Part shown: piece by piece, positions 1-32,888 of the stretch
Layout: every line of letters starts with the position of its first letter
Position numbering within the stretch: the first letter of the stretch is position 1
Assembly (NCBI RefSeq): GCF_900172345.1
Contig: NZ_FWFY01000019.1
Span: 1-32,888 of the forward strand
From: Limimaricola soesokkakensis
Lineage (GTDB): Bacteria; Pseudomonadota; Alphaproteobacteria; Rhodobacterales; Rhodobacteraceae
Direction: 5' to 3'
Length of the DNA stretch: 32,888 bases
Notes under the pieces: model-generated
What the model saw: only the letters and a program-made list of their open reading frames with translations
Databases searched by the model: none
Told to the model about the DNA's origin: nothing
Position numbers and translations under genes: made by a program

Positions 1-69
1 TCAGCCTTGGGCAATATCCCACCCGCCGAATTTGCCATGAAAACAGCACTGGAACAGCAGGCCGCATAG
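1..69 (+). CDS. IS3-family transposase OrfB, C-terminal 22 residues (partial)
   Basis: Frame 1 is open from the first base to a TAG at 67-69. It encodes a tail containing LGNIPPAEFAMKTALEQQ, which resembles the C-terminus of IS3-family OrfB integrases, where an 'LG..(T/P)P.EF' motif closes the protein after the DDE domain. No catalytic residue is inside the window. The call rests on this short tail plus the IS-like end that follows, so the family is likely but the subgroup is not determined. Confidence 0.6.
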   Translation, partial: SALGNIPPAEFAMKTALEQQAA

Positions 70-127
70 CCTCAGAAACCACCCATGGATTCTCCGTCAA
101 ACCGGAGGAAAGACGGGTCTCAGGTCA
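1..127 (+). mobile_element. Right end of an IS3-family insertion sequence
   Basis: The window opens inside the last codons of a transposase. About 58 bases after its stop the sequence reads GGGTCTCAGGTCA, which on the other strand begins TGACCTGAGACCC. IS3-family elements typically end in 5'-TG...CA-3', so I place the IS end near base 127. The rest of the element lies left of the window, so the matching inverted repeat and target duplication cannot be checked. Family membership is by recall of the transposase tail and the end type; the exact end is inferred. Confidence 0.6.
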
Positions 128-275
128 CCTGCATCAAGCGCGCTCGGTTCGTGCGGCCGGTTGAGCTATAACCGTCGAATGATATCCGCCGGCTGCATGC
201 CCGCCAAGCGCACCTCAAGCCAGCTAATGTAACCTCTCAAATACTTCGTCGCAGGCCAACAGAACGGCCGGATGA

Positions 276-710
276 AGCTGCTATAGCAGGCGTTTCGCCC
301 ACAAGAACGCGCTGCTTCTCGCCGTTGTCGAGGGAGAGGCCGCGGATCGCCGCCGAGTTCGAGGACGGTTCCGCCGGTGCTGGAAGCCCGCTGGATGCAT
401 TTTTGACAGAGCCAATGCCTATTCTCGCGTCATGGAGGACCCAGGCCGAGTCCGGCTGATGCTCTTGGAAGGGCCTGGCGTGCTCGGGCCGGAGCCGATG
501 CGCCGCCTCGACAGAGAAACCGGCGGACGGGAGCTGCGCCACGACCTCGCAGAGGCAATGGGGCGCAACGAGGGCGACCCCGAGGTCGAGATGCTCGCCG
601 ACCCGGTCTCGGCGATGTTCGACCGAGCGGTGCTTGCGCGGAATGCCTCGACCGGGGGGGACTACAGGAAGATGGTTACATCGGTTCTGAGAGAGCTCGT
701 AGATGAGTAG
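276..710 (+). pseudogene. TetR/AcrR-family regulator remnant (HTH missing)
   Basis: After an in-frame TGA at 273-275 the frame is open to the TAG at 708-710. It encodes FAHKNALLLAVVEGEAA, the segment that follows the HTH in TetR regulators (usually 'Y.hF..KeaLl.avve'), and then RLMLLEGPGVLG, typical of a TetR C-terminal ligand/dimer domain. The recognition helix itself is not readable in frame and only traces occur before the TGA. The first ATG in the open part is at 432 and has no Shine-Dalgarno sequence. I read this as a decayed regulator next to the IS3 end. A 92-residue product from 432 is possible but would lack DNA binding. An antisense frame (237-875) has no recognisable motif. Confidence 0.5.
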
Positions 711-944
711 CGTTGATCCGTCCTGGCCATGCGTTTGCGGACGTGTCCATCTTGGGAAACAGGTCGTAGTCCGTCCGGGACTTAGGGTTGAGCCTGCCGG
801 ATCGGGGAAGCTGGTCTGAGATCCGCTGCTCTTCCGGTTTGACGGTAGTCTGCGTCGGGTGGCTCCGGGACCCAACCCCGGTTCGCCAGGCGCCGAATAT
901 TCTCGGCGTCGCTATTGGTTTCCCTCCGCTCGGTGGCCTTTCAT

Positions 945-2027
945 TTATGAGGCCTCTGGAGGCGCTGGAGAAGAGGCCGAGGAGTCGCGCCGTATTGAAG
1001 GATGTAGCGTGATGGACCAGGCCGTTCCGCCGCCCCGTGATATCTCAAGCTCGCCCTTCAGCTGTTGAGCCAGAGCCTCGACAATGCGGCTGCCGCCGCC
1101 CCTTCGTGCGGGGGTCTCGTTAATCCCGCAGCCATTGTCTGCCACTCCGAGATGATATCCGTCCTCCGCTTCTGCGAAGGTGATCCTGACACGGCCCGCG
1201 TCCCGGTTCGAGAAAGCATGCTTGATCGCGTTGGTGACCAGCTCGTTGACCAGTAGACAAAGCGGCAGCGCGGTCTCTGTGTGGAGTTCTGTGTCGAAGA
1301 TCTCGCTCTCGAGCACGATATGCGGCGGGCAGATCGAGATCCGAAGGTGGTCCAGAAGTGCGGTGAAGAGGGCCTTGGACGTCAGGACTTCGCTTTCGTT
1401 CCGAGCGTCCAGAATGTCGTGAACGATGGCGATCGAGCGGATGCGGGTTGCTGCCGCTGTCAGCGCCTCGGTCGCCGCCGGATGCTCTGCCGCTCGCGCT
1501 TTGGTGCGCAGCAGGGCCGACACGATGGCGAGGTTGTTCTTGACCCGGTGGACGAGCTCGCGACGCAGGTCTTCTGCCGTTCGAAGGGCCGCTCGAAGCT
1601 TGTCCTCAGTCTGGCGCTGGATCACCAACTGGGCATTGAGCCGTCGAACCTGTTCCGAATGCTCGGCAAACTGATGCGGCGCCGAGTGGGATTCCAGCAA
1701 CAGGACCCGTGGCTCGGCATGCCCGCCCAGCAGGAACCCGCGCCCCTTCAACTCGATCTCCTGGCCCTCCCGTCTCAGCGCCAAGGGGACCCAGCTTGAG
1801 GAGGTGGCGACCGACCGGAGCGCCTGCGCCAAGGTGCCCCTGCGGGGCTGCCAGTCATCGAGCCCCACGAGGCGTGGAATGCCCTCTCGCAGGCCCAGGA
1901 GCCGATGGGCACGGGCGTTGCAGTCCACGACCTTTCCGTTCAGGTCAGCAACCACCACGGCGACCGGAAGCTCCGAAAGAACGCGCTCCGCCAGGTATGG
2001 CCCCGCTCTCGGCTGCTCCCGGGTCAC
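945..2027 (-). CDS. PAS-domain HisKA_2/HWE-type sensor histidine kinase
   Basis: A 360-aa soluble sensor kinase. Residues about 12-115 form a PAS-like sensor (SELPVAVVVADLNGKVVDCN). A coiled linker precedes the phospho-acceptor box ELVHRVKNNLA, with His near residue 160, which is the HisKA_2 signature. The ATPase domain shows an N box (LLVNELVTNAIKHAF) and a D-G box (VADNGCGI). There is no membrane segment, so it should sense a cytoplasmic signal or a bound cofactor. The start is GTG, overlapping the TGA of the upstream methanogen-output-domain gene as GTGA, so the two are translationally coupled. The cognate response regulator is not in the window. HisKA_2 kinases often act in alphaproteobacterial general stress or light signalling; the signal here is unknown. 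Confidence 0.85.
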   Translation of the reverse strand: MTREQPRAGPYLAERVLSELPVAVVVADLNGKVVDCNARAHRLLGLREGIPRLVGLDDWQPRRGTLAQALRSVATSSSWVPLALRREGQEIELKGRGFLLGGHAEPRVLLLESHSAPHQFAEHSEQVRRLNAQLVIQRQTEDKLRAALRTAEDLRRELVHRVKNNLAIVSALLRTKARAAEHPAATEALTAAATRIRSIAIVHDILDARNESEVLTSKALFTALLDHLRISICPPHIVLESEIFDTELHTETALPLCLLVNELVTNAIKHAFSNRDAGRVRITFAEAEDGYHLGVADNGCGINETPARRGGGSRIVEALAQQLKGELEISRGGGTAWSITLHPSIRRDSSASSPAPPEAS

Positions 2028-2566
2028 GGACCGTCCGCGAGTTCAGGGTCGAAGGCCCGGTAGTATTCCCGTTCGCTCACGGCACGGCCCTGGACTTGCT
2101 TCAGGCGCACGACCACCCGGCAGCCGGGGTGGCCCTGCGCGATCGTTTCCTGCAACTCCACGCGCGCAAAACCGAGATTGTCGGCCGTGATCCGACCGAA
2201 AACATTCGAGGTCATCATGCACAGCGAGGGACGATCCTTGACGGCTTCGCCGAATGGGCAGCTTCTGTTCCCGAAGACCAGCTCCTCCTCGGAAGAGGAG
2301 ATGAGGTAGAAGTCACCGCCTATGCGTCGTTTGAGATCGACACAAACCTCGCCGACTTCCTCAGCGCTCAATCGGCTCGTGCCCAACGCCTCTTTGTAGC
2401 TCTGATCGATCCATCGGCCGACGCTGCTTCCGACGGTGCTGATGTATCCTTCCGCCGCCTCGATACCGATGACGTCCTCCAGCGTGCCCGCGAGCTCTCG
2501 CACCAGCTTGCGAAGGAAGAGATCCCGGTCAAGGTCGAGGTCAGCCGCCTCTACGAGCTCAGACAT
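2024..2566 (-). CDS. Methanogen output domain 1-like regulatory protein
   Basis: A 180-aa soluble protein that I recall as resembling 'methanogen output domain 1' proteins, a small cysteine-bearing domain paired with signalling proteins. Visible features are LRKLVRELAGTLEDVIG near the N-terminus, NRSCPFGEAVKDRPSLC in the middle with two cysteines that could bind metal or a cluster, and a C-terminal strand segment ending VVVRLKQ. I chose ATG 2566 because GGGGG lies just upstream; the ATG at 2602 lacks a Shine-Dalgarno sequence. The gene overlaps the kinase by four bases, so the pair probably forms one sensory unit with this protein as a ligand-binding or redox-sensing partner. The function is inferred from the pairing; the family call is moderate. 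Confidence 0.6.
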   Translation of the reverse strand: MSELVEAADLDLDRDLFLRKLVRELAGTLEDVIGIEAAEGYISTVGSSVGRWIDQSYKEALGTSRLSAEEVGEVCVDLKRRIGGDFYLISSSEEELVFGNRSCPFGEAVKDRPSLCMMTSNVFGRITADNLGFARVELQETIAQGHPGCRVVVRLKQVQGRAVSEREYYRAFDPELADGP

Positions 2567-2602
2567 CCGAATCCCCCGTGACTGTTCCCTTCCTCGCAGC
2601 AT

Positions 2603-3213
2603 AGCAAAGGAAACCTTGTTGAAGCACGGCGGCTGACATCATGTAGTTGCTGCGGGTGATTGCCGGTGGGCGCGGCCAGCAGCGATCACCTGATTGCTTA
2701 TCAGGTGTAAGAGGCAACGCCGTAACAGGGTCGCGAGCGAAGCCCCGCACCGGACCTTCGCCGCAGGCATCGCCACTGGCAGTTTCGGGCCGGGGGCGCC
2801 AAAGCAGGAAAGCGCGAAGAGCCGATCTTCGTTGGACTCATTAGGATCAGGTTCTCAGCAGGCCTTGCCGCCCTTCGCTGCACCCCCCGTGTCCGCTACA
2901 TCTTCGAAGTCATTCGCCCTCAGAGCGACAACCAGCCATTCGCGCCCCCCGCTTTGGGGAGGCTACCACGCAGATCCTCCTCCGATTCAGCAGGTGGGCA
3001 TGGATTTTGGCCTGACCCGCGCACTCCGCATGGTCGCTTCCACTTCACTGCGCGGACAAGTTGAGTGCGCGGTCCGGCCACACGCTTCTTTGGCCAGTCT
3101 CGGAGGAAGCCAAGCTTGATACATGTCAAAGCGGATGACCGCGTATCCGGAGAGTATGACGTAAGATCTGATCTGACTACGAACGTCAGTAGACAGTGCG
3201 GAAGGAAATAGGG
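2603..3213. other. Non-coding stretch with one palindrome
   Basis: About 610 bases between the divergent signalling pair and the secreted-protein gene. Several short frames are open on both strands (for example + 2694-3119), but their products are low-complexity, Ser/Pro/Arg-rich and resemble no family, and none has a convincing ribosome site. The only structured element I see is the inverted repeat at 2687-2707. The segment presumably holds the promoters of both flanking transcripts. Confidence 0.5.
2687..2707. promoter_or_regulatory. Inverted repeat CACCTGAT-N5-ATCAGGTG
   Basis: A perfect 8-bp inverted repeat with a TGCTT spacer, 120 bases upstream of the methanogen-output-domain gene. It has no following T-run, so an operator for a dimeric regulator is more likely than a terminator. 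The bound protein is unknown. Confidence 0.35.
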
Positions 3214-3975
3214 ATGTCAATCAAATCGATAGCTCGCCCGCTCGCATTCACCCTGGCAATTGCATCGCTACCGGATTTTTCGACGGCGGAGACTCTCGTA
3301 GGTTCGAATATCGATAGCCGGGTATATGTAGCCGTTGAGGTATCCCCAGCTGGCATTCAATCGTTGATGCCCGAGGGCTGGACATCGGTTCCGTTTCCCG
3401 GTGGGCCATTCGAGGGGGCAAACCTCCTTTTGTCTCTCATTGACGGTGTGCTGGAAATGAGTCCGGAAGGTGCTCCGCTCGAACCGGCAAGCCGACGAGC
3501 TGCCGTGCTGGTCGGTTTAGGCAAACGAGATGACGCTCTGCGCATGTTTGTCTTGCGGGTAATGACGACGGTTCCGGAACGGGACCCATACGGTGTCGCG
3601 AGCGCCGCAGAGATCGAGCGCACGATCTCTCTCACGGGACCGGCGAATGGGGCTCGGGTAAGCTCGGACGAATGGCGGATAATGCCCGCCGAGGGCGGCG
3701 AACTGAGTTTCAGGCTGAACTACACAACCGGCAATCGAGGTTGGAGTTCAGGTGAGAGTAACCCGCATTCCGCCGATGATCCGAGCTTTTCGCGCATATA
3801 CCGATACGACCAGCTTACGGACCTCGTTGCCAGCGCGGCGCTTGGAAGACCCTCCAGCGGTGAGTTCAGTCTATCCAGCACGGTTGAGGGATTGATGCCG
3901 ATATTTGATGGGTCACAGAATGCCGTCGCGGTCATGGATATTCCGGTCTATGTGCGGAAGGTCTATCTACCTTGA
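3214..3975 (+). CDS. Secreted protein of unknown function
   Basis: A 253-aa protein with a clear Sec signal peptide: a basic start (MSIKSIARP), a hydrophobic core and a likely cleavage after FSTA near residue 23. The mature part is beta-rich and includes VYVAVEVSPAGIQSLMPEGW, faintly reminiscent of the acetoacetate decarboxylase-like beta-cone fold; I would not assign a reaction from this. No metal-binding or catalytic motif stands out. The ATG at 3214 is preceded by GGAAGG about ten bases upstream; a GTG at 3196 would add six residues and has no ribosome site. The next gene is 164 bases downstream behind its own FNR-type box, so this one is probably monocistronic. Likely periplasmic. Confidence 0.65.
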   Translation: MSIKSIARPLAFTLAIASLPDFSTAETLVGSNIDSRVYVAVEVSPAGIQSLMPEGWTSVPFPGGPFEGANLLLSLIDGVLEMSPEGAPLEPASRRAAVLVGLGKRDDALRMFVLRVMTTVPERDPYGVASAAEIERTISLTGPANGARVSSDEWRIMPAEGGELSFRLNYTTGNRGWSSGESNPHSADDPSFSRIYRYDQLTDLVASAALGRPSSGEFSLSSTVEGLMPIFDGSQNAVAVMDIPVYVRKVYLP

Positions 3976-4066
3976 CCCGAGACGATAACGGTGAGGTGAT
4001 CCGGACCATTGTAGTGCCAGTGCCGTCTGGAGGTGCTGCCCAACCCATCATCAAAGTCTGCCGAGC

Positions 4067-4080
4067 TTGATCTGAATCAG
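4067..4080 (+). promoter_or_regulatory. FNR/FnrL-type box before micro-protein 1
   Basis: TTGATCTGAATCAG matches the FNR consensus TTGAT-N4-ATCAA at 9 of 10 fixed bases. It ends 59 nt before the ATG at 4140. A class II activator position (-41.5) would put the transcript start near 4115. The box on the coding strand of the paralogous gene at 9129-9284 differs from this one at a single base. Confidence 0.6.
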
Positions 4081-4139
4081 CGCGACCGGGGGCCACCGGC
4101 CATAGCCTGGAGAGACATCGGACCAAGGAGGGATTCGAG

Positions 4140-4298
4140 ATGAACATCCAGAAGGGCCCGGCTTCTCCGGGTATGTATCTGGCGTGGGGCGCCATGACAG
4201 TTCTCGCGCTGGCCATTCTATGGGGTATGGGTGGAGTGATTTCTGCCTGGATCGCCCCACCAGAAGAGCCGACGACGATCACCGCGCCGGCGCAGTGA
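4140..4298 (+). CDS. 52-aa single-pass membrane micro-protein (copy 1)
   Basis: A 52-residue protein with a short polar N-terminus (MNIQKGPASPG), one membrane helix at about residues 13-39 and a Pro/Thr-rich tail ending PAQ. The start has a very strong ribosome site, AGGAGG seven to nine bases upstream. It aligns without gaps over its full length to the 52-aa protein at 9129-9284, with about 22 identical positions including K5, the P7-x-SPG block, VLALA (21-25), W28, W37 and P41, so the two are paralogs. Its stop overlaps the GTG of the GNAT-like gene. An FNR-type box lies upstream, which suggests induction at low oxygen. I do not recognise the family. A small accessory subunit of a respiratory complex is a reasonable guess from size, topology and regulation. 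Confidence 0.75.
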   Translation: MNIQKGPASPGMYLAWGAMTVLALAILWGMGGVISAWIAPPEEPTTITAPAQ

Positions 4299-5113
4299 CC
4301 TCGCGCCCAGAGAGAGAGCGACGGCGAGCAACGCGAGGGTGGATCGGACACCGGCTCTCTGGCCGGACCATACCCCTGGACCGCCTGTCTACCTCAGAGA
4401 TTGAGGCTCTCGCGAAGCGCCTTTTTCAGGTTCACTCGAGCATCTTCCGGGGCATCACGCAGGCACACTTCATCGGCCACGTCTTGCGGCCTCCGGCTCT
4501 ACGGTCGAAGGTCCGCCTATTCGAGAGCCCGGAGGGAGAAATCGTCGGCTACTGCGCGATGCATACCTATGCGCGTGCCGTGAGGGGCCGCCCGGCGCTT
4601 GTCCTGCGCGGCGAAACCGGTCTGTTCCCTGACTATCGGGGGCGGGGGGCATCCTACGGCTTCGGCATGGCCTATGCCTTCATGGAGAAGCTGCGTCACC
4701 CCTTCACCCCAGTCTATTACCTGGGCACGCTCGTCCATCCATCGAGCTATCACCTGTTCTACAAGTATTTCCCGACGGTCTATCCGCACCCCGCCAAGAC
4801 CTTTCCCACACGCCAGCGCGCGCTGGCGATCGAGCTGATCGAGAGCTTTCCTGATCCGCCAGTCGCGCCATCCGACCTGCTCGTCCGTGACGTTGGCTGG
4901 ATCACCGTAGAGACGTCGCAGGAACGGAAGCTGATCCTTGAGAGCCATCGACCTGACGTGCAGCTCTTTGTGACCCGAAACCCCGGATATCCTCAGGGCC
5001 ACGGGATGGTCGTCGTGGCGCCAATCTCATTCGGCAACATCGTCGCCGCGATCTTTCGGAGGCTCCGAGAGGTGCTCTTGGCTCTTCTGCGGATCAAGTC
5101 CCCGCGGTTCTGA
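4295..5113 (+). CDS. GNAT-like acyltransferase
   Basis: A 272-aa protein. The middle contains ETGLFPDYRGRGASYGFG, which fits GNAT motif A (R/Q-x-x-G-x-G/A, the acetyl-CoA pyrophosphate loop), preceded by strands IVGYCAMHTYAR as in the N-acetyltransferase core. The C-terminal part (SFGNIVAAIFRRLREVLLALL) is amphipathic and may touch the membrane. The chosen GTG start at 4295 overlaps the TGA of the micro-protein as GTGA, and the frame fits exactly; the frame is open further upstream, but that part is antisense-like and unlikely to be translated. Coupling implies co-regulation with the micro-protein under the FNR-type box. Substrate unknown; transfer to a lipid or protein amine is equally possible. 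Confidence 0.65.
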   Translation: MTSRPERERRRATRGWIGHRLSGRTIPLDRLSTSEIEALAKRLFQVHSSIFRGITQAHFIGHVLRPPALRSKVRLFESPEGEIVGYCAMHTYARAVRGRPALVLRGETGLFPDYRGRGASYGFGMAYAFMEKLRHPFTPVYYLGTLVHPSSYHLFYKYFPTVYPHPAKTFPTRQRALAIELIESFPDPPVAPSDLLVRDVGWITVETSQERKLILESHRPDVQLFVTRNPGYPQGHGMVVVAPISFGNIVAAIFRRLREVLLALLRIKSPRF

Positions 5114-5461
5114 CCGACCGGACCAACCGCTCACCTCAGTCCTGTGAGGGTCGACGATCTGGATCGCAACGAAGCTGGTAGTCATGGTCTGCGCGCCGAG
5201 CACCGCGATGGGTTGAGCGGCCTCTTGTTCTGACAGGTTCCGCGCGACGCACTGATAGGGTCGGGCTTCGAGAGCTTCGCGTCCCTGCGCGACAGGAGGA
5301 CAATCAGCGCACTCCGCTCAGCAACTGGGACATTCGCTGCACAGCGCATGAGGGTCGGCTTAGGGCCGATCCCGCCAAGATAGCTTCCAGTAGCGGCCCG
5401 TAGATATTCGGAGTCCATTACCTCTCAACCTGACTCAGAGGCTGTGGTGCCCGCCTGACCT
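5114..5461. other. Intergenic stretch without a supported gene
   Basis: Roughly 350 bases between the GNAT-like gene and the convergent kinase fragment. A 78-codon minus frame (5182-5418) has no recognisable motif and no ribosome site. I see no terminator-like hairpin with a T-run and no repeat. It may contain remnants of genes lost when the neighbourhood was rearranged. Confidence 0.4.
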
Positions 5462-6224
5462 TCATGCTCGAACCGGAGCCGCCTCCAGCTGGCTCCTGGA
5501 AAACCTCATGGCACAGTAAAAGCCTGTTTCGTCCAAGCGACGCTCAAAGCTTCCGCCGAGACGACTTTCGATCATTGCGTGCAGGAGCTGGGACCCGAAG
5601 CCCTTCCGGCTCGGTTGCTCCGGCGGAGCGTCGAGCGGCACGTGGCGCAACTCGCGCCAGTCCAGTCTCAGCTCCCCCGTTTCATCACTGCATGCGACTC
5701 GAATATGCAGTTGGCTTTCATGCCCCAGAGTGCCGTATTTCAGTGCGTTGGTCCCGAGCTCGTTCAATATGAGCGACAACGGCATCACTGCTTCGCTGCA
5801 AATGATGACAGGCGGGCCCACGAGTTCGACTGTATCGCGGTCAGGTAGAACAGCCAAGGCATCCAGGATCAGGTCTGGCAGCGAAACACCTCGGTCGCTC
5901 TCGACGATTGCCATCCTGTTGGCGCGACCTATGGCCATGACACGGCTCAAGAAAGATTCGTCGAGTTCCTCCTTCGACGCTGCGCGGCGCGAGCAGCTGC
6001 GGTAGATAGATGAGAGCACGGCCAAACTATTGCTGACCCGGTGCATCATCTCACGGCGCAGCGTCTCGCGACTCTCAGCACCTTCCTTGCGCCGGATCGC
6101 GGCTCCGATCTGGCTTCCGACGGTCTTCAGCAAGCGCAGGATTTCTGGATCGAGCCTCGAGCTATCTGTGCCGAAGAACTCGAGCACTGCATGGATCTCG
6201 CCGCCATGGCGCACGGGGAGAGCC
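5462..6224 (-). pseudogene. HisKA_2/HWE histidine kinase, 5' end removed by IS insertion
   Basis: The surviving part encodes the end of a GAF sensor domain (SALPVRHGGEIHAVLEFF...LKTVGSQIGAAIRR), the acceptor box EMMHRVSNSLA with the phospho-accepting His, and the ATPase N box LILNELGTNALKYG. Recognisable kinase sequence starts where the IS5-family element ends, near base 6224; the first ~23 codons of the open frame (from ATG 6295) are IS-derived. The N-terminal sensor half is absent, and the far side of the IS does not contain it. A fusion product starting inside the IS could still be made and would keep the catalytic core, but regulation would be lost. A second HisKA_2 kinase lies at 945-2027. 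Confidence 0.75.
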
Positions 6225-7274
6225 GACCTTGTTGCACATCTCGGTGAGGGGGATTCACCGAGCGCGGCCTGAGGGTTAGGTCGAGGGTATGCCAAAGCCT
6301 TTCCCGACCCGCTACCGCACGACGAATTGGACCGACTACAACGCGGCGCTGCTTAAGCGCGGTTCGCTGTCGGTCTGGTTCGATCCCGAGATGGTTTGGC
6401 ACGCCGACAAGACCGGCAAGCGTGGCCGACCCGAGACCTTCTCGGACGCTGCGATCCAGACATGCCTCACCCTGAAAGTGCTCTTCGGGCTTCCGCTCCG
6501 GCAGACGGTCGGGCTGGTCGAGAGCCTGATCCAGATGGCGGGGCTCGACTGGCCGGTTCCGGACTATTCGACGCTGTGCCGCCGGCAGGCGCGGATCGCG
6601 GTGCAGGTCCCCTATCGCACATCGGGACAGCCGCTGAACCTGCTGGTCGACAGCACCGGCATCAAGTTCCGGGGTGATGGTGAGTGGCAGGCCCGCAAGC
6701 ATGGCCCGTCACGCCGGAGGCAATGGAGAAAGGTTCATATCGCCATGGACGCTGGCACCGGGGATGTGCGCGCGGTCGCGTTCACCTCGAGCCGCCAAGG
6801 TGACAGCCCCCTGCTGCCGGATCTACTGGCGCAGATCCCGCCGGAGGAGACGATCGGCATGGTCACCGCGGATGGCGCTTACGATACGCGCCGCTGCCAT
6901 GGCGCCATCATCGATCGAGGCGCTGATGCTGTCATACCGATCCGTCGCAATGGCCGTGACTGGAAAGAAGACTGTCCCGCTGCTGCCGCGCGAAATGAGA
7001 TCCTGCGGGCAACCAGGCGCTTGGGCCGGACGCTCTGGAAGAAGTGGACCGGCTATCACGTCCGAAGTCGGGTCGAGGCTATGATGAACTGCCTGAAGCT
7101 CTTCGGCGAGAGGATCATGTCACGAGACCCCGACCGCCAGACCGCCGAGATCCAGATCCGCATCGCCATCATGAACCGCTTCTCGGCCCTTGGCAGGGCC
7201 GAGATCGAAGCCGTCCGCTGAAGAATGCGGAAAAGGGAGCAGTCATGCTCGGCGCTGATTTGCGCAACATCGCC
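6225..7274 (+). mobile_element. Complete IS5-family insertion sequence (~1.05 kb)
   Basis: The element encloses one intact transposase. Its imperfect terminal inverted repeats are GACCTTGTTGCACATCTC at 6225 and, on the other strand, GGCGATGTTGCGCAAATC ending at 7274; both share the TGTTGC-CA core seen in IS903/IS1031-like IS5 elements. The total length fits that group. The flanks belong to two different broken genes and I see no target-site duplication, so the copy marks a recombination or deletion junction and not a simple insertion. Ends are good to a few bases. Confidence 0.8.
6289..7221 (+). CDS. IS5-family transposase
   Basis: A 310-aa DDE transposase. The N-terminal third (MPKPFPTRYRTTNWTDYNAA...) is the DUF4096-like DNA-binding part of this group. 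The catalytic acids appear as D in LLVDSTGIKF, D in VTADGAYDTRR and E in RSRVEAMMNCLKLFGE, the last with the Y/R-x-x-x-E spacing typical of IS5. The length is normal for the group and there is no frameshift, so the element may still be active. The start ATG has AGGTCGAGG upstream. Confidence 0.9.
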   Translation: MPKPFPTRYRTTNWTDYNAALLKRGSLSVWFDPEMVWHADKTGKRGRPETFSDAAIQTCLTLKVLFGLPLRQTVGLVESLIQMAGLDWPVPDYSTLCRRQARIAVQVPYRTSGQPLNLLVDSTGIKFRGDGEWQARKHGPSRRRQWRKVHIAMDAGTGDVRAVAFTSSRQGDSPLLPDLLAQIPPEETIGMVTADGAYDTRRCHGAIIDRGADAVIPIRRNGRDWKEDCPAAAARNEILRATRRLGRTLWKKWTGYHVRSRVEAMMNCLKLFGERIMSRDPDRQTAEIQIRIAIMNRFSALGRAEIEAVR

Positions 7275-7740
7275 AAGCCAAACCGCGGATCGCTGGCATA
7301 GGTGCGTCGCTCGGCCAGCACGAAGGCATCGAGGAGATCGCTCAGTTCCAGCACCGCCTCTCCGGCCAGAGGCTTGATCGTTGCGAGTGCCCGCTGCGGT
7401 TGGACGAATGCCCCCGGAAGACTCCGGACGTAGACCACGGCGTCGTTTTCCTTGGCCCAGCTCTCGAACCGGCCCGTATCGATGTGCTGGATGAAGCCAA
7501 GCTCCTCGGAGTAGAGGTCGACCCCGCCCTTCGGTATCACACTGACGGGGCGCCCGCCCAAAGGCGCGGTGCGATGGAAATGGCCGAAGGCCTCGCGCGT
7601 CGCCGCATCCACCTTCTCGATCGTGTTTCCCAACCGTCCAAGCCGCGCGATGTTGTCGACCCAACGGACGTAGGTGAGGACGACCCAAGCGAAGATGGCG
7701 ATCCACGCCATCAACAGAGCCTCTCTGATGCCAAATAATT
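7275..7740 (-). pseudogene. DUF2254 membrane protein, internal fragment
   Basis: Reading leftwards, the fragment encodes the last membrane helix and soluble part of a DUF2254 protein: AWIAIFAWVVLTYVRWVDNIARL, then a segment with SVIPKGGVDLYSEELGFIQHID and LDAFVLAERRTYASDPRFGL, which matches the family's '...GYVQ.ID... DAF.LG.RRT...DP.FGL' pattern. The coding sequence breaks at the IS end, with only IS-encoded residues after FGL, so the C-terminus is missing. The upstream membrane helices are also missing, because LDH-like sequence starts on the other strand within about 40 bases. The gene is broken at both ends. The normal protein (about 400 aa) is a membrane protein of unknown function. Confidence 0.7.
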
Positions 7741-7761
7741 CATGCCAGCCATGAACCCGGC

Positions 7762-8388
7762 GGCCGGGAAACCGGCAATTTCGAGCTCGACGGACTGATG
7801 GGGTTTGACCTGCATTCCAAGACGGTGGGCATCGTCGGAACGGGCCAGATCGGTGCCGTCCTCGCGCGTATTCTCCGTGGCTTCGGTTGTCGGGTTCTCG
7901 CCTGCGATCCGTCGCCTCATCCGGACTGCCTCGACCTCGGCGTCAGCTATGTCGATCTCGCCGAACTGCTCGCGGAGAGCGACATCGTCACTCTGCAATG
8001 TCCGCTGACGCCGCAGACGCATCATCTCATCGACGACCGGGCGGTCGCGCGGATGAAGACCGGGGCCATGCTGGTCAACACCAGCCGAGGTGCGGTGATC
8101 GACACGCGGTCAGTCATCCGCGGCCTGAAGAGCGGGCGGATCGGCAGCCTCGGCCTCGATGTCTACGAGGAGGAGGGGGAGCTCTTCTTCGAAGATCTCT
8201 CGAACCAGATTATCCCCGACGATGTCTTCGCGCGGCTCCTGACCTTTCCGAACGTGCTGATCACCGGTCACCAGGGATTCTTCACGATTGAGGCGCTCAC
8301 CGGGATCGCCGAGACCACGATTGGGAACATCACCGCCTTCGAGCGAGACGGTCGCGCCATCCATCCCGTTCCGGACCCGGCGGGATAA
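7762..8388 (+). pseudogene. D-lactate (2-hydroxyacid) dehydrogenase, N-terminally truncated
   Basis: The open part covers the NAD-binding domain and the returning C-terminal strand of a D-LDH. It shows KTVGIVGTGQIG (Rossmann loop), NTSRGAVID with the catalytic Arg, GLDVYEEEGELFFED with the catalytic Glu region and LITGHQGFFT with the catalytic His. Family members are about 330 aa; only ~200 remain. Homology can be traced back to GNFELDGLMGFDL near 7774, and an in-frame TGA lies at 7726-7728. No ATG precedes 7798 in frame, and about 140 residues of substrate-binding domain are missing. The break meets the broken DUF2254 gene, so both were damaged in one rearrangement. A 196-aa product from ATG 7798 is unlikely to be active. 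Confidence 0.75.
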
Positions 8389-8492
8389 CCACGCGCGTCG
8401 GACATTGCTTCGCCTTGTTTAGGGAACGCGCGAACGCCGCTGCACCGCTCGGTCATCGTTTGACCGATGTCGCATTCGTGTGAAGGTGGGGC

Positions 8493-8954
8493 ATGTGGTT
8501 CCAACTCGCCCTCGGCAGCCTGCTCATCGCCATTACCGCCGTGGCGGCCGCGCTGTCTTGGTGGGGGCTCGAAGCGGTCCTCGTGCGGACGCATCGTTGG
8601 GCGACGCGCCCGCCGCACGGGCCGAAGCTGACCGCGATCCTGTCGCTGTCGATGCTCTGGGCGCTGATGATGATGACGGCGTCCGTTTGGATCTGGGCGC
8701 TGGCCTTCTGGGCGCTCAAGACCTTCGACACCTTCGAGGCGTCGGTCTATTTCGCGCTCGTGGTCTTCACCACCCTCGGCTTCGGCGATGTGCTGCTGCC
8801 AACCGAGTGGCGACTGCTCGGAGGCCTGGCCGCGGCCAATGGCCTCCTGACCTTCGGCATCCTGACCGCGATGCTGGTCGAGACGCTCAGGCAGACCCGG
8901 CTGAGCCAGCGAAATTCGGTTTCTCCGACCCGATCGCGACCTCTGGAACGGTAA
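8493..8954 (+). CDS. Two-TM potassium channel family protein
   Basis: A 153-aa Ion_trans_2-type protein. Its hydrophobic segments are at about residues 3-25, 50-75 and 105-128; the stretch VYFALVVFTTLGFGDVLLP before the last is a pore helix plus selectivity filter (TLGFGD, a variant of TxGYGD). This is the minimal pore unit of K+ channels, which assemble as tetramers in the inner membrane. No cytoplasmic RCK/TrkA-N domain follows; the C-terminal tail is about 20 polar residues. The start has AAGGTGGGG seven bases upstream. The upstream gene is a broken LDH and the downstream gene is convergent, so it is probably transcribed alone. Ion selectivity is inferred from the filter. Confidence 0.8.
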   Translation: MWFQLALGSLLIAITAVAAALSWWGLEAVLVRTHRWATRPPHGPKLTAILSLSMLWALMMMTASVWIWALAFWALKTFDTFEASVYFALVVFTTLGFGDVLLPTEWRLLGGLAAANGLLTFGILTAMLVETLRQTRLSQRNSVSPTRSRPLER

Positions 8955-9014
8955 GTCTCGCCGCTCAGAGCAGAAGCTGCGGTCGACAGGAATGGCCCGC
9001 GAGATCGGGCTGAT

Positions 9015-9035
9015 CGCCGGCACGAAGCGCCGGCG
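9015..9035. terminator. Hairpin between convergent genes
   Basis: CGCCGGC and GCCGGCG pair perfectly around a 7-base loop, 60 bases after the channel gene and about 90 bases after the convergent micro-protein gene ends. There is no T-run on either side, so a transcription-stop role is only plausible from position. Confidence 0.3.
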
Positions 9036-9128
9036 GGAAGCACCAACCCTGCGTCAGAGCGATCAAGGCGCCTTGAAACCTGACACCGGAGATCGAATGC
9101 ACCGACCGGCGCTGGCCATTCGAAGTCA

Positions 9129-9284
9129 GTCTTCGGGGGCCGCGATGGCGGGCACCTCGGCAGGCCCTGAGATCCAGTTCATCACCACGTCGCCCAGCAT
9201 CCAAACCAGAGCAAGCGCGAGCACCGCCGCGACCAGCAGCACCATGAAGACGCCCGGTGAGACTGGCCGCTTGTTGATGTCCAT
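9129..9284 (-). CDS. 52-aa single-pass membrane micro-protein (copy 2)
   Basis: A 52-residue protein with polar start MDINKRPVSPG, one membrane helix at about residues 12-38 and an acidic Pro/Ala tail. It is colinear with the micro-protein at 4140-4298 with no gaps and about 22 identities. ATG 9284 is chosen because AGAAGGA lies upstream and because it matches the start of the paralog; the frame continues upstream (to 9362) but that part overlaps the FNR box. The coordinates leave out the stop codon, which lies at 9126-9128. An FNR-type box sits 58 nt upstream, and the fnrL gene is 145 bases away in the same direction. Unlike copy 1, it is not followed by an acyltransferase. The family is not one I recognise; a membrane accessory protein for anaerobic or micro-oxic respiration is inferred. 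Confidence 0.75.
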
Positions 9285-9342
9285 TCTGACATTCCTTCTG
9301 CTGAAGATACCATCCAGCATAAGTCCGCGGCATTGATTTGCC

Positions 9343-9356
9343 CTGATCCAGATCAA
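9343..9356 (-). promoter_or_regulatory. FNR/FnrL-type box before micro-protein 2
   Basis: On the minus strand the site reads TTGATCTGGATCAG, 9 of 10 fixed bases of TTGAT-N4-ATCAA, ending 58 nt before the ATG at 9284. A TATGCT sequence (plus 9317-9322) lies where a -10 element should be for class II activation. It differs from the box at 4067-4080 by one base and has the same orientation relative to its gene. Confidence 0.65.
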
Positions 9357-9367
9357 GCCCAAGAGAG

Positions 9368-9398
9368 ATCAGGCACTGCTTCGACTGGCCTGCCTGAT
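9368..9398. terminator. Inverted repeat downstream of fnrL
   Basis: ATCAGGCA and TGCCTGAT pair perfectly across a 15-base loop, 31 bases after the fnrL stop codon. It lacks a clear T-run, so it is only a possible end of the fnrL transcript. Confidence 0.25.
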
Positions 9399-9428
9399 AG
9401 TTCGGTCCGATTGCAGGGAAGGGGTAGA

Positions 9429-10154
9429 TCAGGCCGGCACCAGGTTCTCGCCGGTCTCCTCTTCGAGACGGATGAGATCCGGAATGATGATGCGACGTTT
9501 TTCGTCCAGCGCGATGACACCCTCACGGCTGAGTTGGCTGATCTGCCGGCTCACCGTTTCGATCGTGAGTCCGAGATACTCGGACATCGCCTCTCGTGTC
9601 AGGGGCAAGTGGAGCCGAAGATCTCCGGTGATTGGAACGAGGCTGAAGTTGGCTTCACGGCGTGCGACCGAGACCAGCAAGCTCGCGATCCGCTCGCGCG
9701 CCGTCTTTCGACCCAGAACCATCATCCACTCGCGCGCGGCATCCAGCTCGTCGAGGGTCATTTCCAGAAACCGTCCCGACACATGCGGCATGTCTTCCAG
9801 CAGTTGTTCGAACGGCGCGCGGCGAAAGCAGCACAGGGTCACGTCGCTGGCCGCGACAATGTCGTAAGGCGTGGTGCTGCGTCCGGGGCGGCCGATGAAG
9901 TCGGAAGGCAGAAGCAGTCCCACCATCTGCACTCGCCCGTCCTCCATGGACTGGGACATCGTGGCAATGCCTGAGACGACCGAGCCCACGAAAGACAGCT
10001 CATCTCCCGCCCAGACGATCCGCTGGCCTGCTTCGTAGCGGCGATAGAATTTGACGTCTTCGAGACGTTGCAATTCTGCTTCGTCACAGCGGGAGCAGAC
10101 CGCCCGATGTCGAATATGGCAGTCGGAACAATGCAGATCGCCATGAGGTAACAT
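9429..10154 (-). CDS. fnrL: FnrL-type oxygen-sensing Crp/Fnr regulator
   Basis: A 241-aa transcription factor. The N-terminus carries C9-x2-C12-x7-C20-x2-C23, and C108/C109 lie in the middle; FNR proteins bind an oxygen-labile [4Fe-4S] cluster with three N-terminal cysteines and one central cysteine. A cyclic-nucleotide-like beta roll (about 35-150), a dimer helix and a Crp-type HTH (SEYLGLTIETVSRQISQL) follow. The E-x-x-SR pattern in the recognition helix is the FNR reading head for TTGAT half-sites. ATG 10154 is preceded by TAGGAGA; the frame is open upstream to 10262 but without motif. Under low oxygen it should activate or repress genes with TTGAT-N4-ATCAA sites, three of which lie in this window. 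It could be a second copy beside a chromosomal fnrL. Confidence 0.9.
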   Translation of the reverse strand: MLPHGDLHCSDCHIRHRAVCSRCDEAELQRLEDVKFYRRYEAGQRIVWAGDELSFVGSVVSGIATMSQSMEDGRVQMVGLLLPSDFIGRPGRSTTPYDIVAASDVTLCCFRRAPFEQLLEDMPHVSGRFLEMTLDELDAAREWMMVLGRKTARERIASLLVSVARREANFSLVPITGDLRLHLPLTREAMSEYLGLTIETVSRQISQLSREGVIALDEKRRIIIPDLIRLEEETGENLVPA

Positions 10155-10286
10155 GGCCGTTCTCCTAACTTGGCAAAGCAATTCTATCATCGAAATGCAT
10201 TTGCGGGAGTTGCAAAGGATCGAATGACGTCCGGTATTATGAGTGGCCTGCGTCTTGTTCACCGAATGCCCTGCGTTCAGGCGAAA

Positions 10287-10931
10287 TCAGGAAAGAGCGG
10301 GGCGGTTCCAAGCCACCCCGGTCGGCGGCCAGGTCGAATCGCCTCTGTAGGCCAGAATGCCATCGGTCTGCGAACTGCCATCTGGGCAACGGGGCTCGGC
10401 CGGGTGCGAGGGGTATTGCATTGCTGGGTCGGTTTCCGCCTTGACCGGCATTCCAGCAAACAGATGTCGAAGCTCCGTTTCCGACACCCTGTCGGCTTCC
10501 ATCAGCAAACGCACGAGGGGGTCCGCGAGCATTCCGTCCAGAAACGCGCTTTGTGCGTTCGATCCTCTCAGGGCATCGCGCGCGAGCGCGCTCTCGAGGT
10601 CGGTCAGGCGCACGTCAAGCGTCGGCGGCATGCCCGGTTCCGGTGCCGGATTGTGCAAATGGAGCAGGATGTAATCCTTCCAACACATCGGGGCGGCGTA
10701 GGCGCGCCAGACATCGATCTCGACTTCGAACTCGTATCGCCCCGGCGGAAGCTGTCCGTCGAAGCCTGGCAGCACGAATGGATGGGCGAATGAAATCTCG
10801 GCCATGCTCAGGATATCCGTCCGGAGCCCGGGATCGTCATGTGGAGTCCGCGCGCTGTCGGGCGCTGAGCACTCCGGCCCTGCGCGATTCATCTGCTTTT
10901 CCGTCTTCGCAAGTTGGCGCTTGAAACTCAT
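10287..10931 (-). CDS. Conserved protein of unknown function
   Basis: A 214-aa soluble protein. The central part (FVLPGFDGQLPPGRYEFEVEID, then YILLHLHNPAPEPGMPPTLDVRLTDLESAL, then DPLVRLLMEADRVSETELRHLFAG) is a pattern I recall from uncharacterised alphaproteobacterial proteins, with a beta-rich first half and a helical second half. The C-terminal 40 residues are Pro/Trp-rich and unlike the rest. No signal peptide or membrane segment. ATG 10931 has GGGAGA about nine bases upstream; an internal ATG at 10805 begins exactly where the conserved part starts and is a possible alternative. It lies 132 bases upstream of fnrL in the same orientation, so the two could share a transcript. I assign no function. 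Confidence 0.6.
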   Translation of the reverse strand: MSFKRQLAKTEKQMNRAGPECSAPDSARTPHDDPGLRTDILSMAEISFAHPFVLPGFDGQLPPGRYEFEVEIDVWRAYAAPMCWKDYILLHLHNPAPEPGMPPTLDVRLTDLESALARDALRGSNAQSAFLDGMLADPLVRLLMEADRVSETELRHLFAGMPVKAETDPAMQYPSHPAEPRCPDGSSQTDGILAYRGDSTWPPTGVAWNRPALS

Positions 10932-11116
10932 GGGCGTTCTCCCAAGTCCGGGGGTCGTTTACTCGCTCGGGCACCGCTTCTTGGTGGGGAGCGACCGAGA
11001 CCGGAAGGCATGGCTCCACCACGCGTCCCGACGGAACTGTCTGATGATCCGCTCGAAAGGCTGTCGAGCAATGCGGCCTTGCCGCCATCGAGCGTCCTGC
11101 CGAACGCAAAGGTCGC

Positions 11117-11419
11117 TCAAAGGCGGTTCTCGTCCGGCAAAGCCTCTTCCGGGCCAACCGGAGGTTCCGGAAGGCGAGTAAGGCGGCAGTTCATCCGCCT
11201 CACTCGACCCCACTCGTTAAACATTGGCACGCAAAACCCGTAGACCAACGAGGCTCCGATCGTGCTGTCGATGTCGTCGAAACCGGGCAGCGAGTCGCTG
11301 GTGTATTCGGTCCTGTAGCTGAACCGGGGAGAGAGAGGGTCGGTGACCCTGAAATTCACACCCGCATCGTAGGTGACGAGATTGCTGAACTCCGAGAACA
11401 GGAAGTCGGGATATTCCAT
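11117..11419 (-). pseudogene. DUF481 outer-membrane beta-barrel, C-terminal remnant
   Basis: The frame encodes FSNLVTYDAGVNFRVTDPLSPRF, then an SYRTEYTSDS block and ASLVYGF, which match the final strands of DUF481 (YdiY-like, salt-induced outer membrane) proteins, normally about 250 aa and ending at that last 'YGF'. Here only about 50 residues of the barrel remain. The frame then runs 40 residues past the natural end into sequence with no family resemblance, so both ends are altered. Oddly, the ATG at 11419 has a strong AAGGAGGG about eight bases upstream, so a 100-aa product might be made. It has no signal peptide and could not form a barrel. Confidence 0.5.
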
Positions 11420-11512
11420 GATCATTCCCTCCTTGAAGTCATCCGCCCGGCTTGGGCGTCCCTTCAAGGACCGACATAGGCACCCCTCATGCCATTCAAA
11501 AATTCATAATAA

Positions 11513-12472
11513 TCATGGTTGAGGCGAGTTATTCTCACGGATGATTTTGCGGGTCTTGCCCAGTGTTGCGACCTCGGGCTGCATGCTGATGGTGCGAAGT
11601 TTCTTCATCACCACGGCTTGGTCGTCGCGAGCTGCTTCGGTCGCCTGTGCAAGCGTCTCCTTGGCCAAACCGAGAAGATCTGGATCAAGGTCGTCACGCC
11701 AGACGGACCACAGCGGCAGCGTGAACTTCGGCGCACCCGGAACCAGGTGTAGGCTATCTGCATCGAGGTGCTTGTAGATGTATCTCGCTGGCAGGTAGGC
11801 CGCCCAGTGACGATCCAGGATGAACTCGGCCCCCAATGCTTCGAGCGACAACGTCAGCCCCGGGTTGGTCAGTTCCGGGAAGGCGAGGCTGTGTGCGTGG
11901 ACAAACTCCTCCCCCCAGTTGATGAATGCATAGCGCCCCGTGAGATCGAAGGTCGGCTCAGGCCAAGTCGCGGCCAGCACCAGTTCATCATCCATGACCT
12001 TCTCGGCGTGAAGCCCCGGACGCAGTTGCGGCGTATACATCAACCCGACTTGCATGCTGCCTTCGGTCAGAAAACGGGTGAGGCGGTCGGGCATCCCGAG
12101 TTCCAAGCGCAGACTGAGATCAGGCATGGTCGCTTGAAGGCCATCGATCCAACGAAAGCCGAGCCGCGGCCAGAGGGAGAACTGCGCACCGATGGTCAAG
12201 CTCTTCCTGAACCCTTCGGGGATACCGACCTTCTGACGCGCTTCCTCCCAGACCTTCAGCAGGGACAATGCATACTTCTCAAATTCATGCCCGGCATGGG
12301 TCAGCTCGGCGCCGGCCTTGGAGCGCTCGAAGAGGCGTTTTCCAAGTGCCTGTTCGAGACGTTGGATGCGCAGGGAGACGGCAGATGGGGTGACGTAAAG
12401 CCTTTCGGAGGCGGACACGAAGGACCCGGTCGCGGCTACCTCCAGAAACGTCTTCACCAGTATCGTGTCCAT
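11513..12472 (-). CDS. LysR-family transcriptional regulator
   Basis: A 319-aa LTTR of standard length. Residues 1-60 form the winged HTH (VKTFLEVAATGSFVSASERL...TPSAVSLRIQRLEQALGKRLFER), followed by the linker helix and a two-lobed LysR_substrate domain (SLTIGAQFSLWPRLGFRWID..., VGLMYTPQLRPGL, LVLAATWPE). ATG 12472 is used; a TTG two codons upstream is possible. A CCAAG-N11-CTTGG inverted repeat begins three bases upstream of the start and could be an autoregulatory site. The divergent neighbour is the beta-CASP hydrolase gene, 255 bases away, a candidate target. The effector is not predictable. Confidence 0.85.
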   Translation of the reverse strand: MDTILVKTFLEVAATGSFVSASERLYVTPSAVSLRIQRLEQALGKRLFERSKAGAELTHAGHEFEKYALSLLKVWEEARQKVGIPEGFRKSLTIGAQFSLWPRLGFRWIDGLQATMPDLSLRLELGMPDRLTRFLTEGSMQVGLMYTPQLRPGLHAEKVMDDELVLAATWPEPTFDLTGRYAFINWGEEFVHAHSLAFPELTNPGLTLSLEALGAEFILDRHWAAYLPARYIYKHLDADSLHLVPGAPKFTLPLWSVWRDDLDPDLLGLAKETLAQATEAARDDQAVVMKKLRTISMQPEVATLGKTRKIIRENNSPQP

Positions 12473-12474
12473 GA

Positions 12475-12495
12475 CCAAGCATATGCAGATCTTGG
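12475..12495. promoter_or_regulatory. Inverted repeat at the LysR gene start
   Basis: CCAAG and CTTGG are separated by 11 bases, giving a 21-bp dyad directly upstream of the LysR start codon. LysR regulators bind dyads of the T-N11-A class, and this arrangement has the right geometry for autoregulation. The arms are short, so chance is not excluded. Confidence 0.35.
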
Positions 12496-12727
12496 TTCAA
12501 AACCAGTTCAGTCTTGCGTGGCTCATGTGTTTGCCGAGGTCGCCTGACTGAAGAAATGGGCACGATGGACGCCATGGCGCCGTCGTTCGGGCTCGCCATT
12601 AACCAAGGGCGTTCGAGGCGCCCCAGTCTGGCTATTGCTCTGGCTGCTTCCGGTGAGACGAACAGCAGCCGGTCCTGCGGTCCCCGCTTGTGGTATCATT
12701 GCCTTGCCGCTTTGCGGGAGGAGAGCC

Positions 12728-14095
12728 GTGACGGACCTGCTATCGTTTTTCGGGGCTGCGGATACCGTCACTGGGTCGCGCTACTTGCTCGAGACCGGTG
12801 GACGCCGTGTGCTGATCGACTGCGGCCTGTTCCAAGGCTACAAGAAACTGCGGCAGCGGAACTGGTTGCCGTTTCCGGTCGCCCCTTCCAGCATCGACGC
12901 CGTGCTGCTTACCCACGCGCATCTTGATCACTCGGGGTATCTACCTCGGCTTGCCCGAATGGGATTTTCGGGCCCGGTGTATTGCACGGCTGGGACCCGC
13001 GATCTGTGCCACATCCTGCTGCTCGACAGCGCCTATCTCAACGAGAAGGACGCCGACCGCAGCACCCGCTTGGGATACACGTCCCACCATCCGGCCCGGC
13101 CGCTCTATGACCGGGACGATGCAAAGGCCGCCCTCAAACTGCTTCGGCCGGTAGAGTTCGAGACGCCTCTGCAACTCGACGGATTGCGCGCCCGGTTCAG
13201 GCGGGCCGGTCATATTCTCGGGGCCGCCAGCATCTCGGTCGAAACACCTGATCGGACCATCGTCTTCTCCGGCGACATCGGACGCCACAACGATCTCACG
13301 ATGCCGGACCCTGAGCCTTTCGAACATGCGGACGTTCTTTTGATCGAGTCGACCTATGGCGACCGCCTCCATGATCACTCGGATGCCGAGGCGCAACTCG
13401 CGAACATCATCTCCGGCACGACGGCGCGCGGCGGCACGGTTCTGATCCCGGCGTTCGCGGTCGGTCGAGCGCAGACGCTGCTTTTCATTATCCAACGCCT
13501 CAAGGTTGAAGGCCGGATTGGAAACATACCGGTGTTTCTCGACAGCCCCATGGCGATCGATGCGTCCGAGATCTACAAATCGCATCCGCGCGACCACAAG
13601 ATGGATGTCGGTGGCTTCAAAGAGACATTCGCTGGCGCCACCTACGTGACCTCGGTCGAAGCCTCCAAGGCGCTGACGGTGAATCGCTACCCCAAGGTGA
13701 TCGTATCGGCATCGGGAATGGCCACCGGTGGACGTATCCTGCATCACCTGAGCGCCTATCTTCGCGACTACGACAACACGATCCTATTGCCTGGCTTCCA
13801 GGCAGGGGGCACTCGTGGCGCGCAATTGGCCGCAGGCGCTCAGCAGATCAAGATTCATGGTCAATACGTCCCTGTCGGTGCCGAAGTCGTGCAGATGCAC
13901 CAGCTTTCAGCGCATGCGGATCGAGAGGGCCTGCTTCAATGGCTGGACGGCTTTCGCGAGCCGCCTCGAACGATCTTCGTGACGCATGGGGAGGACACTG
14001 CGTCCGACGCTCTGCGGTTGGCCATAAAGGAGCGGACCGGGACGAACGCGGTTGTGCCTGAGCACTCGCAGTGTGTCGATCTCGACCGGGTCTAA
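12728..14095 (+). CDS. MBL-fold/beta-CASP RNA-specificity-domain hydrolase
   Basis: A 455-aa protein with the full architecture of the CPSF73/beta-CASP ribonuclease group. The metallo-beta-lactamase motif THAHLDHSG (H63, H65, D67, H68) binds two zinc ions; the later motifs RRAGHILGAAS and FSGDIGRHND supply the remaining ligands. The beta-CASP domain follows (STYGDRLHD, then IPAFAVGRAQTLL), then the RNA-specificity motif SASGMATGGRILHHL and QLSAHADREGLLQWL with C-terminal HGE. GTG 12728 is chosen for GGGAGGAGAGCC upstream and because the conserved sequence begins at once; the frame upstream is not conserved. Presumably a cytoplasmic RNase. In related bacteria such genes lie in stress or anaerobic clusters, as here. 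Confidence 0.88.
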   Translation: MTDLLSFFGAADTVTGSRYLLETGGRRVLIDCGLFQGYKKLRQRNWLPFPVAPSSIDAVLLTHAHLDHSGYLPRLARMGFSGPVYCTAGTRDLCHILLLDSAYLNEKDADRSTRLGYTSHHPARPLYDRDDAKAALKLLRPVEFETPLQLDGLRARFRRAGHILGAASISVETPDRTIVFSGDIGRHNDLTMPDPEPFEHADVLLIESTYGDRLHDHSDAEAQLANIISGTTARGGTVLIPAFAVGRAQTLLFIIQRLKVEGRIGNIPVFLDSPMAIDASEIYKSHPRDHKMDVGGFKETFAGATYVTSVEASKALTVNRYPKVIVSASGMATGGRILHHLSAYLRDYDNTILLPGFQAGGTRGAQLAAGAQQIKIHGQYVPVGAEVVQMHQLSAHADREGLLQWLDGFREPPRTIFVTHGEDTASDALRLAIKERTGTNAVVPEHSQCVDLDRV

Positions 14096-14125
14096 GTCTG
14101 ACAGCGTATTTCTTGCGCTCGCCGG

Positions 14126-15112
14126 TCAAGGCATGAGGATCGTGATGAGAACGAAATAGAGCGACAGGCTCGCTGCGTCCTGAACGATGGTGCATATGGG
14201 CCCTGAGCCCAAGGCTGGGTCAAAGCCAAAGCGCTGGAAGCCCCACGGCAGTGCAAACCCCGCAAGGGCCGAAACTGCCCCTCCGCCGAGCACGGAAAGA
14301 CCTACTGCAAGCGCAAGGGGGAGCTGGCCGAAGCTGAAGAACACTGCACCTCCCGCGAGCAGGCCGAGCGTCGTGCCGATTGCCAGACCGATGATCAGTT
14401 CGTCCCGCAGTAGAGGGCCAATCGCAAACCCTCCGCCGGAGAGGCTGCGCACAGAGACCGACACTGCCTGAGTGCCGATCGCGCCCGCGATATAGACGAG
14501 TGCCGGCACGAAGAATGCAGCGGCAACGTTGCGGGACAGAGCGTGCTCGAACCCGACCATGATCAGGGTGACAAGCGAGGACGCAAACAAGCCGAAGACC
14601 AACCACGGCAAGCGGCGTGAAAACCTGTTGAATAGGGAGGCATCCAGCGCGGCGTCAGCTCCATGTTCATGAGGCGCAATGCCTGCGAAGCGCTGCAAGT
14701 CTTCCATGTGCTCCTCGCGCAGGATACGGAAAACCGCTTCGGGCGGCACTGCGCCTATCAGCTGGCCGAGATCGTCGACGACTGGAACGGCGATCATGTT
14801 CAGGCGAATGGCCAACTGGGCGATGGCCTCTTGGTCGTCTCCGGGGCGCACCGCTTCATGCTCTTCCTGCATGATATCGCCAATCCGGTCGGATGGTCTG
14901 CCGAACATCTCGTTGATCCGGACGATGCCGACAAGCTGCCCAGCGGCATCGATGACAAATACCGTATCCGCGCAGTCGTAGAACCGTCCGCGCAGTGCCT
15001 CGAAGGCCTCTTCTACCGACGTTTCCACATGCACCCGCGGAACATTGGCGACCATGTGTGCGGCAGCAGCTTCCCGGTGATAGGCATGTTGGGCGTTGGA
15101 CAGTGGGGGCAT
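14126..15112 (-). CDS. mgtE: MgtE-type Mg2+ transporter lacking the N domain
   Basis: A 328-aa membrane protein. Two CBS repeats (about residues 15-135: VFVIDAAGQLVGIVRINEMF and VPVVDDLGQLIGAVPPEAVF) gate the pore and bind Mg2+ or nucleotides. Five hydrophobic segments follow from about residue 168, including ALVYIAGAIGTQAVSVSVRSL, the conserved pore-lining helix of MgtE/SLC41, and the C-terminal GPICTIVQDAASLSLYF with its Asp. Canonical MgtE is ~450 aa with an N-terminal superhelical domain that is absent here; shorter forms are common in alphaproteobacteria. The ATG has AAGGA eight bases upstream. It is convergent with the beta-CASP gene. Co2+ transport is an alternative. Confidence 0.85.
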   Translation of the reverse strand: MPPLSNAQHAYHREAAAAHMVANVPRVHVETSVEEAFEALRGRFYDCADTVFVIDAAGQLVGIVRINEMFGRPSDRIGDIMQEEHEAVRPGDDQEAIAQLAIRLNMIAVPVVDDLGQLIGAVPPEAVFRILREEHMEDLQRFAGIAPHEHGADAALDASLFNRFSRRLPWLVFGLFASSLVTLIMVGFEHALSRNVAAAFFVPALVYIAGAIGTQAVSVSVRSLSGGGFAIGPLLRDELIIGLAIGTTLGLLAGGAVFFSFGQLPLALAVGLSVLGGGAVSALAGFALPWGFQRFGFDPALGSGPICTIVQDAASLSLYFVLITILMP

Positions 15113-15569
15113 CTTCGATCCTTGCGAAGGTGGGCCGGGCTCGCGTGTCGCGAGCGCAAATGCGCCGACCGTTGCAGTCTCCGCACAAAAAACTTACTCG
15201 GCAAGGTCTTTGCAGTCCTATGTGCCTCAGACTGATTGATGGCAGGACGGCAATATCAGCATCGGCCCTCTGTATTCAGCGGTGACCAGCCTCACGCGTT
15301 GATCCCTGATCTGCCGAGAAGGCTGTCGGCAATACCGTTGACACGTCGTTGTGGGCCACCCGCGTGGTCATGAAAGGCGCGGTGGTTGCCTGAGAGGTCG
15401 TCACAAGGGATGGCGAGGACGCTGTGCGGAGCATTTCAGCGGCCGGACGATCAGCCTTCGTGGATCGGCTGGTGGCGGTGCGACATCATCGCGCCTCGCC
15501 TTGATATCGATCAAGGCACGTTCGCCGCCACAGCGATCTACTGACCCGGCATACCGAAACAGGATCGCC
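15113..15569. other. Intergenic region with a perfect FNR box
   Basis: About 457 bases between the divergent mgtE and cytochrome c genes. The last 70 bases carry a perfect TTGAT-N4-ATCAA site. The remainder (15113-15490) contains a T-rich run near 15190 on the plus complement that may belong to the mgtE promoter. No riboswitch-like fold or supported gene is visible. The frame of the cytochrome gene is open back to 15351, but that part has no ribosome site or motif. Confidence 0.5.
15501..15514 (+). promoter_or_regulatory. Perfect FNR/FnrL box before the cytochrome c gene
   Basis: TTGATATCGATCAA matches the full FNR consensus TTGAT-N4-ATCAA and is itself a 14-bp palindrome. It ends 55 nt before ATG 15570, so a class II activator position would put the transcript start near 15549. 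The spacing is close to that at the two micro-protein genes (58 and 59 nt). Confidence 0.75.
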
Positions 15570-15986
15570 ATGAAGATTGCACATGCCTTGCTGGCGCTTG
15601 CCACCGCTGCCGGATGCGTTCGGGACGATCCGATCGCGGGTCGCAGGCTTTTCGTAGAGCACTGCGCCGTCTGTCATGGCGCCATGGGATTGGGGGATGG
15701 TCCCGCCACCGCGAGGCTGACCACACCTCCGCCCGATCTGACGCGCATTGCTGCGCGCCGTGATGGTGTTTGGCCCATGCTTGAGGTCATGAGTATCATC
15801 GATGGCTACGCGCAGCGCACCAATCCGCGCGCGGAAATGCCGGTGATCAGCGATTTTGTCGAAGGTCGATTGGTCAAATTCAACCACGGAAACGGGCAGA
15901 CTGCACGCGCACCCGAGAATCTGCTGGCGATGGTGCGATATTTAGAGAGCATCCAGTCGCCTGAGCCGACCGGCTATGCCCCTTGA
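15570..15986 (+). CDS. c-type cytochrome, probable lipoprotein
   Basis: A 138-aa exported monohaem cytochrome. The N-terminus MKIAHALLALATAAGC is a short signal peptide ending in a lipobox-like TAAGC, so the mature protein may be lipid-anchored on the periplasmic face. The haem motif CAVCH follows at about residue 31-35, and RAEMP at about residue 90 offers the axial methionine, as in class I cytochromes. GLGDGPA resembles the loop of cytochromes c that feed oxidases or nitrite/nitric oxide reductases. ATG 15570 has AGGA upstream; the frame is open further upstream without signal. The perfect FNR box indicates induction at low oxygen. Its redox partner is not in the window. Confidence 0.8.
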   Translation: MKIAHALLALATAAGCVRDDPIAGRRLFVEHCAVCHGAMGLGDGPATARLTTPPPDLTRIAARRDGVWPMLEVMSIIDGYAQRTNPRAEMPVISDFVEGRLVKFNHGNGQTARAPENLLAMVRYLESIQSPEPTGYAP

Positions 15987-16100
15987 AGCCGTAGTGCTTT
16001 CGAGGACCGTCAACTGCCGATTATGTAGATCGGCGTTTGGCTCCGCTTGGAAGACGACCGCTTCGCCCAACTCGCAACCTTGTAGCGGAAGCATCAGGGT

Positions 16101-16307
16101 TCAGGCTGCTTCGATCTCCGGCAGCTGCACATCGGCGTTCTTGAGTTGCTGCGCCATGATCTCCGTAAAGGGCAAGGTCGGGTTTGCTTCGGCAAGCATG
16201 CCGACTTTCATCCAGAATTCGGCTTGCGCATTGATCGAACGGCACATGACCGAACTGGACTTGCGCAGTTCCTCATGCAGATCGTCCCCAATTTTCACGA
16301 TCCCCAT
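16101..16307 (-). CDS. ParD-like small regulatory protein
   Basis: A 68-aa protein beginning MGIVKIGDDLHEELRKSSSVMCRSINAQAEFWMK. The short strand followed by two helices is a ribbon-helix-helix pattern, as in the ParD_like family (PF11903 type). Such proteins are recalled as neighbours of a methionine aminopeptidase gene, which is also the case here, in divergent arrangement. ATG 16307 is favoured (GTAGG upstream); a GTG at 16313 would add two residues. No ParE-like toxin is next to it, so this is not an ordinary type II toxin-antitoxin pair. A 17-bp perfect palindrome upstream is a good candidate for its own operator, controlling both divergent genes. Confidence 0.7.
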   Translation of the reverse strand: MGIVKIGDDLHEELRKSSSVMCRSINAQAEFWMKVGMLAEANPTLPFTEIMAQQLKNADVQLPEIEAA

Positions 16308-16339
16308 CGACACACCTACCGTTCATTTATATGCGAACC

Positions 16340-16356
16340 ATATATGAATCATATAT
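16340..16356. promoter_or_regulatory. 17-bp perfect palindrome between the ParD-like and map genes
   Basis: ATATATGAATCATATAT has two perfect 8-base arms around one central A, and sits 33 bases upstream of the ParD-like start and 68 bases upstream of the map start. A related half-site, TTATATGCG, lies just before it. In a GC-rich genome such an AT-rich dyad is unlikely by chance, and ribbon-helix-helix proteins bind sites of this kind. Confidence 0.6.
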
Positions 16357-16423
16357 ACCAGTAGCTGGCTGCCGGTCAATCTGATCTCCGTTGCCACACG
16401 TGGAATACGTAGGGAGGCCCGTG

Positions 16424-17278
16424 ATGGACGGCTATATCGACGTGCCGGTCGCACCAAAGGCGCAGGACGCCCGCAGAACCGAAGCCATCAAGCTCTATGG
16501 ACTGGACGCCTTCGAGGGGATGCGCCGAGCAGGTGGGTTGACGGCCAGATGCCTCGACGGCGTGTCCGATCTTGTCCGCGATGGCACTGCTTTGGCACAG
16601 ATCAACGCCTTCGTTCTCGAGTTTGCGGCCGCCCATGACGCAACGCCCGCAACACTGGGCTACAAGGGGTATCGTTACGCCTGCTGCACATCGGTCAACC
16701 ACGTGGTCTGCCACGGATTTCCGAACGAGAAGAAGTTGCGCGACGGCGATATCGTGAACGTCGATATCACACTGATCCATGACGGGTGGTATGGCGATTC
16801 AAGTCGGATGTATGTGGTTGGAAAGCCGAAGCGTGCGGCTGAACGCCTCATCCAGATCGCACATGAGGCGATGATGCAGGGTATCAGGGCGGTGCGTCCG
16901 GGTGCGCGACTCGGTGACATCGGTCATGCAATCCAGACCTACGCACATTCCGAACGCTGCTCAGTGGTCCGCGAGTTTTGTGGCCACGGCATAGGTCAGG
17001 TCTTTCATGACTCCCCCGACATCCTGAACTTCGGCAGAGCTGGAACCGGCCCCGAACTGAGGGAGGGCATGATCTTTACGGTTGAACCGATGATCAACCT
17101 GGGGCGCGCCGAGGTAAGAATGCTTGCGGACGACTGGACTGCCGTGACGCGGGACAAGTCCCTTTCGGCACAATTCGAACATTCGGTTGGCGTGACATCC
17201 GATGGTTTCGAGATTTTCACTCTCTCGCCGACGGGCGATCACATGCCAGGGATCGAGCTTAAGACCGTTCCTGCATAG
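16424..17278 (+). CDS. map: Type I methionine aminopeptidase (extra copy type)
   Basis: A 284-aa cytoplasmic peptidase that removes the initiator methionine from nascent proteins. All metal ligands of the pita-bread fold are visible: D in DIVNVDIT, D in WYGDSSRMY, H in EFCGHGIGQVFH, E in FTVEPMIN and E in AQFEHSVGV, plus the substrate His in SVNHVVCHGFP. ATG 16424 is preceded by GGGAGG; a TTG at 16391 is possible but lies outside the conserved part. The N-terminus has about 25 residues before the usual start (YIDVPVAPKAQDARRTEAIKLYGL), which may be a subfamily feature. Divergent pairing with a ParD-like gene suggests this is a regulated accessory Map beside a housekeeping copy elsewhere; that is inference. 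Confidence 0.88.
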   Translation: MDGYIDVPVAPKAQDARRTEAIKLYGLDAFEGMRRAGGLTARCLDGVSDLVRDGTALAQINAFVLEFAAAHDATPATLGYKGYRYACCTSVNHVVCHGFPNEKKLRDGDIVNVDITLIHDGWYGDSSRMYVVGKPKRAAERLIQIAHEAMMQGIRAVRPGARLGDIGHAIQTYAHSERCSVVREFCGHGIGQVFHDSPDILNFGRAGTGPELREGMIFTVEPMINLGRAEVRMLADDWTAVTRDKSLSAQFEHSVGVTSDGFEIFTLSPTGDHMPGIELKTVPA

Positions 17279-17448
17279 CGGATCTTCGACGCTACCGCAG
17301 CATCGGTCAGTTTGGGCTCAAAGCCGTCATGCGGCGGTGCGGCAGGCTCGGCCCGCCGTGATCGCACCGCGGCGTGGCGGACTTGGTAGGTTCGACCGTC
17401 GGCATGATGCTGAAGACGTGGCGGGCGTGGGGGATCGGAGGAACCGTC

Positions 17449-18081
17449 ATGCCGACCACAAACCTGCCAGCCATCCGCGCCTGCCGTTCCGCTTGGAACA
17501 AAGGCCGCATCGTTGGTCAAAAGCGTCCGCTCGAACCAAAGCATGTATGGGCGATCCGGGTCCGCCTCGAGATCGCTCAGCGGACCCGCGAGCTTGCGCT
17601 CTTTAATCTTGCGATCGACAGCAAGTTGCGAGGATGCGACCTGGTGAAAATGAAGGTCGCTGACGTGTATGCGGCCGGACAGGTCAAACACCGCGCTTCG
17701 ATCGTCCAGAGCAAAACCCAGAAGCCGGTCAGTTTCGAGATCACCGAGGGGACGCGAAAAGCCATCGCGACTTGGCTCGAAGCTCCGCAGATGGTCGGGT
17801 CGGAGCATCTCTGGCCTGGGCGCTTTCACGAACGCCGGCATATTTCGACAAGGCAATACGCCCGCCTCGTGCGGGACTGAGTGAACTCGATTGGTCTCGA
17901 GCCAAGCGCCTACGGCACCCACTCGATGTGTCGGACCAAGGTAGCGCAGATCTATCGCAAGACTGGCAATCTCCGCGCGGTGCAGCTCCTGCTCGGCCAT
18001 ACGAAGATGGATAGCACGGTGCGCTACCTCGGCGTCGAACTCGAAGATGCGCTCGCCATCGCGGAGGCGGTGGAGCTCTGA
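17449..18081 (+). pseudogene. Tyrosine recombinase inactivated by a nonsense codon
   Basis: Reading through one stop gives a ~210-aa phage-type integrase of normal short length. ATG 17449 has GGAGGAACC upstream. Box I is present (KLRGCDLVKMKVAD, with the catalytic Arg). A TGA at 17878-17880 interrupts YARLVRD/VNSIGLEPSAYGTHSM where relatives that I recall have Trp (TGG). Box II reads HSMCRTK, so the HxxR arginine is Cys (TGT; CGT expected). The rest is intact through LLGHTKMDSTVRYLG with the Tyr nucleophile. The two lesions look like single transitions (G to A and C to T). Both must revert for activity. It borders the recombinase cassette and may be its ancestor's neighbour or an older island scar. 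Confidence 0.8.
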
Positions 18082-18554
18082 GAAGTCGGGCCGATCGGTA
18101 GCGGCCGGCCCTTAGCGGCCGTTGGGAGCCCTTGCAGCGTATGCCTGCTTCCAGCCGAGAGCAGACTTCCCTTGCCGACGTAGCACGAGCGGCACCAAGG
18201 CAGACGGCCCTGGACGGTCGTGGGGCGATTGCCCCATGAACCTTAAGGGCCGCCGACGTCACCTCGTATGACCGTGAGAGCGCTCGCCAGGACCTGAACG
18301 TCATCCCCGGCTCATCATGGGCAGTATACACATTTCGGCCTGCATGATGGCTACCGCCCTGATGAACCCCACTGTCGGCTCCATGTCGGCCCTGCCTTTC
18401 TGAAATTATAATTACAAAACAGTAAGTTGTATTGTATGTCGGCTGTCGGCGACGGCCGGGGTCTTCCTCCTCGGAATGGGGATCAAACCGATGCGAGGCC
18501 TTTTGGGAACGTCTGCATCTCCCGTGCACTGAAACAGCCCACAAGGTGCACAAC
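18082..18554. other. Intergenic region with AT-rich island and repeats
   Basis: About 470 bases between the broken integrase and the DUF3987-like gene. Most of it is GC-rich without a supported gene. Bases 18401-18436 are markedly AT-rich (TTATAATTAC...), flanked on each side by a pair of TGTCGGC repeats. Promoters for the cassette probably lie here. A minus frame crossing the region (17741-18580) has an Arg/Ser-rich product without motifs. Confidence 0.5.
18373..18450 (+). repeat. Two pairs of TGTCGGC repeats flanking an AT-rich core
   Basis: TGTCGGC occurs in direct orientation at 18373-18379, 18384-18390, 18437-18443 and 18444-18450. The two pairs frame a ~46-base segment that is mostly A and T. 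Arm-type sites around a recombination core, or activator sites around a promoter, would both look like this. The position just before the cassette makes an element end possible. Confidence 0.4.
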
Positions 18555-20153
18555 ATGACGACGAAGACCCGCAAAACCACCCGGAATCAGAAGAAGAGGC
18601 AACAGGTTTTCCACAACCTCCGTGTCCGCGAGAAAGGGAAACAACGCCCCCTCATGGCAAGCGAGGAGGAGCAAATCATCGCCGTGCTTGCTCTCCGGGA
18701 ATGCCCCGAGGCCCTTTCGGTCGAGAGCCTGATCCCCAAGGGCTCTTACCTTGAGCAAATTAGCTCCTACTTCCAGAAGACCGACGTCAGCTATGTGCTG
18801 CCGCTGATCCAGCTCATCATGATCGCGTCCTCCTACCTGACGCAGGGAGGCGCCACCCTCTGGATCCCGGGACTCGGTTGCAAGCGCCCAATCCTCTGGA
18901 CCATGGCTCTGGCCTCGTCCGCGAGTTCGAAGACGCTCGCGACCGACAAGGTGGCTGAGATCCTCCTGCCGGAGGGACCAAACGACATCGTCCGCATGCT
19001 CCCCAAAGCAGGGAGCGACGCGCAGTGGATCGTCGAGGTGAAGGATCACAACGGATCCTACTGGTATCAGGACGAGGCGGGGAAGATGTTCCACATGATC
19101 CTGACGCAGTCGAACTTTGCGCGCATGAAACCCTGGATGCTGGACGCCTACTCGAACAAGCCGATCTCCAATCGGCTCAAGGGGGAGGTGGACAAACTTG
19201 AAATCGAAGACCCCCATTTCACTTTCCTGGGCCTGAGCGTCCGGGAAACCTGGACCAGCGATGTCGACGCGGCGAGCATGCTCGATGGGTTCTGCCAGCG
19301 GTTCAACTACGTGATCGCGGAGCCGCGCGCCGACACCGACATGTTCGACCATTTCCTGTATTTCGCCGGGGAAGAATTCGACGCCCGGAAGAGCGAAATT
19401 CGGGAAGTCTGGCATGCCCTGTGCGCTCAGAAGGGAGCGCTCGAGACCTACCAGTTGGACGATGAAGTTCTGCCGTATCTCGAATGCTGGTGGCGGAGCT
19501 TGCGGAGCAGTTGGGGCGACGGTGTTCTGCCGGGCTCGTTCATCCGGCGCGCGGGCTTCTCGATCCTCAGCTACCTCGTCGTCCTGCAGTTTCTGCTCGG
19601 CAAGGCGAACCGGCCGATCGATCTGGAAACTGCGGAACTGGCGACGAAGTATGCCGAATACCACCTCGAAAGCACGCTCATCATGATGCGCGAGTATGGG
19701 TCCGAGGGACGGAGCCAAGTCGAGAAGGTCGCCCGGGTCCGGGAGTCCCTGCTGGGCAACGGGTCGGCGCAGGTGACGGTCCGGGACATCCAGCGGCGGT
19801 TGAGCAAGAAGCAAAGCAAGGAGCTGACGCGGGATCGCATCGCGCAGATCCTCGGCGCGCTTGATCGGGTGGAAACGTCCAGCGACTTCTCTGACGGCAT
19901 TCTTAGCGAGGTGAAATCTCCAGAGGAAATCCGGCAGTGGAAGGCCGAGTTTCTTGCGCAGCAATATGACGCGGCCCAAGAGCGGGACCGCAAGCAGGAG
20001 GCCTGGCGGAACAGGAAGCGCCTCCAGCGGCTGCTCAAGGCCTACCGTGAGCAAGGGGGTGTTCTGCACTCTGGGGCCCTGGACGCGGATGACACCTGCA
20101 ACGTGGTGCCTCTCGCTGCCAGCCCGGGAGGCACGCGCCAGAAGGCCTCCTGA
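18555..20153 (+). CDS. DUF3987-like primase-helicase-type protein, degenerate P-loop
   Basis: A 532-aa protein. The first 100 residues are basic then helical. The central part resembles DUF3987 ATPase/helicase-like proteins: ILWTMALASSASSKTLA stands where the Walker A loop should be, WYQDEAGKMFHMIL resembles Walker B, and later blocks (FLGLSVRETW, MLDGFCQRFNYV) fit the 'LS.LG..Q...... L..GFLsRF' pattern of the family. The P-loop keeps Lys-Thr but has Ser for the glycines, so ATP hydrolysis is doubtful. The C-terminal 60 residues are a charged coil (AQERDRKQEAWRNRKRLQRLLKAYRE). ATG 18555 has AAGGTG upstream; the longer frame from 18432 is not supported. It heads the recombinase cassette. The family call is moderate; the role in transfer or replication is inferred. 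Confidence 0.55.
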   Translation: MTTKTRKTTRNQKKRQQVFHNLRVREKGKQRPLMASEEEQIIAVLALRECPEALSVESLIPKGSYLEQISSYFQKTDVSYVLPLIQLIMIASSYLTQGGATLWIPGLGCKRPILWTMALASSASSKTLATDKVAEILLPEGPNDIVRMLPKAGSDAQWIVEVKDHNGSYWYQDEAGKMFHMILTQSNFARMKPWMLDAYSNKPISNRLKGEVDKLEIEDPHFTFLGLSVRETWTSDVDAASMLDGFCQRFNYVIAEPRADTDMFDHFLYFAGEEFDARKSEIREVWHALCAQKGALETYQLDDEVLPYLECWWRSLRSSWGDGVLPGSFIRRAGFSILSYLVVLQFLLGKANRPIDLETAELATKYAEYHLESTLIMMREYGSEGRSQVEKVARVRESLLGNGSAQVTVRDIQRRLSKKQSKELTRDRIAQILGALDRVETSSDFSDGILSEVKSPEEIRQWKAEFLAQQYDAAQERDRKQEAWRNRKRLQRLLKAYREQGGVLHSGALDADDTCNVVPLAASPGGTRQKAS

Positions 20154-20269
20154 CGTCGTAGCTGGCGCAAACACGGAGGGGGCAGGGCGATGGGTCTCGC
20201 GCCCCCTTCGAAGCCTCGCCGTTGGCTCGGCGAAAAATATGTGCCGAAAATTTCAGGGTGAACGCTCTG

Positions 20270-20300
20270 GGGCCCAGTTCCTCAAAAAGGAACTGGGCCC
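20270..20300 (+). promoter_or_regulatory. 13-bp hairpin covering the ribosome site of the HTH gene
   Basis: GGGCCCAGTTCCT and AGGAACTGGGCCC pair perfectly around a CAAAA loop; the stem ends at the base before ATG 20301. The only ribosome site, AAGGA, lies in the right arm. The stem is followed by ATGTTTTTATC, so it can also act as an intrinsic terminator whose U-tract is the first codons of the gene. It thus may control HTH expression by both transcription and translation. Confidence 0.6.
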
Positions 20301-20666
20301 ATGTTTTTATCTTCTGAGATCCCCATCACTGTCGCAGACGCCGCACGCCATTTCCAGCTGCGCGAGGCGACTACCCGGAAGCTGCTGGCGGCGGCCGATA
20401 TCCGGCCAGTGGATCACAACCCGCAACGCTATGCATGGGCAGACATCTGGCAGCTCGAAGGTGCCGCCTACGTGTCAGCCGAACTTGCGGCCGAGTTCCA
20501 GAAGCCACTGCTGAAACCGGCAGTAGTCGTCTTTCTCCACTTCAAGCACCTGTCGCCGCGCACGATCACGGACCGGGCGAAGAAGGGTCGCCTTCCTGGC
20601 ATCCTTCTGGGTAGCGACTGGCGTTTCCGGGAGCGCGACATGCGCGCGGCCGCGATCCATGGCTGA
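20301..20666 (+). CDS. HTH protein, excisionase/regulator-like
   Basis: A 121-aa protein with two helix-turn-helix-like units. The first (TVADAARHFQLREATTRKLLAAADIRPVDHNPQRYAWADIWQLEG) has the 'trAA..lgv...tvrrll..g.ip....g...w...dl' layout of MerR/excisionase winged helices. The second (HLSPRTITDRAKKGRLPGILLGSDWRFRERDM) repeats the layout and ends in a basic wing. A tandem two-unit protein can bend DNA as recombination directionality factors do, or repress a promoter. The start ATG lies at the foot of the hairpin at 20270-20300, and the repeats at 20691-20843 directly after the gene are candidate binding sites. Function is inferred from fold and place. Confidence 0.65.
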   Translation: MFLSSEIPITVADAARHFQLREATTRKLLAAADIRPVDHNPQRYAWADIWQLEGAAYVSAELAAEFQKPLLKPAVVVFLHFKHLSPRTITDRAKKGRLPGILLGSDWRFRERDMRAAAIHG

Positions 20667-20690
20667 TCGCTCGGTTCATCACCCGGATCC

Positions 20691-20843
20691 TGCGCCAAAC
20701 GAACTCACCTTGCGCAGCAGAGCATCGTTTGGCGCAGTCTCACCCGAGGGCCCTTCGACATACCGGGGATGTATGGCGAGGGGTGTCCGGCTGAAACCAC
20801 CCTGATTTCCGGCATTTCGCGCCAAACCGGCTGATTTGGCGCA
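20691..20843. repeat. Four TTTGGCGC units in two inverted pairs
   Basis: GCGCCAAA/TTTGGCGC occurs at 20692-20699, 20728-20735, 20819-20826 and 20835-20842. The first pair has 12-bp perfect arms (TGCGCCAAACGA / TCGTTTGGCGCA) over 22 bases; the second has 8-bp arms over 8 bases. The array fills the gap between the HTH gene and the first large recombinase. It is either a set of operators for the HTH protein or a recombination core with paired recombinase sites. Confidence 0.6.
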
Positions 20844-20942
20844 ATGGCTGACCCCGGTCTTCCGCGGCCTGTCCGGGAGCGCGGAGAGGCTGTTGGCCGA
20901 ACCTCTCCGACCTCCCGGACCTCCCCAGAGAAAGACGACAAA

Positions 20943-22766
20943 ATGACCATCACCAATCTCAAGCAGGTGGAAGAATACCTGCCCGAACTGGGCTACGCCC
21001 CGAGTTTTGAAAAGAACCTGCGGGCTTCGATCCGCAAGAGCGCCGAGATCTACAAGACCGAGCTGGAGCGCATTCCGGCAGACCTCGCCGAGTTCGATCG
21101 CAAATGGGGGCGGGGCCGTGTGCGCCACGTGCCTGCGCCGTTCCGCGAGGCTGACAAGTTCCGAACCTGGCGGAAGCACAACCGCATGGTGCTTCGACGC
21201 CTCTCAGGCGCTTCGGTCCCACCCGTCTTGGGCACCGAATGGAGCACGCTGCTCGCCTTCGTGAAGGAGAACCAGGGACCGGGAAAACTGCTCGGCGCCA
21301 ACTCGCACCTCACATTCGGCGTGCTGGCGCGCACGGCCTCGGCGGCCGGTGTCAGGCCGGCGGAGATCACCGATGACTGGGTGAACCGGGTGGCGGTCGG
21401 CCTCGAGACCAGCCAGCGGAAATCTCTCCGCCGCGGGATCGCCCGCTTCAACGCGATAATCGCCAAGCGGACCTGCCGGCCCGAGATGGAGCACCTGTTG
21501 CCTGTGAAGGAAGTGGCGCAGCCCGTCGCTCTCCGGCCCGCCGGCAACCGCTGGCTCCGCAGCGCAGGGCATCCCGGGGCCCGTGTGCTCTGGACGGAGT
21601 TCGACGAGATCATCGCGCGGAAGAAGCATGGCGAGGACGCGCCACTGGCTGGTGCGCCGGTCCAGTTCAAGTCGAACTCCGAGAAGTCCTACGCGGAATC
21701 GCTGAATTGGCTGCTGGGCGGCCTCGTGGCCGAGGACCTGATCGAGGACGGCGCGGACCTCGCCGAGGTCATCACCCATGCCAATCTCGTCACGGCGATA
21801 AACTACTGGATCACGGCACGCCGGGCTCGGGGTCAGAGCATCAAGACCAGCACGCTGCACAACCACGTCTCCCGGCTCGTGCACCTGGCAACGACCTACC
21901 TCGATCTGGCACCCAGGGAAGCGGACCGGCTGCGCAAGCTCCGGAAGAAGCCCACGGTCCGGACGGTCTCGGTCGGGAAGATGTCGCAGACGCGAGAGGA
22001 CTGGATCAAGGAGTTCGATCTCGATCCGGCCAAGCAGGAGCGCGCGCATCGCCTGCCGGAGGATCTGATGGCGCGGGCCGAACGCGTGCTCGCAAAGGAG
22101 CGAGCCGGCAAGAGACTGCGCCCAATCGAGATGATGGATGCCCTGCGCGCCGGGGTTGCAGCGACGATCGCGGCCATTCTCTTCCGGGCCTCGCCCGTGC
22201 GTTCAGCCAACCTGCGCACTCTTCGCATGCGCGGGGAGGGAGCGGAATTCGATCTCACCGCCTTTGAGCGCGATAAGCGTCTGGCGGAGCTACGGTTGTC
22301 GATCCCGGGCGAGCAGGTGAAGAACGAGACGCATATCGACGAAATCGCCGACGACGACTTGGCCCCCGTTCTTACCTGGTATCTGCAGGAAATCCGTCCC
22401 CGCCTGGTCTCGGCTCATCCGTTCAACAAGCCCTATACGGACAGCGATTACCTGTTCCCGTCGACCACCGATCGCCCCATGGAGCGGTCGAACTTCTCGG
22501 AGATGTTCAGGCGCGCTTGCCTCGAAGTGAACTTCGTCATGACCATGCACCAGGCGCGCCATGTCTGCGCCTACTGGATCCTTTCCGTGGATCCGAACGC
22601 ATGGGACGAGGCCGCTGCTCTGCTGGGCGATAACGAGCTCACGGTGCGGAAATACTATGCCTGGATGAACAAGCGGCGGGCCTCGCAGGCTGGCCGGGCC
22701 AAGCTTCAGCAGGCCCGCAAGGGCGTTCGCAAGCACCGTCCGGGAGCGTTCGACAATGCGGCATGA
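20943..22766 (+). CDS. Large tyrosine recombinase (607 aa)
   Basis: A site-specific recombinase longer than phage integrases, because about 400 residues precede the catalytic domain. The catalytic part, from about residue 410, shows box I FRASPVRSANLRTLRM (catalytic Arg, RxxN), a Lys-bearing strand region, box II MHQARHVCAYWIL (HxxRH), and LLGDNELTVRKYYAWMN, where Asn replaces the usual third His/Trp and Tyr is the nucleophile. ATG 20943 is preferred because AGAGAAAG lies upstream; ATG 20844 would add 33 Pro/Arg-rich residues and begins inside the repeat array. The stop overlaps the next recombinase gene by 11 bases, so the two are translationally coupled and may work as a heteromer. Confidence 0.85.
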   Translation: MTITNLKQVEEYLPELGYAPSFEKNLRASIRKSAEIYKTELERIPADLAEFDRKWGRGRVRHVPAPFREADKFRTWRKHNRMVLRRLSGASVPPVLGTEWSTLLAFVKENQGPGKLLGANSHLTFGVLARTASAAGVRPAEITDDWVNRVAVGLETSQRKSLRRGIARFNAIIAKRTCRPEMEHLLPVKEVAQPVALRPAGNRWLRSAGHPGARVLWTEFDEIIARKKHGEDAPLAGAPVQFKSNSEKSYAESLNWLLGGLVAEDLIEDGADLAEVITHANLVTAINYWITARRARGQSIKTSTLHNHVSRLVHLATTYLDLAPREADRLRKLRKKPTVRTVSVGKMSQTREDWIKEFDLDPAKQERAHRLPEDLMARAERVLAKERAGKRLRPIEMMDALRAGVAATIAAILFRASPVRSANLRTLRMRGEGAEFDLTAFERDKRLAELRLSIPGEQVKNETHIDEIADDDLAPVLTWYLQEIRPRLVSAHPFNKPYTDSDYLFPSTTDRPMERSNFSEMFRRACLEVNFVMTMHQARHVCAYWILSVDPNAWDEAAALLGDNELTVRKYYAWMNKRRASQAGRAKLQQARKGVRKHRPGAFDNAA

Positions 22767-24099
22767 CAAGAGAATACTGCCCGCGGATCGGCAGGAGGCC
22801 GCACGGCACCGGTTGCTGGCGAAATGGGATGCGCATCTCGAAGAGCGAGGGGTTCTCCACCCCGCGATGGAGGACTTTCTCAGCTTCGGGAGCCTCCCGC
22901 AGCTCGAGCGACTGCGCGATGCCTTGAACCGGCATCGTCCCAACTCGGTCGGCGGCATGCGACTGGCTCTGCGCCGCAAGCGCTCGGAGAAGTGGCGCAA
23001 GACGCAGCCCGAGCCGGAGAGCCGTGAGAGCCGCATGCCGCGCGTGTCTGCGCGGCTGTCGATGGCGGAGGCGGATTTGCCTCGGCCTTGGAGGAGGGCT
23101 CTCCGGGAGATGCGGACCAGCCGCACCACACTCGATCGTGGGTTGCTGGAGCTCGAAGATCGCACGCCCCCCAGCGCGACCGTGATATGCAATCTCGCCT
23201 CGACGTTGCGGGTTTTCGGTCAAGTCTGCGCGGATCACAGCCTCCCGGTGGAAATGACGCCGAAGACCATCGATCTCTACCGGGCGGCCCGGCATGCCAA
23301 GGGCAACGTCAGCGTCAGCATCGCCAGCCGCCTCAAGGAGCTCCTGACTTTTGCCCGATGGTGCGAGGCCGAGGAAGACGTGATCCGCAAGCTGGTGCGC
23401 CTGCACAAGCTCTACGCCGAGGCGGCAAAGGGGGAGCGCAAGCGGAAGGACATCTGGGCCGCCAAGCATGGAAAGGGCATCGGGGAGGTCTGGGCCAAGG
23501 CCGAAGAGCTGCTCGCGCTCTCCCATGCTGCCCCGGAAGGCTCCATGCTGCGGGCTACCCTGACGCTGGATGCCGCCTGCCTGGCGTTGAGCGTGGTCTG
23601 TCCGCTGCGCTGCGGAGACCTCCATCGCATCGAGATCGGCACCGAGCTGGCCCGGAAGGAGAAGGGGTGGTCGTTGTATATCGAGACGCGAAAGACCGGC
23701 CGGCCTTATCATCGACCGGAGCTTTGGCCTGAGCTGACCCCCTTTCTCGACGCGGTGGTCATGCTCGACCAGTCGGGGCGTGACTTCCAGGACGCCTATG
23801 CGGCCAAGCACGGCACAGCGCTGTTCTCGCGAGACGGGGGCGCAAGCACACCGGCTGTCGACTGGCCGTCCCGCTGCTGGTTCCGCCACTTTGAAATCGG
23901 GGCCCACATCGTCCGCTCGCTGTGGCACAGCCTGATGTTCGAGAGCGAAGATGACGAGCAGTGGATCGCGTTGGCTCTCTGTGGGCAAGGCAATGCCCGG
24001 ACTGCTCAAGCCTACATTCTGGAGGGCAGAAAGAAGCGGGCAGGCCGCCGGGGTCGCGCAAAGATCCGGGCTATCCGGCAGGCAAGTCGCGCAGGCTGA
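22756..24099 (+). CDS. Second tyrosine recombinase-like protein (447 aa)
   Basis: A protein with the layout of a tyrosine recombinase but divergent motifs. An N-terminal basic region (to about 115) precedes a SAM-like core-binding domain (ATVICNLASTLRVFGQVCADH...). The catalytic region has VVCPLRCGDLHRI (box I Arg), HIVRSLWHSLM (HxxR) and CGQGNARTAQAYI, in which the third His/Trp is Asn and Tyr is present. A basic tail (EGRKKRAGRRGRAKIRAIRQASR) ends it. Conserved positions suggest an active enzyme, but less canonical than its upstream partner. Overlapping recombinase genes occur in Tn554-like and RIT elements; here the sizes and order differ from both, as far as I recall. Confidence 0.7.
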   Translation: MRHDKRILPADRQEAARHRLLAKWDAHLEERGVLHPAMEDFLSFGSLPQLERLRDALNRHRPNSVGGMRLALRRKRSEKWRKTQPEPESRESRMPRVSARLSMAEADLPRPWRRALREMRTSRTTLDRGLLELEDRTPPSATVICNLASTLRVFGQVCADHSLPVEMTPKTIDLYRAARHAKGNVSVSIASRLKELLTFARWCEAEEDVIRKLVRLHKLYAEAAKGERKRKDIWAAKHGKGIGEVWAKAEELLALSHAAPEGSMLRATLTLDAACLALSVVCPLRCGDLHRIEIGTELARKEKGWSLYIETRKTGRPYHRPELWPELTPFLDAVVMLDQSGRDFQDAYAAKHGTALFSRDGGASTPAVDWPSRCWFRHFEIGAHIVRSLWHSLMFESEDDEQWIALALCGQGNARTAQAYILEGRKKRAGRRGRAKIRAIRQASRAG

Positions 24100-24161
24100 A
24101 GCTCGTGTGCGTCGAAACGCACAGATCCCGATAGAGCACAGGGGTATCGGAGCTGGCTCGT

Positions 24162-24197
24162 CTTGCAGCGTCTCACTTGGGTGAGAGCCGCTGCAAG
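24162..24197 (+). promoter_or_regulatory. 15-bp hairpin between recombinase 2 and the small helical genes
   Basis: CTTGCAGCG and CGCTGCAAG pair, then TCTCAC and GTGAGA pair around a TTGG loop, with a two-base bulge between the stems. It lies 62 bases after the recombinase stop and about 110 before the next gene. There is no T-run, so it may be an RNA-processing or attenuation element and not a full terminator. Function unknown. Confidence 0.35.
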
Positions 24198-24310
24198 GCA
24201 AGCAGCCCCGAGGAAATCAAAAGGAACACAAACAGCCCCGGCCCGGAAGGAGGAGGAGCCGGTCTTGTCACCTGAGGCATTTCGCCAACGGCACCATACG
24301 GGAGAACATC

Positions 24311-24694
24311 ATGTTCGATATTCCCATGCCAGCCACCGCGCTGCACCGCTTCGCCCAAGAGCACTACGAGCCTATCCAGAACGCCGCCCTGCTGCTCGGA
24401 GGACGCTCCTGGCTGCGGCGCGTGCAGCGTCTGCTCGATCACCTCCAATTCACATCCACTGTGACCGACCATGTGCGGCGTGAAGCGGCCGCCCTGCTCG
24501 AGTTGCTCACTCTGGAGCATGTCCATGACGTGCTTCGTCTTGAGGCTGCCTACTTCGCCGATCTCGATCCGGCTGATCCCCATGTCGAAGAGATCTGTCT
24601 GCTGACGGACCATCTGTCCGACGCACTCGACGAGTGGGCAGCGCCGCAGGAAACCACGGTTGTCGACGACAAGGGGGGGAAAGCCGATGTGTGA
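24311..24694 (+). CDS. Small acidic helical protein of the recombinase cassette
   Basis: A 127-aa protein, almost all helix by composition (FAQEHYEPIQNAALLLGG..., VRREAAALLELLTLEHVHDVLRLEAAYFADLD), acidic, without membrane segment or signal peptide. ATG 24311 has GGGAGA upstream. I do not recognise the family. It follows the two recombinase genes at a distance of 211 bases and overlaps the next gene by eight bases. Tn554-type elements carry a small third gene (tnpC, about 125 aa) after their two recombinases; the length fits, but I see no sequence basis for equating them. Confidence 0.55.
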   Translation: MFDIPMPATALHRFAQEHYEPIQNAALLLGGRSWLRRVQRLLDHLQFTSTVTDHVRREAAALLELLTLEHVHDVLRLEAAYFADLDPADPHVEEICLLTDHLSDALDEWAAPQETTVVDDKGGKADV

Positions 24695-25112
24695 GGACAG
24701 AGAACGACAGGATCCCCTGCGGGAAGCTGCTTTCGAAGCGCTGAGTGCCGCGGACCGGCTGTCCGAGGCCATCGTGGCTGTCGAAGTGGCGCAAGCCCTG
24801 ACACGAGAGCAGCTCGAACAGCTGCGTGACCTGCGGCCGGCGTCCTTGATGCCTTCTCAGATCACCAGAGAGGCTGTCGATGCCCTCCGTGGACTGGCTG
24901 AGAGCCTCGAGCCGAGTATCAAGGGGGAAACCATGACCTGGTTCGTTCATGACGAGCACGACATGTCCGACGGCTACGAGGACTCCGAGACGTCCGATAA
25001 GGGCTTCGCGCTGATCCGGCTCCGCTCGGCGCTGCAAAATCTCGCCGAACGGTTGATGCTCCTGCGCAACTGGCAGGAGGCAGAACGGATTGCCCAGCAA
25101 CTCCGCAGTTGA
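24687..25112 (+). CDS. Small helical protein, last gene of the cassette
   Basis: A 141-aa helical, acidic protein. Two helix-rich blocks (REAAFEALSAADRLSEAIVAVEVAQALTREQLEQL and ALIRLRSALQNLAERLMLLRNWQEAERIAQQL by position) flank an acidic loop with DEHDMSDGYEDSE. ATG 24687 overlaps the stop of the gene before it (ATGTGTGA) and has AAGGGGGGG upstream. The pair with the 127-aa protein suggests a two-subunit accessory complex. No known family is recognised. A hairpin at 25120-25141 follows the stop. Confidence 0.55.
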   Translation: MCEDRERQDPLREAAFEALSAADRLSEAIVAVEVAQALTREQLEQLRDLRPASLMPSQITREAVDALRGLAESLEPSIKGETMTWFVHDEHDMSDGYEDSETSDKGFALIRLRSALQNLAERLMLLRNWQEAERIAQQLRS

Positions 25113-25119
25113 GGCATTT

Positions 25120-25141
25120 GGCCGAGGGGCAACCCTCGGCC
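25120..25141. terminator. Hairpin between the cassette and the convergent integrase gene
   Basis: GGCCGAGGG and CCCTCGGCC pair around GCAA, a stable tetraloop. It starts eight bases after the last cassette stop and lies about 27 bases from the stop of the convergent integrase gene, so it could end transcription from both sides. No T-run follows. Confidence 0.45.
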
Positions 25142-25167
25142 AGTGTCCGGCAGGCGCGGAGTTCACT

Positions 25168-27327
25168 CTATGCCGACAGCGCGACGCCGTCACGTGCCGC
25201 CAACTTCGGCCCCTTCCTGCTGCTTTGGGGCGCGGCATTGAAGCGTCGCGCCACCATGCTGAGATCCAGCTGCTCCTGCTCCACATAGGCTTTCAGGGTT
25301 GCGAGCGAGAATCCTTCGGGGAGGTAGTTCACGATGCCGACGTCGTCGTTCCGATGGCCCATCAAGTAGCGCCGGGCTGTATCCGGCACGGCCCGGGTCA
25401 CCATGCTCGAATTGAAGCTGGTCCGCATGGCGTGCAGGTCGCGCCGCTTGTCATAGACCTTCCGGGAGTTGCGGTAGTAATTGAAGTTCTTGGTAAAATT
25501 CGCGGTGAACGTCAGACGTTTCGATTTCGAACGGCTCACTTTGTCGAAGATTCGTTCCTTCCCGAGAGAGCGTTGACGTTCGACGAGCTCGAGGAAGCCA
25601 AGCTCGATCAGCTGGCTGTGGATGGGGATTATCCGGCGAGCATTGTTGCTTTTGAGCGACTGGCCCGTCCCTCGTTCGATGTCGAAGAAGTAGATGCCCT
25701 CATCGCACCGGATGTTCTTCGGCTTCAACTGCAGGATCTCCTCGCTCCGCATTCCATGCAACCGGGCGATCAGCGGCACCCAGAACACATGGTCGTTGAT
25801 CTCCGTCTTGGCCGAGTTCCACTTCTCCGTCTTGAGCAAATCGGCCAGCTCGGTGCTGCTCCATGTCTGCCGCGAAGTTTCGGGAAGCTGCTTTCGCATG
25901 TCGTCGATCACCGCCTCGCCCAAGACGAAAGGCTTGAAGGGATTGTGAGAAATCCGGCCCCTTTCGACGGCATAGTCCAGGGGTGCCGACAGATACTTCT
26001 GATGCCGCTGCAAGGTCCGCGGAGAGATGAGTTTGGTCCCGGCCCTCTCCCGGGCGGCATCAGCCTCCTCGGCGGCAAGACCTCGGGAGTTGATCTCCTT
26101 TTCGACCTTGGCGAGCCGCTTCTTCTGTTCATGTTTCTCATGCTCGATGAACTCGAAGCAGGTGAGGTGACGCCATCGGCTCGAGCGACCATGATTGTTC
26201 GGCAGGCTGCGCAGAAGATCGGTGAACCGCGCCCAGAGTTCACCCGTTGCCTGCGAAAGGCGGGTCTCACCAAAAACATCGTGAACGATCCGTCGTGTCG
26301 ACTGGATCGTATCGGCGTCCTTTTTGAACCGGGCAGCCTTGCCTTCGTCCTCGAACGAGTAAACCCCGTTGGAGCGCAGGCCACGCGACATGTCGTTGAA
26401 CCAGTCGTCCCAAAGGTCGATGACCTTCGGATCGGTTCCGTCCAAGATGCGGGCCGGCGCCAAGAGGCTGGGATCGATTGTCATTTTGAGGCCGGGCCGA
26501 TCGTAGAAGGCAGCTTTCGGCTGGGCCGTCCGTGGAGCGGGCCAATCCAAAGAGCCGTCCGGGTTCTCTTGGGCAGGACGCTGTTCCTCGGCCGTGGCTG
26601 AGGTTAGTCGTGGGCTTTCGCTGCGGGGCTCGGCCTGGTCCTGCGGGATATCGCACGACGCCATCTCTGCCGCGGGCTCCAACGTATCGGGCCGGTCCAC
26701 AGTCGAAGCGTTCGTTGCCGCCGAGCGCGGCATCGAGGACGGCCTTTTCGGCAGGCTCATCCTTTGGAGGGCCTCCGCAAGATAGGGGTCTTGTTCGGTG
26801 AAGACTCCGCGGGCGCGTCGCTCCTTTTCCTCGCTGACCGCGATCATGGCGCGGACCATCTTGTCGGCGAGGATCGCGAAATCCTCGTCTGACTCGTCGA
26901 GGGAGATCCCGAGGCGTGCTGCTGTATCCCGCAGCGGCTGAATTGCCGGGGTCTTGTCGCAGAGAAAGATTGCATCATGCAGCGAGGCGCGGGCGGCGGC
27001 TTCCAGCGCCATGGCGGCTTCGGCCGCTGCGCGCGTGCGCAGGCCGGATAGCGCCCGGAGGCGATCAGAGACTTCAATCTCGCCCTCAATATAGGCGACC
27101 AAGATCTCGGTCATGACATCGGACGGCATGTCCTGCTCCGCGTTGAAGCAGATCTCACTGACGGCGGTCAGTCGCCGGGCGAGCTCTGCGGCATCGCGGG
27201 GGACGTGCGTGCGCAGTGGAAAGCAGAAGAATTCCGGTTTGAATCGGGTTCTGGCGCGGGCCGGGACGCGGCGGCGCCAGTAGTAACCGGTGGATCGACG
27301 TTCGAGATGGGGTTGGTTGATCGCCAT
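25168..27327 (-). CDS. Large tyrosine integrase (719 aa) adjacent to tRNA-Asn
   Basis: A site-specific integrase with a DUF6538-like N-terminal piece (HLERRSTGYYWRRRVPARAR), a long helical and disordered spacer rich in Pro/Ser/Glu (about residues 200-310), a core-binding domain and a C-terminal catalytic domain. Motifs are LHGMRSEEILQLKPKNI (box I Arg), DLHAMRTSFNSSM (HxxR) and LMGHRNDDVGIVNYL (GH plus the Tyr nucleophile). ATG 27327 is preferred with GGAGG upstream; a longer frame to 27408 would run over the tRNA-side sequence. It lies 147 bases from the tRNA-Asn 3' end and points away from it. It probably catalyses integration of the island at the tRNA. Confidence 0.85.
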   Translation of the reverse strand: MAINQPHLERRSTGYYWRRRVPARARTRFKPEFFCFPLRTHVPRDAAELARRLTAVSEICFNAEQDMPSDVMTEILVAYIEGEIEVSDRLRALSGLRTRAAAEAAMALEAAARASLHDAIFLCDKTPAIQPLRDTAARLGISLDESDEDFAILADKMVRAMIAVSEEKERRARGVFTEQDPYLAEALQRMSLPKRPSSMPRSAATNASTVDRPDTLEPAAEMASCDIPQDQAEPRSESPRLTSATAEEQRPAQENPDGSLDWPAPRTAQPKAAFYDRPGLKMTIDPSLLAPARILDGTDPKVIDLWDDWFNDMSRGLRSNGVYSFEDEGKAARFKKDADTIQSTRRIVHDVFGETRLSQATGELWARFTDLLRSLPNNHGRSSRWRHLTCFEFIEHEKHEQKKRLAKVEKEINSRGLAAEEADAARERAGTKLISPRTLQRHQKYLSAPLDYAVERGRISHNPFKPFVLGEAVIDDMRKQLPETSRQTWSSTELADLLKTEKWNSAKTEINDHVFWVPLIARLHGMRSEEILQLKPKNIRCDEGIYFFDIERGTGQSLKSNNARRIIPIHSQLIELGFLELVERQRSLGKERIFDKVSRSKSKRLTFTANFTKNFNYYRNSRKVYDKRRDLHAMRTSFNSSMVTRAVPDTARRYLMGHRNDDVGIVNYLPEGFSLATLKAYVEQEQLDLSMVARRFNAAPQSSRKGPKLAARDGVALSA

Positions 27328-27406
27328 CGGCGAGGGGCCTCCAGAGGTTGGAGGTGCCGCAGAGCGATCCAGGATCCTGTGCAGAGCTTTGTGCAAAGCC
27401 AAACGC

Positions 27407-27442
27407 AAAACCCCCGGGTCTCTGCCGAGACCCGGGGGTTTT
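27407..27442 (-). terminator. Perfect intrinsic terminator downstream of tRNA-Asn
   Basis: AAAACCCCCGGGTCTC pairs with GAGACCCGGGGGTTTT over 16 bp with a TGCC loop, ending in TTTT on both strands. It starts 31 bases after the tRNA CCA end, so it serves the tRNA transcript on the minus strand. It can also act in the opposite direction and shields the tRNA from the integrase side. Confidence 0.85.
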
Positions 27443-27473
27443 CTGCCTGAACTTCAGCGTCTTGCTGGAAGTT

Positions 27474-27548
27474 TGGCTCCGGCGGTAGGGATCGAACCTA
27501 CGACCAATTGATTAACAGTCAACTGCTCTACCGCTGAGCTACGCCGGA
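27474..27548 (-). tRNA. tRNA-Asn (GTT)
   Basis: The minus strand folds as a complete cloverleaf: acceptor TCCGGCG/CGCCGGA, D stem GCTC/GAGC, anticodon loop CTGTTAA giving GTT for Asn, T stem GTAGG/CCTAC, discriminator G and encoded CCA at 27474-27476. The length of 75 bases with CCA is normal. The integrase gene starts 147 bases from its 3' end and a terminator lies between. Confidence 0.95.
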
Positions 27549-27617
27549 ACATGTGGGCGATATACAGTTATCGGATCGGGAGTGTCCAGAGGCCCGGGCG
27601 GAAAAATTTCGCTCTCC

Positions 27618-28499
27618 TCACGTCAGCTTGAATCGGGCCTCGGCAAGCCCGGGCGTTTCAGCGAGCGCGCGGTTTCGCGACATGAGATCAAGGAGATGCG
27701 CGAGGACGTTGCGGCGCGCAGCGCCCTGCAACTCGGCAGGGATGTCGGTGTAGAGCCTCCGCGTGATTTCGCTTGCATCGGCGGGACCCTCCGAAAGAAC
27801 GCGGACGATCTGCGCCTCGCGCTCGGCACGGTGCGACAGCAGCCAGTCGATCCGTGGCGCCGGCCGGTCGACCGGCGCGCCATGGCCGGGATAGAGACGC
27901 CGGGGCTGCAGCGCCCGCAGCCGCGCGCAGGAGCGGCGGAACGCTGCGAGGTCGCCGTCGGGCGGCGAGATCAGGGTGCCGGCCCAGCCCATCACCAGAT
28001 CGCCCGAGAACACCCCCCCGCGCCAGGCGAAGCACAGATGCCCGGCCATGTGGCCCGGCATGTGCAGCGCGGTGACCGGCGTGCCGCCCGAGCCGATCCG
28101 CTCGCCTTCGCGCAGGATACGGTCGGGCCGGAACGCCGCGTCGAGACCCTCGCCGCCGCCAAGACCGGCATCGGCCAGCCGCCGCATGAGCGGGCTGCGC
28201 CCGGCATCCGCGGTTCCAAATCCGCAGATTGGCGCGCCGGTGGCCTCTGCGAGGGCAGGGGCCAAGGCGGAATGGTCGCGATGCGCGTGGGTGACGAGGA
28301 TCGCCTCGACCGGGCGACCGTCGACCTCGGCCAGCAGTGCGGCGAGATGGGCGTCCTCGACGGGGCCGGGGTCAATCACGAGGAGCCGGTCTCGGCCCAG
28401 CACGTAGCTGTTGGTGCCGGGCCCGGTCATCGGCGAGGGGTTGGCCGCGCGGAGCCGCACCAGCCCCGGTTCGAGTCGCGCGCGGGCGTCGTCGCTCAT
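27618..28499 (-). CDS. MBL-fold metallo-hydrolase (glyoxalase II/LACTB2-like)
   Basis: A 293-aa cytoplasmic hydrolase. Motifs in order are NSYVLG, VIDPGP, THAHRDHSALAPAL (the HxHxDH di-zinc site), HMPGHMAGHLCF, FSGDLVMGWAGTLI and YPGHGAPV, all metal ligands of the metallo-beta-lactamase fold. The C-terminal 55 residues (HRAEREAQIVRVLSEGPADASEITRRLYTDIP...) form the winged-helix-like tail seen in LACTB2-type proteins. ATG 28499 has AAAGGAAAA upstream. Divergent from the kinase gene with a 36-base gap, so they share a promoter region. Substrate unknown; thioesters or RNA are the usual options for this family. Confidence 0.85.
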   Translation of the reverse strand: MSDDARARLEPGLVRLRAANPSPMTGPGTNSYVLGRDRLLVIDPGPVEDAHLAALLAEVDGRPVEAILVTHAHRDHSALAPALAEATGAPICGFGTADAGRSPLMRRLADAGLGGGEGLDAAFRPDRILREGERIGSGGTPVTALHMPGHMAGHLCFAWRGGVFSGDLVMGWAGTLISPPDGDLAAFRRSCARLRALQPRRLYPGHGAPVDRPAPRIDWLLSHRAEREAQIVRVLSEGPADASEITRRLYTDIPAELQGAARRNVLAHLLDLMSRNRALAETPGLAEARFKLT

Positions 28500-28535
28500 G
28501 CTTTTCCTTTCCGGTCCGGGCGGCTAGCCTGCGCC

Positions 28536-29852
28536 ATGACCTTTCACTGGTTGAAACGATGGATGCCGCGCGGTTTGCAGGGCCGCGCCGCGCTGATCCT
28601 CCTGCTGCCCGTGGTCACCCTCCAGCTGGTGATCTCGATCAGCTTCGTGCAGCGCCATTTCGAAGGCGTCACGCGGCAGATGACAAGATCCGTGCTGATC
28701 GATCTGCGCTATGTGGCCGAAACCGTAAATGCCATGCCAGGGCGCGCCGCCGCGGCCGAGGCGGCGGCCCGGCTGGGCGAGCCGCTCGAGCTCGAGACCC
28801 GCTTTGCCCCGGCGCCGCCCGGCGGCGATTCGGTCAAGCCGTGGGATCTGTCGGGTCAGCAGGTCATCGCCACGCTGCGGTCCGGGCTCGACGACGTGCA
28901 GGCGGTCGAGCTGACCGCCGGGCGTCAGGTCTCGGTCTGGGCCGGCACCGATCACGGCACGTTGCAGCTGGGCTTCGACCGGCGCCGGGTGTCGGCCAGC
29001 AACCCGCACCAGCTGATCGTGCTGATCGTGGTACTCGGCGCGCTGCTGACGCTGGTGGCCTATCTCTTCATGCGCAACCAGCTGCGGCCGATCACCCGGC
29101 TCGCCGCGGCCGCCGCCGCCTATGGCAAGGGGCGGCTCGTGCCCTACAAGGCAGGCGGCGCCTCGGAGGTGCGGGCCGCCGGCATGGCCTTTCTCGACAT
29201 GCGCGCGAGGATCGAGCGGCAGAGCCAAGCCCGGCGGCTGATGCTGTCCGGGATCAGCCACGACCTGCGCACGCCGCTGACGCGGCTCCGGCTCGGCCTG
29301 TCGATGCTGCCGGAGGAGGAGGTGGGTCCGCTGGTCGGCGACGTGGACGAGATGCGCCGGCTGCTGGACGCGTTTCTCGACTTCGCGCGGGGCGATGCGG
29401 GCGACGAGGTCGAGCGGATCGACCCCGAGGAACTGACCGCGCGGGTGGTCGAGGATGCGCGGCGCACCGGGCAGGCGGTGGAGATGCGACCAGTGCAGGG
29501 CAAGAGCGAAGCGATGCCGCTGCGACCCACGGCGCTGCGCCGCGCGCTCGAAAACCTGATCGGCAATGCGCTGCGCTATGGCACGCGCTGCGAGGTGTCG
29601 CTGATCGTGTCGCCGCGCAGCTTGCGGCTTCTGGTCGAGGATGACGGGCCCGGCATCCCCGAAGCGCGCCGCGAGGAGGCGATGCGCCCCTTCACCCGGC
29701 TCGATCCCGCGCGCAACCAGGATCGCGGCACCGGCGTCGGCCTCGGCCTCGCCATCGTCGCGGACATCGCCCATGCGCATGGCGGCGCGCTGCATCTGGG
29801 TGACAGCGAGCGGTTGGGGGGCCTTAGGGCCGAGCTGGTACTGGCACGCTGA
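28536..29852 (+). CDS. EnvZ-type membrane sensor histidine kinase
   Basis: A 438-aa inner-membrane kinase. The first membrane helix is at about 18-38, a periplasmic loop of about 120 residues follows, then a second helix (LIVLIVVLGALLTLVAYLF, about 158-178) and a HAMP linker. The H box SGISHDLRTPLTRLRLGLS has His near residue 245, with the Pro and Thr of EnvZ. N box ENLIGNALRYG, D box VEDDGPGIP and GTGVGLGLAIV complete the ATPase. ATG 28536 has GGGCGG upstream. The partner regulator (usually an OmpR-type gene next to it) is not within the window. It would respond to osmotic or envelope signals by analogy. Confidence 0.85.
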   Translation: MTFHWLKRWMPRGLQGRAALILLLPVVTLQLVISISFVQRHFEGVTRQMTRSVLIDLRYVAETVNAMPGRAAAAEAAARLGEPLELETRFAPAPPGGDSVKPWDLSGQQVIATLRSGLDDVQAVELTAGRQVSVWAGTDHGTLQLGFDRRRVSASNPHQLIVLIVVLGALLTLVAYLFMRNQLRPITRLAAAAAAYGKGRLVPYKAGGASEVRAAGMAFLDMRARIERQSQARRLMLSGISHDLRTPLTRLRLGLSMLPEEEVGPLVGDVDEMRRLLDAFLDFARGDAGDEVERIDPEELTARVVEDARRTGQAVEMRPVQGKSEAMPLRPTALRRALENLIGNALRYGTRCEVSLIVSPRSLRLLVEDDGPGIPEARREEAMRPFTRLDPARNQDRGTGVGLGLAIVADIAHAHGGALHLGDSERLGGLRAELVLAR

Positions 29853-29949
29853 AGCATCGCGTCAGATGGCAGGCTGAGGACACGTCTGATATGGCCCGGA
29901 CCCGATACATCCATGGGGCGTTGGTCCGCCATGAGCCGAAGGAATCGAA

Positions 29950-30141
29950 ATGACTTACAAGTCCATGCTGCCGGCCTTCTTCCTGCTCGCGGCCTGCGCC
30001 GAGATGCAAGGTGGGACGTGCGTGACGACCCCTGCAAGCGCCGATGGCACCGTCTTCGATGATGAGGATCGCGCGGATTATCGTCCCGGGGGTGACCCGG
30101 TCCTGCAGACCGGTGGCGGTCTGAACGACGAAGAGGACTGA
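29950..30141 (+). CDS. Small lipoprotein
   Basis: A 63-aa protein. The N-terminal MTYKSMLPAFFLLAAC is a type II signal peptide with lipobox LLAAC, giving a mature protein of about 47 residues. The mature part is acidic and ends with LNDEED. No domain is recognised. ATG 29950 has AAGGAA upstream. It stands alone between the kinase gene and the VPEID-CTERM gene. Confidence 0.65.
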   Translation: MTYKSMLPAFFLLAACAEMQGGTCVTTPASADGTVFDDEDRADYRPGGDPVLQTGGGLNDEED

Positions 30142-30368
30142 GGGTGTCGTCATTCCTGCTCCATCCGTGAGGAGTGCGCCAGACCGAGTGGTAGGGAGCA
30201 TCAACTCGGGCGGACCGGACATTTCTAGCCCCGGAAGCCGACAACAATAAAGTCGCTGGGTCGCCACTGTTCAGTCGCGCCGGACATTACGTCGAATTTT
30301 CCCCTATACCCTTGCGAAACATGGCGCATTTGCGTCTTTTTGAGGGAGCAAATGTGAGGGGATCGACC

Positions 30369-30587
30369 ATGAAGACTGCCGTGCGACTCGTAACCAGCGC
30401 CGCATTCCTTGCCGCCATGGCCACGCCGAGCTTCGCGACTTGGCGTTTTTCCTGGCGTGACTGGTACGCCTACAAGAGCAAGCCGCATGCGGTTCCTGAG
30501 ATCGACGCGTCGAGCGGTTTGCTGGCTGTCGCTGCGGTCGCCGCGATGCTGATCTTCGCGTGGGAGCGGAACAGGAAGCGCGGCTGA
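30369..30587 (+). CDS. VPEID-CTERM sorting-signal protein
   Basis: A 72-aa protein with a Sec signal peptide (VTSAAFLAAMATPSFA), a short Trp-rich middle (WRFSWRDWYAYK) and a C-terminal sorting signal: VPEID at about residue 44, a membrane helix (GLLAVAAVAAMLIF) and a basic end (ERNRKRG). This is the tripartite VPEID-CTERM pattern that exosortase E recognises in Rhodobacteraceae-type systems. ATG 30369 has GAGGGG upstream; the frame upstream (30312) is not needed. The exosortase gene is convergent, 15 bases apart. It is the presumed substrate; the mature surface function is unknown. Confidence 0.85.
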   Translation: MKTAVRLVTSAAFLAAMATPSFATWRFSWRDWYAYKSKPHAVPEIDASSGLLAVAAVAAMLIFAWERNRKRG

Positions 30588-30602
30588 ACCGCTTCACCGA
30601 CT

Positions 30603-32384
30603 TCAGATCAGGGCCCAATTGCCGCTCGATACGGCCCATAGGGCCACGACGGCATTGGCCGCGACATGGGCCGCGACGGCATCGCCGACGCGGCCTCGCC
30701 GTATCAGCAGCGCCGAGAACACCAAGCTCGCCAGTCCGGCGGCAAGCCATTGCCCATGCAGCAGGGCGAAGCCCACAGCCGATATGGTAAAGGCCAGAAT
30801 GCGGAGAGGCATACTGCCATCATCGATCCGAGCGTGCAGGTAGCCTCGGAAGAAGAGCTCCTCGATCATCGGCACCAGAAAAATGGTTCCGACGAGCCGG
30901 GCCCCAATCCACAGTACCAGAGCAGCGCCACCGATCGGCCCGGCAAGATCGGTGATCGTCGCCTGTGCGCCGCTTGCTAAGCCGGCAAGGATCCAGACGA
31001 TTCCCACGACGCCGCCTGCAGCAAGAGAGAGCGCGTCCGGGCGCCATTTCAGCCGCGCGTAAGCCTGTGAAAATAGCGCCAGTGACAAGGCCATGGCGAT
31101 CACCCGCCACGGATAGCCCGCCTCGGGCGCAGTCCAGAACGCCGAAACGACGATGCCCGAGATCATGAAGACCACGAAGGGCAGGATCCGTGCCGCATCC
31201 CAATCCTGCAGCAAAGGTATGCGCGCCGAAGGGACAGCGCGGTTTCTATGCAGCCAAGGCAGGCTTTGCGCCAAGGCCAGGATTAGCAGTGCCAGAATGG
31301 TGAAGGCGAGCCAACCGGCATAGCTGTGGAACCCATTCACCGCGAGGTCCGGGGCGCCACCCACGCCGATCATCACCAGGACGGCGATCCGGATGACGTT
31401 GAACACCCAGCTCAGGCCAAGCGCCAACGGCCAGAGCACCAGCCAGAGCGGGCGCTGCCGCAGCGTGTCGCGAAACAGTACCGCGTAGAGGCCGACGAAG
31501 CCGGTGACCAGGGCCAGCCCCTCGACCCCGGAACAGGCCGCCGCGATCTGCACGAAGAAGTCATTGGCACCGATGATGTATTCCGACACATCAACCATGA
31601 CCGCGAGGCCGCTCATCGACATGATCAGCGCCACCGCTTGAAATGTCGGCTGCGCCAGCCAGTCCCAGTTCCAGAGCATGCCGCTCATTGTCGCGGCCTC
31701 GGGCAGCAGCGCTGCCATCAGGGCGAGCCACAACGGGACCCAGCGCTGGTCGGCGAGCCATGCGGCCCAGCCGCGTGGCGACACCATCCAGAACGCGCCC
31801 CCCAGTACCCCGGCGAGCGCACCGGTCGCCATGATCGGCAGTGCCGTTTCCAGCCGGTCCTGCAGCAGGGCCGGACCGAAGAGGATCACCGGCGAGAAGA
31901 TCAGCAATACCCCCAATGCGTGGATGGCGGGCCAGAGGCCGGATGTCGCGCCGCTGCTCAGTGCCACGAGGGTCTTTCCGGCCTTGGGCCGGGCCACGAA
32001 GTAGAGCGACATCGCGGCAATGACGGTGATCCCGCGCCCGAGCGATCCGCGCAGCTGCTGGCACCACAGCTCCGCCACACTGGCGCGACACTCAACCGAA
32101 ACGCCGAACTGATAGACGGCGACGATCATCAGCGTCTCGACGAAAAAGAGAACGCAGAGCAAGGCCAGACGCGGCTGGGAGAGATAGGTCAAGAAACGGG
32201 TCCTGTGGGCAGTCTGTAACGGTTCGTCGAACGCGTGCCTCGATCGATGGTCAAGCCATGACGATGCTCGCGCTCCTTCAAAGCTTTCACGCCGATTTGG
32301 GGCCTCAATTTGCTTTGGCTTGGTCGATTGTTCGACCGATCGCCCGCCTGTATCCGATGGACCAGCGGACCAGCGGCTTGGCAT
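30603..32384 (-). CDS. xrtE: Exosortase E/CAAX-type protease fusion (VPEID-CTERM system)
   Basis: A 593-aa polytopic inner-membrane protein. The N-terminal half is an exosortase: AAACSGVEGLAL with the catalytic Cys near residue 284, FNVIRI with the Arg, and FHSYAGW with the His. The C-terminal part is a CPBP/CAAX-type intramembrane protease, with EELFFRGYLHA (Glu-Glu-x3-Arg) near residue 505, ALLHGQWLAAG and HVAANAVVAL. The fusion is the hallmark of exosortase E. It should cleave VPEID-CTERM proteins such as the one at 30369-30587. The ATG at 32384 has no ribosome site and the first ~64 residues are polar and unlike the family; a TTG at 32192 with AGGA upstream gives 529 aa and may be the true start. 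Confidence 0.85.
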   Translation of the reverse strand: MPSRWSAGPSDTGGRSVEQSTKPKQIEAPNRRESFEGARASSWLDHRSRHAFDEPLQTAHRTRFLTYLSQPRLALLCVLFFVETLMIVAVYQFGVSVECRASVAELWCQQLRGSLGRGITVIAAMSLYFVARPKAGKTLVALSSGATSGLWPAIHALGVLLIFSPVILFGPALLQDRLETALPIMATGALAGVLGGAFWMVSPRGWAAWLADQRWVPLWLALMAALLPEAATMSGMLWNWDWLAQPTFQAVALIMSMSGLAVMVDVSEYIIGANDFFVQIAAACSGVEGLALVTGFVGLYAVLFRDTLRQRPLWLVLWPLALGLSWVFNVIRIAVLVMIGVGGAPDLAVNGFHSYAGWLAFTILALLILALAQSLPWLHRNRAVPSARIPLLQDWDAARILPFVVFMISGIVVSAFWTAPEAGYPWRVIAMALSLALFSQAYARLKWRPDALSLAAGGVVGIVWILAGLASGAQATITDLAGPIGGAALVLWIGARLVGTIFLVPMIEELFFRGYLHARIDDGSMPLRILAFTISAVGFALLHGQWLAAGLASLVFSALLIRRGRVGDAVAAHVAANAVVALWAVSSGNWALI

Positions 32385-32710
32385 GCCGGGTCATTCGGCG
32401 GATGGCCAGCGGCTGAAAAGCGAAGCGTCGCGTCCCAGCGGTCATCTCGATGTCCGAAGGAAAGTGCCCGCCTCACCTCAGCCTCGGAAGGATTCAGAGG
32501 GTGTTGAATTGGTCCAATGGACAAACGCTTTTGCCCGGAGTGCCTCACGGCCGAAATGTGAACGGCGGTGCCACACTGTTGCCACAATCATCGTTCCTAT
32601 GGGCAGCAAGAATACTAGTACTTTTGGGTAGCAACCTGACCCACTCACCTCATCGGCTCGTCAGAAGCCGTGGACGTCAGGGGCCTGCACCAGAGACGAA
32701 GGGCAGATCT
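32385..32710. other. Intergenic region upstream of the flagellar hook gene
   Basis: About 326 bases without a supported gene. It should hold the hook gene promoter. I looked for sigma-54 (GG-N10-GC) and sigma-28 patterns and found none that fits well. If the exosortase starts at TTG 32192, this gap extends to 32193 and includes the GGTCGA-TTGT-TCGACC dyad at 32322-32337. Confidence 0.4.
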
Positions 32711-32888
32711 ATGAGCATCTCCTACGCGATGCAGACCGGCGTGAGCGGGTTGCGGGCCAATTCCACGGCGGTGGGCCGGATCTCGGAGAACATCGCCAAC
32801 GCCAACACCGACGGCTACCGGCGCAGCTTCGTGCAGATGGTCACCACCAGCACGCTGAGCGACAATGCCGGCATCTCGCCCTCGGGCG
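32711..32888 (+). CDS. flgE: Flagellar hook protein FlgE, N-terminal part (runs off the window)
   Basis: The visible 59 residues begin MSISYAMQTGVSGLRANSTA and contain ISENIANANTDGYRRS, the 'isdNiANvnT.GYk' rod/hook-family signature shared by FlgB, FlgC, FlgE, FlgF, FlgG and FlgK, which forms the D0 coiled-coil of axial flagellar proteins. The 'M-S-I-S-x-A-M-x-x-G-V-S-G-L' start and the direct continuation into QMVTTSTL suggest FlgE; FlgK is the main alternative. ATG 32711 has GAAGGGC upstream. Confidence 0.7.
   Translation, partial: MSISYAMQTGVSGLRANSTAVGRISENIANANTDGYRRSFVQMVTTSTLSDNAGISPSG

Follow-up and report, generated by a model that had tools for sequence, protein, structure and literature searches.

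Six co-directional genes in Limimaricola soesokkakensis, two of which encode overlapping tyrosine recombinases, raise the question of whether they form one mobile unit and on what DNA the two recombinases would act. The window, by which we mean the whole analysed stretch of 32,888 nucleotides, is an entire contig (NZ_FWFY01000019.1). According to the original prediction, the six genes may constitute an undescribed transposition or integration module in which the two recombinases act as a heteromer. All six open reading frames are present, with overlaps of 11 bp between the recombinases (22756-22766) and of 8 bp between the last two genes (24687-24694), and the hairpin and the repeat array noted in the gaps were confirmed (Table 1). 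We tentatively propose, with slightly less than even confidence, that the locus holds a two-enzyme tyrosine-recombination module acting at its own internal site, most likely resolving multimers or cointegrates.

Table 1. Genes and sequence elements of the window discussed in the text.
Feature	Position	Strand	Remarks
DUF3987-like protein P0001	18555..20153	+	532 aa; Pfam DUF3987 E=1.3e-7
Hairpin directly 5′ of the HTH start codon	20270..20300	+	13-bp arms, 5-nt loop CAAAA
HTH protein P0002, excisionase-like	20301..20666	+	121 aa; HTH_17 E=2.4e-7
HTH-TR1 gap, proposed internal recombination site	20667..20942	+	Four TTTGGCGC half-sites
Proposed core CGACATAC-CGGGGAT-GTATGGCG	20756..20778	+	Imperfect dyad between two half-site pairs; by analogy with the sister site
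TR1 (P0003), long tyrosine recombinase	20943..22766	+	607 aa; Phage_integrase E=3.7e-7
TR2, second tyrosine recombinase	22756..24099	+	447 aa; Pfam: no match
S5, small all-helical protein, optional partner	24311..24694	+	127 aa
S6, small protein, local addition	24687..25112	+	141 aa
Separate tyrosine integrase of the island (IntAsn type)	25168..27327	-	DUF6538 + Phage_integrase
Terminator-like repeat adjoining tRNA-Asn	27407-27442		Perfect inverted repeat
tRNA-Asn, presumed island attachment site	27474..27548	-	ARAGORN, Rfam

Genes of the window

The protein P0001 also matches the PHROG DNA primase (E=2.7e-7) and is perhaps related to replication proteins of the primase/helicase type. On a Roseivivax plasmid, a TR1-TR2 pair is accompanied by a relative with 46.7% identity, and relatives with 22-23% identity occur on nine 3.5-4.2-kb Enterobacterales plasmids, of which one was examined; no ColE1-type RNA was detected at the gathering threshold on the small DUF3987 plasmid. 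Close relatives of TR1 or P0001 on viral contigs were not confirmed. The HTH protein matches the PHROG excisionase (4.6e-5), and the hairpin that precedes its gene is likely to hold the ribosome-binding site inside its 3′ arm, a layout that L057 and L051/L059/L063 share in different letters. The predicted structure of S5 (pLDDT 84) consists of five helices, and its fold has no PDB match at E<=0.001.

The conserved unit

Across 54 loci from alphaproteobacteria inside and outside the family of the window, the conserved order is HTH gene, repeat cluster, TR1 and TR2. In 52 of these loci, TR1 has a second recombinase ORF directly behind it, overlapping or abutting it, where "directly behind" denotes a recombinase-profile frame starting -400 to +60 bp from the end of TR1; the two exceptions are L046, in which the frames overlap more, and L084, which has no second match. 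An HTH gene lies 5′ of TR1 in 45 loci (on the same strand in 43) within a search distance of about 700-900 bp, and none was found near TR1 in the other nine, three of which are at a contig end. A third recombinase-like ORF is present upstream in loci such as L054, L057, L061 and L062.

The other genes have a different distribution. DUF3987 is present in 2/54 loci, S6 was found only in the window and in L064, a locus of the same genus, among 33 loci plus the window, and S5 lies within 6 kb downstream in 18/54 loci and also occurs apart from the pair (TR1 is missing from the stretch in 8 of the 12 S5 loci fetched). The lack of conservation of DUF3987 and S6 leads us to reject the six-gene cassette as one unit; the comparison of neighbourhoods identifies both as local additions and S5 as an optional partner, and it is the adjacent recombinase pair that is kept in many different surroundings.

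The 54 loci were mostly picked for containing TR1, the exceptions being those derived from S5, L033 (from the DUF3987 search) and L034 (from the TR2 search). Four loci that are the same as or near-identical to others (L045, L048, L052 and L102, represented by L108, L113, L099 and L101, respectively) and loci without a TR1-profile frame longer than 1300 bp (such as L044, L056 and L065) are outside the set, and related loci remain in it (L051/L059/L063, L109/L110, and L105/L107 from one strain). Outside the window's family, nine genomes were found and eight were fetched. Whole-genome counts are lower bounds, with only 3-12 first-look candidates scored per genome.

Catalytic residues of TR1 and TR2

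In TR1, the residues R420, K460, H536, R539, H540 and Y572 are invariant in 22/22 aligned rows, and its profile is XerC-like/XerD. The TR2 profile matches TR1, and R285, K313, R387 and Y420 of TR2 are invariant in 21/21 aligned rows; moreover, the best structural match of its predicted structure (pLDDT 86) is Cre (E=4.5e-6). Because of these invariant residues and the Cre-like predicted fold, we consider TR2 to be very probably a real tyrosine recombinase. Tyrosine recombinases usually have H or W at a later position, and TR1 has D or another residue there in most rows. Because of this replacement, and because the usual first histidine is missing in the TR2 rows L057, L061 and L062, recombinase activity is not certain. 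Because the adjacent pair is conserved in many neighbourhoods and both proteins keep the core catalytic residues, joint action of TR1 and TR2, as in the heteromer that was originally predicted, is plausible.

The proposed site between the HTH gene and TR1

The motif GCGCCAAA/TTTGGCGC occurs four times in the HTH-TR1 gap of the window, a number that none of 1000 dinucleotide shuffles reached (maximum 3), and the TTTGGCGC half-sites are located at 20692 (-), 20728 (+), 20819 (-) and 20835 (+). Perfect inverted repeats with arms of at least 11 bp and a spacer of 3-45 are confined in the window to this gap, the hairpin before the HTH gene and the terminator-like repeat. The paired half-sites have no other occurrence in the 3.94-Mb genome, and the core, whose arms are imperfect, has one genomic copy when up to 3 mismatches are allowed. 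The layout of this gap appears similar, in other letters, to the site of a well-sampled sister subfamily.

Sixteen HTH-TR1 gaps of that subfamily share a single 55-bp dyad around an 11-nt centre, in which 89.3% of the cells pair, compared with 24-52% when the dyad is slid. Cells with a double change number 13, against 4.7 +/- 1.6 in shuffled alignments (0/500), although this alignment is also the one that yielded the dyad. Covariation is less clear by two weaker measures: the pairs with a double change (6) were reached by 18 of 500 shuffles, and the further pair types (13) by 33 of 500. Direct repeats with at most 2 mismatches surround the dyad at -36 in 15/15 loci, at -56 in 13, and at +39 and +59 in 12 each, and thus keep a constant spacing of 20 bp to its left and right; L050, the sixteenth row, is outside this scoring because the core search did not succeed there. 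In the 16 loci, blastn-short detected no further copy of the site. The subfamily core is single-copy in three of four relatives' genomes, and the exact core pattern was not found in the fourth, G222. In a scan of 44 gaps, which omits L051 besides the four redundant loci, a perfect inverted repeat is longer than in all 30 shuffles in only 12, so that outside the well-sampled subfamily the site is a reading of patterns.

Ends, copies and relation to mobile elements

No clear terminal repeats were found at the block edges in five locus pairs, although the block may have ends that carry no repeats. The longest direct or inverted edge matches are 6-8 bp, which lies within the shuffle maxima of 8-10 (from single-letter shuffles scored for direct matches only), except in L059, where an inverted match of 10 bp exceeds the shuffle maximum of 9. 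In L112/L113, similarity extends beyond TR2; therefore, that edge is not the edge of the block. In the subfamily examined, the conserved DNA runs from about the HTH promoter mostly to the TR2 stop codon. A transposon with ends was rejected on the edge matches, L059 excepted, and a second site copy as attL/attR was rejected after a search of the 16 loci and of five genomes, in four of which the site is single-copy, G222 having no exact match. The precise ends expected of a transposition or integration module were not clearly found, and the recombination-type site is internal and single-copy where found, which favours resolution, or local recombination of another kind, over transposition.

The most serious alternative, although we regard it as unlikely, is that the genes serve the mobility of an integrative element or transposon akin to Tn554, GInt or SE. 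TR1 and TR2 would then mobilize the block, or an island larger than it, through copy-out or excision, and the gap repeats would be the arm-type sites of an intact attP. A core palindrome, phased direct repeats and an excisionase-like protein characterize phage attachment sites, which the present arrangement recalls. Moreover, copies of the block with 63-89% DNA identity, among them the pairs L109/L110 (86.9%) and L051/L059 (89.2%), lie in contexts that are mostly unrelated. However, the limits of the conserved DNA, the edges that lack clear terminal repeats, the whole and single-copy core, and the presence of another integrase in many islands are at odds with such mobility.

The known mobile elements share parts of the arrangement. 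The original prediction held a long-first pair to be foreign to known types, which is only partly right: according to passages of Van Houdt et al. (2012; PMC3414803), Tn554-related elements pair recombinases of 611-828 aa with others of about 350 aa, and Tn554 and its actinobacterial relatives encode a long and a shorter recombinase side by side in one direction, frequently together with a small third protein. The tandem of TR1 and TR2 has this form, which also favours mobility. DUF6262, which we take to be TnpC, has no match in the window's genome (G000) and occurs in one of 115 genomes of the class; S5 and S6 have no DUF6262 Pfam match, and the TR1 and TR2 profiles have no match at E<=1 in the DUF6262-linked operon of L123, whose proteins are not those of Tn554 itself. 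The module differs from Tn554 in its HTH gene and internal site and in the absence, from the five pairs, of clear terminal repeats that would mark defined ends and a preferred insertion site. RIT elements have three adjacent tyrosine recombinases and terminal inverted repeats, whereas the window has two adjacent recombinases and no clear terminal repeats. GInt (GinABCD) and SE (IntA, Tfp, IntB, Srap), as portrayed in parts of their descriptions (PMC5385486, PMC10214605), likewise combine several tyrosine recombinases with a small partner, but they have three recombinase-like proteins and are located at element ends with attL/attR. Here, two recombinases accompany an internal site that is single-copy where found, and ginABCD at an island end with attL/attR was not observed. 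The order HTH-TR1-TR2-S5 also differs, by description, from IntA-Tfp-IntB-Srap with 13-19-bp terminal motifs, and SE is reported in the relevant passages only from Gammaproteobacteria (PMC10214605).

Neighbouring genes and plasmids

The island of the window has its own integrase, which is convergent with the module and adjoins tRNA-Asn; the search for the left end of the island yielded no more than an incomplete copy of decayed appearance on a different contig (C39). Profile matches of the IntAsn type, some of them partial, occur in 14/54 loci, the window included, and a large serine recombinase lies 3′ of the second tyrosine recombinase in five of the eight loci fetched outside the window's family. 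Because of these two observations, integration seems to be served by a separate enzyme. Chromosomal islands should rarely need multimer resolution, which counts against the resolution reading.

Twelve plasmid records were analysed among 24 matched (7 with TR2, 16 with the TR1 of L078, and 1 from Roseivivax through the DUF3987 search). ParA is present in the fetched stretch of 6 of the 12, accompanied in three of the six by a Rep gene, which favours the resolution reading; this share is a raw count without a background rate, however, the other six records have no ParA in the stretch, and seven of the 12 are related Roseomonas plasmids. A further point against this reading is that the Pukyongiella plasmid (L129) also carries, at a distance of some 5 kb, a Tn3-family transposase with its own recombinase gene.

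Related loci have among their neighbours restriction enzymes of types I and IIG and Hachiman-like HamB, IetS-like and MTES_1575 helicase proteins, and L047 and L055 share a common backbone (88-89%) in which the HTH-TR1-TR2 part has been exchanged. Both observations would suit a recombination platform at which the pair exchanges or captures neighbouring cargo, such as defence genes, at the gap site. We consider this improbable, as the flanks of the pairs compared change at the outer block edges and not at the site, and the gaps seen are short, although a large insertion in the nine loci without an HTH gene would escape scoring.

Discussion

A purely regulatory role of the repeats, as operators or an RNA hairpin controlling the operon, with recombination elsewhere or absent, agrees with the position between HTH and TR1, with hairpins that overlap the presumed ribosome-binding region before HTH or lie just 5′ of TR1 (L047 and L060) and with the covariation, which a hairpin RNA would share, but it is the least probable reading, because direct repeats with a fixed 20-bp spacing to the left and right of a single dyad exceed the requirements of a simple operator or hairpin, and the core catalytic residues of both recombinases are retained.

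For the preferred reading, a module that resolves multimers or cointegrates, we infer DNA binding, a TR1/TR2 heteromer, recombination, and resolution as the purpose. TR1 and TR2 would probably bind the two halves of the palindromic core, and the direct-repeat half-sites flanking this core would serve as accessory sites and set the synapse geometry. The excisionase-like HTH protein would either bend the DNA at the site or act as a repressor of the operon. When a plasmid or an excised island is multimeric or fused, the module would recombine two copies of the site and release monomers. S5 would be an optional helper, and the integration of the window's island would be left to the separate integrase at tRNA-Asn.

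Known resolution systems have comparable features. In the Tn3 family, TnpI/irs and TnpS-TnpT/rst have a site just 5′ of a recombinase gene, with an inverted-repeat core and extra repeats, as passages of the source describe (PMC7157771). Both the subfamily and the window resemble them in layout only; here, two tyrosine recombinases and an HTH gene lie on one strand, direct repeats flank both sides of the core, and a Pfam scan of 17 proteins of the window detected no Tn3-family transposase. Sections of another paper (PMC5357621) describe XerS/difSL, whose recombinase gene lies next to a site that has an 11-bp centre, and XerCD/cer, in which two recombinases use accessory sequences. The module differs from both in its longer enzymes, its location on an element, its own HTH gene and its phased accessory repeats. 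A literature search, covering mostly titles and abstract openings and few subscription papers, returned no description of the module or of a tyrosine-tyrosine-serine arrangement; the module is not described in passages of PMC8138268 and PMC13386836, and terms for recombinases and DUF3987 are absent from the text obtained of a Rhodobacterales paper on new plasmid replicases.

It is possible, though rather doubtful, that the module represents a widespread, undescribed alphaproteobacterial system in which a TR1/TR2 heteromer acts on one large internal site (the 55-bp dyad with 20-bp-phased repeats on both sides) under excisionase-like control, and which in some lineages shares an operon with a large serine recombinase. 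If so, two chemically unrelated recombination machineries would be made together, one integrating the element and the other resolving or remodelling it. According to Van Houdt et al. (2012), in the part of their paper concerned, plasmid-borne tyrosine recombinases that resolve multimers or cointegrates could not be identified (PMC3414803). The module is a concrete, self-contained candidate for such a resolver, with a predicted site, and is testable on a small plasmid. In addition, if such a two-recombinase site diverges in step with its enzymes, it would provide orthogonal recombinase-site pairs, and the links to large serine recombinases and defence islands bear on how islands are kept and moved.

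Conserved gene set and genomic setting

The original prediction described six co-directional frames with overlaps of 11 bp and 8 bp, a hairpin and a repeat array, and all of these are present in the sequence. Pfam assigned the first three proteins to DUF3987, HTH_17 and Phage_integrase, respectively, and gave no match at cut-off for the remaining three. We refer to the second, excisionase-like gene as HTH, to the two tyrosine recombinases as TR1 (607 aa) and TR2 (447 aa), and to the last two genes as S5 and S6.

With the single window protein as the query (E ≤ 1e-8), TR1 was found in at least 26 of 295 Rhodobacteraceae genomes, including that of the window, and a TR1 profile (E ≤ 1e-20) matched at least nine of 384 other genomes in the Alphaproteobacteria sample, all outside the family. 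Gene content across loci was mapped by HMM profiles. A second recombinase frame lies directly 3′ of TR1 in 52 of 54 loci, and HTH lies upstream of TR1 in 45 (same strand in 43). The proposal that all six genes form a unit did not hold: two of the 54 loci have the DUF3987 gene, 18 have S5 no more than 6 kb downstream, and S6 was found, among 33 loci and the window, only in the window and in L064, a locus of the same genus. Because of this low recurrence, the cassette, as judged from gene content, is HTH-TR1-TR2 with an optional S5, and the other genes are local additions. The S5 family is wider (at least 43 of 295 genomes, 73 places); of 12 retrieved S5 loci that do not lie near known TR1 matches, four carry a more divergent TR1-TR2 pair and eight carry none in the stretch. 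A protein of approximately 790 aa recurs in nine of the 54 loci (L099, L113 and seven others), and its L099 copy has no Pfam or PADLOC match. Loci L047 and L055 share an island backbone (88–89% DNA identity) in which the HTH-TR1-TR2 part is swapped for a divergent version, with no HTH detected. At L099, L109, L110, L112 and L113, the neighbours include restriction enzymes, a Hachiman-like HamB, an IetS-like protease, a PLD-like protein and an MTES_1575 helicase; therefore, the module can sit in defence-rich islands.

The window is a complete contig of a 3.94-Mb genome. The gene after the cassette, on the opposite strand, encodes an integrase of approximately 720 aa (DUF6538 and Phage_integrase) that adjoins tRNA-Asn, which places the cassette at the inner side of an island integrase, and a tRNA-Asn island looks like its setting. 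The other end of this island was sought in the genome and not found. A partial copy (86% identical) of the tRNA-Asn end and integrase-side terminator, without the tRNA gene, lies on another contig and is possibly a remnant or the opposite end of a tRNA-Asn island. Profile matches to this integrase type, some partial, occur in 14 of the 54 loci (the window and 13 more).

Coordinates of features in the window and in compared loci
Feature	Locus	Coordinates	Remark
DDE transposase gene	window	6289-7221	IS element
Broken small integrase-like gene	window	17374-18081	upstream of DUF3987 gene; in-frame stop inside (judged by eye)
DUF3987 gene	window	18555-20153 (+)
Hairpin before HTH	window	20270-20300
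Hairpin before HTH	L057	7773-7805
Hairpin before HTH	L059	6819-6841
HTH	window	20301-20666 (+)
HTH-TR1 gap, repeat array	window	20667-20942
Proposed core	window	20756-20778	imperfect dyad CGACATAC-CGGGGAT-GTATGGCG; assigned by analogy
TR1	window	20943-22766 (+)
TR2	window	22756-24099 (+)
S5	window	24311-24694 (+)
S6	window	24687-25112 (+)
Partial tRNA-Asn end	L119 (contig C39)	near 13075-13123
Protein of ~790 aa	L099	6656-9097
Protein of ~790 aa	L113	15673-18081
Extra recombinase-like ORF	L054	4283-6601
Extra recombinase-like ORF	L057	5170-6918
Extra recombinase-like ORF	L061	12224-13432
Extra recombinase-like ORF	L062	12697-14001
Tyrosine pair-then-serine region	L078	9176-12907	~1 kb between TR2 and serine frames
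Tyrosine pair-then-serine region	L080	5604-8311	4-bp overlap
Tyrosine pair-then-serine region	L081	3382-6166	abutting; serine recombinase by similarity only
Tyrosine pair-then-serine region	L083	10354-13233	abutting
Tyrosine pair-then-serine region	L085	5959-8711	4-bp overlap

An internal site between HTH and TR1

Scanning with the L052 protein gave one well-sampled subfamily of 16 loci (its own locus and 15 at 52–78% identity). In this subfamily and its relatives, the conserved DNA begins near the HTH promoter and ends at the stop codon of TR2; the flanks are mostly unrelated, and some pairs have neighbours in common (e.g., L112/L113 and L098/L099). By eye, the HTH promoter region of the subfamily shows a T-run, CTAATT and then a nearly leaderless ATG.

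The gaps of 16 loci (14 of this subfamily, L034 and L050) are highly organised and contain one 55-bp dyad with an 11-bp centre. Direct repeats of the RRGCGACC type stand at −36 (15 of 15 scored), −56 (13), +39 (12) and +59 (12) from the dyad centre, and GGACAC stands at −76 in 11 loci. The two arms of the dyad covary: across these gaps, 89.3% of cells pair, compared with 24–52% when slid, and the 13 double-change cells, compared with 4.7 ± 1.6 after shuffling, were reached by 0 of 500 shuffles; two weaker measures, pairs with a double change (6) and further pair types (13), were reached by 18 and 33 of 500. Long inverted repeats with different letters recur in other subfamilies, with arms of 21 bp in L047, 17 bp in L060, 15 bp in L056, 13 bp in the window and 12 bp in L044 and L040. 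The mean perfect arm over 44 gap regions is 8.8 bp, compared with 6.8 bp when shuffled and 7.3 bp in the coding control; the arms exceed all 30 shuffles in only 12 regions, so this test alone is not decisive for most single gaps.

Four TTTGGCGC half-sites surround the proposed core of the window, and neither the dyad nor the half-site pairs recur elsewhere in the genome. Among four genomes of relatives, the core is present exactly once in three and has no exact match in the fourth; blastn-short found no second copy of the site in the 16 loci. Directly before the HTH start codon, a hairpin with a 5-nt A-rich loop has the same form but different letters in three subfamilies, and it looks like translational control.

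TR1 and TR2 as recombinases

An hhalign comparison pairs the profiles of the two recombinases with a probability of 95.8 (E = 7.5e-9); in the PDB, the profile of TR1 finds XerC-like and XerD chains (E = 2e-8 to 3e-7). All 22 aligned TR1 proteins keep R, K, H, R, H and Y, and all 21 TR2 proteins keep R, K, R and Y; the TR2 proteins of L057, L061 and L062 have another residue in place of the first histidine. Pfam recognises only one of the 21 TR2 proteins (E ≤ 0.01); the first 30 structure matches of the predicted TR2 structure (pLDDT 86) are Cre or Cre-derived. Two Limimaricola plasmid records annotate both proteins as hypothetical. On these alignments and profiles, TR1 and TR2 look like genuine recombinases. 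A later position is H or W as a rule in tyrosine recombinases, and it is D or another residue in most of the 22 TR1 rows; for this reason, recombinase activity is likely rather than certain. At some loci, among them L054, L057, L061 and L062, an extra ORF matching the TR1 profile lies upstream of HTH, and Pfam gave nothing for the three copies tested.

The DUF3987 protein

A DUF3987 relative (46.7% identity) adjoins HTH-TR1-TR2 on a Roseivivax plasmid, and distant relatives (22–23% identity) are carried by nine Enterobacterales plasmids of 3.5–4.2 kb. The 3.9-kb Enterobacter plasmid OW968032.1 (L035) has a DUF3987-like gene as its only large gene besides the relaxase, together with two small ORFs, and its product is a candidate replication protein. 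No ColE1-type RNA reached the Rfam threshold on the small DUF3987 plasmid examined. We infer that a replication-type role is plausible for the DUF3987 protein.

Comparison with known systems

The module has tandem long and shorter recombinases, as do Tn554-related elements, which already include recombinases of 611–828 aa (PMC3414803); unlike Tn554, the window's genome has no DUF6262. The TR1 and TR2 profiles did not match the DUF6262-linked operon of L123. Of the proteins encoded there, two are similar to Phage_integrase, one of them at a score below the cut-off, and Pfam gave nothing for the longest. Small partner proteins are shared with GInts and SEs (PMC5385486, PMC10214605). However, the module has two recombinases instead of the three of GInt and RIT, the known kinds compared, and no element ends were found, unlike in the known elements compared. 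The module lacks some of the described features tested for each of Tn554-related elements, GInts and SEs. The literature searched, mostly titles and abstract openings, gave no description of the module or of a tyrosine-tyrosine-serine arrangement.

Resolution or integration

In an integrated element, each end holds part of the attachment site. The gap site is intact and, in the genomes in which it was found, present in one copy, which argues for resolution. No clear terminal repeats were seen at the block edges of five pairs compared, which argues in the same direction, as does the presence of other integration enzymes, namely the tRNA-Asn integrase or a large serine recombinase. The latter follows the second tyrosine recombinase in five of the eight loci retrieved from other families (Pfam-confirmed in four), and the three genes are probably one operon mixing both chemistries. 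Resolution is also preferred because of layout: the irs and rst sites described for Tn3-family elements likewise lie upstream of the recombinase gene with an inverted core and repeated accessory sites (PMC7157771), a likeness of layout only, and in XerS/difSL the gene adjoins a site that also has an 11-bp centre (PMC5357621).

The plasmid setting points the same way and is suggestive only. ParA is present in the fetched stretch of six of 12 plasmid records, three of which also have a Rep gene, and the order on Pukyongiella plasmid p4 is HTH-TR1-TR2-ParA-partition-Rep. The plasmid-borne module is thus often within a maintenance region, in a set in which seven of the 12 records are related Roseomonas plasmids. 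We consider HTH-TR1-TR2 to be a real and widespread recombination module, and the favoured reading is that of a putative two-enzyme system of the resolution type.
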